Program-made: the position numbers and the translations under genes
Part shown: one piece after another, positions 1-64,000 of the stretch
Layout: every line of letters begins with the position of its first letter
Numbering within the stretch: the first letter of the stretch is position 1
Notes under the pieces: generated by a model
What the model saw: only the letters and a program-made list of their open reading frames with translations
What the model was told of the DNA's origin: nothing
Databases searched by the model: none
DNA from: Mycolicibacterium rufum
Lineage (GTDB): Bacteria; Actinomycetota; Actinomycetes; Mycobacteriales; Mycobacteriaceae
Assembly (NCBI RefSeq): GCF_022374875.2
Contig: NZ_CP092427.2
Span: 2,914,001 to 2,978,000, forward strand
Direction of reading: 5' to 3'
Length of the DNA: 64,000 nucleotides

Positions 1-667
1 GCTCCTCGTCATCGGTGGTCGGCATCGGCTCCTCGTCGAGCGCCGGCGGCGCGGCCTTGCGGGTGAGCGCGGAGTAGCCGTCGGCGAGCCGGCGCAGCTC
101 GGCGGCGTTCTCGCCGGTCTCGGATGCCAGGTTGGCGAGCTCGGTGCTGCACACCACCATCGCGGTGTTGACCGCCGTCATCTCCACCGCGGCCTTGAGC
201 GCCTTGCCCACCCCGGGAATCAGCGCGAGCGACCAGGTGGCGTAGCCCAGCGTGGACAGGTGGTCGGACTGGTCGTCGAGCTTGCCGCGGTGATAGTCGA
301 CCTGAAACGCCTCCCGGGCGACGACGGTCTGCACGTCGCGGTCCAGCACGGCCAGCGCCGCGGCCGACGCGGACTGCCGGCGGTTCGCCGACGCGTACGC
401 CTGCGACCCGGTGCCCGCCCAGCCCTCGCGCGGAGAGGCGGAGTCGACGGTCTGACCGGCGCCGGTGAAGCCGGCCGCGCCCTGTCCGAACGCCTCGCCC
501 GGATCGGGCCGGCCCCACCCGGTGGTCAGCCGCATCCCGGCGATCAGCAGCTGACCCGCGTCGAGGATCTCCGAGCCGGACGACGCCTTCGCGACACGCG
601 CGCCGACGTTGCCCAATCCGCCGTCGATGACTTTGCCGAACCCGCCGGCAACATCGGACATCTCCAC
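1..667 (-). CDS. EspA/EspE-family ESX-1 secretion-associated protein, 3' end outside window
   Basis: The 222 residues visible start at a GTG with AAGGGG nine bases upstream; an ATG two codons later is the alternative. The protein has an EspA/EspE-like build: a GWAGTGSQAY segment (the W-x-G turn), a long helical stretch rich in Q, D and H, then a hydrophobic helix around IPGVGKAL and a VVCSTELA helix. Family members are ESX-1 (type VII) secreted factors. The neighbours, a MinD-like ATPase and whiB6 at 6 kb, are the usual ESX-1 border genes, which supports the call. The C-terminus, where substrates differ most, is missing, so espE versus another paralogue cannot be decided. Confidence 0.7.
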   Translation of the reverse strand, partial: MEMSDVAGGFGKVIDGGLGNVGARVAKASSGSEILDAGQLLIAGMRLTTGWGRPDPGEAFGQGAAGFTGAGQTVDSASPREGWAGTGSQAYASANRRQSASAAALAVLDRDVQTVVAREAFQVDYHRGKLDDQSDHLSTLGYATWSLALIPGVGKALKAAVEMTAVNTAMVVCSTELANLASETGENAAELRRLADGYSALTRKAAPPALDEEPMPTTDDEE

Positions 668-1001
668 GCTGGCTCACCCCTTCCCGCTGGGAGCCTACCA
701 GCGGGTCACCCCCCGCCATCTCACCAATTTTCCGTGCCGACTGCGTCACCGGACCCTGAAAACGTACCCCAGCAGCGATCGACCTCAGTTCGTAGAACAG
801 TGCATAACTGTAGACAGCAAATGTCGACGGCCCGTCGGCTTCTCCGGCGGTCGTCTGCCCGCTTCGCGCGGCGCAGCGCCCTGACGGCTGCCGTCGGAGG
901 CCGCCGCCCGGCCTCAGCCTCGGGTCGGCGATGTCTTTGCTCAGGACGTGGCCCCGTACGCTGAGACCCTGCTACGGATGGCATCGGCGAGGAGACGCGT
1001 T
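668..1001. promoter_or_regulatory. Divergent intergenic region between the Esp-like gene and the MinD-like ATPase
   Basis: No convincing gene is seen in these 334 bases. They must carry promoters for both divergent genes. A perfect 8-bp hairpin (CCCGCTGG, 7-base loop, CCAGCGGG; 683-705) lies in the predicted 5' leader of the Esp-like gene, just upstream of its AAGGGG ribosome binding site. The part around 790-830 is locally AT-richer and is the more likely promoter zone; no -10/-35 pair is claimed. Confidence 0.5.
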
Positions 1002-2198
1002 GTGACGGACCGCGAGGAGACACAGCGGGGCGATTCGGGGTGGACCGACTCCGGAACACCCCCGACCGGGAAGTCCCCCATCGTCCCGTCCCGCCCGCCG
1101 ATCGACGCGGGTCCGACGCAGGTTCTGCGGCCGGGTCCGCCGACCCGCCCGCCCGCCTGGCCGCCCGCGGCGCATCCCGCACCTCCCCCCGGCCCGTGGC
1201 CGCCGCGACCCCACGAGCCCGACACTGCGGGCCTGCCCGCCCAGCCGGGGTCCTACGCCGAGCGCATCCGCCCGGCCGACCTGGTGCCGGTCCGCAAGCC
1301 CACCCCGGGGCGGGGCTGGCGACGCGTTCTGTACTCGGCCACCTTCGGGTTGATCAATCTCGGCCCCTCGCCGGCCGAACGCCGGATCGCCGGGCTCGAG
1401 GCGGCGATCCGCGCTCCGCTGCGCGGCCATTTCAAGATCGGCGTGATGGGCAAGGGCGGCGTCGGCAAGACCACCGTCTCGGCGTGCATCGGTTCGGTCT
1501 TCGCCGAACTCCGCCAGGACGACCGGGTGGTGGCCGTGGACGCCGACACCGCGTTCGGCAAGCTCGGCAGCCGGGTGGATCCCCGCGCCCAGGGGTCGTT
1601 CTGGGAGCTGGCCGGCGATCAGCATCTCGAGACGTTCGCCGACGTGCGCAACCGCGTCGGCAGCAACGCGGCGGGCCTGTTCGTGCTCGCCGGCGAGGCG
1701 ACACCCGCGCGGCGTCGGGTCCTCGACCCGGCGATCTACCGCGAGGCGACGGCCCGGCTCGACCGGCACTTCACCATCTCCGTCGTCGACTGCAGTTCGA
1801 CGATGGACTCCCCGGTCACCCAGGAAGCGCTGCGCGACCTCGACGCGCTGGTCGTGGTGTCCTCGCCGTGGGTGGACGGCGCGGCGGCCGCCGGACAGAC
1901 CTTGGACTGGCTCGCCGCGCGCGGCTTCAACGGCCTGCTGCACCGCACGCTGGTGGTACTCAACGATTCCGACGGCCACGCCGACAAGCGCACGAAATCG
2001 GTTCTCGCACAGCAGTTCTCGGGTCACGGCCAACTGATCGTCGAGGTTCCGTTCGACGGCGGTCTGCGTCCGGGCGGCGTCATCGAGGGGACGCGGGATC
2101 TGTCACCGGCCGCGCGGGTGAAGTTCCTCGAGATCTGCGCCGCTCTGGCCGCGCACTTCCCGAACCACGGAGGTCGGCCGGAGGGTCCCCGGCACTAG
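1002..2198 (+). CDS. MinD/ParA-like P-loop ATPase of the ESX-1 border (Rv3860/EspI type)
   Basis: This 398-residue protein has a proline-rich, probably disordered N-terminus (about residues 20-100) and a MinD/ParA-type ATPase domain. The deviant Walker A motif GKGGVGKTT is at about residue 150, followed by VVAVDADTAFGKL and a Walker B-like segment SVVDCSS. Proline-rich MinD-like ATPases of this kind (Rv3860, EspI/Rv3876) occur with ESX-1 genes in M. tuberculosis. The GTG start at 1002 is chosen because GAGGAG stands seven bases upstream; the open frame extends further up without a ribosome site. Its tail nearly touches the convergent methyltransferase gene. A role in regulating type VII secretion is inferred from context. 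Confidence 0.75.
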   Translation: MTDREETQRGDSGWTDSGTPPTGKSPIVPSRPPIDAGPTQVLRPGPPTRPPAWPPAAHPAPPPGPWPPRPHEPDTAGLPAQPGSYAERIRPADLVPVRKPTPGRGWRRVLYSATFGLINLGPSPAERRIAGLEAAIRAPLRGHFKIGVMGKGGVGKTTVSACIGSVFAELRQDDRVVAVDADTAFGKLGSRVDPRAQGSFWELAGDQHLETFADVRNRVGSNAAGLFVLAGEATPARRRVLDPAIYREATARLDRHFTISVVDCSSTMDSPVTQEALRDLDALVVVSSPWVDGAAAAGQTLDWLAARGFNGLLHRTLVVLNDSDGHADKRTKSVLAQQFSGHGQLIVEVPFDGGLRPGGVIEGTRDLSPAARVKFLEICAALAAHFPNHGGRPEGPRH

Positions 2199-2956
2199 GC
2201 CAGCCGCAGGCTCAGCACCTCTCCGACGATCCGTCCGTCACCGAGCAGTTCGCCCATCTGCCCGGACTGACGTTCGGACACCTGCCACGCCGGGTCGTCG
2301 CCGTACCGGCGCTCCAGTTCCTCGTCGACCCGGTCGACGCGGTGCTGCCAGTCCTCGGGAATCGCCGGCAGATCGGACGTGCGCACGCGCGCCTCGACCC
2401 GCAGACCGGCGGCGGCCACCGCCTGGTCCAGCGACTCGGGCGTCGGGAAGTTGTTGCCCTCCGGGGTCTCCTCGTCGGTCAGCGGCGTCGGCGTGAGGAA
2501 CGCCAGGAGACCGATCCGTCCCGGGGGCCGCACCACCCGGCGCAACTCGTGCAGCACGGCGTCGTGGTCGTCGGTCGTGCACAGCACCCCGAGGCACCAC
2601 GCCGCGTCGAACGCCGCATCGTTGAACGGCAGCGCGTCGGCACTGGCCTGCACCGTCGGATAGTCGAACAGCGACCGCGCGGCCCGGCAGGCGCCCGCCT
2701 CCGGCTCGACCAGCACCGGCGTGACCGGGTGCCGGCCAACGGCGTAGGCCGCGGGCCCACCGACGCCCGCGCCGCAGTCGAGCAGGGTCTGCCCGTCACG
2801 CATCTCGAGCGCGTCGATCAACCAGTCGAGCGCTGCCGGGCTCCCGCTGCCCCGGCAGCCGGCGGGCACGTGATACCGCGGCCCCAGGTCGCGGGCCACC
2901 GCCGCCGTCCACGCGGCCACGGTGTCGAATTCGGCGGACATCGCATCGTCGCTCAC
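2195..2956 (-). CDS. Class I SAM-dependent methyltransferase
   Basis: This 253-residue protein has the Rossmann-type methyltransferase motif LLDCGAGVGGPAAYA (motif I, about residue 60), an acidic end of strand 2 (VLVEPEAG) and the ALPFNDAAFDAAWC motif typical of the Methyltransf_11 family. The GTG start overlaps the stop of the upstream reductase-like gene by four bases (GTGA), so the two are translationally coupled. The coupling to a methylene-tetrahydrofolate reductase-like protein suggests one-carbon metabolism, but the methyl acceptor cannot be told from sequence. Confidence 0.75.
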   Translation of the reverse strand: MSDDAMSAEFDTVAAWTAAVARDLGPRYHVPAGCRGSGSPAALDWLIDALEMRDGQTLLDCGAGVGGPAAYAVGRHPVTPVLVEPEAGACRAARSLFDYPTVQASADALPFNDAAFDAAWCLGVLCTTDDHDAVLHELRRVVRPPGRIGLLAFLTPTPLTDEETPEGNNFPTPESLDQAVAAAGLRVEARVRTSDLPAIPEDWQHRVDRVDEELERRYGDDPAWQVSERQSGQMGELLGDGRIVGEVLSLRLA

Positions 2957-3957
2957 AGCGTCTGCCTCTCCTGCCGGATCCGCCGGCCGACCTCAGCCTT
3001 GATCTCCGCGCCCGCCCGGGTTCCCGCCGCCGACGCCAGCCCGGAGACGTTGACGCCGTCGACGCCCTCGACCGCCAGCAGTGCCCGAGCCTCGGCGACC
3101 GCCGCTTCGATACCGGCCTCGACCGGATCGGGCGCGCCGAGGATGCCGTCGACGACGGCAGGGTCCACCGCGAGACCCGGCAGGCCCTGCAGGACGGCGG
3201 CCGAGAGCTCGTCGGTGATCACCGCGACGGCGGCCAGCACCGGGATCACCAGGCCGGCCGCGCGTGCGGCGGCCATGAAGTCGGCCACCACCGACGGGGC
3301 CGACACATGGTTCAGCACGGCGACGCCCGCACCGGCCAACTGCTTCTGCACCAGACGCAGAGGGCGTCCCGAAACCGGTGGCGCCGAGGGTGTTTCGGGG
3401 ACCGCGGCGGTGACGCCCAGGTCCGCGGCCAACGCGACCAGGCGCGGGCCGTCCAGGTCGAACGTCTGCGTGACATCGGGGCGGACGTCGTAGGCGCGCC
3501 CGTCGCCGGTCACGCACAGCACCGTCTGCACGCCGGTCAGCGTCAGCCCGCGCAGCTCCTGTTCGAGCACCACGCGATTGCGGTCCCGGCAGGACAGCGT
3601 GATCCAGGGCTGCACGCCGGCGTCCAGCAGCAGGCTCGCCATCAGGGTGGGCGGGAAGTCCGGCCGGTTCTGGTGTTCGCCCACCAGCACCGCGTCGCAG
3701 GAGTCCGCCAGTGCGCCCGCTGTCGCGGCGAGGTCCACCGCGTCGAACGGAAGGCAGCTGAAGTCGGTGAGGATCAGCGGCGCCGCCACCCGCGGCGTCA
3801 CCGCGAGGGCCCCCTCCCACAGCACCGTCTCCGGGAATGCACAGGGGCCCGGTCGCATCTCACACTGGCCGTCGGGTCGGACCCCGCCGCAGGGGCCGAA
3901 CCGCATGTGCTTCGGGCAGCCCGCCGCCTCGCGCTCCTGCGTCAACTCCGCCGTCAT
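2953..3957 (-). CDS. Methylenetetrahydrofolate reductase-like protein with N-terminal Cys-rich domain
   Basis: This 334-residue protein begins with a cysteine-rich block (GCPKHMRFGPCGG, then CEMRPGPCAF) resembling the zinc/Fe-S-type MTHFR_C domain. A TIM-barrel-like region follows with LCVTGDGR, a motif of methylene-THF reductases. In many proteins the Cys-rich domain is C-terminal; here it leads. The ATG at 3957 has GGAGG four to five bases upstream and is preferred over upstream starts. The gene is coupled to the methyltransferase behind it. It could reduce methylene-THF or feed methyl groups to a demethylation pathway; flavin binding cannot be proven by eye. Confidence 0.65.
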   Translation of the reverse strand: MTAELTQEREAAGCPKHMRFGPCGGVRPDGQCEMRPGPCAFPETVLWEGALAVTPRVAAPLILTDFSCLPFDAVDLAATAGALADSCDAVLVGEHQNRPDFPPTLMASLLLDAGVQPWITLSCRDRNRVVLEQELRGLTLTGVQTVLCVTGDGRAYDVRPDVTQTFDLDGPRLVALAADLGVTAAVPETPSAPPVSGRPLRLVQKQLAGAGVAVLNHVSAPSVVADFMAAARAAGLVIPVLAAVAVITDELSAAVLQGLPGLAVDPAVVDGILGAPDPVEAGIEAAVAEARALLAVEGVDGVNVSGLASAAGTRAGAEIKAEVGRRIRQERQTL

Positions 3958-4106
3958 CGAACCTCCGTGTCGTCGCAGCATCGTGCCCCGCTGCAGGCAC
4001 ACCCAAACGCCTCGCTCGAGGGTCTTCCGGCGATCCGAGAGAGACTTTCGGCCCCATCGGCGGCATCCGACACGTCCTTAGGGTCGAGGAAGCGCAGAAC
4101 AAGACG

Positions 4107-4146
4107 GTTGCCTCGGGTTCGGCGTCAGGCGAAAACCGGAGGCAAC
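4107..4146 (-). terminator. Hairpin just after the PAS-ANTAR gene
   Basis: An inverted repeat with arms GTTGCCTC and GAGGCAAC (4107-4114 and 4139-4146) lies eight bases past the stop of the PAS-ANTAR gene. There is no U-tract, which is usual for mycobacterial terminators. Confidence 0.45.
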
Positions 4147-4153
4147 TCCGCCG

Positions 4154-4867
4154 TTAAGAAGCAGCGCCGGCCCTGTTCTCGCCGCCCGTCTCCGTTCCGT
4201 CCGGACCGGACGGGATCCGCTGGTGGGCCGTCATCAGCACCTGGTCGTACACCTCCCGCGTCGGCAGCGCGCCGTCGCTCTGCAGCGTGCGGAAGTCGGT
4301 GAGGATCTGCTCGGCGAGCAGACGCAGCTTGACGTTGGTCTGCTGGGAGCGCCACCGCAGGAGGTCGAATGCGGCGGCGGCGTCGATGCCGTAGACCACC
4401 ATCAGCATGCCCTTGGCCTGCTCGATGGCCGCCCGATGCTCGGCGAAATCGGCGACCTGCGCCGACATCTCGTCACGCCGGTGGTCCTCGTAGGCGGTCA
4501 GGTCCACATAGAAGCCGTCGCTGCCGACGACGCGGCCGGTTTCGTCACGCAACTCGTTGCCGACGACCACCACGTGGTGGATGCGGCCCTGCACATCGCG
4601 GATGCGGTGCCGCGAGCTGAAGGCCACCCGGGTCTCGCGGATGCGGTCCATCAGCTCGGCCATCTGCGGGCGGTCGGCGGGATGTTTGTGACTCAGCACG
4701 AGGTCGGTGGTGGGAACGACGGTGCCGGGCTCGTAACCGTGGATCCGCGCCACCTCGTCCGACCACTCCCACCGGTCGTCGTCGAAGTGGTAGCGCACCC
4801 AGCCGATCCTCGGCGCGCCAGACCCGGCGTCGTCGCCGACGGCTGTGGCGTCGTCAGGTGTCGGCAC
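4154..4867 (-). CDS. PAS-ANTAR domain protein (putative RNA-binding antiterminator)
   Basis: The protein (237 residues from the GTG at 4867; the frame is open to 4960) carries a PAS domain (WVRYHFDDDRWEWSDEVARIHGYEPG through VVGSDGFYVDLT) followed by an ANTAR domain. The ANTAR signature is AAIEQAKGMLMVVYGID plus the helix AFDLLRWRSQQTNVKLRLLAEQIL. ANTAR domains bind paired hairpins in nascent RNA and prevent termination. GGGGGAA precedes the chosen GTG. The linker between the two domains holds a short helical segment ending DFAEHRAAI. Such PAS-ANTAR proteins are numerous in mycobacteria and usually stand alone; the ligand and RNA targets are unknown. Confidence 0.8.
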   Translation of the reverse strand: MPTPDDATAVGDDAGSGAPRIGWVRYHFDDDRWEWSDEVARIHGYEPGTVVPTTDLVLSHKHPADRPQMAELMDRIRETRVAFSSRHRIRDVQGRIHHVVVVGNELRDETGRVVGSDGFYVDLTAYEDHRRDEMSAQVADFAEHRAAIEQAKGMLMVVYGIDAAAAFDLLRWRSQQTNVKLRLLAEQILTDFRTLQSDGALPTREVYDQVLMTAHQRIPSGPDGTETGGENRAGAAS

Positions 4868-4956
4868 CGATACGTTCCCCCACGCTCTGCGAAGTTGCTG
4901 ACGTCGATCCCAACGTACCGAGGTGCTCGCGGAGACGGGATCCGATCCGCGCGAAC

Positions 4957-5688
4957 TCACATGATCTGCAGGATCAGCGCCTCGATCGCGTCGGCATCGG
5001 CGGGCGCGACCTGTTCACCGGCCTCGGCCCGCGACACCACCTGATCCGCGACGCCGGCTGCCTGCGCGGTCTCCGGGATGGTCAGGTTCGCGCCGCGGCG
5101 GGCTGCGTAGAGCCGCTGCCCGAGGGTGGCCGTGGGTGCCTGGGCGGCCCGCAGCATCAGGTCGTCGTAGAGGCTGCGCACGGCCCCCAGTGCCTTGATC
5201 AGCGCGGGTGTCACCCGGCCGATCCGCGCCGCCCGGGCAGCGACCGCTTCGAGTTGTCGCAGATCGGACAGCGTCGCGGTGATGCGCGGGGTGAACGCCG
5301 GATCGTCGGCCGCAGGCAGCGACGCCACCGTCGTCGACAGGGTGCTGACCGCGGTGACGACGGCCTGGGCGATGAGGGAGGCCTCGTCGGCCCCTGCCGG
5401 CGGTGGTGACGGCGGGCGGGGCCGCTCGGCCTGCCCGCTGCGCAGACCTTCGATGGTGCCCGGCGGCCACTGCAGCACCTCTTCGAGCTTTGCCCGGGTG
5501 CGCTGCCGTGGCCAGCTCCTGCCCTTCTCGAAGGCGATCAGCGCGCCGGCGTTGATGATCCCCTCGGCGGCCAGGCGGCGCTGGCTGATGTCGAGTTCGC
5601 GGCGCCGTGCCGCCGCCGCTGCTCCGGCCCTGACCATCCCCGGATCGGGTGCGTCGGTCGACTCCTCGGTCGACTCCGCGGGGGTCAT
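4957..5688 (-). CDS. HTH domain protein, function unknown
   Basis: This 243-residue protein has an XRE-like helix-turn-helix near residues 25-60 (RRRELDISQRRLAAEGIINAGALIAFEKGR) and a second HTH-like segment at the C-terminus (ARRGANLTIPETAQAAGVADQVVSRAEAGE). A linker rich in Ala and Pro and a helical middle region separate them. The ATG at 5688 has GAGGA upstream. Two DNA-binding modules in one chain suggest a regulator, perhaps of itself: a perfect 12-bp palindrome lies in its upstream region. No known family name is assigned. Confidence 0.6.
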   Translation of the reverse strand: MTPAESTEESTDAPDPGMVRAGAAAAARRRELDISQRRLAAEGIINAGALIAFEKGRSWPRQRTRAKLEEVLQWPPGTIEGLRSGQAERPRPPSPPPAGADEASLIAQAVVTAVSTLSTTVASLPAADDPAFTPRITATLSDLRQLEAVAARAARIGRVTPALIKALGAVRSLYDDLMLRAAQAPTATLGQRLYAARRGANLTIPETAQAAGVADQVVSRAEAGEQVAPADADAIEALILQIM

Positions 5689-6042
5689 GTACCGGATGTC
5701 CTCGTGTGGTGGGCCGACGGGCGGATGGATCGTAGCGGCTGCGCAGGGGCGGCTGCTACGGCTCGGGCGTTCGAACGCAACGGTTCACCGTCGAAACTAC
5801 ACCGCCGGAGCCGCCGCAACCGCATCAACGCTACAACTTCTCGGTGACATCTATGGGCTGCCCCTCTTCCGACAACGCGCTGCTCGACGTGCCTTTTCCG
5901 CCGCATCCGCGCCATCCGTGCATGGCAGGCGGCGCCTCTTCGCAACAGTTCCTGCCGTTAAACTGTTGCATCGCTACGGTTTGTCGGTTAGCTTTCCTTC
6001 CATCGCGGCCGATGAGCCGCCCAGGCACAGAGGAGCTACCCG
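5689..6042. promoter_or_regulatory. Divergent regulatory region between the HTH gene and whiB6
   Basis: No gene is supported in these 354 bases. Two symmetric sequences stand out. One is the palindrome GCGTTCGAACGC at 5767-5778, about 80 bases upstream of the HTH gene. The other is the inverted repeat GCAACAGTT / AACTGTTGC at 5942-5950 and 5961-5969, with a 10-base spacer, in front of whiB6. The AT-rich stretch 5960-6000 is the probable whiB6 promoter area. Confidence 0.55.
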
Positions 6043-6336
6043 ATGAACGCAACCCCGTGGGACGAGACGCCGGTCGGCGAGTGCACCCGGGATCCGGACC
6101 GGTGGACCACCACCGCGGACGACGAGGCCAAGGCCATCTGCCGGTCCTGCCCCCGCCGCTGGCTGTGCGCGAAGGAGGCGTGCGAGTCGCCCCGCGCGGA
6201 GGGACTGTGGGCGGGCATCTACGTGCCGGAGGCCGGTCGCGGCCGCACCTTTGCTCTGCGCCAGCTCAAGTCGCTGGCCGAGCAGAACGGCCAGCGGGTC
6301 GGCGAGCGCCGGGTGTACTACGCCGAGATCGCGTGA
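6043..6336 (+). CDS. whiB6: WhiB-family Fe-S transcriptional regulator WhiB6
   Basis: This 97-residue protein has the four WhiB cysteines: one in GECTRDPDRW, then CRSC and C in CRSCPRRWLC. The iron-sulphur binding fold is followed by the WhiB turn EGLWAGIYVPE and a basic tail (RRVYYAEIA end). The sequence matches the WhiB6 branch (PDRWTTT-DDEAK), which in M. tuberculosis controls ESX-1 genes and answers redox/NO signals with its 4Fe-4S cluster. GAGGAG precedes the ATG. Position next to ESX-1-type genes fits. The inverted repeat upstream may be its operator. Confidence 0.92.
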   Translation: MNATPWDETPVGECTRDPDRWTTTADDEAKAICRSCPRRWLCAKEACESPRAEGLWAGIYVPEAGRGRTFALRQLKSLAEQNGQRVGERRVYYAEIA

Positions 6337-6478
6337 GCACCGGCCCGGTCCGGAATATCGGCGCCACCCGCGGGGTTGAAGCTGCTGGCGGTGCCGGGCA
6401 TGCCCCGGGCTCCAACGATCTCCGTCGCTTCGAGCGACCACTCGCCGAGAGGCGCCATGGCGGCACCGCCCCCCACAC

Positions 6479-7186
6479 TCACGACGCGCGGCGTGGCGAC
6501 GCGTCCAGCCCGCTCATCACCAGCTGCAGCGAGGACTCGAACGAGGATCGCAGCATCAGAGCACGCAGATGCGGCGCCGCCGCGGCGGCGTGGGGGGCCT
6601 CGGTATGAGGCACCCGCTCTGCCAGTTCCTGCCAGGCGGCGTTGTCGCTGCTGCGGACCTCCGGCGACAGCGAGAGGAACGCCGCTTCGAGCATCGCCTG
6701 CCCGAGCAGGAAGTCGGCCAGCGAGCGGAACCGGTGGGCGGCCGTCTCGTCGTCGAACCCCCCGTCGCGCAGCAGCCCGATCGTCAGCTCCACCACCCGG
6801 ATTTCGTTGTCCAGACCGGTCGTTCGCGTCGCCACCGCGAAGCCGGTCTGCGGGAACTCGTTGACGTACACGCCGTAGATCGCCCGCGCCAGGTCGGCCA
6901 GCGAATCCATCCAGTGCTCGCTGCGCGACCAGTTGTCCAGCGCGATGCCGATCATCCGGTCCGCGACGGCGCGCAGCACGTCGTCGACACTGCCGAAGTA
7001 GCGGTACAGCGCCGACGGATCCGCGCCGACAGCAGAGGCCAGCGTCCGCGCGCTCAACACTGCGGCGCCGCGGTTCTCGATCAGGTTGACCGCCGCGTCG
7101 ATGTAGATCTCGCGCGACAGATCGGTGCCCGCACGGGTGCGGCGCCGCCGCCGCCCGCCCGCGGGTTCGCGCCGCGGTCCGGTCAT
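6479..7186 (-). CDS. TetR-family transcriptional regulator
   Basis: This 235-residue protein has a TetR N-terminal HTH (IYIDAAVNLIENRGAAVLSARTLASAVGADPSALYRYFGS, about residues 28-67) and a long all-helical ligand domain. A very basic N-terminal extension (GGRRRRRTRAG) may add DNA contacts. It is divergent from a small gene at 7270, and the 15-bp operator-like palindrome at 7202-7216 sits between them, so control of itself and of that gene is likely. The ligand is unknown. Confidence 0.85.
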   Translation of the reverse strand: MTGPRREPAGGRRRRRTRAGTDLSREIYIDAAVNLIENRGAAVLSARTLASAVGADPSALYRYFGSVDDVLRAVADRMIGIALDNWSRSEHWMDSLADLARAIYGVYVNEFPQTGFAVATRTTGLDNEIRVVELTIGLLRDGGFDDETAAHRFRSLADFLLGQAMLEAAFLSLSPEVRSSDNAAWQELAERVPHTEAPHAAAAAPHLRALMLRSSFESSLQLVMSGLDASPRRAS

Positions 7187-7201
7187 CCCCCACCCCCTTA
7201 C

Positions 7202-7216
7202 GTCAACACCGTTGAC
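7202..7216. promoter_or_regulatory. Putative TetR operator
   Basis: Perfect palindrome GTCAAC-ACC-GTTGAC, set inside flanking TACGT/ACGTA half-sites, 16 bases upstream of the TetR start. Size and position are those of a TetR-family operator; the assignment is an inference. Confidence 0.6.
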
Positions 7217-7269
7217 TGTACGTAGGTATTGCCAGAGGCTTGAACGCTGGATCAGACGGAAAGAGGGTC

Positions 7270-7629
7270 ATGGGGGACAGCAGTCATGCAGGCCGCAGAA
7301 GTGTCACCGTTCTACGCATCCGACGCATCGCCCACGACGGCGGCTACCTGTCCTACGAGGTGGACGCGCAGACCGGAGGCGGCCCGGTGCGCCGCTACTC
7401 CCTGACCGCGAACCTGTTCGTGGGACCCGTGGTGCTCTTCAGCGTGGACGACGACGGTGCGCTCGCCAACGTGGTGATCCATCATCCGCGCCGCTTCGGC
7501 GAGTTCGCGAGCGAGCAGTGGGTGCACCGCTTCTTCGCCGAATGGCAGGAACACGACGCGCACACCGAGGACGTCGCCGCCGTCACCTCCGACTGGTTGA
7601 CCACCGGCTACCAGGCGCGCTGCGGCTGA
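7270..7629 (+). CDS. Small conserved-looking protein divergent from TetR, function unknown
   Basis: This 119-residue protein has no recognised domain, signal peptide or membrane segment. It looks like a compact beta-rich fold (LSYEVDAQTGGGPVRRYSLTANLFVGPVVLFSVDDDG) followed by a helix with aromatic residues (EQWVHRFFAEWQEHDA). The ATG at 7270, just after GGAAAGAGGG, is chosen; the frame continues up to a TTG at 7240. As the divergent partner of a TetR gene with a shared operator it is the regulator's likely target. Confidence 0.6.
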   Translation: MGDSSHAGRRSVTVLRIRRIAHDGGYLSYEVDAQTGGGPVRRYSLTANLFVGPVVLFSVDDDGALANVVIHHPRRFGEFASEQWVHRFFAEWQEHDAHTEDVAAVTSDWLTTGYQARCG

Positions 7630-7639
7630 CCGTCCCCGT

Positions 7640-9184
7640 TCACCAGGTGTCGACGAACCGCCCGCCGCCGCACGCAGGCGGGCCCGCGGCGTTCAGCGTC
7701 GCAGCGATCACCGCCCGGGTGTCCGCGGGGTCGATGACGTCGTCGATCTCGAAGAGCATCGCTGCGTTCAGCGCGCGCGCATTGTCCTGCGCGGCCGCGG
7801 TGGCCTGCCGGACCCTGTCTTCACGCTCCGCCTCGTCGGCGATCGCCTCCAACTCCTTGCGCAGGCCCAGCCGGACCGCGCCTTCCAGGCCCATCGGCCC
7901 CAGATGGGCGCCTGGCCAGGCGACCGTCAGCACCGGCTCGTGCAGGCTGCCGCCCGACATCGCCTGCGCGCCAAGGCCGTAACCTCGCCGCAGCACGACG
8001 GCGACCATCGGCACCCGCAGCGCGGCACCGGCCACCAGCATCCGCGAGGCCCGGCGCACCAGCGACTCCGCCTCGGCGGCCGGGCCGACCATGTACCCCG
8101 GGCAGTCGATCAGGGACACCACGGGCAGCCCGAACGCGTCGCACAGCTGCAGGAACCGCGCCGCCTTGTCCGCGGCCGCCGCCGTGATGGCGCCGGCCAT
8201 GAACCGGGTGTCGTTGGCGATCACCCCCACCGCGCGGCCCTCGACACGGGCCAGCGCGGTCACCATCTCCCGCGCGAACCGGGGACGCAGGAACGTCACC
8301 GAATCCTCGTCGGCGAGGGTCTCGATCACGGGCGCGACGTCGTAGGCCCGCCGGTCCCGTTCCGGCACGGCCGTGCGCAACGCGGTCTGATCCCGGGCGG
8401 TCCAGCCGCTGACGTCGCCGGTGAAGTAGCCGAGCAACCGCTTCGTCACGGCGACGGCCTCGGTTTCGTCGGCGACGACGACGTCGACGTTGCCGTTGGG
8501 CTCCTGGACGCTCATCGGGCCGACCTCATCCGGCGGCACGTCACCCAGACCGCCGCCGGCGATCATGGCGGGGCCGCCCATCCCCAGCGAGGCGTCCCCG
8601 GTGGCGACGATCAGGTCCGCCGTACCGGCGATCACCGCGTTGCCCGCGAAGCAGCGGCCCTTCACCACGGCGATGCGCGGGACGACCCCGGAGAGCTTGG
8701 CCCACAACGCGAATGCGCGGGTGTCCAGCGCCGAGACGACGGGGTAGTCGGTGTCCCCCGGCCGGCCGCCACCGCCTTCGGCGAAGAACACCGTCGGCAG
8801 CCGCATCCGATCGATGAGCTCGAAGAGGCGGTCCTTCTTGCGATGCCCGAGCGCTCCCTGGGTGCCGGCGAGCACGGTGTAGTCGTACGAGAGCACCGCG
8901 CACGCGGTGCCGTCGACCCGGGCGGTGCCGGCGACGAGTCCATCGGCCGGCGTGCGCGCGATCAGGTCCTCGAGGTCGCGGCGCATCCGCTGCGGGGCGA
9001 TCGCGAACCGGCCGTATTCGACGAACGAACCCGGGTCGACCAGGTCCGCGACGTTCTCCCGGGCGGTGCGGCCGCCCGCGGCGTGCCGGCGGTCGACGGC
9101 CTCGGGGCGGGCGGCGTCTTCGGTGAGCGCGCGGCGGCGACGCAGCTCGACCAGATCGTCGCGCAGCTCGTCCGGCTCAGGCAT
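7640..9184 (-). CDS. Acyl-CoA carboxylase, carboxyltransferase (beta) subunit
   Basis: This 514-residue protein is a biotin-dependent carboxyltransferase. It has the N-terminal half with LDPGSFVEYG-type sequence, the oxyanion-forming GGGGRPGDTDY region and GRCFAGNAVIAGTADLIVA, and in the C-terminal half FLQLCDAFGLPVVSLIDCPGYMVG and the late RRGYGLGAQAMSGG. Such subunits move carboxyl from biotin to an acyl-CoA, working with an alpha (biotin carboxylase/carrier) chain; no alpha gene is next door. The ATG at 9184 overlaps the end of the DivIVA-like gene by eight bases, so the two are coupled. The acyl substrate cannot be predicted. Confidence 0.85.
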   Translation of the reverse strand: MPEPDELRDDLVELRRRRALTEDAARPEAVDRRHAAGGRTARENVADLVDPGSFVEYGRFAIAPQRMRRDLEDLIARTPADGLVAGTARVDGTACAVLSYDYTVLAGTQGALGHRKKDRLFELIDRMRLPTVFFAEGGGGRPGDTDYPVVSALDTRAFALWAKLSGVVPRIAVVKGRCFAGNAVIAGTADLIVATGDASLGMGGPAMIAGGGLGDVPPDEVGPMSVQEPNGNVDVVVADETEAVAVTKRLLGYFTGDVSGWTARDQTALRTAVPERDRRAYDVAPVIETLADEDSVTFLRPRFAREMVTALARVEGRAVGVIANDTRFMAGAITAAAADKAARFLQLCDAFGLPVVSLIDCPGYMVGPAAEAESLVRRASRMLVAGAALRVPMVAVVLRRGYGLGAQAMSGGSLHEPVLTVAWPGAHLGPMGLEGAVRLGLRKELEAIADEAEREDRVRQATAAAQDNARALNAAMLFEIDDVIDPADTRAVIAATLNAAGPPACGGGRFVDTW

Positions 9185-9446
9185 CGAGATCGGCGATGGC
9201 CGCGGCGATGTCGTCGAGAAGCGCATCGACCTGCTGCTCGTCGAAGCCCCGTTTGCCGAACTTCGGTTTGTTGAACCGCACCGCGCGCACGTCGTCGGCG
9301 GACAGGTGGCCACGGCCGTCGAGACGGCGGGCCGCGAGGGCGACGAAGTCCTGCACCGACTTCTCGTCGTATCCCCGCTTACCCCAGGGCGGTTTCTCGA
9401 ACGTGACGTTGCGCAGATCCTCCGCCGTCAGCACGCCGTCGCCCAT
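9177..9446 (-). CDS. Small protein of two tandem DivIVA-like domains
   Basis: This 89-residue protein is two copies of one roughly 40-residue module: LRNVTFEKPPWGKRGYDEKSVQDF and then VRAVRFNKPKFGKRGFDEQQVDAL. The K-P-x-x-G-K-R-G-Y/F-D-E-x-x-V-D pattern is that of the DivIVA N-terminal (membrane-curvature) domain, but the coiled coil that normally follows is missing. The start ATG is the first codon of the operon, and the end overlaps the carboxyltransferase gene by eight bases. Membrane targeting or scaffolding of the carboxylase is an inference from this coupling. Confidence 0.75.
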   Translation of the reverse strand: MGDGVLTAEDLRNVTFEKPPWGKRGYDEKSVQDFVALAARRLDGRGHLSADDVRAVRFNKPKFGKRGFDEQQVDALLDDIAAAIADLDA

Positions 9447-9526
9447 GCGCAGAACTCTAGCCAGTTATCCACAGGCCCTGTGCACGGATGGCTCCCGGCG
9501 TCGGTGCACGGGCATACCGTGCGGAC

Positions 9527-9985
9527 ATGACGAACTGGATCAACACGGTCAGCCGTGATCATGTGGAACGCGGGGTGCGCGGCCGCTTCACGCAGGCCAA
9601 CCACGGCAAGCCGCACATGCTGCGCAAGATGGCCAGGGGCGACTGGATCATCTTCTACTCGCCGAAGGCCGTTTACCCCGACGGTGCGCCGTTGCAGGCG
9701 TTCACCGCGATCGGGCGCGTCGCCGATGACGAGCCGTATCAAGCGGACGTGTCGCCGGACGTCCAGCCGTGGCGGCGCAACGTCGACTTCCTCGACTGCG
9801 TCGACACGCCCATCCGGCCGCTCATCGACCACCTCCACTTCATCGAGGACACGTCGCGCTGGGGATACAAATTCCGCTTCGGGGTGTTCCGCATCGACGA
9901 TCACGATCGGGAGATCATCCGGTCGGCGATGGTCGAGGCGACCGCCGCCGCCCGCGCCGGTGAGGAGACTACGGTGAATCCATGA
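9527..9985 (+). CDS. EVE domain protein
   Basis: This 152-residue protein is an EVE domain (PUA-like fold, UPF0310 type): it opens with NWINTVSRDHVERGVRGRFTQ, then KMARGDWIIFYSPK, FTAIGRV and a late RWGYKFRFGVFRI. EVE domains bind modified bases in DNA or RNA and often appear in defence or RNA-modification settings. Here the gene is followed, with a four-base overlap, by a pirin gene. The ATG at 9527 is chosen because homologous sequence starts there; the frame is open further upstream. Confidence 0.85.
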   Translation: MTNWINTVSRDHVERGVRGRFTQANHGKPHMLRKMARGDWIIFYSPKAVYPDGAPLQAFTAIGRVADDEPYQADVSPDVQPWRRNVDFLDCVDTPIRPLIDHLHFIEDTSRWGYKFRFGVFRIDDHDREIIRSAMVEATAAARAGEETTVNP

Positions 9986-10947
9986 GCAACACCGACGCGG
10001 CGCCGTCGGAAGTCGGCTGCGGCGCTTCGACATTCGACGGGGTGCTGCATCCGCGGGAGGTGCCGCTGGGCGGTCCGCGTGCCATCCGGGTGCGGCGCAC
10101 CCTGCCGCAGCGCGACCGGTCGCTGATCGGGGCGTGGTGTTTCGCCGACCACTACGGCCCGCACGACCTGCGCAGTGGGCCGCCCATGGACGTGCCTCCG
10201 CATCCGCACACCGGGCTGCAAACCGTCAGCTGGCTGTTCAGCGGGCAGATCGAGCACCGCGACAGCGCCGGCGTGCACGCGATCGTGCGTCCCGGGGAGC
10301 TGAACCTGATGACCGCCGGGGCAGGTATCTGCCACTCGGAGGTGTCGATGGTCGACGCTCCGGTGCTGCACGGCGCCCAGCTGTGGGTCGCGCTGCCCGA
10401 CGCCGACCGCGACACCGACCGCGACTTCGCCCACCACGTGCCGAGGGCCCGGACCGTCGGCGGGCTGACGGCGCGGGTCTTTCTCGGCGAGCTCGACGGC
10501 GAACGCTCACCGGTGCACACCTTCACTCCCCTGCTCGGGGCGCAGCTCGACCTCGACCCGGGCGTGGAGGTGACGCTCGACGTCGACGACGCCTTCGAGC
10601 ACGGTGTGCTCGTCGATCAGGGCAGCGTCGAGGCGTGCGGCGCCGAGCTCGCGGTCGCCGACCTCGGCTACCAGGGCACCGGCCATCCCACGCTGCACCT
10701 GGCCAACCGCGGCGACGGCCCGGCGCGGGTGCTGCTGCTCGGCGGCACGCCCTTCGGCGAAGAGCTGCTCATGTGGTGGAACTTCGTCGGCCGCAGCCAC
10801 GAGGAGATCGTCGCGTTCCGCGAGCAGTGGCAGGCCGGGGACGCCCGCTTCGGCAGCGTCGACGGCTACCGCGGCGACCTCGCGCGACTGCCCGCCCCAC
10901 CGCTGCCGCACGCCACCTTGCGATCGCGGCCGCCGCCGCGGGTATAG
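9982..10947 (+). CDS. Pirin family protein
   Basis: This 321-residue protein has the double-cupin pirin architecture. The N-terminal cupin contains the metal-binding motif PHPHTGLQTVSWLF with HRDSAG and the pirin signature PGELNLMTAGAGICHSE; the C-terminal cupin follows, with LLLGGTPFGEELLMWWNFVGRSHEEI. Pirins are Fe-binding proteins, some acting as quercetinases, others as redox-sensing cofactors. The start ATG overlaps the stop of the EVE gene, so the two are co-transcribed. Confidence 0.88.
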   Translation: MSNTDAAPSEVGCGASTFDGVLHPREVPLGGPRAIRVRRTLPQRDRSLIGAWCFADHYGPHDLRSGPPMDVPPHPHTGLQTVSWLFSGQIEHRDSAGVHAIVRPGELNLMTAGAGICHSEVSMVDAPVLHGAQLWVALPDADRDTDRDFAHHVPRARTVGGLTARVFLGELDGERSPVHTFTPLLGAQLDLDPGVEVTLDVDDAFEHGVLVDQGSVEACGAELAVADLGYQGTGHPTLHLANRGDGPARVLLLGGTPFGEELLMWWNFVGRSHEEIVAFREQWQAGDARFGSVDGYRGDLARLPAPPLPHATLRSRPPPRV

Positions 10948-10954
10948 AGAAGGG

Positions 10955-11257
10955 ATGGCCAACGACAGAACCGGGGCGCCGACCGAGGTCGTCACCGATG
11001 AGGACCGCTTCAGCATCTCCGTGGACGGCCGAGTAGTGGGGTTCGCCGACTTCTATGACCGCGACGGTCGCCGGGTCTTCCCCCACACGGAGGTCGATCC
11101 GCGATACCAGGGCCGCGGTCTGGCGACGATCCTCGTGCGGGAGGCGTTGGAGGCGACGCGGAGCGCGGGCCTGCGCGTCGTCCCGCAGTGCTGGATGGTC
11201 GCCGAGTTCATCGACAAGAACCCCGAGTTCGCCGACCTGACGGGAGACCCCTCATGA
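10955..11257 (+). CDS. GNAT-type N-acetyltransferase, first of a tandem pair
   Basis: This 100-residue protein is a short GNAT domain of the COG2388 (NATD1/YjdJ) type: RFSISVDGRVVGFADFYD, then FPHTEVDPRYQGRGLATILVREALE with the acetyl-CoA-binding Q-G-R-G-L-A loop. The ATG is preceded by GAGAAGGG. Its stop overlaps the ATG of the next gene by four bases. The two products share the layout and most motif residues, so this is a local duplication. The acceptor substrate is unknown. Confidence 0.85.
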   Translation: MANDRTGAPTEVVTDEDRFSISVDGRVVGFADFYDRDGRRVFPHTEVDPRYQGRGLATILVREALEATRSAGLRVVPQCWMVAEFIDKNPEFADLTGDPS

Positions 11258-11586
11258 CCACCGACAAGACCGGCGCACCGACCGAGGTCGCGGCCGGGTC
11301 CGACCGGTTCACGATCTCCGTGGACGGGCAGCAGGCCGGATTCACCGAGTTCGTCGACCACGAGGGCCAGCGCATCTTCCCGCACACCGTGGTGGACGAG
11401 GAGTTCTCGGGGCGCGGGCTGGCCACGATCCTGGTGCGGGAGGCCCTGGAGGCCACCCGCGACGCCGGCATGCGGATCGTCCCGGTGTGCTCGATGGTCG
11501 CCGGCTTCCTGGAGAAGAACCACGAGTTCGACGACATCGTGGATCCGGTCACGATCGACGTGAAACGGGTGCTGGCGCACCGCTGA
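11254..11586 (+). CDS. GNAT-type N-acetyltransferase, second of a tandem pair
   Basis: This 110-residue paralogue of the preceding gene has RFTISVDGQQAGFTEFVDHEG, FPHTVVDEEFSGRGLATILVREALEATRDAG and a slightly longer C-terminus. The acetyl-CoA loop reads SGRGLA instead of QGRGLA. Both copies keep a hydrophobic strand plus a Cys (VPQCWMV in one, VPVCSMV in the other). The overlap ATGA with the first copy implies one transcript and coupled translation, so the pair may form a heterodimer. Confidence 0.85.
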   Translation: MTTDKTGAPTEVAAGSDRFTISVDGQQAGFTEFVDHEGQRIFPHTVVDEEFSGRGLATILVREALEATRDAGMRIVPVCSMVAGFLEKNHEFDDIVDPVTIDVKRVLAHR

Positions 11587-11600
11587 TCGTGACGGGGCCG

Positions 11601-12098
11601 CTACAGGTACTGGGCGGTGCTCCCGGAGATCGGCATCCCGCCCAGGCCCAGCTTGCGGTGGTCCCAGCTGCGCATCCGCGACGGCACCACGCGCACACAG
11701 ATGCGGTTGTTCATCATCTGGTCGACGAACGGGCGCATCTCCTCGGTGTAGGGCCCCGTGTAGCGCTCCCACACGCTGATGCCGACGCGCAGGTTGGTCT
11801 CGGGATCGTCGATGATCTCGGCGGTGCCGTCGATCGACACGCCGCGCAGCGTGTCATAGGAGAGGCCGTCCTCGATCATCACGGTGATGGTCGGATCGCG
11901 GCGCAGGTTGACGGCCTTCTGCGACTTGGCTTTGGTCTCGAACCAGATCTCGCCGTCGAGCACCGCGTACCACATCGCTACCAGGTGCGGCCGTCCGTTC
12001 GGCAGGACCGTCGCCATGGTGGCAGTGCGGCTACGCTCGATGAACTCGGTGATCTCCTCGTCGGTCATGACGATCTTCGCGCGTTCGTTCTTGCCCAC
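11601..12098 (-). CDS. PPOX-class F420-dependent enzyme
   Basis: This 165-residue split-barrel protein resembles mycobacterial F420-dependent PPOX proteins: FIERSRTATMATVLPNGRPHLVAMWYAVLDGEIWF, then TITVMIEDG and GTAEIIDDPE. Family members use F420 or flavin to reduce quinones, biliverdin or tetrapyrroles. The GTG at 12098 is preferred (AGGA nine bases upstream, and a conserved-looking GKNERAKIV lead); the ATG at 12068 is the alternative. The frame is open to 12158. Substrate unknown. Confidence 0.8.
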   Translation of the reverse strand: MGKNERAKIVMTDEEITEFIERSRTATMATVLPNGRPHLVAMWYAVLDGEIWFETKAKSQKAVNLRRDPTITVMIEDGLSYDTLRGVSIDGTAEIIDDPETNLRVGISVWERYTGPYTEEMRPFVDQMMNNRICVRVVPSRMRSWDHRKLGLGGMPISGSTAQYL

Positions 12099-12263
12099 GA
12101 TTCGCGATCCTGCCAGGCCGCTTCCCGGGAATTCCCGCGGGTGGAGTCGTTTGATCATGAGGCGAACGGGAAAGGCACATAGCGGGGTAGCTACGGGGCG
12201 GCCGTAGTCCCAAGGCCTCGTCAGGGTTAAGACTCAGCTCGGCGGGGCCGCCTCATGTCGGGG

Positions 12264-12289
12264 GTTTCGAACACACGTGCGATGGGCAT
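12264..12289 (+). promoter_or_regulatory. SigF-like promoter upstream of the DUF3072 gene
   Basis: GTTT at 12264-12267 and GGGCAT at 12284-12289, spacer 16 bases, fit the mycobacterial SigF consensus (GTTT, N15-17, GGGTAT) with one mismatch. The DUF3072 start lies 24 bases downstream. Confidence 0.5.
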
Positions 12290-12312
12290 CCTCGGTCCGG
12301 AGGTGAACGACG

Positions 12313-12537
12313 ATGACAGACAACAACAATCACGAGGACAGCAACGCCCCGCAGGAGAATGCCGAGAAAGACCCGTCTCAGTGGGTCACCGGCGAGGAAC
12401 CGATGACCGGGGCCCAGCGAAGCTATCTGCACACCCTCGCGCAGGAGGCCGGCGCGGAGGTCCCCGACGACGCCACCAAGGCGCAGGCGTCCGAACTGAT
12501 CGATCAACTGCAACAGCAGACCGGTCGGGGGAACTGA
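12313..12537 (+). CDS. DUF3072 small acidic protein
   Basis: This 74-residue acidic, hydrophilic protein starts with a polar N-terminus (MTDNNNHEDSN) and has the DUF3072 core WVTGEEPMTGAQRSYLHTLAQEAG, ending in a helical KAQASELIDQLQQQTG. GGAGG lies eight bases before the ATG. The SigF-like promoter suggests expression in stress or stationary phase. Molecular role unknown. Confidence 0.8.
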   Translation: MTDNNNHEDSNAPQENAEKDPSQWVTGEEPMTGAQRSYLHTLAQEAGAEVPDDATKAQASELIDQLQQQTGRGN

Positions 12538-12544
12538 CGCGCGG

Positions 12545-13165
12545 TCAGTAGAACAGCACCGGCGGCAGCGGTCGCAGACCGCCGCCGCTGGTGCTTCCGG
12601 CGAAGCGGACCGGTCCGTCATGCACGGCCGTCAGGCGCAGCGTCCCGACACGCCGGAACTGGCCCACCGGCGGACTGATCATGAAACTCAACTCACTACC
12701 CGCGGCGAACCGCAGGGTCCGTCCGGTGGTGTTGGGCCGCGCCCCGAACAGAATCGGTTGCAGCCCAGCCAGATACAGCCACAGCGAGGAATACAGCGGG
12801 GCCACCGGATCGCTCGGCAGCACCGCGTGGTGCAGCGGCGCACCGTCTCCCGAGGACGCCAACAGGAAGTCCTGGTGCCGGCCGTCGCCGTAGACGTCGC
12901 ACAGCTTGATGCACAGCTTGCGCGCGGTCTGGCCGCGATCGTCGGGGCCGGCCTGCACCAGCGCCCGGTGGGTGACGCCGGGACGCAACGCGACCACCGA
13001 AGGCACCGTCGCGGTGGGATCGACGGTCAGGCTCGCCTCGAACGTCTCGCCGGGTGCGCTGAACACGTCGCCGGTGTAGCCGACCACCGCGGCAGCGGTG
13101 TCGCGGAGCGCGCGGGCACCGGCGAGGAGGTCGGCCGGATCGGCGATGCGCATACCCTTCTTCAT
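12545..13165 (-). CDS. Hypothetical protein, possibly distant catalase-like fold
   Basis: This 206-residue protein is not assigned to a family with confidence. The segment THRALVQAGPDDRGQTARKLCIKLCDVYGDGRHQDFLLASSGDG loosely recalls the core of heme catalases (R-G-x-A-x-K-F ... G-x-x-D), but no proximal tyrosine motif is seen, so this is a weak resemblance. Two in-frame ATGs (13165 and 13153) are possible; neither has a strong ribosome site. The gene is convergent with the DUF3072 gene and divergent from the cutinase gene. Confidence 0.5.
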   Translation of the reverse strand: MKKGMRIADPADLLAGARALRDTAAAVVGYTGDVFSAPGETFEASLTVDPTATVPSVVALRPGVTHRALVQAGPDDRGQTARKLCIKLCDVYGDGRHQDFLLASSGDGAPLHHAVLPSDPVAPLYSSLWLYLAGLQPILFGARPNTTGRTLRFAAGSELSFMISPPVGQFRRVGTLRLTAVHDGPVRFAGSTSGGGLRPLPPVLFY

Positions 13166-13264
13166 ACCTCGTGCCCCGGATCGCCCCGGAGCGTCCCCTC
13201 GCGGTGAGGGGCGGTCCCCGCACATCTGTGCCACGATCGACAGGTGGGGTGTGCTGATCGATCG

Positions 13265-14083
13265 ATGCGTTCGTACCGTCTCGCCGCGGCCGCCGCCGCC
13301 GGCCTTCTGCTGACGTCACTGGCCATGCCATCGGCCCTGGCGCAGCCGCCGAACCCCGAACCTCAGCTGCCCGGCCCGCCCCCGGCGGTTCCCGCGGCGC
13401 CGGCCGTTCCCGCGCCGGGGCCGCTGCCGGGCCCGCCGCCGCTGGCCGCGCCGCTCGCCGCCCCTCCCCCACCCGGCTGCCCGGATGTCCAGGTCCTCTT
13501 CGCCCGCGGCACCACCGAGCCGCCCGGCCTCGGCGCGATGGGCGAGGCGTTCGTCGATGACCTGAAGGCCCGTGTCGGTCCGCGCTCGGTGGCGGTCTAC
13601 CCCGTCGACTACCCGGCGAGCCCCGACTTCCCCACCGCACTGCAAGGCGTCGTCGACGCCAGCACCCAGGTGCAGAAGATCGCCGCGGCGTGCCCCGACA
13701 CGCACATGGTGCTCGGCGGCTACTCCCAGGGCGCGGCCGTGATGGGCTTCGTGACAACCGAATTGATCCCCGACGGAGTGTCGGCCTCCGAGGTGCCCCA
13801 GCCGATGCCCCCCGACATCGCCAACCACATCGCCGCGGTGGCGCTGCTGGGCACACCGTCGGACCGGTTCATGAACGTCATCAAGCAGCCCGAGGTCAAG
13901 ATCGGTTCGCTCTATCAGCCGAAGACCATCGAGCTGTGCGTGCCGAACGACTTCGTGTGCTCGCCCGGCAACGACATCGGCGCCCACGCCCGCTACATCT
14001 CCGACGGTCTGGTGGGTCAGGCGGCCGACTTCGCCGCGAGCAAGATCGTGACGAGTCCGAAGCCCACGTCCGCGCCCGGCTGA
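13265..14083 (+). CDS. Secreted cutinase-family esterase with proline-rich linker
   Basis: This 272-residue precursor has a signal peptide (MRSYRLAAAAAAGLLL ... PSALAQ, cleavage after about residue 27) and a proline/alanine-rich spacer of about 45 residues before the cutinase domain. The domain starts with CPDVQVLFARGTTE, has the nucleophile motif GGYSQGAAV, and Asp and His near LCVPNDFVCSPGND and IGAHARYISDG; four cysteines probably form the usual two disulphides. Cutinases are serine alpha/beta hydrolases acting on lipids and polyesters. The long Pro linker is unusual and may let the catalytic domain stand off the cell wall. Confidence 0.88.
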   Translation: MRSYRLAAAAAAGLLLTSLAMPSALAQPPNPEPQLPGPPPAVPAAPAVPAPGPLPGPPPLAAPLAAPPPPGCPDVQVLFARGTTEPPGLGAMGEAFVDDLKARVGPRSVAVYPVDYPASPDFPTALQGVVDASTQVQKIAAACPDTHMVLGGYSQGAAVMGFVTTELIPDGVSASEVPQPMPPDIANHIAAVALLGTPSDRFMNVIKQPEVKIGSLYQPKTIELCVPNDFVCSPGNDIGAHARYISDGLVGQAADFAASKIVTSPKPTSAPG

Positions 14084-14086
14084 ACG

Positions 14087-15064
14087 TCAGGCGTCGGTGA
14101 ACTCCCTGTCGGCGAACGCTTTTCGGTAACTCGTCGGTGACATGCCGAGCCCGCGGCGCAGATGGTGCCGCAGGTTTGCGCCGGAGCCCAGGCCCGACCG
14201 ACGCGCGACCTCGTCGATGCTGAGGGTGCGCGCCTCGAGCAGTTCGCGGGCGCGGTCGAGGCGACGGCTGCGCATCCACACCCCGGGCGGTTGACCCGTC
14301 TCCTCCCGGAACCTGCGGATGAACGTGCGGGTGCTCATGCCGGCGTGGGCGGCGAGCTGCTCGATGGTCAACGGCTCCTGCAGGTGTGCGCACGCCCATT
14401 CGCGCGTGGCTGCGGTCGAGGCCGAATCATCGTGCGGCAGCGGCGCTTCGATGAACTGCGCCTGACTGCCCTCCCGCCACGGCGGCACGACGCAGAAGCG
14501 GGCCACGGCGTTGGCCACCTGGCCGCCGTGGTCACGCCGGATGATGTGCAGGCACAGGTCGATGCCGGCTGCCAGGCCCGCGGAGGTCAGGATGTCGCCA
14601 CCGTCGACGAACAGCACGTTCTCGTCCACGTCGACCGCCGGGTGCAGCGCGCGCAGCGCGTCGGCGTGCCGCCAGTGGGTGGTCGCGCGTCGCCCGTCGA
14701 GCAGACCCGCGGCGGCCAACACGAACGCGCCGGTGCAGATCGACACCGTCCGCGCCGTGGCGGGGATCCGCGCGACGGCGGCGCCCACCGCATCGTCGAG
14801 CCTGCCGTCCCGGCGCACGGCCGCGTTGCGGGTGCCCGGGACGATGACGGTGTCGGCGTCGTCGAGTGCCTCCGGACCGGCCTGCGGCACGAGGGCGAAC
14901 CCGTTGGTCGAGGCCACCTGGCCGCCGGTGGCACTGCAGGTCACCACCTCGTAGAGCGGTTCGCCGTCCGCCTCGGCCGCGCCGAACAGCGTCGGCGCGA
15001 TCGCCGCGTCGAAGCCCACCACCGGATCGACGAGCAGCACGGCCACTCGATGGGGGCGCCTCAT
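14087..15064 (-). CDS. AraC-family regulator with DJ-1/PfpI-like domain
   Basis: This 325-residue protein has an N-terminal DJ-1/PfpI (class I amidotransferase-like) domain with the nucleophile-elbow sequence VSICTGAFVLAAAGLL, and a C-terminal AraC HTH domain (ACAHLQEPLTIEQLAAHAGMSTRTFIRRF; RSGLGSGANLRHHLRRGLGMSPTSYRK). It is divergent from the MFS-RclA operon and therefore its likely regulator. In this family the cysteine of the DJ-1 domain can be a sensor; whether it senses oxidants here is inferred from the RclA partner. Confidence 0.85.
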   Translation of the reverse strand: MRRPHRVAVLLVDPVVGFDAAIAPTLFGAAEADGEPLYEVVTCSATGGQVASTNGFALVPQAGPEALDDADTVIVPGTRNAAVRRDGRLDDAVGAAVARIPATARTVSICTGAFVLAAAGLLDGRRATTHWRHADALRALHPAVDVDENVLFVDGGDILTSAGLAAGIDLCLHIIRRDHGGQVANAVARFCVVPPWREGSQAQFIEAPLPHDDSASTAATREWACAHLQEPLTIEQLAAHAGMSTRTFIRRFREETGQPPGVWMRSRRLDRARELLEARTLSIDEVARRSGLGSGANLRHHLRRGLGMSPTSYRKAFADREFTDA

Positions 15065-15145
15065 GCCACCAGCATGGCATGTTCTTGACGAACATCGGCA
15101 GTCTTGCCACTGGTCATCGGGCACCGACTTCGCGATAGTCGACCG

Positions 15146-16420
15146 GTGACCGTCACCGCACGCCCGCGCCGAGGAACCTCCGCCCGGGTGCACTGGGCGT
15201 GGGTGGTCGCCGCCGTCAGTTTCGTCGCCATCCTCGGCGCCGCGGGGTTCCGCTCCGTCCCCGGCGTCATGATGAACCCGCTGCATCACGAGTTCGGGTG
15301 GTCGCACGGCGTGGTCGGGCTGGCGATGTCGGTCAACATGACGCTGTTCGGGCTGACGGCGCCCTTCGCGGCGGCCCTGATGGACCGGTTCGGGATCCGG
15401 CCCGTGCTGACCGTGGCGCTCAGCATGATCGCCGCGGGCAGCGCGCTGAGCGTCCTGATGGTCGCCAGCTGGCAGCTGGTCCTGCTGTGGGGGGTGCTCG
15501 TCGGCACCGGGACGGGCGCCATCTCGATGGGCTTCGTCGCGACGATCGCGATCCGATGGTTCGTCACCCACCGGGGCCTCGTCACCGGCGTGCTCACAGC
15601 GGCCAGTGCGACCGGACAGCTGATCTTCCTACCCGTCGTCGCCGCGGTCACCACCCGGCACGGCTGGCGATGGGCCTCCCTGCTGGTGGCCGCGGCCGCC
15701 CTCGCGGTGATCCCCCTGGTGCTCGCGCTGATGCGGAACTGGCCGCAGGACAGGGGTCTCGGACCCTACGGGCAGGACCCTGCGACGATCACCGGCCCGG
15801 CGCCCACACCGCCGGGCAGCAGCTTCGCGGCGGCGTTCTCCGGGTTGCGGATCGGGATGCGGGTGCCGGCGTTCTGGCTGCTGGCCGGCAGCTTCGCGAT
15901 CTGCGGCATGACGACCAACGGCCTGATCGGCACGCACTTCATCCCCGCGGCCAACGACCACGGCATGCCCACCACCGTCGCCGCGAGCCTGCTCGCGGTC
16001 ATCGGCGTGCTCGACGTCGCGGGCACCATCTTCTCCGGCTGGCTCACCGATCGCGTCGATCCCCGGGTGCTCCTGGTCATCTACTACACCGGCCGGGGCG
16101 TGTCCCTGCTGCTGTTGCCCACGCTCCTCTCGCCGCGCGCCGAACCCAGCATGTGGGTGTTCGTCATCTTCTACGGCCTGGACTGGGTGGCCACCGTGCC
16201 ACCGACGATCGCGTTGTGCCGCAACTACTTCGGGGATCGGACACCGGTCGTGTTCGGATGGGTCTTCGCCTCGCATCAGCTCGGCGCCGCCGTCGCCGCC
16301 GCCGGGGCGGGATGGCTGCGCGACATGGAGGGCGACTATGCTCTCGCGTTCCGCCTCGCCGCGGGCCTGTGCCTGCTGGCCGCCGTGATGTGTACCGCCC
16401 TGCGAAGGAGACCTCTGTGA
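15146..16420 (+). CDS. Major facilitator superfamily transporter
   Basis: This 424-residue protein has about 12 hydrophobic segments starting near residue 20 (WAWVVAAVSFVAILGAAG) and the MFS loop motif between helices 2 and 3 (AALMDRFGIRPVL). A central cytoplasmic loop follows helix 6 (MRNWPQDRGLGPYG). It resembles the monocarboxylate/oxalate-formate type of MFS. The GTG at 15146 is chosen. Its stop overlaps the GTG of rclA by four bases; co-expression with RclA suggests transport of a reactive or oxidised compound, but the substrate is not known. Confidence 0.8.
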   Translation: MTVTARPRRGTSARVHWAWVVAAVSFVAILGAAGFRSVPGVMMNPLHHEFGWSHGVVGLAMSVNMTLFGLTAPFAAALMDRFGIRPVLTVALSMIAAGSALSVLMVASWQLVLLWGVLVGTGTGAISMGFVATIAIRWFVTHRGLVTGVLTAASATGQLIFLPVVAAVTTRHGWRWASLLVAAAALAVIPLVLALMRNWPQDRGLGPYGQDPATITGPAPTPPGSSFAAAFSGLRIGMRVPAFWLLAGSFAICGMTTNGLIGTHFIPAANDHGMPTTVAASLLAVIGVLDVAGTIFSGWLTDRVDPRVLLVIYYTGRGVSLLLLPTLLSPRAEPSMWVFVIFYGLDWVATVPPTIALCRNYFGDRTPVVFGWVFASHQLGAAVAAAGAGWLRDMEGDYALAFRLAAGLCLLAAVMCTALRRRPL

Positions 16421-17805
16421 CCGCCACCGACACCCCCCTCGACGCCGATCTGATCGTCATCGGCTACGGCAAGGGCGGCAAGACGCTGGCCGCCACGCTG
16501 GCCCGGCAAGGCTGGTCGGTGGTGATGGTCGAGCGGTCGCCGATGATGTACGGCGGCACCTGCATCAACACCGGATGCGTACCGACCAAGGCGATGATCG
16601 CGCGCTCGGAACACCTGGCGCCCGGCGCGCATCCGCAGCACTACCGGGAGGCCGTTGCCGCCACCGCCGACCTCACCGCGACGTTGCGCGCCGCCAACCT
16701 CGCCCTGCTCGACACCGTCGAGACGGCCACGGTGCTGACCGGCGAGGCCGTGTTCTGCGACGCGCACACCGTCGAGGTGCACACCACCGACCGCGGCACC
16801 GTCACCGTGACCGGCCGCCACATCGTGATCGGCACCGGCTCGCACGCCGTCATCCCCGACATCCCCGGTCTGCGGCAGGCCACCAACGTCGCGACGAGCA
16901 CCGAGATGTTGGTCCACACGCCGCTGCCCGGCCGTCTCGTGGTGCTCGGCGGCGGCTACATCGGGCTGGAGTTCGCCGCCATGTACGCCGCCTACGGCTC
17001 CCAGGTGACCATCCTGGAACGCCACACCGCCATCCTCGGCCAGGAGGATCCCGACGTGGCCGACTGCGCCCGTGAGGTTCTGGCGGCCGCCGGCGTGCGG
17101 ATCGTCACCTCGGCCGTCATCGACCGCGTCGACGATCAGGGCGACGGCACCAGCGTCGTGGCGTTCCACACCGACGCCGGGCCGGAGACAGTACCGGCCG
17201 ACACGGTGCTGGTCGCACTGGGCCGGACGCCGGCGACCGAGACACTGGCCCTCGACCGCGCCGGCGTGAATGTCACTGCGGGCGGCGCCATCTCGGTCGA
17301 CGAGCACCTGCGGACCAGCCAACCGCACATCTTCGCCGTCGGCGACGTCAACGGCGGCCCGCAGTTCACCTACGTCTCCCTCGACGATCACCGCATCGTC
17401 CTCGACCAGCTCACCGGCAGCGGCACGCGCAGCACCGCCGACCGCAGGGCCGTGCCCTACACGCTGTTCCTCACGCCGCCGCTGTCACGGGTCGGCCTCA
17501 CCGAACGCGCGGCGCTCGAGGCCGGCCGCACGATCAAGACTGCCGCGATGCGCGTCGCCGACATGGCGACCGTGCCGCGGGCACGGATCGTGCAGGAGTC
17601 CGCGGGCATGATGAAGGTGATCGTCGACGCCGACACCGACGAGATCCTCGGTGCAGCACTGCTGTCCTACGACTCGCACGAGGTGATCAACACCGTCGCG
17701 CTCGCGATGCGCCACGGCATCACCGCGTCCCAGTTGCGTGACGAGATCTACACCCACCCGTCGATGACCGAGGCCTTCAACCAGCTCCTCGGCGCGCTGC
17801 ACTGA
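16417..17805 (+). CDS. rclA: RclA-type pyridine nucleotide-disulphide oxidoreductase
   Basis: This 462-residue flavoprotein has an FAD-binding GYGKGGKTLAATLA, the redox-active pair GGTCINTGCVPTK, the NAD(P) motif VVLGGGYIGLEFA, the second FAD motif HIFAVGDVNGG and the dimerisation tail THPSMTEAFNQL. It follows E. coli RclA closely over long stretches (for example QFTYVSLDDHRIV, VPYTLFLTPPLSRVG, VPRARI). RclA is induced by hypochlorous acid and reduces Cu(II) with NADPH. AAGGAG precedes the GTG, and the gene is coupled to the MFS gene. Divergent AraC control resembles E. coli rclR-rclABC, although this regulator has a DJ-1 domain. Confidence 0.85.
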   Translation: MTATDTPLDADLIVIGYGKGGKTLAATLARQGWSVVMVERSPMMYGGTCINTGCVPTKAMIARSEHLAPGAHPQHYREAVAATADLTATLRAANLALLDTVETATVLTGEAVFCDAHTVEVHTTDRGTVTVTGRHIVIGTGSHAVIPDIPGLRQATNVATSTEMLVHTPLPGRLVVLGGGYIGLEFAAMYAAYGSQVTILERHTAILGQEDPDVADCAREVLAAAGVRIVTSAVIDRVDDQGDGTSVVAFHTDAGPETVPADTVLVALGRTPATETLALDRAGVNVTAGGAISVDEHLRTSQPHIFAVGDVNGGPQFTYVSLDDHRIVLDQLTGSGTRSTADRRAVPYTLFLTPPLSRVGLTERAALEAGRTIKTAAMRVADMATVPRARIVQESAGMMKVIVDADTDEILGAALLSYDSHEVINTVALAMRHGITASQLRDEIYTHPSMTEAFNQLLGALH

Positions 17806-17820
17806 CCGGTCGGGAAAAGC

Positions 17821-18987
17821 TCAGGGCCGCAATGCGACCCGGATGCAGCCGTCGGTCTTGTTCTTGAACATGTCGTAGGCGCGCACCCCGTCGGCGAGCG
17901 GCAGGTCATGGGTGATCAGCACCGACGGATCGAGATCACCCTGCTGCGCGTAGTCGAAGAACTGCGGGATGTAGCGCTGGCCGTGCTGCTGGGCCGCGCG
18001 CAGCGTCAGGCCCTTGTTCATCAGCGCACCCATCGGGAACTTGTCGGTCACCCCGTAGACGCCGAGCACCGAGACCACACCGCCCTTGCGGCACGCCAGG
18101 ATCGCCTCGCGCAGGCTGGCGGCGCGGTCGGTCTCCAGCCGCAGCGCCTGCTTGGTGCGGTCGTACACCTGCTGGATACCGGTGCTGTGGCCCTCCATGC
18201 CGACCGCCTCGATCACCGCGTCCGGACCGCGTCCGCCGGTCTTCTCCCGCAGCACCTCGGCGACGCTGTCGACCTCGGCGTAGTCGATGGTCTCCGACCC
18301 CAGGCGTTCGGCCAGCGCCAACCTCTCGGGGATCCGGTCGATGGTGATGACCCGGCCCGCGCCGTTGAGCAGCGCGCTGCGGCCCGCCATCAGCCCGACG
18401 GCGCCGGCTCCCCACACCGCGACGACGTCACCGCCGGAGATGTCGCAGAAATCGGCACCCATGTAGCCGGTCGGCACCGCGTCGGACATGAACAGCGCCT
18501 GTTCGTCGGTCACGTAGTCGGGCACCGCGAAGCAGTTCACGTCACCGAACGGCACCCGCACGAACTGCGCGTGACTGCCGGCATAACCGCCGAACTCATG
18601 GGTGTAGCCGTAGATGCCCGCCGTCGGCGCGCCCAGCAGCGGCGACTGCAGTTCGGCGTTCGGGTTCGTGGTGTCGCACAACGAATACAGGTCGTGATCG
18701 CAGTACCAGCAGCTGTTGCACGCGATGAACGACGGCACGACCACCCGGGTGCCCACGGAGACCGTGCGGACCTCGCGGCCCACCTCGACGACCTCGCCCA
18801 TGAACTCGTGGCCGAAGACGTCGCCTTCCCGCATCCCGGGGATGTAGCCGTCGATGAAGTGCAGATCCGATCCGCACGTCGTCGTCAACGTCACCGCGAC
18901 GATCACGTCGTGCGGGTTGAGGATCTCGGGATCGTCGACGGTCTCGACCGCGAGGTCGTTCACGCCGTTCCAGACCAGTGCTCTCAT
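17821..18987 (-). CDS. Zinc-dependent alcohol dehydrogenase (formaldehyde-dehydrogenase-like)
   Basis: This 388-residue MDR enzyme has the catalytic zinc ligand region TTTCGSDLHFIDGYIPG, GHEFMGEVVEVG, the structural zinc cysteines CNSCWYCDHDLYSLC, and the NAD-binding GAGAVGLMA. The glutathione-independent formaldehyde dehydrogenase subgroup shows this arrangement. GAGAGGAA precedes the ATG. It reads together with the downstream-lying SRPBCC gene's neighbourhood (gap of 11 bases), so it belongs to the leftward recQ-SRPBCC-adh unit. Substrate unproven. Confidence 0.85.
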   Translation of the reverse strand: MRALVWNGVNDLAVETVDDPEILNPHDVIVAVTLTTTCGSDLHFIDGYIPGMREGDVFGHEFMGEVVEVGREVRTVSVGTRVVVPSFIACNSCWYCDHDLYSLCDTTNPNAELQSPLLGAPTAGIYGYTHEFGGYAGSHAQFVRVPFGDVNCFAVPDYVTDEQALFMSDAVPTGYMGADFCDISGGDVVAVWGAGAVGLMAGRSALLNGAGRVITIDRIPERLALAERLGSETIDYAEVDSVAEVLREKTGGRGPDAVIEAVGMEGHSTGIQQVYDRTKQALRLETDRAASLREAILACRKGGVVSVLGVYGVTDKFPMGALMNKGLTLRAAQQHGQRYIPQFFDYAQQGDLDPSVLITHDLPLADGVRAYDMFKNKTDGCIRVALRP

Positions 18988-18998
18988 GGACGTTCCTC

Positions 18999-19514
18999 TC
19001 AGCGGGCCGACGCGCGGGCGCTCGGGTTGCGGGCGATGGTGGGTACCTCGCCGGTCATCAGCAGTGCTCGCGCGCGATAGAGGACCTTGAAGGCCAGCGC
19101 CCCGGTGAGCGCACCCGGGCCGGGCGTGCTCAGCCGGGCGATCACCTCGGTGCCGAGCCCGGCCGGGGCGTCCCGGAACGTCAGCGCGATCTCGGCCTCG
19201 CCGTCGGGGTGGACGTCGACGAAGCGCAGGTGGCTGCCGTCGTCGACGGTGACCACGCAGTCCCACGCCGCACCGGGGTCGGACCCGAACGTGAAGCGCA
19301 ACCGGTCGGAGCCGATGCTCTCGACGTCGGCGACGTCGCCGAACACCACGGAGAGTCGGGCCGGGTCGGTGAACAGATCCACCACCTCCTGCCGGGGCCG
19401 GCCGATGGTGATCGCCTGCACCGGCGAATCGGTGCCGGCGGTGTCCATCACCTTCTCGGTCGCCCTCGCGACGAGGTTCCTGGCGTGCTGTTTGGCGCTG
19501 TCGACGACGCTCAT
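18999..19514 (-). CDS. SRPBCC (START-like cyclase/dehydrase) family protein
   Basis: This 171-residue protein has a helix-grip fold signature: AITIGRPRQEVVDLFTDPARLSVVFGDVADVE, alternating strands (LRFTFG, WDCVVTVDD, EIALTFRD) and a long C-terminal helix. Such proteins bind lipids or polyketide-like ligands. The ATG overlaps the stop of recQ (ATGA), and the adh gene starts 11 bases after its stop, so the three genes form one unit. Role unknown. Confidence 0.72.
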   Translation of the reverse strand: MSVVDSAKQHARNLVARATEKVMDTAGTDSPVQAITIGRPRQEVVDLFTDPARLSVVFGDVADVESIGSDRLRFTFGSDPGAAWDCVVTVDDGSHLRFVDVHPDGEAEIALTFRDAPAGLGTEVIARLSTPGPGALTGALAFKVLYRARALLMTGEVPTIARNPSARASAR

Positions 19515-21170
19515 GAGCTGGCGGCTACCCGGGGCGCACCCGCCGAAACGTCACGTCCGCCGATCGTCACGATGTCGGCGTCCCGGATCGCGTCCATGGC
19601 CAGCGTGCGGTAACCGTACTCGTCGAAAAGCACAGTGATGCGGTCGCTTTCGCCACTGATGACCACCCCGTGGCCCCACTCGCGGTGCTCGACGGCCGTG
19701 TTCGGCGCGACGGCGGACTGCTCGTCCGGCAGGGGGCGGCCCCGCGCGGCGCCGTCCCGGCAGCTGTCGCAGTTGCCGCACGGGTGCTCGCGTTGCTCAC
19801 CGAAGTAGCCGAGCAGGTTGCGCCGCCGGCAATCGGTGGTCTCGGCGTAGGCGCGCATCATCTCGACCCGCGTGCGGTCGACCCGTTCGGTCGCCTCGGT
19901 GATGCGCACGGCGCGGGCGAGCACCTGCTGCAGGTCCTCCTCGACCGCGGTGAATCCGCGCCGCCCCGACCGGACGGCCGCGGCCTGTTCGAGCAGGTTC
20001 ACCGCCTGGGTCAGCGCGCGGTTCTCGACGCCGGTCTCGTCGCGCAGCTGCCGCAGACGCTTGGGCGTGGTCGACGACAGCGCGGTGAACACCGCGGCCA
20101 GGCGCTCCTCGTCGGCGTGGGCGGTCATGAAGAACCTCGCCAGCGACAGATCTTCGGCGCGGTAGAACAGTCGCGCGACGGCGTCGTCTCCGTCCCGTCC
20201 GGCACGACCCACCTGTTGGTAGTAACTGTCCACCGAGTCCGGGATGGACGCGTGCACGACGAAGCGGACGTCGGCCTTGTCGATGCCCATGCCGAACGCC
20301 GACGTCGCCACCACGACATCGAGGTCGTCGTCTCCGAAGGCGCGGTGCACGTGGTCGCGGTCGGCCGCCCGCAGCCCCGCGTGATAGGCCGCCGCGGCGA
20401 CACCCCGCTCCTGCAGTGCCGCGGCGCAGCGCTCGGCGTCCTTGCGGGTGGCGACGTACACCAGTCCCGGCCCCGCCATCTCCGTCACCGCGTCGAGGAC
20501 GGCGGCGCGCTTGTCCTTGTCGTCGACGTGCTGCTCGACTTCGAGCCGGATGTTGGGCCGGTCGAATCCGGTGGCGATGACGACGGGGTCGCGCAGTCCG
20601 AGGTGATTGACGATGTCGGCACGCACCACCGGCGACGCCGTCGCGGTCAGGGCGACCACCGGCACCGGACCGAGGCGCCGCACGATGTCGGCGAGCCGGA
20701 GATAGCTCGGTCGGAAGTCGTGCCCCCACGCGGACACACAGTGCGCCTCGTCGACCACGACCATCGCCAAGTCGAGCGCGCACAGACGGTCGACCACGTC
20801 GTCGTTGAGCAACTGCTCCGGTGCGAGGAAGACGTACCCGGCCTCCCCGGACCGCACCGCCTCCCAGCTGCGTTCGTTGCTGCCCGGGCTCTGCCGAGTT
20901 CACGGCGACCGCACCGGGCGCACCGCTGGCGCCCAGGTGCTGGATCTGGTCCTGCTGCAGGGCGATCAATGGTGAGACCACCACCGTCGCACCGGCCATC
21001 AGGATCGCGGGCACCTGATAGATCGCCGACTTGCCCGAGCCCGTGGGCATCACAGCCAGCACGTCACGGCCGTGCGTCACCGCCTCCATCGCGTCGAGTT
21101 GCTCGCCGCGCAGCGACTCCCAGCCGAACACGCGGCCGGCCGTCTGCTGCAGGTCCCTGCGTCGGATCAT
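19511..21170 (-). pseudogene. recQ: RecQ DNA helicase interrupted by a single-base frameshift
   Basis: The reading frame starts at an ATG (21170: MIRRRDLQQTAGRVFGW), has Walker A (MPTGSGKS) and then leaves frame at a CCCGGG run near 20883-20888. Removing one G restores SNERSWEAVRSGEAGYVFLAPEQLL and a full RecQ: DEAH box, TATAS, the helicase C-terminal domain (SAFGMGIDKADVRF, QQVGRAGRDG) and the zinc cluster (CRRRNLLGYFGE, CGNCDSC). The length (1660 bases, one more than a multiple of three) agrees. No HRDC domain follows. Either a real mutation (loss of RecQ) or a sequencing error in a G run; the downstream part alone (20857-19511) lacks Walker A. Confidence 0.8.
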
Positions 21171-21254
21171 CGCCCGCCTGTACCCCGGCGCGGTGCGCCG
21201 AATCGGAGGATTTCCCGACGTGTCGATCGTCGATGCGGGGGTATCCGTGGCCGG

Positions 21255-22613
21255 GTGCAGACCTTGGAGATGACCGTCCTGGATCCCCGCACCGGCGACA
21301 CCGTCGCCCGTGTCCCGATCGCCGGCGAGGCCGACTGTGCCGCCGCCGTGGGCCGCGCCCGGGTGGCGTCGACGACCTGGGCACGCACACCGGCGGCTGA
21401 CCGGGCGGCCGCGGTCACCGCGTCCGCCGATGCCGTCGCCGCGGCGGCGGACGAACTCGCCGAACTCAACCAGCGCGAGACCGGCAAGCCGCGCGACGAC
21501 GCACGCGGCGGGGTGGAGGCCGCGATCGGAACCCTGCGCCAGTACGCACAATTGGGCCCGGTGCACCGAGGCCGCAGCCTCCTCGGCGGGCCTGCCGCCA
21601 CCGACATGATGGTGCCCGAACCGCGCGGTGTCGTCGCGGTGCTGACGCCGTGGAACGATCCGGTCGCCGTGGCCGCCGGCCTCCTGGGCGCGGCACTGGT
21701 GACCGGCAACGCGGTGGTGCACAAGCCGAGCGAGCGCTGCCCCCGCACCGGGCGGCGGTTCGCCGAACTCGTCGCCGCCGCCGTACCCGACGGCGTGCTC
21801 GAGATCGTGGACGGCGACGGCCGCGTCGGTGCGCAGTTGGCGGCCGACGACCGGGTCGACGTCGTCGCGCATGTCGGCAGCAGTGCGACCGGGCGGGCCA
21901 TCGCGCAGGCGTGCGCGACGCACGGGGCGAAGGTGCTGCTGGAGAACGGCGGCAACGACGCGCTGATCGTCGATGCCGGCGTCTCGCCGCGGTGGGCCGC
22001 CGAACAGGCGGCGCAGGGCGCCTTCGCCAACGCCGGGCAGATCTGCGTGGCCGTCGAACGCATCTACGTCGTGGCGTCCCAGGCCGACGCCTTCGTCGAC
22101 GCGCTGGTGGCCGAGGCGCGCCGCTGGGACGAGCGCATCGGACCCCTGGTCGACGAGCGCCACCGCGTCCTCGTGCACGGCCACGTCGCCGACGCGGTGC
22201 GGCGGGGCGCCCGCGTGCTGGTGGGCGGCGAGCCGCGGCCGGGACCCGGCACCTTCTATCCGCCGACGGTGCTCACCGGATGCACACCGGACATGCTGCT
22301 CTTCGCCGAGGAGACGTTCGGGCCGATCGCGCCCGTGCGCGTGGTGCCCGACTTCGCGACGGCACTGACCGAGGCCGCCGACGACCGCTACGGCCTGGCC
22401 GCGACCGTGCTCACCGCCGACATGGCACACGCCCAGGAGGCGTGGCACACATTGCCGGTCGGGACCGTGAAGATCAACGCGGTGTTCGGCGGCGCCCCCG
22501 GCGGATCGGCCGAGCCGCGGCGCGCCAGCGGGTCCGGAATCGGGTACGGGCCCGAACTGCTCGACGAGATGACCGCGATGAAAGTCGTGCACTGGTCGGC
22601 GCCCGGCGAGTAG
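21255..22613 (+). CDS. Aldehyde dehydrogenase family protein
   Basis: This 452-residue ALDH has RGVVAVLTPWNDPVAV, VHKPSERCPRTG, the NAD site GSSATGRAI, catalytic Glu in LLENGGNDALIV and catalytic Cys in FANAGQICVAVER, then EETFGPIAPV. The more usual ELGGKSP is replaced by ENGGNDA. The GTG at 21255 is chosen; an ATG at 21270 directly behind GGAG is less well spaced. It stands alone, divergent from recQ. Substrate unknown. Confidence 0.85.
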   Translation: MQTLEMTVLDPRTGDTVARVPIAGEADCAAAVGRARVASTTWARTPAADRAAAVTASADAVAAAADELAELNQRETGKPRDDARGGVEAAIGTLRQYAQLGPVHRGRSLLGGPAATDMMVPEPRGVVAVLTPWNDPVAVAAGLLGAALVTGNAVVHKPSERCPRTGRRFAELVAAAVPDGVLEIVDGDGRVGAQLAADDRVDVVAHVGSSATGRAIAQACATHGAKVLLENGGNDALIVDAGVSPRWAAEQAAQGAFANAGQICVAVERIYVVASQADAFVDALVAEARRWDERIGPLVDERHRVLVHGHVADAVRRGARVLVGGEPRPGPGTFYPPTVLTGCTPDMLLFAEETFGPIAPVRVVPDFATALTEAADDRYGLAATVLTADMAHAQEAWHTLPVGTVKINAVFGGAPGGSAEPRRASGSGIGYGPELLDEMTAMKVVHWSAPGE

Positions 22614-22647
22614 GGCTGTCGCACAACCGTTTCGAGAGAGGACCATC

Positions 22648-23067
22648 ATGCCGAAGACCACGAAGTCGGGCAAAGCGAAGGAGAGCGAACTGCCGAGCAC
22701 GCTGCGCAAGTCCGAGGACAAGGCGCAGCGGACCTTCGCCAAGGCGCACGACGCCGCCGCCGAGGAGTACGGCGAGGGCGAGCGCGCGTACCGGACCGCC
22801 TACAGCGCGCTCAAGCACAGTTACGAGAAGGTCGGCGACCACTGGGAGGCCAAGGACCAGCGCGGCCCGTCCGATGACCGGGCGGAGAGCGGGGGCCCGC
22901 AGGCCTCAGGTGAGACGGCCGAGGGCGTCAACGCGAACGCCACCAAGAAGCATCTCGTGGATGTGGCCAAGCGGCTGAACATCACCGGACGCTCGCGGAT
23001 GTCCAAGGACGAACTGGTCGAGGAGATCAAGAAGGCGAACCGGCGGGAGAGCCGCCGCGGTCGCTAG
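22648..23067 (+). CDS. ChaB-domain protein with SAP/Rho-N-like tail
   Basis: This 139-residue basic protein begins with a ChaB domain (ELPSTLRKSEDKAQRTFAKAHDAAAEEYGEGERAYRTAYSALKHSYEKVGDHW) and ends in a helix-extended-helix like the Rho N-terminal/SAP fold (TKKHLVDVAKRLNITGRSRMSKDELVEEIKKAN), a nucleic-acid-binding module. GAGAGAGGA precedes the ATG. It is convergent with the next gene and shares four bases with it. Function is unknown; the tail suggests DNA or RNA binding. Confidence 0.8.
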   Translation: MPKTTKSGKAKESELPSTLRKSEDKAQRTFAKAHDAAAEEYGEGERAYRTAYSALKHSYEKVGDHWEAKDQRGPSDDRAESGGPQASGETAEGVNANATKKHLVDVAKRLNITGRSRMSKDELVEEIKKANRRESRRGR

Positions 23068-23333
23068 GCCTTGCCGGTGCGCTCGCGGTGCTTGCAGCCG
23101 GGCCAACAGCACGGACGACGCTTGCCCTCCTCGAGCTCCTCCTGGGTGCGCCGGATGCGGCGCTCCCGCGTCGTTGCCTGCTTCGCGTCGGTGACCCAGC
23201 AGATGAATTCGTTGCGGGCCAGGGGCGTGATGTCGTTCCATGCGGTGAGCGCGGCAGGGTTCCCGTTCAGCGCTGACCGCAGATCCTCCGGCAGTTCATG
23301 CACGACTCCGCCGAGGACCGTCGCGCTGCTCAC
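23064..23333 (-). CDS. YdeI/OmpD-associated-like small protein
   Basis: This 89-residue protein matches the C-terminal domain of the YdeI/OmpD-associated (bacteriocin-protection) family: ELPEDLRSALNGNPAALTAWNDITPLARNEFICWVTDAKQATTRERRIRRTQEELEEGKRRPCC. The cysteine-rich tail RRPCCWPGCKH is less usual and might bind metal. GTG start at 23333. Confidence 0.75.
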   Translation of the reverse strand: MSSATVLGGVVHELPEDLRSALNGNPAALTAWNDITPLARNEFICWVTDAKQATTRERRIRRTQEELEEGKRRPCCWPGCKHRERTGKA

Positions 23334-23444
23334 GGCATCAGACTAACCCCGCACATCTTCGGAATTCGTGTCCGGGACGGTGCGCACCGCGCCATATGCT
23401 GATGGCGTCGTGTGCCGTGTACCGACCGACTTGGGGGAAACGCA

Positions 23445-23723
23445 GTGTCGAGCATTCAACTGGCCATGGATCTGGCGGCGCCAGAGCACCCCGGGCGGTT
23501 GGTGGGGGCCATGCTCGCTCAGCTCGCCATCGCCGGCGGGCTCGTCTGGCTCATCGTGTGGGCGGTCCGCAATGCCCGTGGGCGACGACCGCCGCAGAAC
23601 CCGTATCCCCCTGGCTACTACCTGCAGTACCCGCCCCCGCAGGCGCCGTGGCCGCATCAGTCTCCCCCGCCGGCCGGTGGTCCGTGGCCGCCCCGGGGGG
23701 GTCCCCCGACGGGCACCCGTTAG
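23445..23723 (+). CDS. Small single-span membrane protein with Pro/Tyr-rich tail
   Basis: This 92-residue protein has one membrane segment (LVGAMLAQLAIAGGLVWLIVWAV) and a cytoplasmic or periplasmic tail rich in Pro, Gly, Tyr and Gln (RRPPQNPYPPGYYLQYPPPQAP). GGGGGAAA precedes the GTG. It stands just before the GGDEF gene on the same strand with a 28-base gap and may be its operon partner. No family known to me. Confidence 0.65.
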   Translation: MSSIQLAMDLAAPEHPGRLVGAMLAQLAIAGGLVWLIVWAVRNARGRRPPQNPYPPGYYLQYPPPQAPWPHQSPPPAGGPWPPRGGPPTGTR

Positions 23724-23751
23724 CGGCCCGCCCCACGGGCGGAGCGCAGTG

Positions 23752-24846
23752 GTGACAACCCCGCAGAGGGGCGATGCAGCCGGCCGACTTCAGCGGTCGG
23801 TCGAGCACTACGCGTGGGTCAGCGATTTCCTCGAGACCCGCGGACTCTCTCGTCGCACACGGTTCTTCCTCGCCGCGACGGTCGCGGCGATGGCGGCCGG
23901 CGTGCTGACGCTGCTCTTCGGTGCCGGCGGTCCGCAGGATCCGGCCGGCCGGGCACTGATGTGGTTCGCCTGCGCGGGCGGCGTATTCGGCACCGTGCTG
24001 TGGTTGTGGCGCTGGCCCTCGCACACGCTGTCGCTGGCCTTCACCGTGGTGACGACGATGTCGGTGGCCGCGGCGTGTCTGGCCTATCCCGATTCCCTGG
24101 CGGGGCTGTTCGGCTGCATCGCGTTCACCACCATCGTCGGCTACGCGGCGTTCTTCCACTCCCCCGAGGCCACGGTGGGTGTACTGCTCGTCGTCGTGGC
24201 GGTGGCGGTGTATCGAACGGTTCAGCTGGGCGCGGAGGACCGGCTCGCGCTCGCGGGGGTCGACCTGTTCCTGATCCTGCAGACCAGCCTCGGCGTTGCG
24301 CTGGCCCTGTACAGCCTGGGGCGGACCCTGCGCGGTGACCTCGCCACCGCTGATCTCGATCCGCTGACGGGTCTGTTGAACCGGCGCGCCTTCCGCAGGA
24401 CCGTCGCCAGCAGGCTGACGAATCAGCATGGCAAGGGTGGCTATCTGCTCACCGCGCTGCTGGACCTCGACGACTTCAAGGCGATCAACGACACCTACGG
24501 ACACGCGGCGGGCGACCAGGCGCTCGTCGCCGTCGCCGACGCCCTGCGCGCCACCGCGACCCCGACGGCGGTCATCGCGCGCAGCGGCGGGGAGGAGTTC
24601 CTGTTCGCCGACTTCGCGTCGGCCCACGACGTCGTCGCCCGCTACGACGAGCTGTGTGCCGTGATCGCCGCGCTGCCCGTGTCGGTCACGGCCAGCATCG
24701 GCACGTCCTTCGTCGACATCACCGCGGTGCATCCGCGATCGCACCACGAGATGCTCGACCGGCTCATCGTGGCCGCCGACAAGGCGATGTACAACGCTAA
24801 ACGTATGGGCGGCAACCGCTGTCATCATCACGGCAGCGTGGTGTGA
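23752..24846 (+). CDS. Membrane-bound diguanylate cyclase (GGDEF domain)
   Basis: This 364-residue protein has about six membrane helices in its first 190 residues and a C-terminal GGDEF domain: LDPLTGLLNRRAFRR, DLDDFKAINDTYGHAAGDQAL, and the active-site loop SGGEEF. The last matches the GG(D/E)EF consensus of active cyclases, so it probably makes cyclic di-GMP. A canonical inhibitory RxxD is not obvious upstream of GGEEF. The GTG at 23752 (GGAG seven bases upstream) is preferred over the one three bases earlier. Confidence 0.85.
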   Translation: MTTPQRGDAAGRLQRSVEHYAWVSDFLETRGLSRRTRFFLAATVAAMAAGVLTLLFGAGGPQDPAGRALMWFACAGGVFGTVLWLWRWPSHTLSLAFTVVTTMSVAAACLAYPDSLAGLFGCIAFTTIVGYAAFFHSPEATVGVLLVVVAVAVYRTVQLGAEDRLALAGVDLFLILQTSLGVALALYSLGRTLRGDLATADLDPLTGLLNRRAFRRTVASRLTNQHGKGGYLLTALLDLDDFKAINDTYGHAAGDQALVAVADALRATATPTAVIARSGGEEFLFADFASAHDVVARYDELCAVIAALPVSVTASIGTSFVDITAVHPRSHHEMLDRLIVAADKAMYNAKRMGGNRCHHHGSVV

Positions 24847-24854
24847 CACGAAGA

Positions 24855-24884
24855 GCGGGCCGCGCCGGGGTGGGCGCGGCCCGC
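24855..24884 (+). terminator. Strong hairpin terminator after the GGDEF gene
   Basis: Perfect 12-bp GC stem (GCGGGCCGCGCC and its complement) around a GGGGTG loop, eight bases after the stop codon. No U-tract, as common in mycobacteria. Confidence 0.7.
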
Positions 24885-25510
24885 TGAAGGGCCTTCGACG
24901 TTCGTGCGGACTACGTAGACGGCCACGGCATGTGGCGGTGCGCCCGAGTAGGGTAGGGGTGCGGGCGCCTGTTCCGACGTAGCAATGTTCGTGGACGGCA
25001 CGTACGTGTGGGCCCGATCGGGTTCTTCAGGCAACGCTCGTGTCTCACCACCTCCTGTCACTCACATGTGTTGCCAGAGAATCGCTTTCGGGTGGACCGG
25101 AGGTGAGCGCTGCCGAGGCCACACCCAGGGGGATGGGTCCTCGGGCCGGGAGTCTTCACCGGCGCCGACGGACGGGGCACTGCGTTTCGGCAAGGTGAGC
25201 GTGGTGCTGTGCACACGCGGGGCGATGCGTCGCACCGCGGGACGTTCGCACTGCGACAGGTGCAGCCAGGCGGACTGCACGATCGCTTCTGCGTCGACCA
25301 CCGCCGAGCACTCGGTGTCGCCCCGTGTCGTCATCAACATCACATCCACCTCGTCTCGAGATGACCTATGTCGCCGATGGCAAATTTTTTACCACTGCGC
25401 CATCGCTGATTCAAGACCTTGTTCGCCGGAATTTTTCCAGAGCTGTTCCTGGGCAACATCTTCGGACGATTCCTCGATGCTGCGGCCGGAGCGGGAAGAT
25501 TTGTCGGTGG
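24885..25510. other. Long stretch without a supported gene upstream of the 13E12 fragment
   Basis: About 625 bases without a convincing gene. The best candidate is a minus-strand frame (25349-25062, 95 codons, starting MDVMLMTTRG) with plausible codon use but no recognisable domain and no clear ribosome site; I would not annotate it without homologues. The last part (25452-25465) holds one copy of a 14-base repeat seen again at 39597. Confidence 0.4.
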
Positions 25511-25526
25511 TCGAATGTATGTTCGA
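25511..25526. promoter_or_regulatory. LexA (SOS) box upstream of the 13E12 gene
   Basis: TCGAAT-GTAT-GTTCGA fits the mycobacterial LexA site TCGAAC-N4-GTTCGA with one mismatch. It ends three bases before the ATG of the 13E12-type gene. DNA-damage control by LexA is known for several M. tuberculosis 13E12 genes. Confidence 0.7.
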
Positions 25527-25529
25527 ATC

Positions 25530-25986
25530 ATGTCGACGGGGGATCTGCGGGCCGCGGTGGCCACCGTGGTGGCCGCGGTCGATGACCTGATCGCCTGCGA
25601 TGCGGATCTGTCGACGGCTGCCGAACTGGTCGAGGTGCTCGATGAGCTCGAGACCCTGGGGTGTCGGTTGCCCGCGGTGCGGCACCGGTTGTTGGCCCGG
25701 CTGCAGGTCGAGACGACCCGCAGCAGATGGGTGCCAAGAACTGGAAAGACGTCCTGGCGATCCGTTGGCGCATCTCGCATTCGGAAGCCCACCGCCGGCT
25801 GACCGACGCCGCGGTGTTGGCGCCGCGCCAGCCCGTGGTCGGACCGGCGCTGCCGCCGGTGCTGCCCGCCGTGGCGGTCGCCCAGGAGAAGGGCCTGATC
25901 AATGCCGAGCACGTCAGCGTGACCCGCAAAGCGGTGGAGAAACTGCCCGGCTTCGTCGATGCCGCCACCCGGGAGCAGTTTCGAGG
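25530..25986 (+). pseudogene. 13E12 repeat family (DUF222/HNH) gene, frameshifted and cut by an IS
   Basis: The 5' part of a 13E12-type gene: MSTGDLRAAVATVVAAVDDLIACDADLSTAAELVEVLDELETLG... in one frame, then after about 25715 another frame with the DUF222 core GAKNWKDVLAIRWRISHSEAHRRL and VDAATREQF. A one-base change near 25712-25724 explains the switch. The frame is then cut at 25987 by the IS256 element. The HNH endonuclease part is absent; a matching-type C-terminal fragment lies 13 kb away at 39211. The intact family is linked to SOS induction and to prophage integration sites. Confidence 0.75.
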
Positions 25987-26021
25987 GGGCTTGTCAAGAT
26001 TTCTGTGTATGTGGCGGTGGT

Positions 26022-26552
26022 CTACAGGTAGGGGTTGATGCGTTCGGGGTAGTTCAGGACGAGGGATCCGAGTGCTTGTTTCCAGCCGTTGGTGCGGGCT
26101 CCTTCGACGAGGCGGGTGTGGCGGGAGCGGTCTCCGGTGGCGAGGGGGTCGTCGATGTATCTCTGGCGTTCTCGGGCGCGTTTGTCTTCGATGTTGCAGA
26201 TCGCCAGCCACAGCAGTTTGACCGCGGCGGCGTCGTTAGGGAAGTGTCCGCGGTTTTTGATGATCTTGCGCAGTTGATAGTTCAGCGATTCGATCGCGTT
26301 GGTGGTGTAGATGATCCGCCGCAGCTCCGGCGGGAACGCCAGGAACGGGATGAACCGCTCCCACGCGTTACGCCACGCGATCACTGTCGTCGGGTTTGAC
26401 TGTCCTAGAGTGGAATTGGCGAACTCTTCGAACGCCTCGGTCGCGGCGTCGACGGTCGGGGCGGTGTAGACGGTTTTCAATGCCGCGGCGATCGCCTTGC
26501 GCTGACCATAGGAGACGAACCGCATCGAGTTGCGGATCAGATGCACCACGCA
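26022..26552 (-). pseudogene. IS256 transposase, C-terminal part
   Basis: Reads CVVHLIRNSMRFVSYG ... RRIIYTTNAIESLNYQLRKIIKNRGHFPND ... ERINPYL. It contains the third catalytic acidic region of the IS256 DDE core (TTNAIESLN, the E). It continues the N-terminal part at 28106-28870 in the same sense; the codon for the Cys of VQTCVVH is where the IS110 element entered. Confidence 0.85.
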
Positions 26553-26638
26553 GACTCCCGCTGTCAACCTTTCATCGTGGACGTGTTTGGTCGCCGCGAC
26601 TGACTCGGTTTGCTCAGCGCGGTCGTGGGGAGGGCGGA

Positions 26639-27859
26639 CTATGCCGCGGTGGTGCGGTGGTGGATGACCGGGTCGTAGAGGGTGTGATCGTGCCAGCAGC
26701 GCCACAGAATGCGGCACCAGCGCGCACCCAGGCCACGCAGAGCGCGGTGGTGTGGTTGGCCGGCGGCGCGGGCGTGTTCGTAGATGTCGGCCGACCATGG
26801 GTCCTCACGGACGGCGACGAACATCCACCAGTCGATGGCGTGGCGCATTCGCCGGTTGGCGGCGTAGCGGAACCTCACCTGACGGGTGCGCCCGGAGGCC
26901 TTGGTGACCGGAGCCAAGCCGGTCTCGGCCAACAACGACGGCGCCGATGGGAAACGGCTGCGCTGTTCACCCATTTCGGAGATTAATACGCCGGCGGTGA
27001 CGGGACCGATACCAGGGAAGCTGGTGAAGATCGGAGTGTCCGGGTGCATGTCGAGCAACTCGCCCAGCCGCTTGTCGTGGGCTCGCAGGTGAGTGTTGAG
27101 TAGCGCGAGCTGTTCTGTGAATGCTTTGGCCGCCAACGCTTTACCGGCGACGGTTCCTTCACTGGCCGACAACAGATGAGGCTGCATCCGGGCGATGAGC
27201 GTCTCAGGTTTCTGCCGGCCACTGTAGCCGTGTCGGCCGGTGAATCCACCCATTCGTCTCGTCGTGACCCTGCTCGCCTGCGCGGGAGTGGGAAAGGTCC
27301 GGATGAACGCCAGGGTGATGTCACGGTCCAACGAGGAGAACAGGTGCAAAGGTGCGGGGTGGTAGGCCTCCAAGATCGACCGCAGCCGATTTTCGGTATC
27401 CACCTGCATATCCAGGATGCGCTGACGATCCCGGCTGACCGCGATCAGCTCGGCCAATACCGGCGACGCAACAGCCAACGGCCGCCACTGGGCATATTGG
27501 TGACGCAACGTGTCGGCCAAAACGTAGGCATCGAACTCGTCGGACTTGGCCGCCGCCATCCGATACCGTTCACGTGCACGCGCCGAGATCTTCGGTGACA
27601 CGCAATAGATTTCAGCGCTACAGTGCTGTTGCAGATGCTCGACAAGCAAGCCCTCGGCGCGTTCGATGGCGATACGCACCGAGCCAGTCAGTGAGGCGAT
27701 CACCTCGACCAATATCGTCAAACCGTCGACGGTGTGCGCGATCTTTCGGCTGAGAAGCTGCCCGCCGCGGTCGTCGAGGACGCAGAGGTAATGGGAGCGT
27801 CCGCCCCAATCAATGCCGCACCAGAAACGACTTGCACCGTCCGGACTATCCTGATTCAT
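26639..27859 (-). CDS. IS110-family DEDD recombinase (transposase)
   Basis: This 406-residue protein starts with the RuvC-like DEDD domain (WCGIDWGGRSHYLCVLDD; E in AIERAEGLLVEHLQ; D in KSDEFDAYVLAD) and ends with the transposase_20 helix-hairpin-helix region (FTSFPGIGPVTAGVLISEMGE) carrying the serine needed for cleavage nearby (FPSAPSLLAETGLAP). All four acidic residues appear present, so it may be active. The frame also runs open upstream through the leader into the IS256 N-terminal part (to 28870), a read-through fusion that is probably accidental. The ATG at 27859 is chosen as the natural start. Confidence 0.88.
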   Translation of the reverse strand: MNQDSPDGASRFWCGIDWGGRSHYLCVLDDRGGQLLSRKIAHTVDGLTILVEVIASLTGSVRIAIERAEGLLVEHLQQHCSAEIYCVSPKISARARERYRMAAAKSDEFDAYVLADTLRHQYAQWRPLAVASPVLAELIAVSRDRQRILDMQVDTENRLRSILEAYHPAPLHLFSSLDRDITLAFIRTFPTPAQASRVTTRRMGGFTGRHGYSGRQKPETLIARMQPHLLSASEGTVAGKALAAKAFTEQLALLNTHLRAHDKRLGELLDMHPDTPIFTSFPGIGPVTAGVLISEMGEQRSRFPSAPSLLAETGLAPVTKASGRTRQVRFRYAANRRMRHAIDWWMFVAVREDPWSADIYEHARAAGQPHHRALRGLGARWCRILWRCWHDHTLYDPVIHHRTTAA

Positions 27860-27899
27860 TGCAGTCAGATCCCCTTCGATCCGAAGATTCACGCTGCAA

Positions 27900-28065
27900 T
27901 GTGCGGGGCGTGCCCGGAACCTCATCTCGGCACTCGCCGCTGATACCGGTGGTGCTGCTCTCGCTGGCCGGTCCAAGCCCCGCAGCCACCACGGGCGGAC
28001 AGGTCTGCATGTGGACCTCGAAGGTGACGCGTTTGCACAGGTCCTGCCCGTGGTGGTGCAGGTGA
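27900..28065 (-). ncRNA. Putative bridge RNA of the IS110 element
   Basis: The leader before the recombinase can form two hairpins. The first (28056-27986) has an 11-bp stem (CCACCACGGGC with its complement). Its 5' loop side reads GTGCAAAC (target left half: GTGCAGAC) and its 3' side CATGCAG (complement of core plus target right half, CTGCGTG, with one G-U). The second (27981-27905, stems GGGGC/GCCCC and CCGG/CCGG) holds CAGCGAGAGC (element right end: CAGCGGGAGT) and AGATGAG (exact complement of core plus element left end, CTCATCT). The order left-target, right-target, left-donor, right-donor is that known for IS621 bridge RNA. The RNA limits are approximate. Confidence 0.62.
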
Positions 28066-28106
28066 ACGCCGAGACCATCCCGGCCCACCCATTGTTAATA
28101 GATGAG

Positions 28107-28870
28107 GTCTGCACCGTGGTCTGCGGCCAGGTCGCCTCGACGGCTTCGGCGAAACCGGTCAGCCCGTCGGTGCACACGATCAGGATGTCCTTGACGCCAC
28201 GGTTGGCCAGCTCGGCGCATACCCCGGCCCAGAACTTCGCCCCCTCATGGGCGGTCACCCAGATCCCCAGCACGTGCCGGATCCCGTCGAGATCGACACC
28301 GACGGCGATGTGGGCGGCTCGGTTCTTGACCTGGTGACCGTCGCGGATCTTGATGACCAGAGCGTCGAGGTAAACGATCGGATACAGCTCCTCAAGGGGG
28401 CGTTTCTGCCACTGGGTGACCTCCTCGAGCACCGCGTCGGTGATCCGCGAGATCGTGTCGTGGGACAGCTCGGTGCCGATCGTGGTGGCCAGATGATGCT
28501 GGATATCGCGGATCGTCATCCCGCCGGCGTAGAGCGAAATGATCATGTCGTCCAGACCGCCCAGGCGCCGCGAGCCCTTCGGGACCAGGGTCGGGGTGAA
28601 GCTGCCGTCCCGGTCGCGCGGGATCGCCAACCCCACGTCGCCGACCTCGCTGGCGACCGTCTTGGGCGTGAACCCGTTGCGAGCATTGGGCAGCTCACGC
28701 CCTACGGGATCACCCTTGTCGTATCCGAGGTGATCGGTCAGCTCAGCAGCCAACCCGCGCTCGAGCACCGCTTTGACCATCTCGGGCAGAAACCCACCCT
28801 GACCGGTCAACTGCAGCTGGCCCGCATCGATCTTGGCCAGCACGTCATCGAGAACACCTGCGGACTTCAA
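28107..28870 (-). pseudogene. IS256 transposase, N-terminal part
   Basis: Reads KSAGVLDDVLAKIDAGQLQLTGQGGF ... DHLGYDKGDP ... FTPTLVPKGSRRLGGLDDMIISLYAGGM ... YPIVYLDALVIKIRDG ... VKDILIVCTDGLTGFAEAVEATWPQTTVQT. It holds the first two catalytic Asp of IS256 (YLDA and TDGL). The first start in this frame is a TTG. The likely native start (ATGTCGGGGC region near 28890) is one base out of frame, which points to an extra frameshift, so this copy was probably dead before the IS110 entry. Confidence 0.8.
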
Positions 28871-28974
28871 CGCCTCTACGGCATCAGCCCCGACATCGGC
28901 TCGTCAGTGGTCACATCCATCGATACTGCTCCATCCATCAGCAGCCACAGCTACACAAACCATCTGACACGCTC

Positions 28975-30152
28975 AGGACAACGCGCAACGGCTGCGCCGC
29001 GCCCTCGATGACTACGGCTACAGCCTGCGCGAAATGGCGATCGAGGTCGAAAACGTTCGCAAGCTGCGCGGTGATGATGACCTGCCCAAACGCGAATCCC
29101 TCAAACGCACCATCTCCGACATCCTGCGGACCGGACATATCGGCGAAATGTGGCGCGAAGACCTCGCAGCCGTGTTCGGCGCCGACCCCGACGATTTCTT
29201 CGCCGTGCCCACCGAGACCCGGTTGCCGCACCCGTTGCTGTTGCAGCTGCCCGTGGACCGCGACGTGCTCTCAGTGGTCGAAGCCCAGCGACACGCCCAT
29301 ATTCAGGCCGAACACACCTTCGGCCCCCAACACGCCCGGCCCCTGGTCGAACTCGATCTCATCACCGTCGAAGCCCTCATTACCAACGCGTCCGGCCCGC
29401 TCAAACCCCAGGTACGTCACGCTGCCGGGACCATCGCCGAATTGGCCGGATGGATCGCCCAAGACCTCGGCGACCACGCCGCCGCCGAACGCTTGACCAG
29501 TAAAGCCGCCCTGCACCTGCGATCAGCCGGCCCGGAACTGACCGCCATGCTGTTGATGCGCCAATCCAACATTCTGGCCCGCACCAGCCCGGACCTGGCA
29601 GTGGACCTGGCCGCCGAGGCCGCCCAACTCATCGACGGGCGCCAGGTAGGCCGTCTGAGGGCCAGCATCGCCCGCCAGCAAGCGCTAGCCGCTCTGGCCA
29701 ACCGCGACCCACGCGCGTTCCATCGGCACGCCGACCACGCACTCGAACTCGGCGACATCACACCCGCCACCGGCGATCACGCGATTTACGCCCACGCCGC
29801 CTACGTCGCCAGCGACATCGCCTCGGGGTATCTGCGCATCGGCGAGCCCGACAAAGCCCTACACCTGCTCAGCGCCCACCACGCCGCGTGGACTTCCCAA
29901 CAGCACCGCGACCAAGCCGTCGCCGACATGAGGTTGCTGCACGCCTACATCGCCGCCCACGAGTACCCGCTGGCCGTGGTCCTCGCTGAAACCGCAATAC
30001 CGGCCTACCTCGCCGCGCCGTCGCAGCGCGCCCGTAAACACCTCGGCGCAGCCAGCAAACTTGTCCGCGACCGCAGGAGAGAACGCACCAGCCCGTTGTT
30101 GCAACGGCTGTCTGGACTGATCAAAAATGCCACCCAAGGAGTCACCACGTGA
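28975..30152 (+). pseudogene. XRE-type HTH/TPR regulator, 5' end removed by the IS256 element
   Basis: The open frame enters from the IS end (a TGA stops it at 28965) as DNAQRLRRALDDYGYSLREMAIEVENVR, an XRE-like helix-turn-helix, followed by a winged segment (RTISDILRTGHIGEMWREDLAAVFG) and a long TPR-like helical region (GTIAELAGWIAQDLGDHAAAERL, ARTSPDLAVDLAAEAAQL, GYLRIGEPDKALHLLSAHHAAW). Only a few N-terminal codons seem lost; translation from ATG 29034 would give 372 residues without the first helices. The stop overlaps the GTG of the creatininase gene, so the two were an operon: a regulator/sensor and a creatininase-like hydrolase. Confidence 0.7.
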
Positions 30153-30333
30153 AGCCCGCCATCATCCCCGACCTCACTACCACCGACGCGGCCACACACA
30201 GCGCGGTCGCGGTGCTGCCGGTCGGGGCGTTCGAGCAGCACGGCCCCTACCTGCCCCTGGGCACCGACACCGGGTCTGCTGCACGAATAGGTGACATTTG
30301 AGTTGGCTTGCCCGGGACGGGTGGGCTGGAAGG

Positions 30334-30651
30334 ATGTTCCTTGTGCCTAGGCCTTACCCCCGTGAGTTCCGCGACGATGTCGTGCGCGTGGCCCGCAACC
30401 GTGATGACGGTGTGACGATCGAGCAGATCGCGAGTGATTTCGGGGTGCACCCGATGACGCTGCAGAAATGGCTCCGTCAGGCCAACATCGAGGAGGGCAC
30501 CAAGCCCGGCAAGAGCGCCAGCGAGTCCGGTGAGCTGCGCGAAGCGCGGCGGCGGATCAAGCTGCTCGAACAGGAGAACGAGGTGCTGCGCCGGGCTGCG
30601 GCGTATCTGTCGCAGGCCAATCTGCCGGGAAAAGGGTCTACCCGCTCGTGA
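30334..30651 (+). CDS. IS3 transposase OrfA (HTH)
   Basis: This 105-residue protein has an HTH_21/InsN-type helix-turn-helix (RPYPREFRDDVVRVARNRDDGVTIEQIASDFGVHPMTLQKWLRQA) and a leucine-zipper segment (REARRRIKLLEQENEVLRRAAAYL). An AAAAGGG run at about 30630-30636 precedes the stop and could allow the programmed -1 shift into orfB typical of the family. AAGG before the ATG serves as ribosome site. Confidence 0.88.
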   Translation: MFLVPRPYPREFRDDVVRVARNRDDGVTIEQIASDFGVHPMTLQKWLRQANIEEGTKPGKSASESGELREARRRIKLLEQENEVLRRAAAYLSQANLPGKGSTRS

Positions 30652-31505
30652 AAGAGCTCGCCGCCGACGGGATCCCTGTCGCGGTGACGTGCCGGGTACT
30701 CAAGCTCTCCCGCCAGCCGTATTACCGCTGGCTGGCCGACCCCATCACCGATGCCGAACTCGTTGAGGCCTACCGCGCCAATGCGCTGTTCGACGCGCAC
30801 GCAGACGATCCGGAGTTCGGCTACCGCTACCTCGTGGAGGAGGCGCGCGATGCCGGGGAGCCGATGGCCGAGCGCACCGCCTGGCGGATCTGTTCGCAGA
30901 ACCGACTGTGGAGCGTGTTTGGTAAGAAGCGCGGCAAAAACGGCAAAGTCGGGCCGCCGGTGCACGACGATCTTGTCGAGCGTGACTTCACCGCTGACAG
31001 GCCAAATCAGTTGTGGCTCAGTGACATCACTGAGCACCGCACCGGTGAGGGCAAGCTCTACCTCTGTGCGATTAAGGACGTGTTCTCCAACCGGATCGTC
31101 GGCTACAGCATCGACTCCCGCATGAAGTCACAACTGGCCATCCGGGCACTACACAGCGCGGTAGCCCGACGCGGAGATGTCGCGGGGTGCATTCTGCACT
31201 CGGATCGCGGATCTCAGTTCCGGTCAAGGAAATTCGTACACGCCTTGAATCACCACGAGATGGTCGGCTCTATGGGCCGTGTCGGGGCCGCCGGTGACAA
31301 CGCCGCCATGGAGAGCTTCTTTAGCCTGCTGCAGAAGAACGTGCTCGACCGCCGCCGCTGGGACACCCGAGAACAACTCCGCATCGCGATCGTCACCTGG
31401 ATCGAGCGCACCTACCACCGGCGCCGCCGCCAGTCCGGCCTCGGGCGGTTGACCCCGATCGAATTCGAAGCAATCATGACCACACCGGCCAGTCAGGCCG
31501 CGTGA
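30648..31505 (+). CDS. IS3 transposase OrfB (DDE integrase core)
   Basis: Frame of 285 residues in the -1 phase relative to orfA; its first GTG overlaps the orfA stop, but it is probably made mainly as an OrfAB fusion. The DDE core shows D in LSDITEHR, D in LHSDRGSQF and E in NAAMESFFSLLQKNVL, plus the HTH_21 lead (RANALFDAHADDPEFGYRYL). Looks intact, so the element may still move. Confidence 0.9.
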   Translation: MKELAADGIPVAVTCRVLKLSRQPYYRWLADPITDAELVEAYRANALFDAHADDPEFGYRYLVEEARDAGEPMAERTAWRICSQNRLWSVFGKKRGKNGKVGPPVHDDLVERDFTADRPNQLWLSDITEHRTGEGKLYLCAIKDVFSNRIVGYSIDSRMKSQLAIRALHSAVARRGDVAGCILHSDRGSQFRSRKFVHALNHHEMVGSMGRVGAAGDNAAMESFFSLLQKNVLDRRRWDTREQLRIAIVTWIERTYHRRRRQSGLGRLTPIEFEAIMTTPASQAA

Positions 31506-32401
31506 CCGAAACTGTCACCTGATCGTGCAGCAGACCCACCCTCATCGCCTGCGCTATCGCATCCTCAATTAGCAGCCACCACAATGTGTTTCAGCTTCCA
31601 CCTTTCACGTTCGGCTGCTCGCACGAACACGCCGCCTACCCCGGAACCGTCAGTGTCAGCGCCGCAACCTTGGCCGCGATCCTCACCGACATCACCGCAT
31701 CGCTCACGGGGCACGGGATTGCCGGGTTGATCGTCGTCAACGCCCACGGTGGCAACGCGGTGCTCACCAACGTCGTCCAACAAGCCAACCAACCCACCGC
31801 ACCCGTCAGAGTCGGGCTCTACCCCAGCCGCGAGGACTGGACCGAAGCCCGCACCGCCGCCAACATCACCACTAGCAGCCACGACGACATGCACGCGGGC
31901 GAGCTCGAAACCTCGATCCTGCTCGCCGCCTGCCCCGACTACCTCCGCGACGGATGGGCCAATAGCGACCACACCGCCACCGACCGCCGCTACCTCACCA
32001 CCCTGGGCATCGGCGCCTACACCCCCAGCGGCGTCATCGGATACCCGTCGCGTGCCACCGAAACGAAAGGACGCGCCGCACTTGACCACCTCGGCCGCAA
32101 CGCAAACGCACTCATCGACCTGCTGACCCCGCCGTCACGCAGACCGCCCAAACCCTGACCACGCCCCAACCACGCAGCGGGCGGCTACCTACGGGCTGCA
32201 CTGCGCTCCCTATGCTTCCGTCCGCTGGCGCTCCCGTCCGCGCCGGTCGCTACGCTGCGCCCTCCGTCCGCCGCCATCACCAACCAGCAAGACTGGGGCA
32301 ACACCCGGAAACCATGACTGACCGGCGGTGAGGATTTTCTTTACTGGTATCGAGGCGGATCTGCTCATCGTCAGCGGACACGACCCCTGGCTTTACTCGC
32401 A

Positions 32402-33788
32402 GGGACTATCTCGCTAACGGTGTTTCCGGCGGTTTTCATCAGTAGGTTTCGGCTGCCGGGAATCGATCGGCGAAGGTGATCGCGAACGCATTCAGGGCAG
32501 GTTTCCACCGCATCGTCCATCGTGCCTTACCGCGGCCGGTGGGGTCCAGGGATCGGGTGACCAGGTAGAGGCACTTGAGGGCGGCCTGCTCGGAGGGGAA
32601 GTGGCCGCGGGCCTTGATCGCGCGGCGGTAGCGGGCGTTGAGCGACTCGATGGCATTGGTGCTACAGATGACACGGCGGATCTCCACGTCGTAGTCCAGG
32701 AACGGGATGAACTCCGCCCAGGCGTTGTCCCACAGGCGGATCACCGCCGGGTAGCGTTGCCCCCATTTCTCGGCCAGATCGTCGAACGCTGCGCGGGCCG
32801 CGGTCGCGTTGACTGCGGTGTAGATCGGTTTCACATCACGCTTGATCTCATCCCAGTACTTGCGGGACGTGAGCCGAAAGGTGTTGCGCAGCAAGTGAAT
32901 GATGCACGTCTGCACGATCGCCTGCGGCCACACGTTGCCCACCACCTCGGGCAGTCCCTTCAGCCCATCGCAGACGACGAAGAAGCTGTCCTTGACGCCG
33001 CGGTTGCGCAGATCGGTGAGCACGCTCATCCAGAACTTCGCGCCCTCCCCGCCGGTGCCGGCCCACAATCCGAGGATGTCGCGTTCCCCGGCCAGGGTCA
33101 CTCCGATCGCGGCGTAGAACGGGCGGTTGGCGACCTGGCCGTCGCGGACCTTCACCACGATCGCGTCGATGAAGATCGCGGCGTAGGTTTCATCGAGTGG
33201 CCGCACCGACCAATCGTTCATCTCCTCGATGACCTTGTCGGTGATGCGGCTGATCGTCTCCTTCGAGACCGACGCGCCGTAGATCTCAGCGAAATGCGCT
33301 GAAATCTCCCCAGTGGTAAGCCCTTTGGCGTACAACGACAAGACCACCTCATCGACCCCGGACAATCGGCGTTGACGTTTCTTGACGATCTGGGGCTCGA
33401 ACGTGGATGCCCGATCGCGCGGCACGTCGAGTTCGACCGGGCCGGTGGTGTCGGTCAGCACCGTCTTGGTGCGGGTCCCGTTGCGGATGTTGCCCGACCC
33501 CGCCTCCGGCGGGTCGTGTTTCTCGTAACCGAGGTGCTCGGTCATCTCCTCATTGAGTGCGATCTCCAGGACCGTCTTGGTCAGCTGTTTGAGCAGCCCG
33601 TCGGGCCCAGTCAGCGACAGGCCCTGTTCCTGTGCCAGTCGGACCAGCTCGACGGCAGCCTTCTGCTCTGCGGACTGCTCAGCCGCCTTCTTCTTCGCCA
33701 CATCTTCCAGTGTCGTCATCACGGCACCTTTCTCGCCGAGCATCGCTCAGCGTGTCAGTACCGGAAACACCGTTATTTCCACAGTCCC
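32402..33788 (-). mobile_element. Second IS256-family element, complete with 8-bp duplication
   Basis: Ends GGGACT...TAACGGTGTTTCCGG match in inverted orientation on both sides with a 7-base variable stretch inside. The perfect 8-base direct repeat TACTCGCA (32394-32401 and 33789-33796) marks the target site. At 1387 bases with an intact transposase it looks recent. It is a different subgroup from the one at 26-29 kb. Confidence 0.9.
32439..33719 (-). CDS. IS256-family transposase
   Basis: This 426-residue protein has the IS256 (mutator) features: NEEMTEHLGYEKHDP, the first Asp in AIFIDAIVVKVRDG, the second in VVCDGLKGLPE and the Glu in CSTNAIESLNARYRR, followed by the HFPSEQAALK motif. No stop or shift is seen. 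The ATG at 33719 is chosen; two upstream starts are possible. Confidence 0.92.
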   Translation of the reverse strand: MTTLEDVAKKKAAEQSAEQKAAVELVRLAQEQGLSLTGPDGLLKQLTKTVLEIALNEEMTEHLGYEKHDPPEAGSGNIRNGTRTKTVLTDTTGPVELDVPRDRASTFEPQIVKKRQRRLSGVDEVVLSLYAKGLTTGEISAHFAEIYGASVSKETISRITDKVIEEMNDWSVRPLDETYAAIFIDAIVVKVRDGQVANRPFYAAIGVTLAGERDILGLWAGTGGEGAKFWMSVLTDLRNRGVKDSFFVVCDGLKGLPEVVGNVWPQAIVQTCIIHLLRNTFRLTSRKYWDEIKRDVKPIYTAVNATAARAAFDDLAEKWGQRYPAVIRLWDNAWAEFIPFLDYDVEIRRVICSTNAIESLNARYRRAIKARGHFPSEQAALKCLYLVTRSLDPTGRGKARWTMRWKPALNAFAITFADRFPAAETY

Positions 33789-33830
33789 TACTCGCACGCG
33801 CGCGACACCGCCTGAGGACGCAGGTGAACC

Positions 33831-34466
33831 TCATTCGACCGGGGGGGACGCGGTGATGACCCCGCGCGTCACCAGCGTCTCGAAGAACTCCAGCATCTTC
33901 GTGAGGTGATCGGTGGTGACGGGGTGGCCGGTGGCGCGCCATCCGAGGGACAGGATGCCGCTGCTCATAGCCCACAGGGCCGTGGCCGCGATGTCGGGGT
34001 CGAGGTCGGGGGCGACCGTGCCGGCCGTGATGGCCTCGCGCAGTGCAGCGGCCAAGTTGGTCATGTGAGCCGCGATGAGATCGTCGACCTGGGCGACCAC
34101 ATCCGGGTCATCGGGCGGGTTGGTGACGATGCGGAACTGGTGGGGCTTCTCGGTCGCGAACTGCACGTAGGCCCGAAGTGCCGCGCGCATGCGTTCCTCG
34201 GGTGTGCCGGGTAGCGCGTAGGCGGCGTCGACATAGGCGCGGTTCTCCTCCAGTGCCCTTTGCGTCACTGCGAGCAGCAGGGCGGAGCGGCCGCCGACAC
34301 GGTTGTAGATGGTCTGCACGGCAACGTCAGCGCGTTCAGCAACAGCCTCAAGTGTGACGCTGTGGGAGCCACGTTCGGTCAGAAGTTGCTCCGCAGCATC
34401 GATGATCCCGAGCCTTGCGGCCTCGGTACGACGTTCTCGCCTACCCGCCCTCACCGCTTCGGTCAT
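33831..34466 (-). CDS. TetR-family regulator of the adjacent cassette
   Basis: This 211-residue protein has the TetR HTH (GIIDAAEQLLTERGSHSVTLEAVAERADVAVQTIYNRVGGRSALL) and a C-terminal ligand domain (TetR_C with FRIVTNPPDDPDV). It is divergent from the hydrolase-SDR genes with only 77 bases between. That gap is AT-rich and contains a direct repeat TTTACA-TAC-TTTACA just upstream of its start, a candidate operator. Confidence 0.85.
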   Translation of the reverse strand: MTEAVRAGRRERRTEAARLGIIDAAEQLLTERGSHSVTLEAVAERADVAVQTIYNRVGGRSALLLAVTQRALEENRAYVDAAYALPGTPEERMRAALRAYVQFATEKPHQFRIVTNPPDDPDVVAQVDDLIAAHMTNLAAALREAITAGTVAPDLDPDIAATALWAMSSGILSLGWRATGHPVTTDHLTKMLEFFETLVTRGVITASPPVE

Positions 34467-34543
34467 GCGAAAAGTTTACATACTTTACAAAATTGGAAGC
34501 AATATCTAACGTTGGGATCACCTACAAACATTGGATGGTTGAT

Positions 34544-35455
34544 ATGACCAAGCTCGACCGAACGGACACGGAGATCCAGTTCGACTCCGGTGACTCGTTC
34601 TGTGCCGCCACCGTCTACCGCCCGGCCGGCCCCGGACCTCACCCGATGATCGTCATGGGCCACGGTCTGGGATCCGTGCGGCAGATGCGCATGCCCGCGT
34701 ATGCCGAGCGCTTTGTTGCCGCGGGCTATTCCTGCCTGTTGTTCGACTACCGTCACTTCGGGGGCAGCGGGGGAGTGCCCCGCCAGCTGCTCGACATCGA
34801 TCGTCAGTTGCAGGACTGGACCTCGGCCGTCGAGTTCGCCCGAACTCTGCCCGGCGTCGACTCTGACCGGATCGTGTTGTGGGGCACGTCGTTTGGCGGC
34901 GGTCACGTGCTCGTCACCGCGGCTCGCGATCCGCGCATCGCCGCGGTGATCGCGCAGTGCCCGTTCGTCGACGGTCCGTCGTCGGCGCGGGCGAGCAACC
35001 GGGTGTCCGCGGCGAAAGTGACCGTCCGGGCCGTCCGTGACCTGATCGCAGCTCGCCGCGGCCGTCCGCCGGTCATGGTCGCCTCAGCCGGCAGGCCCGG
35101 AGATGCCGCCCTGATGGCGGCCCCGGACTGCTACGACGGATACCTGCACCTGGTTCCCGAAGGTGTTCCGTTCGAGAACCAGGTCGCTGCCCGGTTCGGT
35201 TGGCACATCACCATGCACCGCCCCATCAAGGACGCGCCAAAGATTGTCGCGCCGACCTTCTTCGCCATCTGCGCGAACGACACGGTCGCACCCGCCGTAG
35301 CCGCGCAGCGGGCTGCGGCGGCCACACCGCGCGGTGAGGCCAGGCTGTACAACGTCGGGCACTTCGACATCTATGTCGGCGACGCGTTCGAGAGAGCGAT
35401 TATGGATCAGATCGCCTTCCTGCAGCTCCACGTCCCGACGGGAACTTTGGCATGA
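34544..35455 (+). CDS. Alpha/beta hydrolase
   Basis: This 303-residue hydrolase has the oxyanion region MVMGHGLGS-type sequence (IVMGHGLG), the nucleophile elbow GTSFGGGH, and Asp and His near ICANDTVAPA and YNVGHFDIYVG. Family relatives (xylanase/dipeptidyl-like hydrolases) act on esters. The ATG at 34544 is chosen; another lies nine bases earlier. The stop overlaps the start of the SDR gene (ATGA), so both form an operon. Confidence 0.82.
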   Translation: MTKLDRTDTEIQFDSGDSFCAATVYRPAGPGPHPMIVMGHGLGSVRQMRMPAYAERFVAAGYSCLLFDYRHFGGSGGVPRQLLDIDRQLQDWTSAVEFARTLPGVDSDRIVLWGTSFGGGHVLVTAARDPRIAAVIAQCPFVDGPSSARASNRVSAAKVTVRAVRDLIAARRGRPPVMVASAGRPGDAALMAAPDCYDGYLHLVPEGVPFENQVAARFGWHITMHRPIKDAPKIVAPTFFAICANDTVAPAVAAQRAAAATPRGEARLYNVGHFDIYVGDAFERAIMDQIAFLQLHVPTGTLA

Positions 35456-36294
35456 GTCGCTGGGAGTTGGCAGGGCGAACCGTCGCGATCACTGGTGCCG
35501 GAGGTGGCCTGGGATCCAACCTCGCCGATGCGCTTCGATCCAAGGGCTGCAACCTGGCCTTGCTCGACCTTGACCAGAATCGGGTCGACGAACTCGCCGA
35601 GACGCTCGGCGGGCCAACGCATGCGCGCGGGTGGCGCGCCGACGTCGGTGACCTCAGCAGCCTTGAGGCCGCGTTCGCTGCCGTCGCTGCGCACTACGGG
35701 CGAATTGACGTTGTCGTCGCGAATGCCGGCGTCACGGTGATCGAGCCTGTCGCCACCGGAGATCCGGCCGCGTTCGAGCGACTCATAGACATCAATCTCA
35801 CCGGCGTATGGCGCACCTTCCGTGCGGCGATTCCTTATGTGCGGGAGCAACGCGGCTACCTGCTCGCAGTCTCCTCCATGGCCGCGTTCGTGCACTCCCC
35901 ATTGCAGTCCGGCTACTGCGCCAGCAAGGCCGGGGTCTGGGCGATGTGCGATTCGGCCCGCCTGGAGTTGCGCCCTGATGGGGTTAGGGTCGGCAGCCTG
36001 CACCCGACGTTCTTCAGCACCCCGATGCTCGAGGAGATGATGAGAAACCCCGCCGAGGAGGCCCTCTGGGGTGGACACCGCCGCCAACCCTTCAAGATGG
36101 TTTCTCGCGGCGATGTCATCAGCGCCGGCGTCCGGGCCATCGAACGTCGTTCGAAGACCGTCACCGTGCCCAGCAGCAACACCCTCGCCGCCATGGCCCC
36201 GGGCGTATTCCGCAGCATCATCGACCGGATCGGATTCACCGACAACACTATTCGACGGGCCACCGAACTGAGTGAACCGTCGAAGACTGGATAA
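35452..36294 (+). CDS. Short-chain dehydrogenase/reductase
   Basis: This 280-residue classical SDR has the cofactor motif TGAGGGLG, NAG at the second loop (VANAGVTVIE), the catalytic Ser in VSSMAAF and the Tyr-x-x-x-Lys in SGYCASKAG. An Asp at the end of strand 2 (LLDLDQNR) favours NAD. It is coupled to the hydrolase upstream and convergent with the flavoprotein gene. Substrate unknown. Confidence 0.85.
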   Translation: MSRWELAGRTVAITGAGGGLGSNLADALRSKGCNLALLDLDQNRVDELAETLGGPTHARGWRADVGDLSSLEAAFAAVAAHYGRIDVVVANAGVTVIEPVATGDPAAFERLIDINLTGVWRTFRAAIPYVREQRGYLLAVSSMAAFVHSPLQSGYCASKAGVWAMCDSARLELRPDGVRVGSLHPTFFSTPMLEEMMRNPAEEALWGGHRRQPFKMVSRGDVISAGVRAIERRSKTVTVPSSNTLAAMAPGVFRSIIDRIGFTDNTIRRATELSEPSKTG

Positions 36295-36304
36295 CCGGTG
36301 CCGG

Positions 36305-38101
36305 CTACCGGTTGGCGGCCCTGCCGGTGAACTGACCGGCTACGTCCCACAGTTCCTGCAGGTGCATCGCGTGGATGCCGCGGGGCGTGGTGGAGTACTT
36401 GTTGCAGAGGAATGCCGCTGCCGCGGTGGCGATGCCATGCTGTCCGCCGTTGCCCATGAACTTGGTGTTCGATCCGGCGACGTGGGTGACGCTGATGTGC
36501 TTGCCCGCCATCATCAGGTTCGTGATATTGACCGAGTACAGGCATCGGAAGGGTATGTCATAGGGCTGGTCGTCTCGGGTATCCCAGATCCAGTTCTTGA
36601 GGCGGAAGTCGTACTTCTCGTCGCCGGGGTAGTGCAGACAGAACGCCCCCGAGTTCTGCACGACGGCATCGGGGAAATCCTGGTGACTGCGGATGTCGGT
36701 CTCGGTGAGGGTGTAGTCGCCGACGTAGCGTCGGTACTCGCCCTGGGCGGGAACATGAGCGACCCATTCCAATTCCAGGTTGGCGTACTCAGTCGGTTCG
36801 AGTTGCTTGACGTTGGAGAAGGTTCCGTATATCGCGCACAGGAGATGGTCGCGAATCCGTTCACCCTCGGTGTAGGGGTCGAGCCACTGCCCGTACTCCC
36901 AGAAGTGGGTGAGCGGATGGGTCATCCTGCGACGGACGGTCGGGTCAGGCACCTTCTGGGCGCCGGCGACCGGACCGGGTCCGTTCTCGGTTCCGGGTTT
37001 GATCAACTGTCCCCTGAGATCGGCGAAGTCCTTGGCGACAGGCAGGGCCCACGGCACATCCGGGAACCCCACCGGAGCGCCCGCCATGCGGGTGCGAAAG
37101 AAGACGGTGTTGCCGTGGTGCATGTCGTCGCCGCGCTCAGGGGCCAGGCTCTCGTCGAACTCGCCGCGCGACTCCTGCCCGAAACGCGTTTGGGCGCCGG
37201 AGAGCAACCCAAGCAGCGCGGTCCCGGTGCAATCGATGAAGACCGGCGCACAATAACGGTATTCCCGACCGCTGCGGGCATCACGGGCGTCGACCGAGGT
37301 GATGGTCTGCTGGTCCATCTCCACGCCGTAGACGGTCTGCTCCAGCACGAGGGTGGCGTTGGGCTCAGCCTCCAGTAGCCGTCGTGCATACAGGTCGCCG
37401 TCGGGGCTGCGCTCGGATAGTTCGTCGATCAGTGGGCCGGTTTCTCCGCGGGGACTGAGACCGATCTCTATGCTGGCGTTGCCGCCCAGGTAGGGGCGAT
37501 CCTGGATCAAAGCCACCTGGCAGCCCAGGCGGGCCGCGGTCAGCGCTGCGGCCGCCCCGGTCACGCCCCCGCCGACGACAACGACATCGAATTCGCCTGC
37601 GGCAATGGGATCGTCGGGAAGACCGCGGAGTCTGCGTCGCCACGAACGGGCTTCCTCGCCGGCCCCCTCCGGTGGTGGTGTGTCATCGCGACCGAAGAAG
37701 ATCGCATCACACCGACCCTCGAAGCCGGTCAGATCGTGCAGCACCAGGGACACTTCGCCCTGGGGTAGTTCCACGACCCCTGCCTGTTCCCATGACCAGT
37801 CCCGCCCACTGGCCCCGAACTCAGGCTCCAGGGTTATGTCGTCGACGGTGACGGTGAACCGCCCGGGGTGATGCGAGGGCACCCAATCCTTGGTCCGCAC
37901 CCACACGTGGAATCGGCCCGCCTCGTGGACGGCCATCGTGGTTGTGGCGTCGGCGACAGGGCTGCCGAGGCCATGGGCAAGCAGATAAGGCGAACCCATT
38001 TCACAATCGAACTGGGAGTCCAGCACCCAGCCGCCGTAGTTGTCGAAGGCCTCCGCCTCCACCAGGATGCCGATGTCAGATTGAGGCGCTGTTGTGGTCA
38101 T
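36305..38101 (-). CDS. FAD-dependent oxidoreductase with N-terminal sugar-binding-like domain
   Basis: This 598-residue protein joins a beta-rich N-terminal module (ILVEAEAFDNYGGWVLDSQF ... RFHVWVRTKDWVPSHHPGRFTVTVDD; about residues 8-145), like carbohydrate-binding domains, to an FAD_oxidored domain. The latter has the dinucleotide motif VVVVGGGVTGAAAALTAARLG and a C-terminal FAD contact (NLMMAGKHISVTHVAGSNTKFMGNGGQHGIATAAAA). No signal peptide is seen. Relatives mostly occur in soil and marine polysaccharide degraders, so a recently acquired sugar- or glycoside-oxidising enzyme is inferred. It is convergent with the SDR gene. Confidence 0.75.
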   Translation of the reverse strand: MTTTAPQSDIGILVEAEAFDNYGGWVLDSQFDCEMGSPYLLAHGLGSPVADATTTMAVHEAGRFHVWVRTKDWVPSHHPGRFTVTVDDITLEPEFGASGRDWSWEQAGVVELPQGEVSLVLHDLTGFEGRCDAIFFGRDDTPPPEGAGEEARSWRRRLRGLPDDPIAAGEFDVVVVGGGVTGAAAALTAARLGCQVALIQDRPYLGGNASIEIGLSPRGETGPLIDELSERSPDGDLYARRLLEAEPNATLVLEQTVYGVEMDQQTITSVDARDARSGREYRYCAPVFIDCTGTALLGLLSGAQTRFGQESRGEFDESLAPERGDDMHHGNTVFFRTRMAGAPVGFPDVPWALPVAKDFADLRGQLIKPGTENGPGPVAGAQKVPDPTVRRRMTHPLTHFWEYGQWLDPYTEGERIRDHLLCAIYGTFSNVKQLEPTEYANLELEWVAHVPAQGEYRRYVGDYTLTETDIRSHQDFPDAVVQNSGAFCLHYPGDEKYDFRLKNWIWDTRDDQPYDIPFRCLYSVNITNLMMAGKHISVTHVAGSNTKFMGNGGQHGIATAAAAFLCNKYSTTPRGIHAMHLQELWDVAGQFTGRAANR

Positions 38102-38486
38102 ACGTCTTCTCCCGGCTAGAAGCTTGATCCGAAGTCAGCTTTCGATTGTGGTGGGTGTTGAGTGAGCGGTTCGTGCGCCCCTTGCTTGAACACTTCCAGA
38201 TGGGCTTGGCTACGACTCGTTGATCACTACACGTGACCACACGCCGATCCGAAGTCCACAACCCCAAGGGGCTCTATCCTCGCCTCGGGCATGACGATTG
38301 AAGATGTCCTGGCCGACTTGCCATAACCGAGTTGCATCCGGCTGAGGCGGCCAGCGAACAGGGTAGATCCATGACTTGCAACCAAAGTGGGGTGTCTGTG
38401 CCGCAAAAGACGTAACCCCGGCGATGTGGCTAGGCCAGTGATCGTTCCGGGGTCTTCGTTTTCTAAGTCTATGGAACGATCTGAGC
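38102..38486. other. Intergenic region before the HEPN gene
   Basis: No gene is supported in these 385 bases. The right end holds two features: a hairpin CCCCGG/CCGGGG (38416-38421 and 38447-38452) followed by the T-rich TCTTCGTTTTCT, terminator-like; and the 9-bp inverted repeat GATCGTTCC / GGAACGATC (38440-38448 and 38473-38481), whose second arm ends five bases before the HEPN start. Confidence 0.5.
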
Positions 38487-39173
38487 ATGTCAAGCGGACC
38501 GGCCGACCCACCGCCGGAATGGAGCAACGCTGCGATCGTTGAGCTCTTGACCGCCGAACGGCTGCGGTCGTATTTTGCGGCGACCAACGGTGAAATCACC
38601 GAAGTCATGCGGCTCTACGAGTGGAACACCGACGCCGCGGCCGCCGTGATCTCCCTGATCTCGATGACCGAGGTCATCGTGCGGAATGCCTTGGACTCGG
38701 CCCTGACCAACTGGTCTCGGCGGCGCCATCCGAGCGTCTCATGGTTGGACGCCGTTCCACTGGACGCGCGCGGCCGAGCCGACATCGCACAGGCTCGCGA
38801 GCGAGCGACCCGGCGCCGACCCCACGGCGTGCATGGCAAGGTGATCGCCGAGCTGCCGTTCGGCTTCTGGCGGTTCCTGACCGCATCCCGATACTTGACG
38901 ACACTGTGGATTCCGGCACTCGCCGCCGCATTCCCACACGGACACCACGATCTTGGTCAACGGCGCAAACTTGTCGAACAACGCATGCAGCGCCTGTCGT
39001 TCGTTCGCAACCGAGCCGCTCACCACGAACCGAGTCACCAGCGCGACCTCGCGCGGGACGTCAACGATGCGGCAACCCTCATGGGCTGGGTTTCACCCGA
39101 CGCCGCCGGATGGGTGCGCGCCCACGAGCACGTCACCGCCATCTATCTGCGCAAACCGCAGGTAAGGCATTGA
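38487..39173 (+). CDS. Abi-like HEPN protein (solo abortive-infection candidate)
   Basis: This 228-residue helical protein follows the Abi_2/AbiD-F pattern: an N-terminal LTAERLRSYFAATNGEITEVMRLYEWNTDAAAAVISLISMTEVIVRNALDSAL region and a C-terminal HEPN ribonuclease motif RNRAAHHEP (R-N-x3-H). HEPN nucleases of this type cut RNA and usually need an antitoxin or act alone in phage abortive infection; no antitoxin gene is next to it. The ribosome site is weak, and an inverted repeat ends just before the ATG, so translation or transcription may be self-limited. Phage defence is an inference. Confidence 0.8.
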   Translation: MSSGPADPPPEWSNAAIVELLTAERLRSYFAATNGEITEVMRLYEWNTDAAAAVISLISMTEVIVRNALDSALTNWSRRRHPSVSWLDAVPLDARGRADIAQARERATRRRPHGVHGKVIAELPFGFWRFLTASRYLTTLWIPALAAAFPHGHHDLGQRRKLVEQRMQRLSFVRNRAAHHEPSHQRDLARDVNDAATLMGWVSPDAAGWVRAHEHVTAIYLRKPQVRH

Positions 39174-39210
39174 AACCCGAACGTGCAGACCGGCCGATCC
39201 GCCACCGTCA

Positions 39211-39534
39211 ATGGGGGTAGATTCCGGACTTGTCGCCGAACTCGGGTTGGCCTGCCCCCCGGACAACCGCTCGGTCACCCCGGGCGGCTGGCGCACCGTC
39301 ATGAACAACCGCCACGACGTCGAATGGACCCCTCCCCCAGGCCTGGACACCGGCCAAACCCGCATCAACACCCACCACCGTCCCGAAGTCCTGCTCCGCC
39401 CACCCGACGACGAACAACCCGCCGAACAGACCACGGTCGAGCCGGCCGAGCCGACCGACCCGGAGCCTGCGACGTCGACCAGCGACCCCGCCGAACCCGG
39501 CGGACCCGCACCACCCGGAGACCAAGCGGCATAA
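39211..39534 (+). pseudogene. C-terminal remnant of a 13E12 (DUF222/HNH) gene
   Basis: The 107-codon frame reads ...LACPPDNRSVTPGGWRTVMNNRHDVEWTPPPGLDTGQTRINTHHRPEVLL followed by an acidic Pro/Glu-rich tail. The W-x-P-P-x-G-L ... N-x-x-H-x-P-E pattern is the usual C-terminal end of 13E12 proteins. DUF222 and HNH parts are missing upstream. With the 5' fragment at 25530 it brackets the whole mobile region. Confidence 0.65.
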
Positions 39535-39596
39535 CCGCCGACGCAGCATGTCGCCGCAGAGGGCGGTCCACGGCCTCGTCTCCACAGATGTTCGGC

Positions 39597-39610
39597 GGCA
39601 ACATCTTCGG
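39597..39610. repeat. Second copy of a 14-bp repeat flanking the 13E12 fragments
   Basis: GGCAACATCTTCGG occurs here and at 25452-25465, once before the 5' fragment and once after the 3' fragment of the 13E12 gene, with GTTC three bases upstream in both. It may be the end motif of an ancestral 13E12 unit or an old target duplication. Confidence 0.5.
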
Positions 39611-39661
39611 GCAGTCGATTGACGGATGCGGCGTTGCGCGCCGGTATGCCATAGTCGCGCC

Positions 39662-40687
39662 ATGTCCCCCACCTACCGGGCCTACCAGGTCACCGGCCAA
39701 CGCCACTTCGAACTCGTCGACCGCGAGCTGACAGCACCCGCCTACGGACGCGTCCGGGTGCGGGTGCAGAGCTGCGGGGTGTGCCACAGCGACGTGCTCG
39801 CCGTCGAGGGTCAGCGTGCTGATCCGGGATCCCCGGTGGTGCCCGGCCACGAGATCGTCGGCATCGTCGACGCGGTGGGCGAGGGTGTCACGGCGTGGTC
39901 GGTCGGCGACCGGGTGGGCATGGGTTTCCTCGGGGGTCAGTGCAACGCATGCGAGTTCTGCCGTCGCGGCGATTTCGTCAACTGCACCGACCAGCCGCAG
40001 CCGGGCACCACCGAGGACGGTGGCTACGCCGAGGTGTTCTACGGCCGCGCGACCGGGCTGGTCCGTGTGCCCGACTCCGTGTCGGCCACCGATGCCGCCC
40101 CGCTGCTGTGCGCGGGCGTCACCACGTTCAACGCGCTGCGAAGCACCGACGCCACACCGGGCGCGCTCGTCGCCGTCCAGGGCCTCGGCGGCCTGGGCCA
40201 TCTCGGGGTGCAGTACGCCAAGAAGCTCGGCTTCCGGGTCGCGGCGATCGCGCGGGGGCCCGAGAAGGCGGAACTGGCCACCACGCTGGGCGCGGATCAC
40301 TACATCGACAGCGCCGCCGAGGATCCCGGCGCCGCATTGGGCGCCCTGGGTGGAGCCGCGGCCATCGTCGCGACGGCCGCCAGCGGGAGTTCGATGAGCC
40401 CGCTGGTCGCCGGACTGCGGCCGCGGGGGCAGCTGATGGTGGTGGGCGCGGCCCCGGACCCGCTGACGGTCGACACGGCCACGCTGATCTTCGGCGGCCG
40501 CCGCATCGAGGGCAGTCTCACGGGATCGGCCATCGAGAACGAGGACTGCCTGGCGTTCAGCGTCGCCTCCGGCGTCGCGCCGATGACCGAGGTGATGGCG
40601 TTCGACGATGCCCCCGCCGCTTACGAACGGATGATGTCGGGCAAGGCGCGCTTCCGCGTCGTCCTCGAGATGCCTGCCACGTCCTGA
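39662..40687 (+). CDS. Zinc-dependent alcohol dehydrogenase
   Basis: This 341-residue MDR enzyme has catalytic zinc ligands in SCGVCHSD and GHEIVG, the structural zinc cysteines CNACEFCRRGDFVNC, and the NAD(P) motif GLGGLGHLGVQYAKKLG. The sequence is closest to the AdhA/AdhP-like propanol-preferring group. Followed by a perfect hairpin. Its substrate is not predictable. Start ATG fits the family. Confidence 0.85.
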   Translation: MSPTYRAYQVTGQRHFELVDRELTAPAYGRVRVRVQSCGVCHSDVLAVEGQRADPGSPVVPGHEIVGIVDAVGEGVTAWSVGDRVGMGFLGGQCNACEFCRRGDFVNCTDQPQPGTTEDGGYAEVFYGRATGLVRVPDSVSATDAAPLLCAGVTTFNALRSTDATPGALVAVQGLGGLGHLGVQYAKKLGFRVAAIARGPEKAELATTLGADHYIDSAAEDPGAALGALGGAAAIVATAASGSSMSPLVAGLRPRGQLMVVGAAPDPLTVDTATLIFGGRRIEGSLTGSAIENEDCLAFSVASGVAPMTEVMAFDDAPAAYERMMSGKARFRVVLEMPATS

Positions 40688-40698
40688 GGGCCCGTTCA

Positions 40699-40740
40699 CG
40701 ACAGAGGCCACGTGTTCCGAAGAACCCGTGGCCTCTGTCG
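40699..40740. terminator. Bidirectional hairpin between adh and leuT
   Basis: A perfect 14-bp stem CGACAGAGGCCACG with its complement (40699-40712 and 40727-40740); the loop can add a GTTC/GAAC pairing. It lies 11 bases after the adh stop and two bases from the 3' end of the opposing tRNA-Leu, so it can end transcription from both sides. Confidence 0.8.
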
Positions 40741-40742
40741 CG

Positions 40743-40828
40743 TGGTGGGCGAAGGGGGACTTGAACCCCCACGTCCCGAAGGACACTGGCACCTGAAGCC
40801 AGCGCGTCTGCCATTCCGCCACTCGCCC
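40743..40828 (-). tRNA. leuT: tRNA-Leu (CAG)
   Basis: 86 bases with long variable arm. Acceptor GGGCGAG pairs with TTCGCCC (one G-U), anticodon loop CTTCAGG (anticodon CAG), T-arm GGTTCAAGT, and the 3' CCA is encoded (TGG at 40743-40745 on the + strand). Position upstream of fhaA agrees with leuT in M. tuberculosis. Confidence 0.95.
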
Positions 40829-41055
40829 GTGACAACCGGGGCAGCCTATCACGCAGGCCGACCCGCGCTCCAACCGTACTTGGGCACCCCGCAGATCACC
40901 AAAACAGCCTCGGGCGCATGCTTGACCTGCGGTGACGTGATTCTCAGAGTTCTGTTGGTCACGTCTGGGTATAGGTCGCCGATACCATGCTTGCAAGCAT
41001 CGCTGCCAGCCGACACGCTGGCGGCATTTCACTGTCGAGGGAGGCGATCGGGGAC

Positions 41056-42474
41056 ATGGGTCTGGTCGATCGTTTCGAGCGCAAGCTCGAGGACTCGGTC
41101 GGCAACGCGTTCGCCCGGGTGTTCGGCGGATCCATCATGCCGGCCGAGGTCGAGTCGCTGCTGCGGCGCGAAGCCGACTCGGGCGCCCGCGAGATGCACG
41201 GCGGCCGCGTTTTGGCACCGAACGACTACGTCATTACCCTCAGTGTGCCTGACCATCAGAAGGTGAGTGCCGACCCGGACATCACCCCGACCACGTTCGC
41301 CAAGCACCTGGAGGGCTATATCCATGAGCGCGGATGGCAAACGTATGGTGAGGTGGTTGTCCGATTCGAGCAATCGCCCGACCTGCACACCGGACAGTTT
41401 CGCGCGCGCGGTGTGGTCAATCCCGACTCGACCACGGGCGTACCCGCCCCACCACCTCGAGACCTCTCGTCCCACGCAGAACCAGGAGTACCAGCGATGA
41501 GCGACAATCCGACCTACCGCGGCGGCCAGGGGCCGGGCCGGCCCGGGGACGACTACTACAACCGTCCCGAGGACGACCGGTACAACCGTCCTGACGACCA
41601 GCGTGGCGGCTACCCGCCCGCGGACCAGGGCGGCTACCCGCCCGCGGACCAGGGTGGTTACCCGCCGGCCGATCAGGGCGGCTACCCGCCGCACGGCGAC
41701 CAGGGTTATCCGCAGCGGGGCGGCTACCCCGATCAGGGTGGCTACCCGGACCAGGGCGGCTACGGCGACCAGGGCTACCCGCCGCCGTCCTACGAGCAGC
41801 GCCCCCCGGCCGGCTACGTCCCGCCGCAGGGCGGCTACCAGGACCAGGGCTACCGGCCCGCGCCCGGTGGGTACGGTCCGCCTCCCGGCGGCGGCCAGCA
41901 CGGCTACGGCGCTCCCGCCGGTGACTACGACTACGGACGTCCCCCGGCCCGCCCGTCCTACCCGGACCAGGGCGGCTACCCCGATCAGGGCGGTTACCCG
42001 GACCAGGGCGGCTACGGCGGCGGCCAGGGCTACGGGCGCCAGGAGTACGGCCAGCCCGACTACGGCCGCTACGGCGGCGAGGCCCCGGCCGGCTACGGCG
42101 ACCAGGGCTACGGCGATCAGGGCTACGGGGCCGGCGGCGGGTACGGCGCCGGGTACGGAGCCGGCCAGGGTGAGTACCCCACGGCGGGTTCGACGGTCAC
42201 CCTGCAGCTCGACGACGGCAGCGGACGCACCTACCAGTTGCGCGAAGGCGCCAACGTGATCGGCCGCGGACAGGACGCACAGTTCCGCCTGCCCGACACG
42301 GGGGTGTCCCGTCGGCATCTGGAGATCCGCTGGGACGGCCAGGTGGCGCTATTGTCAGACCTCAACTCCACCAACGGCACCACGGTGAACAACGCGCCGG
42401 TCCAGGAGTGGCAGCTGGCCGACGGCGACGTCATCCGGCTGGGCCACTCCGAGATCATCGTCCGCGTTCACTGA
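41056..42474 (+). CDS. fhaA: FhaA, FHA-domain protein with DUF3662 and Tyr/Gly/Pro repeats
   Basis: This 472-residue protein has an N-terminal DUF3662 domain (MGLVDRFERKLEDSVGNAFARVFGGSIMPAEVESLLRREAD), a long disordered middle made of GGYP-(P/D)-x-D-QGGY repeats (about residues 150-375) and a C-terminal FHA domain (VIGRGQDAQFRLPDTGVSRRHLEIRWDG ... LNSTNGTTVNN). FhaA binds phospho-Thr of PknB and the pseudokinase domain of MviN/MurJ and restrains peptidoglycan synthesis. It is first in the + strand operon to pknB. GAGGG-type ribosome site upstream of the ATG. The repeats favour condensate-like behaviour (inference). Confidence 0.93.
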   Translation: MGLVDRFERKLEDSVGNAFARVFGGSIMPAEVESLLRREADSGAREMHGGRVLAPNDYVITLSVPDHQKVSADPDITPTTFAKHLEGYIHERGWQTYGEVVVRFEQSPDLHTGQFRARGVVNPDSTTGVPAPPPRDLSSHAEPGVPAMSDNPTYRGGQGPGRPGDDYYNRPEDDRYNRPDDQRGGYPPADQGGYPPADQGGYPPADQGGYPPHGDQGYPQRGGYPDQGGYPDQGGYGDQGYPPPSYEQRPPAGYVPPQGGYQDQGYRPAPGGYGPPPGGGQHGYGAPAGDYDYGRPPARPSYPDQGGYPDQGGYPDQGGYGGGQGYGRQEYGQPDYGRYGGEAPAGYGDQGYGDQGYGAGGGYGAGYGAGQGEYPTAGSTVTLQLDDGSGRTYQLREGANVIGRGQDAQFRLPDTGVSRRHLEIRWDGQVALLSDLNSTNGTTVNNAPVQEWQLADGDVIRLGHSEIIVRVH

Positions 42475-42603
42475 GGCTCCGCCCGCACGGGGGCAGCGAC
42501 GGCGTGAGCCTCACGTCGACCGCCGCCCACGTAGGGTGGCGGTGCCGAACTGCGCCGACGAGCGCTTGCGCGAGGAGTACGACCCGGACGGAGAGGACGT
42601 CGG

Positions 42604-43068
42604 ATGCAGGGGCTGATACTGCAGCTGACGCGCGTCGGCTTCCTGTTGCTGCTGTGGCTGTTCATCTGGTCGGTGCTGCGCATCCTGCGTACCGACATCT
42701 ACGCGCCGACCGGCGCGGTGATGGTGCGCCGCGGGCTGGCGCTGCGCGGTTCGCTGCTGCCCAACCGGGCCCGCAACGTCCCGCGCCAGCTGGTGGTCAC
42801 CGAGGGCGCACTGACCGGGACCCGCATCCCTTTGGGCACCCAACCCGTGCTGATCGGGCGGGCCGATGACTCCACGCTGGTGCTGACCGACGATTACGCC
42901 TCGACGCGCCATGCCCGGCTCTCGCCACGCGGTCCGGAATGGTACGTAGAGGACCTAGGATCGACCAACGGTACATACCTCGACAGGGCGAAGGTGACGA
43001 CGGCGGTACGAGTTCCGATGGGCACACCGGTGCGGATCGGCAAGACGGTGATCGAGTTGCGCCCGTGA
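42604..43068 (+). CDS. fhaB: FhaB (FipA), membrane-anchored FHA protein
   Basis: This 154-residue protein has an N-terminal membrane segment (LILQLTRVGFLLLLWLFIWSVLRILRT) and a cytoplasmic C-terminal FHA domain (LIGRADDSTLVLTDDYASTRHARLSP, LGSTNGTYLDRAKV). A Thr near residue 40 (DIYAPTGA) sits where PknA phosphorylates the orthologue. In M. tuberculosis FipA links FtsZ and FtsQ under oxidative stress. Stop overlaps the GTG of pstP. Confidence 0.93.
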   Translation: MQGLILQLTRVGFLLLLWLFIWSVLRILRTDIYAPTGAVMVRRGLALRGSLLPNRARNVPRQLVVTEGALTGTRIPLGTQPVLIGRADDSTLVLTDDYASTRHARLSPRGPEWYVEDLGSTNGTYLDRAKVTTAVRVPMGTPVRIGKTVIELRP

Positions 43069-44600
43069 CCCTCGTGCTCCGATATGCGGCCCGCAGCGAC
43101 CGGGGGCTGGTGCGTGCCAACAACGAGGACTCCGTGTACGCCGGGGCGCGGCTGCTGGCGCTCGCCGACGGCATGGGCGGCCACGCCGCCGGCGAAGTGG
43201 CCTCGCAGTTGGTGATCGCGGCGCTGGCCCATCTCGACGACGACGAGCCGGGCGGTGACCTGCTCAGCAAGCTCGACGCCGCGGTGCGCGAAGGCAACTC
43301 GGCGATCGCCGCGCATGTCGAGGCCGACCCCGAACTCGACGGCATGGGCACGACGCTGACCGCAATCCTGTTCGCGGGCAACCGGCTTGGCCTGGTGCAC
43401 ATCGGCGACTCGCGCGGGTACCTGATGCGCGACGGCGAACTCGCGCAGATCACCAAGGACGACACCTTCGTCCAGACCCTGGTCGACGAGGGCCGCATCA
43501 CCGCCGAGGAGGCCCACAGCCACCCGCAGCGGTCGCTGATCATGCGTGCGCTCACCGGGCATGAGGTGGAGCCGACGCTGATCATGCGGGAAGCCCGCGC
43601 CGGCGACCGCTACCTGCTGTGCTCCGACGGCCTGTCCGACCCGGTCAGCCACGACACCATCGCCGAGGCGCTGCAGATCTCCGACGTCGCCGAAAGTGCG
43701 GACCGGCTCATCGAATTGGCCTTGCGCGGCGGCGGACCCGACAACGTGACCGTGGTCGTCGCCGACGTCGTGGACGTCACCTCCCACGACTACGGGCAGA
43801 CCCAGCCGATCCTGGCCGGCGCCGTCTCCGGCGACGACGACCAGAGCGCGCCGCCGAACACGGCAGCGGGCCGGGCGTCGGCCTTCAACCCGAAGCGCAA
43901 CGCCGCCAAACGCGTTGTCCCGCAACCCGAAGAGCCTCCCCCGCGTCCGCGCTCGCGTCGCCGCATCTACCTCGCGGCCGCAGTGCTGGTGCTGGCGGTC
44001 CTCGCCGGCTTGGCGGTCGCCCGCGAAATCGTCCGCAACAACTACTACGTCAGCGAACACGACGGCATCGTCTCGATCATGCGTGGTGTTCAGGGCTCCT
44101 TCCTCGGAATCTCCCTTCAGGAGCCGTATCTGCTGGGCTGCCTGAACGCCCGCAACGAGCTGTCCCTCATCAGCGCCGACCAGTCGCGCGACAACCTGGG
44201 TTGCCGGCTCCTCGCCGTGAGCGACATGCGTCCCTCCGAACGTGCGCAGGTGATCGCCGGTCTGCCGTCCGGCACTCTCGACGACGCCATCGGCCAGATC
44301 ACCGAGCTGTCCCACAGCTCGGTGCTGCCGGTCTGCGCGCCGCGCTCCCCCGCCACGTCCAGCCGCCCGCCGTCGCCGCGGCCGTCGACCACTCGCGCCC
44401 CGGGAACGCCTGCACCGAGCGGCAATTCGCCCACCTCGGCTCCCCCGCCCGCTCCGGAGACGCCGCGCACCGTGACGTCCTCGCCGGCGCCGCCCGGTCC
44501 CCCGCCGGCGCCTACCCCGTCGCCGACGCCGTCGCCCACCGTGACGGCGCTGCCGCCCCCGCCACCTGAACCCGGAACGAACTGCCGGGAAGTGTCATGA
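43065..44600 (+). CDS. pstP: PstP, membrane Ser/Thr protein phosphatase (PP2C)
   Basis: This 511-residue PP2C phosphatase has the cytoplasmic domain with metal-binding Asp in LADGMGGHAAGE, the GMGTTLTA and VHIGDSRGYL motifs and GGPDNVTVVV, then a transmembrane helix (IYLAAAVLVLAVLAGLAV) and an extracellular domain with a Pro/Thr-rich tail. It reverses PknA/PknB phosphorylation. GTGA overlap with fhaB and ATGA overlap with rodA show translational coupling. Confidence 0.95.
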   Translation: MTLVLRYAARSDRGLVRANNEDSVYAGARLLALADGMGGHAAGEVASQLVIAALAHLDDDEPGGDLLSKLDAAVREGNSAIAAHVEADPELDGMGTTLTAILFAGNRLGLVHIGDSRGYLMRDGELAQITKDDTFVQTLVDEGRITAEEAHSHPQRSLIMRALTGHEVEPTLIMREARAGDRYLLCSDGLSDPVSHDTIAEALQISDVAESADRLIELALRGGGPDNVTVVVADVVDVTSHDYGQTQPILAGAVSGDDDQSAPPNTAAGRASAFNPKRNAAKRVVPQPEEPPPRPRSRRRIYLAAAVLVLAVLAGLAVAREIVRNNYYVSEHDGIVSIMRGVQGSFLGISLQEPYLLGCLNARNELSLISADQSRDNLGCRLLAVSDMRPSERAQVIAGLPSGTLDDAIGQITELSHSSVLPVCAPRSPATSSRPPSPRPSTTRAPGTPAPSGNSPTSAPPPAPETPRTVTSSPAPPGPPPAPTPSPTPSPTVTALPPPPPEPGTNCREVS

Positions 44601-46009
44601 CGACACAACCGCAGTCGCCGGTGGCGGTGACCCCGTCACTGCCGAACCGCCGCAATGCCGAACTGTTCCTGCTCGGCTTCGCCGCGCTGATCACCACGGT
44701 CGCCCTGCTGCTGGTCGAGGCGAACCAGGAGCAGGGGCTGCGCTGGGATCTGGCTCAGTACACGGTCGCCTACCTCGCGCTGTTCGCCGGTGCCCACCTG
44801 GCCGTGCGGCGCTTCGCCCCCTACGCCGATCCGCTGCTGCTGCCGGTGGTGGCGCTGCTCAACGGCCTGGGGTTGGTCATGATCCACCGCCTCGACCTCG
44901 CCACCGGCGAACCGACGGCGCGCGGTCTGGGGGGCACCGCCAACCAGCAGATGCTGTGGACCCTGGTCGGTGTCATCGGGTTCTCCCTCGTGGTGATCTT
45001 CCTGCGCGACCACCGGCTGCTGTCGCGTTACGGCTATGTGTGTGGGCTGGTCGGCCTGATCCTTCTCGTCATCCCCGCCATCCTGCCCCGCTCGATGTCG
45101 GAGCAGAACGGCGCGAAGATCTGGATTCGCTTGCCCGGCTTCTCGATTCAGCCCGCCGAGTTCTCCAAGATCCTGCTGCTGATCTTCTTCGCCGCGGTCC
45201 TGGTGTCCAAGCGCAGTCTGTTCACCAGTGCGGGCAAGCACGTGCTGGGCATGGACCTGCCGCGGCCGCGTGATCTGGGGCCGCTGTTGGCCGCCTGGAT
45301 CGCGTCGATCGGCGTGATGATCTTCGAGAAGGATCTCGGCACCTCGCTGCTGCTCTACGCGTCGTTCCTGGTGCTGGTGTACATCGCGACCGAGCGGTTC
45401 AGCTGGGTGGTGCTCGGGTTGACGCTGTTCGCCGCGGGCAGCGTGGTGGCCTACTTCGTCTTCGACCACGTCCGGGTGCGGGTGGAGACGTGGCGCGACC
45501 CGTTCGCCGACCCCGAGGGCGCCGGCTACCAGATGGTGCAGTCGCTGTTCAGCTTCGCCACGGGCGGCATCTTCGGCACCGGGCTGGGCAACGGTCAGCC
45601 CGGCACCGTGCCCGCGGCCTCCACCGACTTCATCATCGCCGCGGTCGGTGAGGAACTCGGCCTCGTCGGCCTGGCGGCGGTGCTGCTGCTCTACACGATC
45701 GTGGTGATCCGCGGCATGCGCACCGCCATCGCGGTGCGCGACAGCTTCGGCAAGCTGCTGGCCGCCGGTCTGGCGGCCACGCTGGCGATCCAGCTGTTCA
45801 TCGTCGTCGGCGGCGTCACCAAGCTGATCCCGCTGACCGGCCTGACCACCCCGTGGATGTCCTACGGCGGCTCGTCGCTGGTGGCCAACTACCTGCTGCT
45901 CGCGATCCTGGTGCGGATCTCGCACAACGCGCGCCGACCCCTGGAGACCCGCTCGCTTCCGCCGGGACCGATCGCCGCGGCCAGCACCGAGGTGATCGAG
46001 AAGGTATGA
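44597..46009 (+). CDS. rodA: RodA, SEDS peptidoglycan glycosyltransferase
   Basis: This 470-residue polytopic protein (about 10 membrane helices) has the SEDS signatures: GAKIWIRLPGFSIQPAEFSK, EKDLGTSLLL and the C-terminal LIPLTGLTTPWMSYGGSSLVANY. RodA polymerises lipid II together with the transpeptidase PbpA encoded next. Overlaps both neighbours by four bases. Confidence 0.95.
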   Translation: MTTQPQSPVAVTPSLPNRRNAELFLLGFAALITTVALLLVEANQEQGLRWDLAQYTVAYLALFAGAHLAVRRFAPYADPLLLPVVALLNGLGLVMIHRLDLATGEPTARGLGGTANQQMLWTLVGVIGFSLVVIFLRDHRLLSRYGYVCGLVGLILLVIPAILPRSMSEQNGAKIWIRLPGFSIQPAEFSKILLLIFFAAVLVSKRSLFTSAGKHVLGMDLPRPRDLGPLLAAWIASIGVMIFEKDLGTSLLLYASFLVLVYIATERFSWVVLGLTLFAAGSVVAYFVFDHVRVRVETWRDPFADPEGAGYQMVQSLFSFATGGIFGTGLGNGQPGTVPAASTDFIIAAVGEELGLVGLAAVLLLYTIVVIRGMRTAIAVRDSFGKLLAAGLAATLAIQLFIVVGGVTKLIPLTGLTTPWMSYGGSSLVANYLLLAILVRISHNARRPLETRSLPPGPIAAASTEVIEKV

Positions 46010-47477
46010 ACACCTCGCTGCGCCGCATCTCCGTCATGATCATGGGCCTGATCGTGCTGCTGCTCGCCAACGCCACCCTGACGCAGGTCTTCACCGCCGA
46101 CGGGTTGCGCTCGGACCCACGCAATCAGCGGGTGCTTCTCGACGAGTACTCCCGGCAGCGCGGGCAGATCTCCGCGGGCGGCCAGCTGCTCGCCTACTCG
46201 GTGTCCACCGAGGGCCGCTTCCGGTTCCTGCGCGTCTACCCCAACCCGCTGGCCTACGCGCCGGTGACGGGGTTCTACTCGCTGAGCTACTCGAGCACCG
46301 GGCTGGAACGCGCCGAGGACACCATCCTCAACGGGTCGGACCAGCGCCTCTTCGGCCGCAGGCTCGCCGACTTCTTCACCGGCCGTGACCCTCGCGGCGG
46401 CAACGTGGCCACGACCATCCGGCCCGAAGTGCAGCAGGCCGCCTGGGACGCGATGGAGAAGGGCTGCAACGGCCCCTGCAAGGGTGCCGTCGTCGCGCTG
46501 GAGCCGTCGACGGGCAAGATCCTGGCGATGGTGTCCGCGCCGTCCTACGACCCCAACCTGCTGGCCACCCACGACGTCGCGGAGCAGTCGCAGGCCTGGC
46601 AGCGGCTGCGCGACGACCCCGACTCGCCGCTGCTGAATCGTGCGATCTCCGAGACCTATCCGCCCGGGTCGACGTTCAAGGTGCTCACCACCGCCGCGGC
46701 GCTGCAGTCCGGCGCGACGCCCGACACGCAGCTGACCGCGGCTCCGCAGATCGCCCTGCCCGACAGCACCGCCACGCTGGAGAACTTCGGGGGGTCCGCG
46801 TGTGGCGGCGGACCGACGGCAACCCTGCAGTACGCGTTCGCGCATTCCTGCAACACGGCGTTCGTGCAACTCGGCATCAACACCGGCGCCGACCGGTTGC
46901 GTACCGTCGCGCAGGGTTTCGGGGTGGACGATCCGCCGCCGGCGATCCCGCTCCAAGTCGCCGATTCGACGCTGGGTCCGATCCCGGACGCCGCGGCGAT
47001 GGGGATGACGAGCATCGGCCAGAAGGACGTCGCCCTGACGCCGCTGCAGAACGCGATGGTCGCGGCGACCGTGGCGAACAAGGGGATCACGATGCAGCCG
47101 TACCTGGTCGACAGCCTCAAGGGACCCGACCTCGCGAACATCGCCACCACGGTGCCGACCCAAGAGCGGCGGGCGATCCCCGAGCAGGTCGCAGATACAC
47201 TTACGGACTTGATGGTCGCCGCCGAGCAGGTGACTCAGCAGAAGGGAGCCATCGCCGGCGTGCAGATCGCATCCAAGACCGGCACTGCGGAGCACGGCAC
47301 TGACCCGCGCAACACGCCGCCGCATGCCTGGTACATCGCCTTCGCGCCCGCTCAGGCACCCAAGGTCGCGGTGGCGGTGCTGGTCGAGAACGGCGGGAAC
47401 CGCCTGGACGCCACGGGCGGGGCCGTGGCAGCGCCGATCGGGCGGGCGACGATCGCGGCGGCGTTGAGGGAGGCCTC

Positions 47478-47481
<4 letters not shown>
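46006..47481 (+). CDS. pbpA: PbpA, class B penicillin-binding protein
   Basis: This 491-residue transpeptidase has an N-terminal membrane anchor ([22 protein letters not shown]), a dimerisation domain and the catalytic domain with S-x-x-K ([10 protein letters not shown]), S-C-N (AHSCNTAFV) and K-T-G ([11 protein letters not shown]). It cross-links peptidoglycan with RodA and is needed for cell length and septation in mycobacteria. Phospho-control by PknB is known in the family. ATGA overlap with pknA follows. Confidence 0.95.
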
Positions 47482-48755
<1,274 letters not shown>

Positions 48756-48762
48756 TAGTGCG

Positions 48763-50605
<1,843 letters not shown>

Positions 50606-50628
<23 letters not shown>

Positions 50629-51280
50629 CGGCGGCCACAGCGGTCGCCACCTCGTTCTCGAGGCGGGCGACCAACGCTTCGGCGGGGGCGGTGCCGCACT
50701 CGGCGAGCCAATTGGCCAGCATCCGGTGCCCGCCCTCGGTGAGGATGGACTCGGGATGGAACTGCACACCGTGGATCGGCAACTCGACGTGCCGCACGCC
50801 CATGATCACGCCGCCTTCGGTGCGGGCGATGACCTCCAGTTCGTCGGGCACGGTGTCCGGCAGGATCGTCAGCGAGTGGTAGCGCGTCGCGGTGAACGGA
50901 TCCGGCAGGCCTTTGAGCACTCCCCGATCGGTGTGGAAGACGGTGCTGGTCTTGCCGTGCAGCAGTTCCGGTGCGCGGTCGACGGTGCCGCCGAACGCGA
51001 CGCCGATGGCCTGATGGCCCAGGCAGACGCCGAGCAGCGGCGTCGCCGCGGCCGCGCAGGCGTTGACCAGCGGGATGGACGCACCGGCCCGCTCCGGGGT
51101 ACCGGGGCCGGGGCTGAGCAGCACCCCGTCGAATTCGTCGGCGACGGAGGCGATGTCGGAGTCGGTGGCCAAGCGGTCGTCGTCGTTGCGCCAGACCTGC
51201 GCGTCCACCCCGAGCTGACCCAGATACTGCACGAGGTTGAACACGAAGCTGTCGTAGTTGTCGACAACCAGAACCTGCAT
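50606..51280 (-). CDS. trpG: Anthranilate/aminodeoxychorismate synthase component II (glutamine amidotransferase)
   Basis: This 224-residue class I amidotransferase has the LLSPGPGTPE oxyanion strand, the nucleophile Cys in LLGVCLGHQAIG and the His-Glu pair in IHGVQFHPES. It supplies ammonia for anthranilate and/or para-aminobenzoate synthesis; the single mycobacterial gene at this locus (Rv0013 position) probably serves both. Confidence 0.9.
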
Positions 51281-51303
51281 GTGACCAGGCTACCGCCCGG
51301 CCT

Positions 51304-52065
51304 TCAGTAGCCCAGCGGACCGATCGGCTGGGCGTACTTCATCCGCACCGGCGCGGTGTACCCGGCGACTTCGACGTCGCGGGTCTCCTCGGTGTAGCCG
51401 AGGCCGAAGCGCACCGCGTACTGCTTGTAGAGCGTCACCAGCGGAGCGTCGGCGAGGGCGCGCTGCATCGCGGCGGCGTCGCCGATCGCGGTGATGACGT
51501 ACGGCGGGCTGTAGGTGCGGCCGTTGAGCAGAAGGGTGTTGCCGACACAGCGGGGTGCCGATGTGGCGATGAGGCGTTGGTCCTGCATCTGGATGCCCTC
51601 GGCGCCGGCACTCCACAGCGCGTTGAGCACCGCCGTGATGTCCTGCTGATGCACCACGAGGTCGTCGGGCGACGCATCGCGCGGAAACCGGCCCTGAGCG
51701 TCGCGCTGGGCGTCGTTGAGGGTCACCACCAGGCCTGGACCGCGCAGCGGGGTCAGCGCCGCCTCCGGGGCTAGCGCGTCGGCGCGGCGGGTGATCGCGG
51801 TCAGGGCGGCGGCCGCGCTCGGTGAGCCGCCGTGGTGATTCTCGATCTCCGGCGCCAGGGCGTCCCGTTCGGCGGTCAGCCGGTCCACCGACCGCTGTGT
51901 CTCGCGCACCAGATCGACCAGCCGCGGGGCGTCGCTGCGCCGGATCTCGCCGCCACCGGACACGCCATGGGTGGCTCCGAGCAGCAGGCCCGCGGCCGCG
52001 CACACCACCGGCACCCCGATCCGCCACACCGATCGCCGGCGCACGGTGGCGTCACGGGCTTTCAT
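51304..52065 (-). CDS. DUF881 membrane-anchored protein (Rv0012 type)
   Basis: This 253-residue protein has one N-terminal membrane helix ([22 protein letters not shown]), a coiled-coil segment ([30 protein letters not shown]) and a DUF881 domain ([56 protein letters not shown]). The protein is expected outside the membrane near the division machinery. Divergent from crgA, as in other mycobacteria. Function not established. Confidence 0.88.
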
Positions 52066-52184
52066 CGGTTCGGTCTCCTCTGGGGTGGGCGCCGCTGATC
52101 ACTGCGTTAGGCTTTGACCTACACATCATCGACGTTCACCCCGTCGATCGAAACCATGCCGCACCGATTCGTCCGAAGGTACCC

Positions 52185-52466
52185 ATGCCCAAGTCCAAGG
52201 TCCGCAAGAAGAACGACTTCACCATCAATCCGGTGAGCCGTACTCCGGTCAAGGTCAAGGCCGGCCCGTCGAGCATCTGGTTCGTCGTCCTGTTCTGCGG
52301 CCTGATGCTGATCGGCCTGGCGTGGCTGATCGTCTTCCAGCTCGCGGGCAGCGGTCCGGACGTTCCCAGCTTCCTGCAGTGGATGAGCAACCTGAACGTG
52401 TGGAACTACGCCATCGCGTTTGCCTTCATGATCACCGGGCTGTTGCTCACGATGCGGTGGCGCTGA
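52185..52466 (+). CDS. crgA: CrgA cell-division protein
   Basis: This 93-residue protein has a basic N-terminus ([14 protein letters not shown]) and two membrane helices ([24 protein letters not shown] and [18 protein letters not shown]) with a short outer loop. This is the actinobacterial CrgA, which recruits FtsI, FtsQ and the PbpA group at the septum. Same length as the M. tuberculosis protein. Confidence 0.95.
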
Positions 52467-52615
52467 CCGGCCGCGTGCCCGGATGTGACCAACATCTCCC
52501 GCCTGGCGTTTCCCTGCTCGCAACCCCGCCGTCACCAGATCACATCGATGTGATTCATCCCCATTGGGGATAGCACTTGTGGATAACCCCGTTCGTCGCG
52601 GTAGGAGTAGGTGAG

Positions 52616-53044
52616 TTGACCGCTCAGCAAACATCATGGGGTCCTCCGGCGGCAGGCATCGCCGGAGCCGCCGCAGCAGGCATTCTGCTCGGAATCGCCG
52701 TTGTGATGCTGGTCACAGACGTGCCCGGGCGGATCCTCATCGGCATTGCGGCGGTGGGGTTGCTCGCGTTTGCGGCCATGTCGTGGCGCGCCCGACCGAA
52801 GCTGGCAATCGACGGTGAGGCGCTGACCTACCGCGGGTGGTTCACCACGAGGCGATTGACCCGCGCCGACATCAGCCTGATCCGCATCACGGAGTTCCGC
52901 CGGATCGGCCGAACGATGCGTCTGCTGGAGATCGACACCACCGACGACCGGCTGCTGGTGCTGAGCCGCTGGGATCTGGGCAGCGACCCGTTGCGCGTCC
53001 TGGACGCGCTGACCGACGCCGGCTTCGCGCGCGGCGCCGGATGA
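52616..53044 (+). CDS. PH-domain-like membrane protein (Rv0010c type)
   Basis: This 142-residue protein has two membrane helices (AGIAGAAAAGILLGIAVVMLV and ILIGIAAVGLLAFAAMSW) followed by a bacterial PH-like domain (RPKLAIDGEALTYRGWFTTRRLTRADISLIRITEFRRIGRTMRLLEIDT). The TTG at 52616 is chosen: GGAG lies eight bases upstream and the length then equals the known orthologue; the open frame runs further up without a better start. Role unknown. Confidence 0.82.
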   Translation: MTAQQTSWGPPAAGIAGAAAAGILLGIAVVMLVTDVPGRILIGIAAVGLLAFAAMSWRARPKLAIDGEALTYRGWFTTRRLTRADISLIRITEFRRIGRTMRLLEIDTTDDRLLVLSRWDLGSDPLRVLDALTDAGFARGAG

Positions 53045-53572
53045 TCAGGAGATCGTCACCGACTCGATGACCACGGGATCGGTCGGGCGATCGCTGCGAT
53101 CGGTCGCCGTGGTGGCGATCGCGTCGACGACCTTCTGCGACTCGGGGTCGGTGACCTCACCGAAGATGGTGTGGCGACGGTTCAGATGCGGCGTCTTGCC
53201 GACGGTGATGAAGAACTGCGAGCCGTTGGTGCCCGGCCCGGCGTTGGCCATCGCCAGCAGGTAGGGCTTGTCGAACTGCAGCTCAGGATGGAACTCGTCG
53301 GCGAACTGGTAGCCCGGGCCGCCGCGACCGGTACCGGTCGGGTCGCCGCCCTGGATCATGAAGCCGTCGATGACGCGGTGGAACACCGCGCCGTCGTAGA
53401 ACGGGCCCGACGAGCCGCCCGAGGCGTTCTCGGTGCTGTAGTCCTTCGTGCCCTGAGCCAGGCCGACGAAGTTGGCCACGGTCTTGGGGGCGTGATTACC
53501 GAACAGGGCGATCTTGATGTCGCCGCGGTTGGTGTGCAGGGTCGCGGTCGCGGTCTGAAGAGGACTCGTCAC
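53045..53572 (-). CDS. ppiA: Peptidyl-prolyl cis-trans isomerase (cyclophilin)
   Basis: This 175-residue cyclophilin has [25 protein letters not shown] with catalytic Arg, [14 protein letters not shown] and HTIFGEV. It speeds prolyl isomerisation in protein folding. GTG start. Conserved at this place in mycobacteria (Rv0009). Confidence 0.95.
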
Positions 53573-53678
53573 GGGAAGTCAGTGTGCCACGCCGCCTGAG
53601 ACCCCAACCGGGCACCGTGGGGTTGGCGGAGATGGCAGGCTGAAGGTCCCAGTGACGCGCTGCCGAGAAAGGTGGGCC

Positions 53679-54083
53679 ATGAGCTCCAAGACCCGAGTCC
53701 GATTGACGCCGAGCCAGCGGCTGAGCCGCGGTCTGAAGTATTCGACGGTGGGGCCGGTGGACGTCACCCGGGGAGCGGTGGGTCTGGGGGTCGACTCGGT
53801 GCGGTCGTCGGCGTCCTGGGTCGGTGAGCGGTACCGCAGTAGCCAGGTCGCCCGCCAGCTGAAGGAAGAGATCGCCGCCGCGCAGGATGCCATCGCGAAC
53901 CTGCCCGAGACGCTGGACAAGGCGCGCACCTCGCGCCGCCGCCGCCGGCCGCGGCTGCTCGCCGCGGGTATCGCGGTGGCGGTGCTGGCCGGGGGAGCGG
54001 CGGCCTTCACGATCGTTCGTCGTTCGACGCAGCCCGAGCCCTCGCCGCTGCCGCCGACCGTCGAGGTCACGCCGAAACCGTAG
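53679..54083 (+). CDS. Single-span membrane protein (Rv0008c type)
   Basis: This 134-residue protein starts [32 protein letters not shown], has a helical, possibly coiled region ([24 protein letters not shown]), then a basic stretch (RRRRRP) and one membrane helix ([21 protein letters not shown]) with a Pro-rich tail. GAAAGGTGGG precedes the ATG. In M. tuberculosis the orthologue is a septal-region membrane protein associated with CwsA-type functions; here the link is by position and shape. Confidence 0.75.
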
Positions 54084-54096
54084 TGGGGGTGGGGTG

Positions 54097-55437
54097 ATGG
54101 CCGTCTCGGTGTTCGACCTGTTCTCGATCGGGATCGGGCCGTCGAGTTCGCACACCGTGGGGCCGATGCGCGCGGCGCGTCGCTTCGCCGAGCGGCCGAG
54201 CCCGTCGCGCGACGAGGTCGCCCGGGTACGGGTGGAGCTGTTCGGTTCCCTCGGTGCGACGGGTGCCGGGCACGGCACGCCGGGTGCGGTACTGCTCGGG
54301 TTGGAGGGTGCGCAGCCCGAGTCGGTGGATCCGGACGCGGCCCGGGAGCGGGTCGCCGAGATCGAGCGGGCGGGCCGGCTGCGGTTGGCGGGGGAGCACC
54401 CGATCGCGTTTGAGATCGTGATGTCGTTGCAGGCCATGGCTTTTCACAGCAACGGCATGGTCTTCACGGCGTTCCGCGCCGACGGTACCGAGATGGACCG
54501 GCACGTGTACTACTCGGTCGGCGGCGGTTTCGTCGTCGACGAAGACGAGGCGACCACAGCATCGGTCGACGAAGTCGCCGTGCCCTACCCGTTCCGGACC
54601 GCGGCCGAGCTCGTCGCGCTGGCCGACGAAAGGGGTTGTCGCATCGCCGATCTCGTCGTCGCCAACGAGGAGGCGCTCGGCAACGGCCCCCGGCTGCGCG
54701 AGGGCCTGCTGCAGATCTGGGCGGCGATGCGCGAGTGCGTGGCGCGCGGGCTCACCGCTGAGGGCACGCTGCCCGGTGTGCTGCGGGTGCGCCGGCGGGC
54801 CGCCGCGCTGGCCCGCGCGCTGGAGGCCGATCCCAGCGATCCGCTGTTCGCGATGGACTGGGTGACGGTGTACGCGCTGGCCGTCAACGAGGAGAACGCG
54901 GGCGGCGGCCGGGTGGTGACGGCGCCGACGAACGGCGCGGCCGGCATCATCCCGGCGGTGCTGCATTACTACTGGCGGTTCGTGCCGGGCGCCGACGAGG
55001 ACGGCGTCGTGGAGTTCCTGCTGACCGCGGCGGCGATCGGGCAGTTGTTCAAGGCGAACGCGTCGATCTCGGGGGCCGAGGTGGGCTGTCAGGGCGAGGT
55101 CGGGTCGGCGTGCTCGATGGCGGCCGCCGGGCTGGCCGCGGTGCAGGGCGGCTCACCGGCGCAGGTGGAGAACGCCGCCGAGATCGGCATCGAACACAAC
55201 CTCGGGCTGACCTGCGATCCGGTCGGCGGACTGGTGCAGATCCCGTGTATCGAACGCAACGCGGTCGCCTCGGTCAAGGCGATCACCGCGGCGCGGATGG
55301 CGCTGTTCGGGGACGGCACGCATCACGTCAGCCTGGACACCGCGATCAAGACGATGCGCGACACCGGGGCCGACATGGCCGACAAGTACAAGGAGACCTC
55401 ACGCGGGGGACTGGCCCTCAACGTGGTCGAGTGCTGA
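54097..55437 (+). CDS. sdaA: L-serine ammonia-lyase (Fe-S serine dehydratase)
   Basis: This 446-residue one-chain enzyme joins the beta domain ([23 protein letters not shown]) and the alpha domain ([60 protein letters not shown]) with the cysteines that hold the 4Fe-4S cluster. It converts L-serine to pyruvate and ammonia. The ATG at 54097 follows GGGGTGGGG; a GTG directly before it is possible. Confidence 0.93.
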
Positions 55438-56880
55438 TCAGGCGATACCCAGCTGTCGATAAATGTCCGGGAGGATGACCCGCGTCTCGGGCAGGATCGT
55501 GAAGATCGCCCAGTCGTGGGGTTCGCCCTTGCGCAGCACGAAGGTGAAGTCCGCCCCGGGCGTCGCCGCGGCCTTCTCGCGAAGCAGCAGGAGGTCGGGG
55601 GCGACGATGTCGCGGCTCCCGACGTACACGGTGGTGGGGGGCAGGCCCGCCAGTGATCCGAACAGCGGGCTGAGCAACGGGTCGGTCAGATCGAGGCCGT
55701 CGGCCCACAGGTCGACGTACGTGCGGAGGTCCGCGAGGACCTCGGGCGTGAACAGCGGATCGTCGACCAGGCTGATTGCCGGGTTGCTCAGCGTGCTGTC
55801 CACCCCGGGCGCACTGAGCACCATGCGCGACGGCATCGTCCGACCGCTGCGCACCAGTTCCTGCGTGGCGGCCAGCGCGATGTTGGCGCCGGAGGAGTCG
55901 CCGAACACACTGACGTTCTCGACGCCTCTCTGGTCGATCTGCGCGCTGATGAGGTCGGCCACCGCGGGCACCACCTCACGGGCCGTTCCCACGGGGACGA
56001 GCGGGTAGAGCGGCACGATGACGGTCGCGCCGGTCGTGCGGGCCATCGCGCTGTAGAACAGCCAGTTGAACACCGTCGGCTGCAGGACCAGCGCACCGCC
56101 GTGCACGGCCACGACGGCCTCCTCCGAGGTCGACCGGACGGACTGCATCGTCCAGACCGGCATGCCCTCGAACTCGGTCTGGTCGACGGTGAGTCCGCGC
56201 CTCGTCCGCCGCGGCGGGTGGTCGCTCTGCAGCAGCCCGGTGAGCGGCAGTGTGAGATCCACCTTCACCGCGCTGCCGATCTTCCCGACGGCCCCGAACA
56301 CCGCGCTCACCGTCTTCGACAGCAGCGACGGTCTGCCGGTGAAGACCGGTGCGTCCAGCACGGGGGCTGCTGCGGTGACATCATCGGCGACCCGCGGTCG
56401 GTGACGCACGACGGGGTCGGCCGATGCGGATTGCTCGGTGTCGCGGCGAGCGAGCGCCAGGAGTGTCAGCGCGGTCGGGCTGTCCACGGGAGCCGCGGGC
56501 GCATCGCTGTTCGGTCTGCCGGTGGTGGCGGGTCGGGTCAACCTGCGCGGGGAAAGGTCAACCTGTGCAACGTCATTGGACACGGTCTCACGGTTTCGGA
56601 ATGAGTGGCGCCGCGGTTGGGCAGCGTCGGCGGTGTCCTCGCGATCGCGGTGTCGCCGTGCGGTCGGCGAGCCGGCGGTGGTGCGTTCGTGACGCCGGGT
56701 GGTGCGGGCAGCGGAAGGAGGTGCTGTCTCCGACGTCGACGAGGCGCCGGGATCCGCAGGCGAGGCGGACGCCGTCCACGGCTCGGCGACGGCCACCCCG
56801 ATGCCGACAGTGACCGCGAGCGCTCCGGCCAGGCTGATGTGCTTGCCGCATGTGACGGCCGAACGCGGTGCTGCGGTCAT
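55438..56880 (-). CDS. Secreted alpha/beta hydrolase (HSL/Lip family) with long disordered N-terminus
   Basis: This 480-residue protein has a signal-like N-terminal helix (ISLAGALAVTVGIGVAVAEPWTASA), about 130 residues of polar, disordered sequence (ARTTRRHERTTAGSPTARRHRDRED) and a hormone-sensitive-lipase-type domain: oxyanion HGG (VAVHGGALV), nucleophile GDSSGANIAL, Asp in GSRDIVAP and His in EPHDWAIF. The disordered lead resembles that of mycobacterial PE-less lipases and probably spans the envelope. Upstream stands alaT. Substrate is likely a lipid or short-chain ester. Confidence 0.82.
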   Translation of the reverse strand: MTAAPRSAVTCGKHISLAGALAVTVGIGVAVAEPWTASASPADPGASSTSETAPPSAARTTRRHERTTAGSPTARRHRDREDTADAAQPRRHSFRNRETVSNDVAQVDLSPRRLTRPATTGRPNSDAPAAPVDSPTALTLLALARRDTEQSASADPVVRHRPRVADDVTAAAPVLDAPVFTGRPSLLSKTVSAVFGAVGKIGSAVKVDLTLPLTGLLQSDHPPRRTRRGLTVDQTEFEGMPVWTMQSVRSTSEEAVVAVHGGALVLQPTVFNWLFYSAMARTTGATVIVPLYPLVPVGTAREVVPAVADLISAQIDQRGVENVSVFGDSSGANIALAATQELVRSGRTMPSRMVLSAPGVDSTLSNPAISLVDDPLFTPEVLADLRTYVDLWADGLDLTDPLLSPLFGSLAGLPPTTVYVGSRDIVAPDLLLLREKAAATPGADFTFVLRKGEPHDWAIFTILPETRVILPDIYRQLGIA

Positions 56881-56990
56881 GGCAGGTCTCCCTCGACCAC
56901 AGCAGCGTGCGCGCAGGATCAGCCGACGGCCTCAGTAGGGGAGTACTGCACTTCGCGCGAGAGCGGCATCAGACCGATGCCGGAGAATTG

Positions 56991-57063
56991 TGGAGCCTAG
57001 GAGATTCGAACTCCTGACATCTGCCTTGCAAAGGCAGCGCTCTACCAACTGAGCTAAGGCCCC
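56991..57063 (-). tRNA. alaT: tRNA-Ala (TGC)
   Basis: 73 bases. Acceptor GGGGCCT/AGGCTCC, D-arm AGCTCAGTTGGTAGAGC, anticodon loop TTTGCAA (anticodon TGC), T-arm GGAGTTCGAATCTCC; CCA not encoded. Follows ileT in the same direction, as in other mycobacteria. Confidence 0.95.
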
Positions 57064-57066
57064 TCG

Positions 57067-57189
57067 TCAGGAAGGCGCATCGGCGAGTGTGTGCCACACC
57101 TCGGGGCTGTGCTGGGTCCGCCAGACGACGATCCCGGCGGCTGCGGCGATGCCCGCTGCGAGCAGTAGCACCAGCCGTATCGAACACAT
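57067..57189 (-). CDS. 40-residue membrane microprotein of the DLW-39 type between ileT and alaT
   Basis: ATG to TGA gives MCSIRLVLLLAAGIAAAAGIVV, one membrane helix, followed by WRTQHSPEVWHTLADAPS. It resembles the DLW-39 family (about 39 residues, one helix, an acidic/Trp motif D-L-W; here E-V-W) that sits at this place in actinobacteria. GGAAAGG lies upstream of the ATG. It ends four bases before the alaT 5' end, so it probably shares the ileT-alaT transcript. Too short for the usual gene finders. Confidence 0.72.
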   Translation of the reverse strand: MCSIRLVLLLAAGIAAAAGIVVWRTQHSPEVWHTLADAPS

Positions 57190-57208
57190 ACCGATGTGTA
57201 CCTTTCCG

Positions 57209-57282
57209 TGGGGCTAGGAGGACTCGAACCTCCGACCTCTTCGTTATCAGCGAAGCGCTCTAACCGCCTGAGCTATAGCCCC
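57209..57282 (-). tRNA. ileT: tRNA-Ile (GAT)
   Basis: 74 bases. Acceptor GGGGCTA/TAGCCCC, D-arm AGCTCAGGCGGTTAGAGC, anticodon loop CTGATAA (anticodon GAT), T-arm GGAGGTTCGAGTCCTCC; CCA not encoded. Confidence 0.95.
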
Positions 57283-57352
57283 GTGCAACCTCACTCAATC
57301 GCATGGCCGAGCAGCGAGATTACCGCACGGACAACCCGACTCCCAAACCAGC

Positions 57353-58306
57353 TCAGTCGCGGTCGGCCAGAGTGACCTCGACACCGCCCACGAGGTCCGT
57401 GGTGAGGTTGTAGATGAACGCCCCGATCGTGGCCGCCGCGGTCAGCAGCACGATGTTGACCAGGCCGATCAGCGCCGCGCCGCCGAAGATCGTGCCGCTG
57501 GACACCAGCTCGCCGCCGGAGCTGCCGCTGGCGCTGGTCAGCAGATCGCCGACATTGCTGTTCAGCTTGCTCCACACACCCATACCGCCGAGCACGAGGT
57601 ACAGGAACGCCACCGCGATCATCCACACGAAGAACAGCGCCACCGACAGCACCAGCGACACCTTCAGCGCGCTCCAGGGGTCGACCCGGCGGATCTGCAT
57701 GCTGGCGCGCACCGGTCCGGAGTGCTGCCGCGGACCCACCTGCACGGCGCGGCCCGACGACGCCTTCTGCGCCGGCCGGGCCGACGGCTCGGCCGTCGGT
57801 CGTTCCACCGGCTTGCGCTGCTGCCCGGCCCGGGGCGGCCCCGAGAGGTCGGGCAGCTCACTGGCGTAGGCCGCGCCGCCCGCGTTCTCGACGCGGGTGG
57901 GCGGCTCGGGGCGGTGCACGTCGGTGCGCGTCGCCGACTCGGGGCGGTTGCCCTCCTGACGGCTCGGTTCGGGCCGGTTCGGTTCAGGCCTGTTCGGTTC
58001 CGGACGGTTCGGCTCGGGCCGCACGACCTCGGTGCGCTCACCGCGCGGAGCCGACTCGGTGTCCTGCCCGCCGGAGATGAAGCGGTTCAGCCGCGCATCC
58101 AGACCGCCCGGGGCGTCGGGAGCCTGCTGCTGACGCGCCCGCGCCGCCGGGCCACGCTGCCACGGCGGCACGTCACCGTGCTCGGCCCCGTGAGCGGGTC
58201 CCTGCGGCGGTGCCCCGCTGGGCGCCGGCGTCCCCGGTGACCCGTTGCCGGTGCCACCGGACGCCTCACCCGCACGCGGGTATCCGGGCTCGTTCGGTGA
58301 GCTCAC
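57353..58306 (-). CDS. DUF3566 membrane protein with long charged N-terminus (Rv0007 type)
   Basis: This 317-residue protein has about 200 disordered residues rich in Pro, Arg and Glu, including a run of RPEPN repeats, and a C-terminal DUF3566 domain with two membrane helices ([30 protein letters not shown] and [24 protein letters not shown]). The GTG at 58306 has GAGGAG six bases upstream; it starts 11 bases after gyrA, so both share a transcript. In M. tuberculosis the orthologue is CwsA-like in location but its function is not settled. Confidence 0.87.
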
Positions 58307-58316
58307 TGACCGCTCC

Positions 58317-60842
58317 TCACTGCTCCGTCGTCGGTTCTTCACCGATGTCGGTGTTGACCTCGTCGGTACCGTCGCCCTCTTCGGCGTTGCGTGCGATCGC
58401 GATCAGGGTGTCTCCCTCACCGAGGTTCATCAACCGGACACCCTTGGTCTGGCGGCCGGCCTTGCGAACCTGTCGCGCGGCGGTCCGGATGACGCCCCCA
58501 CCTGAGGTGATGGCGTACAGCTCGGTCTCGTCGTCGACGATCAACGCACCGACAAGAGTGCCACGACGCTTGTCGAACATGATGGTCAGCACCCCCTTGC
58601 CGCCGCGGCCCTGCACCGGGTACTCGTCGATGGCCGTGCGCTTGGCATAACCACCCGATGTCGCGACCAGCAGGTACGTATCGGGCCGGACCACGTTGAG
58701 CGAGAGCAGCGCATCGTCGCCGTTGAACCGCATGCCCTGCACGCCGGAGGTGGCGCGCCCCATCGGACGCAGCGCCTCGTCGGTGGCCGAGAACCGGATC
58801 GACTGACCGTTCGCCGACACCAGCAGCAGATCGTCGTCGCTGGAGCACAGCACCGCACCCACGAGTTCGTCGCCGTCGCGCAGGTTCACCGCGACGATGC
58901 CGCCCGAGCGGTTGGAGTCGAAGTCCACCAGTCGCGACTTCTTCACCAGACCGTTGCGGGTGGCGAGGACGAGGTAGGGCGCATCCTCGTAACCCTTGAT
59001 CTGGATCACCTGGGCGATGCGTTCCTCGGGTTGGAACGCCAGCAGGTTCGCCACGTGCTGACCGCGCGCGGTGCGTGACGCCTCGGGCAGGTCGTAGGCC
59101 TTCGCCCGGTACACCCGGCCCTGCGTGGTGAAGAACAGGATCCAGTCGTGCGTGGAGCAGACGAAGAAGTGGTTGACGATGTCGTCCTGCTTGAGCCCGG
59201 CGCCCTGGACGCCCTTGCCGCCCCGCTTCTGGCTGCGGTACAGGTCGGTCTTGGTGCGCTTCGCGTAGCCCGTCTCGGTGATCGTCACCACGACGTCCTC
59301 GCGGGCGATCAGGTCCTCGTCGGCCACCTCGCCGTCGGCGGCGATGATCCGGGTGCGCCGGTCGTCGCCGTACTTGTCAACGATCTCCTTGAGCTCGTCG
59401 TGCACGATGGCGCGCTGCCGCTCCGGCTTGGCCAGGATGTCCTCGAGGTCGGCGATCTCGGCCTCGATCTTGGCGAGGTCGTCGATGATGCGCTGACGTT
59501 CCAGGGCGGCCAGGCGCCGCAGCTGCATGTCCAGGATCGCCTGCGCCTGGATCTCGTCGACGTCGAGCAACTCGATCAGGCCCTGACGCGCGACGTCGAC
59601 GTTGGCCGAGGCGCGGATCAACGCGATCACCTCGTCGAGCGCGTCGAGCGCCTTCACCAGGCCGCGCAGGATGTGGGCCCGCTCGTTGGCCTTGCGCAGC
59701 CGGTACCGCGTGCGGCGCACGATCACATCGAGTTGGTGGTTGACGTAGTGGCGGATCAGCTGGTCGAGGCGCAGCGTGCGCGGCACCCCGTCGACGATCG
59801 ACAGCATGTTGGCGCCGAAGCTGGTCTGCAGCTGGGTGTGCTTGTAGAGGTTGTTCAGCACCACCTTGGCAACAGCGTCGCGCTTGATCTCGACGACGAT
59901 GCGCAGGCCGACGCGGTCGCTGGACTGGTCCTCGATGTTCGAGATGCCGGTGAGCTTCCCGTCGCGGACCTGCTCGGCGATCGAGGTGATGAAGTTGTCG
60001 TGGTTGACCTGATACGGCAACTCGGTGATCACCAGCGACGTGCGACCGCGGGAGTCCTCCTCGATCTCCACCACGCCGCGCATCCGGATCGAGCCGCGGC
60101 CGGTGTGATAGGTGTCCGAAATCCCTTGGGAGCCAACGATCAACCCGTGCGTCGGGAAGTCGGGCCCCTTGACCCGCTCGCAGACCGCGGTGAGCGTGGC
60201 TTCCTCATCGGCCTCGTGGTTGTCCAGGCACCAGTACACCGCCTCGGCGAGCTCGCGCAGGTTGTGCGGCGGCATGTTGGTGGCCATGCCGACCGCGATG
60301 CCGCCCGATCCGTTGGCCAGCAGGTTCGGGAACCGGCTGGGCAGGACGGTCGGCTCCTGCACGCGTCCGTCGTAGTTCGGGATGAAATCGACGGTCTCTT
60401 CGTCGATTTCGCGCAGCATCTCCATCGCGAGCGGGGTCAGCCGCGCCTCGGTGTAGCGCATCGCGGCCGGGGGATCGTTGCCCGGCGATCCGAAGTTGCC
60501 CTGGCCGTCGACCAGCGGGTAGCGCAGTGACCACGGCTGGGCCATCCGGACCAGGGTGTCGTAGATCGACGAGTCACCGTGCGGGTGGTAGTTGCCCATC
60601 GTCTCGGCCACCGAGCGTGCGGATTTCGCGTGTCCGCGATCGGGCCGGAAGCCGGAGTCGAACATCGCGTAGAGCACACGGCGGTGCACCGGCTTGAGGC
60701 CGTCGCGCACCTCGGGCAGCGCGCGACCCACGATCACGCTCATCGCGTAGTCGATGTAGCTGCGCTGCATCTCCTGCTGGATGTCGACCGGTTCGATGCG
60801 ATCGCCGGTCTCGTCGCCCGGCGGCAACGTGGTGTCAGTCAT
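58317..60842 (-). CDS. gyrA: DNA gyrase subunit A
   Basis: This 841-residue protein has the catalytic Tyr region (RYTEARL), the quinolone-resistance region [17 protein letters not shown] (residues 86-102) and the six C-terminal beta-propeller blades with the GyrA box (SQKRGGKGV). Gyrase supercoils DNA using ATP. Residue 91 is Ser where M. tuberculosis has Ala90. Gap to gyrB is 45 bases, in one operon. Confidence 0.97.
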
Positions 60843-60887
60843 GAGGTTTCCTCTGTCCCGTCAGGAAGGTCGAACGTCTCAGGAGTC

Positions 60888-63014
<2,127 letters not shown>

Positions 63015-63162
63015 TCAGGACCGATTCTGGAGCCGCGTTTTCTCATACCTAATCGCGCCGTGCGCCGATTTTTGCGGCAGAAGATAGGTCTTGACGCTTA
63101 GGAAACGCGATGATCGCGTTCTGGCGGCTCTCAGGCAACGCTTCCGTGATGATGTCCGACCG

Positions 63163-63723
63163 TCATCCGTAGGTGTCGCGCGGGCCCCGTCCCGGCACCC
63201 GGTACGGGCCCTTGCGCCACGACGGTCCGACGGGTCCGACGATCTTCACCGAGGTCACGACGCCGTCGCCGACGGCGGCGGCGATCTTGGCCACCAATTG
63301 GGCCTGCACCATCCGCAACTGGGTGGCCCACGCCGTCGATTCCGCCGACACCGTGAGCACCCCCTCGTTGAGCGACGTGGGCGCGGCGTGGTCGGCGATC
63401 TGATCGCCGACCACCTCCCGCCAACGCCCGAACACCGCACCCTCGGCGACCCGGCCGGACCACCCGCGGCTGCGCGCGACCTCACTGCTGGCGGCGCCGA
63501 AGGTCTGGGGATCCCTGCTGTCGGGGCCCGGGCCGGACCAGCGTCGCCGGCTGGCCGCAGCGCCGGTGCGCCGCGGCGCCGGCGAGGTCCGGCCGCGACC
63601 CACGTTCTTCCCTTGCTCTCGCGCCGCCCCGCGGGCCTCTTCCAGCGCCCGCCGAACCAGGTCCATGCCCTTGAGCTCGGCCAGATGCGCGGGTGGCTCG
63701 ACCGGGTCGTCGGCGTCGGTCAT
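63163..63723 (-). CDS. dciA: DciA, DUF721 replicative helicase-associated protein
   Basis: This 186-residue protein has a charged N-terminus ([24 protein letters not shown]), a basic Ala/Arg/Pro-rich linker and the C-terminal KH-like DUF721 domain ([60 protein letters not shown]). DciA loads or stimulates the DnaB helicase in bacteria lacking DnaC/DnaI. The ATG overlaps the recF stop (four bases), so the two are coupled. Confidence 0.92.
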
Positions 63724-64000
63724 CGCACCACCTCGGAGATCCGGCCCGCATCGTCGTCGCGCATCGTGATCTCGACGCGCCGGGCGTCCCATTCGGCGGG
63801 GATGTCCTCGTGCACGGCCGCAGTCACCAGGACCTGTTCGGCCGTCGCCGCCACCTGGGCGAGCGCCTCACGGCGGGCGGTGTCGAGTTCGGCGAACACG
63901 TCATCGAGCAGCAGCACCGGATCGCTTCCCTCTCTGCGCAACAGTTCGTAGGCGGCCAACCGCAGCGCGAGCGCCATCGACCACGATTCGCCATGACTGG
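63720..64000 (-). CDS. recF: DNA repair protein RecF, C-terminal part
   Basis: The window holds the last 93 codons: [59 protein letters not shown]. It has the Walker B/D-loop segment [11 protein letters not shown] of the ABC-type RecF ATPase. RecF loads RecA at gaps. The 5' end lies outside the window. Confidence 0.95.

Follow-up and report, generated by a model that had tools for sequence, protein, structure and literature searches.

The window, a stretch of 64,000 nucleotides of the Mycolicibacterium rufum genome, contains an active-looking element of the IS110 group, and it is very likely that a predicted bridge RNA of the IS621 type guides the recombinase of this element into a conserved motif of IS256-family transposase genes. 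One such gene is interrupted in the window, where the following parts can be distinguished.

26022..26551, minus strand: IS256 transposase gene, 3' part (PF00872 profile positions 253-374, E 5.5e-31)
26547-26551, minus strand: right target GCGTG, within the IS256 3' part
26552..26553, minus strand: right-junction core CT (CT in 29/29 copies with the right end read)
26554..28104, minus strand: IS110 element, 1,551 bp between both core dinucleotides, delimited by seven identical genome copies and by comparison with empty sites
26554..26563, minus strand: left donor sequence CAGCGGGAGT, read in the sequence
26562..26567, minus strand: TTGACA, candidate -35 box located in the right end, for a circle-junction promoter by analogy with IS621 (PMC11208160, PMC11208158)
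26639..27859, minus strand: IS110 recombinase gene, 406 aa, ATG and TAG read (PF01548, PF02371 and NF033542 above their cut-offs)
28105..28106, minus strand: left-junction core CT, its first base target-derived (C here, G or A in 10/30 copies)
28107..28870, minus strand: IS256 transposase gene, 5' part (PF00872 profile positions 18-249, E 3.7e-75)
28107-28114, minus strand: left target GTGCAGAC, within the IS256 5' part

On the minus strand, the junctions read GTGCAGAC-CT at 28114-28105 and CAGCGGGAGT-CT-GCGTG at 26563-26547. Position 28870 is the first listed start codon of the interrupted gene, the true start of which possibly lies further up. The recombinase carries an N-terminal DEDD/RuvC-like domain (PF01548, E 2.8e-28) and a C-terminal PF02371 domain (E 5.2e-15), and reaches 165.6 bits against NF033542 (cut-off 140). 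Its similarity to IS621 is weak (E 5.3e-6, or 4.4e-12 with a five-sequence profile), and as to the putative catalytic D, E, D, D and serine, KSDEFD lies opposite KTDTVD and ASGR opposite ESGS in this alignment; the first D could be aligned just in a weak stretch to ISCro4. The non-coding ends of the element measure 245 nt on the left vs 85 nt on the right, with the guides in the left end, upstream of the gene. The candidate -10 box that would go with TTGACA looks weak, the promoter scan having been confined to the linear copy.

The genome (6.1 Mb, three contigs) holds at least seven identical copies of the element among the best 40 of 165 candidates scored. Six interrupt one type of IS256 gene, their flanks agreeing at 98-100% over 300 bp. 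The gene interrupted by the seventh (L007, contig 2) is of another type, 54% alike to the first in the left flank and 40% in the right. Because six of the seven have nearly identical flanks, the copies of this genome may stem from fewer insertions. Uninterrupted IS256 genes of both types were found by pattern search, with GTGCAGAC-CT-GCGTG in L008 and GTGCAGAC-GT-GCATC in L010 and L011, and these empty sites fix the junctions of the element. One of them lies in the window itself:

32901..32915, minus strand: unoccupied intact target GTGCAGACGTGCATC (L010), within a second-type IS256 gene (32544-33647) that is uninterrupted

A fourth exact pattern match (L009) lies outside IS256 genes and is unoccupied. 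Genome-wide, ten sites are within two mismatches of the guide-derived target, three of them being the empty IS256 sites; the other seven, equally near the guides, are unused, and a reversed control pattern finds five sites within the same distance. An inventory of 17 IS256 genes, from which one short fragment (L123) was left out, comprises ten with a guide-like site, seven occupied (not all independent) and three empty. The remaining seven, reading R-Q-R-C or E-Q-R-C with five to six mismatches, are in no case interrupted at the motif (0/7). The C-x2-H motif is functionally important in IS256/Mutator transposases, and all ten uninterrupted IS256 genes that were inspected in this genome contain it.

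Near relatives with recombinases 85-97% identical were found when 297 genomes of the genus were searched, their hosts including Mycolicibacterium frederiksbergense, Mycobacterium terramassiliense, M. interjectum and M. aquaticum. Three diverged elements have recombinases 53-54% identical: L081 (same order), L095 (a Pseudonocardia plasmid) and L097 (an M. chubuense plasmid). Every one of the 30 copies with a readable left end (right side read in 29) is inserted at the same two codons, in sense orientation, these being Thr/Arg-Cys of V-Q-T-C or W-Q-R-C. The copies had been found by recombinase or leader similarity, independently of their flanks. They interrupt 14 distinct IS256-type genes (clustered at 92% over the 200-bp left flank), the left flanks of which are between 37%, i.e., chance level by that measure, and 88% alike; the site is, therefore, not explained by shared flanks. 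Four of these types are occupied within a single genome (G004), and two in the genome of the window. IS256 identity is based on tblastn for part of the loci, and the upstream peptide of each cluster representative ends in VQT or WQR. All copy counts are lower bounds, obtained from the best-scoring candidates per genome.

Several further loci stand outside the 30, namely the truncated L035/L047 and L048 (right end only, with adjoining IS256-like sequence), L049 (an internal piece), L096 (a second Pseudonocardia strain, one base from L095 over 6,941), L021 (letters as L097) and repeat records of the same places. Another insertion splits the M. chubuense plasmid copy itself (L097, 3870-5210), which has kept both ends and near-perfect guides. 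A wider search (E <= 1e-90) of 394 genomes of the class and 17 of one family found no new member among the best candidates scored.

Seven multi-copy IS110 lineages with recombinases 32-38% identical (two to five copies sampled in each) served as controls, and the six with resolvable element ends (all but G064) occupy unrelated flanks beyond the shared stretch. Since six of the seven control lineages occupy unrelated flanks, IS256 targeting is a trait of this lineage and not of the family. One IS110 copy 34% identical (L024) splits an IS256 gene as well, but is oppositely oriented and lies slightly upstream of the Q-R-C motif. It is treated as incidental, because point and orientation differ and the flanks of its sister copy L124 are different.

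The left end of the element contains the predicted RNA, with the following parts.

27903..28090, minus strand: predicted bridge RNA, its ends placed according to the fold
28068..28084, minus strand: 5' stem-loop GCCGGGA-UGG-UCUCGGC, 7 pairs (69/70 cells paired over ten leaders)
27986..28056, minus strand: target-binding stem-loop, with compensatory changes in the outer stem
28031..28038, minus strand: left target guide GUGCAAAC, 7/8 to GTGCAGAC
28005..28011, minus strand: right target guide CAUGCAG, 6 Watson-Crick pairs and one G-U of 7
28003..28004, minus strand: target-loop handshake guide AC, which with the right target guide pairs the right junction GTCTGCGTG (8 and one G-U of 9)
27903..27983, minus strand: donor-binding stem-loop, its loop strands 12 nt each in the fold with guides held open
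27957..27966, minus strand: left donor guide CAGCGAGAGC, 8/10 to the element's own right end CAGCGGGAGT
27921..27927, minus strand: right donor guide AGAUGAG, exact complement of CTCATCT
27919..27920, minus strand: donor-loop handshake guide GU, which extends the right donor guide to an exact complement (9/9) of the left junction ACCTCATCT

An earlier note, made from the letters of the window alone, had proposed a bridge RNA with two guide loops in this leader. The four guide strings that it named are all present on the minus strand (GTGCAAAC at 28038-28031, CATGCAG at 28011-28005, CAGCGAGAGC at 27966-27957 and AGATGAG at 27927-27921), and its pairing counts (7/8, one G-U, 8/10 and exact) were correct on recount. 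The order and polarity that it described, with the target loop followed by the donor loop in the left end, fit the IS110 group. The two-loop fold is obtained with the guides held open, but in the free minimum-energy fold, the target guides are partly paired with each other. Compared with shuffled leaders, the fold energy has a z of -2.99, with 2/200 shuffles at least as good.

The fold is conserved across relatives: two internal loops form in each of the ten distinct leaders when the guides are held open. On the donor side, the constraint itself kept 11 positions open in the left strand and 9 in the right. The target stem with its bulged A and inner GGAC/GUCC helix is found in all of them, and the donor loop measures 12 nt on each side in eight (13 in L097, 14 in L050). 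Compensatory pair changes occur at target-stem positions 1, 2 and 5-11, and at positions 3 and 4 of the donor closing stem. Broken pairs are limited to two outer target pairs each in L046 and L050, one in L095, and one inner pair in L081; outer target-stem positions 12-14 are unpaired in the near group. Because the MAFFT alignment of the ten leaders misplaces part of the loops, its consensus was used for the 5' stem-loop only, and the other helices were indexed by hand-set landmarks. Comparison of the leader with Rfam gave no match at the gathering score (chance match, E 0.71). The stretch CAGCGGCGAGT (27942-27932) was also considered as left donor guide, being similar to the right end but for one insertion, yet it is situated within the donor hairpin; the left donor guide of the earlier note was preferred, since L081 and L095 match 10/10 there. 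The two core-facing bases of the left guide (GC) mismatch CT.

Comparing the guide loops of relatives with their flanking targets had been suggested as a check, and the guides read at shared landmarks do fit the relatives' own targets. The near-group target is mostly GTGCAGAC-NT-GCRTS (Val-Gln-Thr-Cys), with left-hand variants such as GTTCAAAC, GTCCAGAC and GTACAGAC, and right-hand variants such as GTGTG or GCATT. The diverged-group target is TGGCARCG-CT-GCCGS (Trp-Gln-Arg-Cys), and the guides at the same landmarks are UGGCAGCG (UGGCAGGG in L081) and GCGGCAG. Left and right target guides match 8/8 and 7/7 in L097, 7 plus one G-U of 8 and 6/7 in L095, and 7/8 and 6/7 in L081. The left donor guide matches 10/10 in L081 and L095, and 9 plus one G-U of 10 in L097, while the right donor guide together with the handshake gives 9/9 in all three. 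To judge by these sequences, the guides of the diverged elements have changed together with the target, which goes beyond what the earlier note had claimed; this covariation represents one change between two element groups, not many independent ones.

Within the near group, the fit is less complete, in keeping with the caveat, already given, that the left guides are imperfect. The left target guide is mismatched in 26 of 27 copies, the matches being 8/8 in one (L077), 7/8 in 20, 6/8 in five (two of which have an added G-U) and 4/8 in one (L050, where the guide is one base shorter); the two small variations seen in this near-group guide bring no better fit. The left donor guide has two mismatches of ten, or three in L063. 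The frame-broken copies L046 and L019 fit poorly, with 3 plus one or two G-U of 7 for the right target guide, and 7/9 for the right donor guide with handshake. The left target guide (28031-28038) spells a CAA codon and 24 of the 27 near-group targets have CAG, an rA:dC mismatch that is kept across relatives. The same or nearly the same loops were not seen at unrelated sequences, all 27 near-group copies lying at the same IS256 codons; with the fold conserved as well, the bridge-RNA interpretation of the note is supported.

In IS621, the two bases adjoining each right guide form pairs with the other DNA once the strands have been exchanged (PMC11208158). The putative handshake guides of the present elements, absent from the earlier note, fit both junctions and co-vary with the target. 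The target-loop handshake is AC in both groups and matches the donor GT, and the donor-loop handshake follows target positions 6-7, being GU for AC and CG for CG. This joint change of GU to CG with AC to CG agrees with what the mechanism of IS621 predicts (PMC11208158). Taken as one stretch, AGAUGAGGU of the donor loop matches the left junction ACCTCATCT 9/9, or 8/9 for GT or AT cores and 7/9 in L046 and L019, and CAUGCAGAC of the target loop matches the right junction with 8 and one G-U of 9.

The core CT proposed in the note stands for the right junction (29/29) and for the element in the window, but not for the left junction in general, which reads CT, GT or AT, 10 of 30 copies being non-CT. 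The T is invariant (left NT in 30/30). The first core base on the left is the third base of the Thr codon, and it is identical to the base found in intact genes of both IS256 types in the window's genome. Since the right core is always CT and the left base follows the interrupted gene, the exchange point would lie 3' of the first core base. Top-strand cleavage in IS621 likewise occurs 3' of CT, the T being nearly invariant (PMC11208158). The core may equally be called a single T.

As the matches were first found by eye in a 215-nt GC-rich leader, they could in principle be due to chance. In a free search, random window sites with T in the second core place were compared with the whole leader, allowing any ordered left and right guide position, and G-U on the right guide; the score of the true target (14/15) was equalled by 41 of 3000 random sites, and that of the second true target (13/15) by 371 of 3000. 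A by-eye reading from a single element is, therefore, suggestive and no proof. Against chance, with the landmarks fixed (left guide directly 3' of GGACCT, right guide ending in GCAG before AC), a score of 14 is reached at only 2 of 1,119,112 positions of the pooled loci (both strands), and nowhere in the shuffled pool. Both positions represent one intact, real site, in an IS256 gene that entered the pool twice, as L008 and L100. The L095 target taken alone (13/15) is equalled by 37 of the 1,119,112 pooled positions. With the independent confirmation in the diverged elements, chance is refuted for the set as a whole, and can hardly be given any credence. It is also very unlikely that one old insertion was copied as IS256 transposed, the shared site being inherited and not targeted. 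The identical element letters and nearly identical flanks of six of the seven copies would suit inheritance, which may account for some of these six copies. As the sole explanation, inheritance is largely refuted by the spread of the element family over 14 IS256 gene types, four of them within G004, and by a left first core base that is C, G or A and equals the intact-gene base for both types of the window's genome.

Recognition of the motif by the recombinase protein, the leader being kept for another reason, e.g., attenuation or mRNA control, is still less probable. The RNA of this element is a prediction and the near-group guide fits are imperfect, both of which leave some room for such recognition, but in the three diverged elements, the guides vary together with the target, and so do the handshake bases. 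Leaders are 94-98% alike (nucleotide) vs 85-97% for the recombinases (protein), which is a hint only, because the measures differ. Moreover, members of both the IS110 and the IS1111 groups have been shown to use such RNA (PMC11208160, PMC11187229).

Under RNA guidance, the non-coding left end would encode an IS621-type bridge RNA, which would be transcribed and bound by the recombinase. By means of the target loop, the recombinase would be directed to the codons for [VW]-Q-[TR]-C-x2-H, a motif conserved in IS256-family transposases, and the donor loop would hold the joined ends of the element, probably excised as a circle. Top strands would be cut 3' of the NT core and exchanged with the help of the handshake guides. 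Guided insertion at the motif would thus bring the element into IS256 genes in sense orientation, splitting them.

In IS621 (PMC11208160, PMC11208158), the RNA likewise lies in a long left end, with a 5' stem-loop, a target loop and a donor loop; the left guides read as the top strand, and the right guides complement the top strand including the core. The CT donor core with its nearly invariant T, the top-strand cut 3' of the core (presumed here), the handshake guides and the -35 box in the right end (a candidate here) are further likenesses. Unlike IS621, which targets REP elements, this element targets a conserved coding motif of another transposase, and its natural target core is CT, GT or AT vs a CT donor; its recombinase has 406 aa. 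The RNA-guided IS1111-group seekRNA elements, such as ISKpn4, ISPa11 and IS4321 (PMC11187229), share the DEDD transposase and the site and orientation specificity. In that group, however, the RNA is found downstream of the gene with the target-matching parts reversed, whereas here the guides have the IS110-group order and lie in a long left end (PMC11187229).

The bridge-RNA principle, the guide order, the core rule and the handshake are, thus, already known from IS621, and seekRNAs from IS1111 (PMC11208160, PMC11208158, PMC11187229). What would apparently be new is an IS110 lineage specialised on a conserved transposase motif. In the literature searched, with subscription papers and supplements outside it, there was no IS110 lineage aimed at the IS256 C-x2-H motif with guides that follow its spelling, and the available text of PMC6446971 has nothing on the C-x2-H motif. 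Family and host group are common to this element, IS900 and other mycobacterial IS110-family elements, and the listed titles and abstract openings on these elements leave IS256 targeting unmentioned. A precedent for targeting another mobile element is offered by IS4321, which targets Tn21-type inverted repeats.

For bridge-RNA rules beyond IS621, the lineage constitutes a natural test set: it comprises two groups of guides and 14 target genes, sites known to be empty, a left core other than CT in ten copies, and handshake bases that vary with the target. As its guides are near-perfect, the diverged group is a candidate source of an actinobacterial bridge recombinase for use as a tool. To a programmable element, a motif conserved in another transposase would offer a safe, renewable and horizontally spreading niche, comparable to that of homing elements, which occupy conserved motifs of host genes. 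Tentatively, and with rather less than even support, the lineage may be regarded as a specialised, RNA-guided IS256 parasite that switches off IS256 copies and leaves host genes untouched, i.e., a natural RNA-guided transposon silencer. On this same tentative footing, its guides would be retuned, wobble and a first-core-base mismatch tolerated, and the motif tracked through synonymous and lineage changes.

Some minor features of the window were also recorded. Two adjoining frames at 30298-31505 resemble an IS3-type orfA/orfB pair (ORF list, by eye). The C-terminal part of the frame 26642-27859 weakly matches a TIGR-Tas endonuclease model (E 3.5e-5, under the cut-off), and a TIGR-Tas study reportedly speaks of IS110. 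A single open frame (26639-28870) runs through the 5' part of the IS256 gene, the leader and the IS110 gene, and is 754-770 codons long in the copies of the window's genome and 426-509 in the intact near relatives listed. As one open frame spans this stretch, an IS256-IS110 fusion protein, read through the guide RNA, may be possible.
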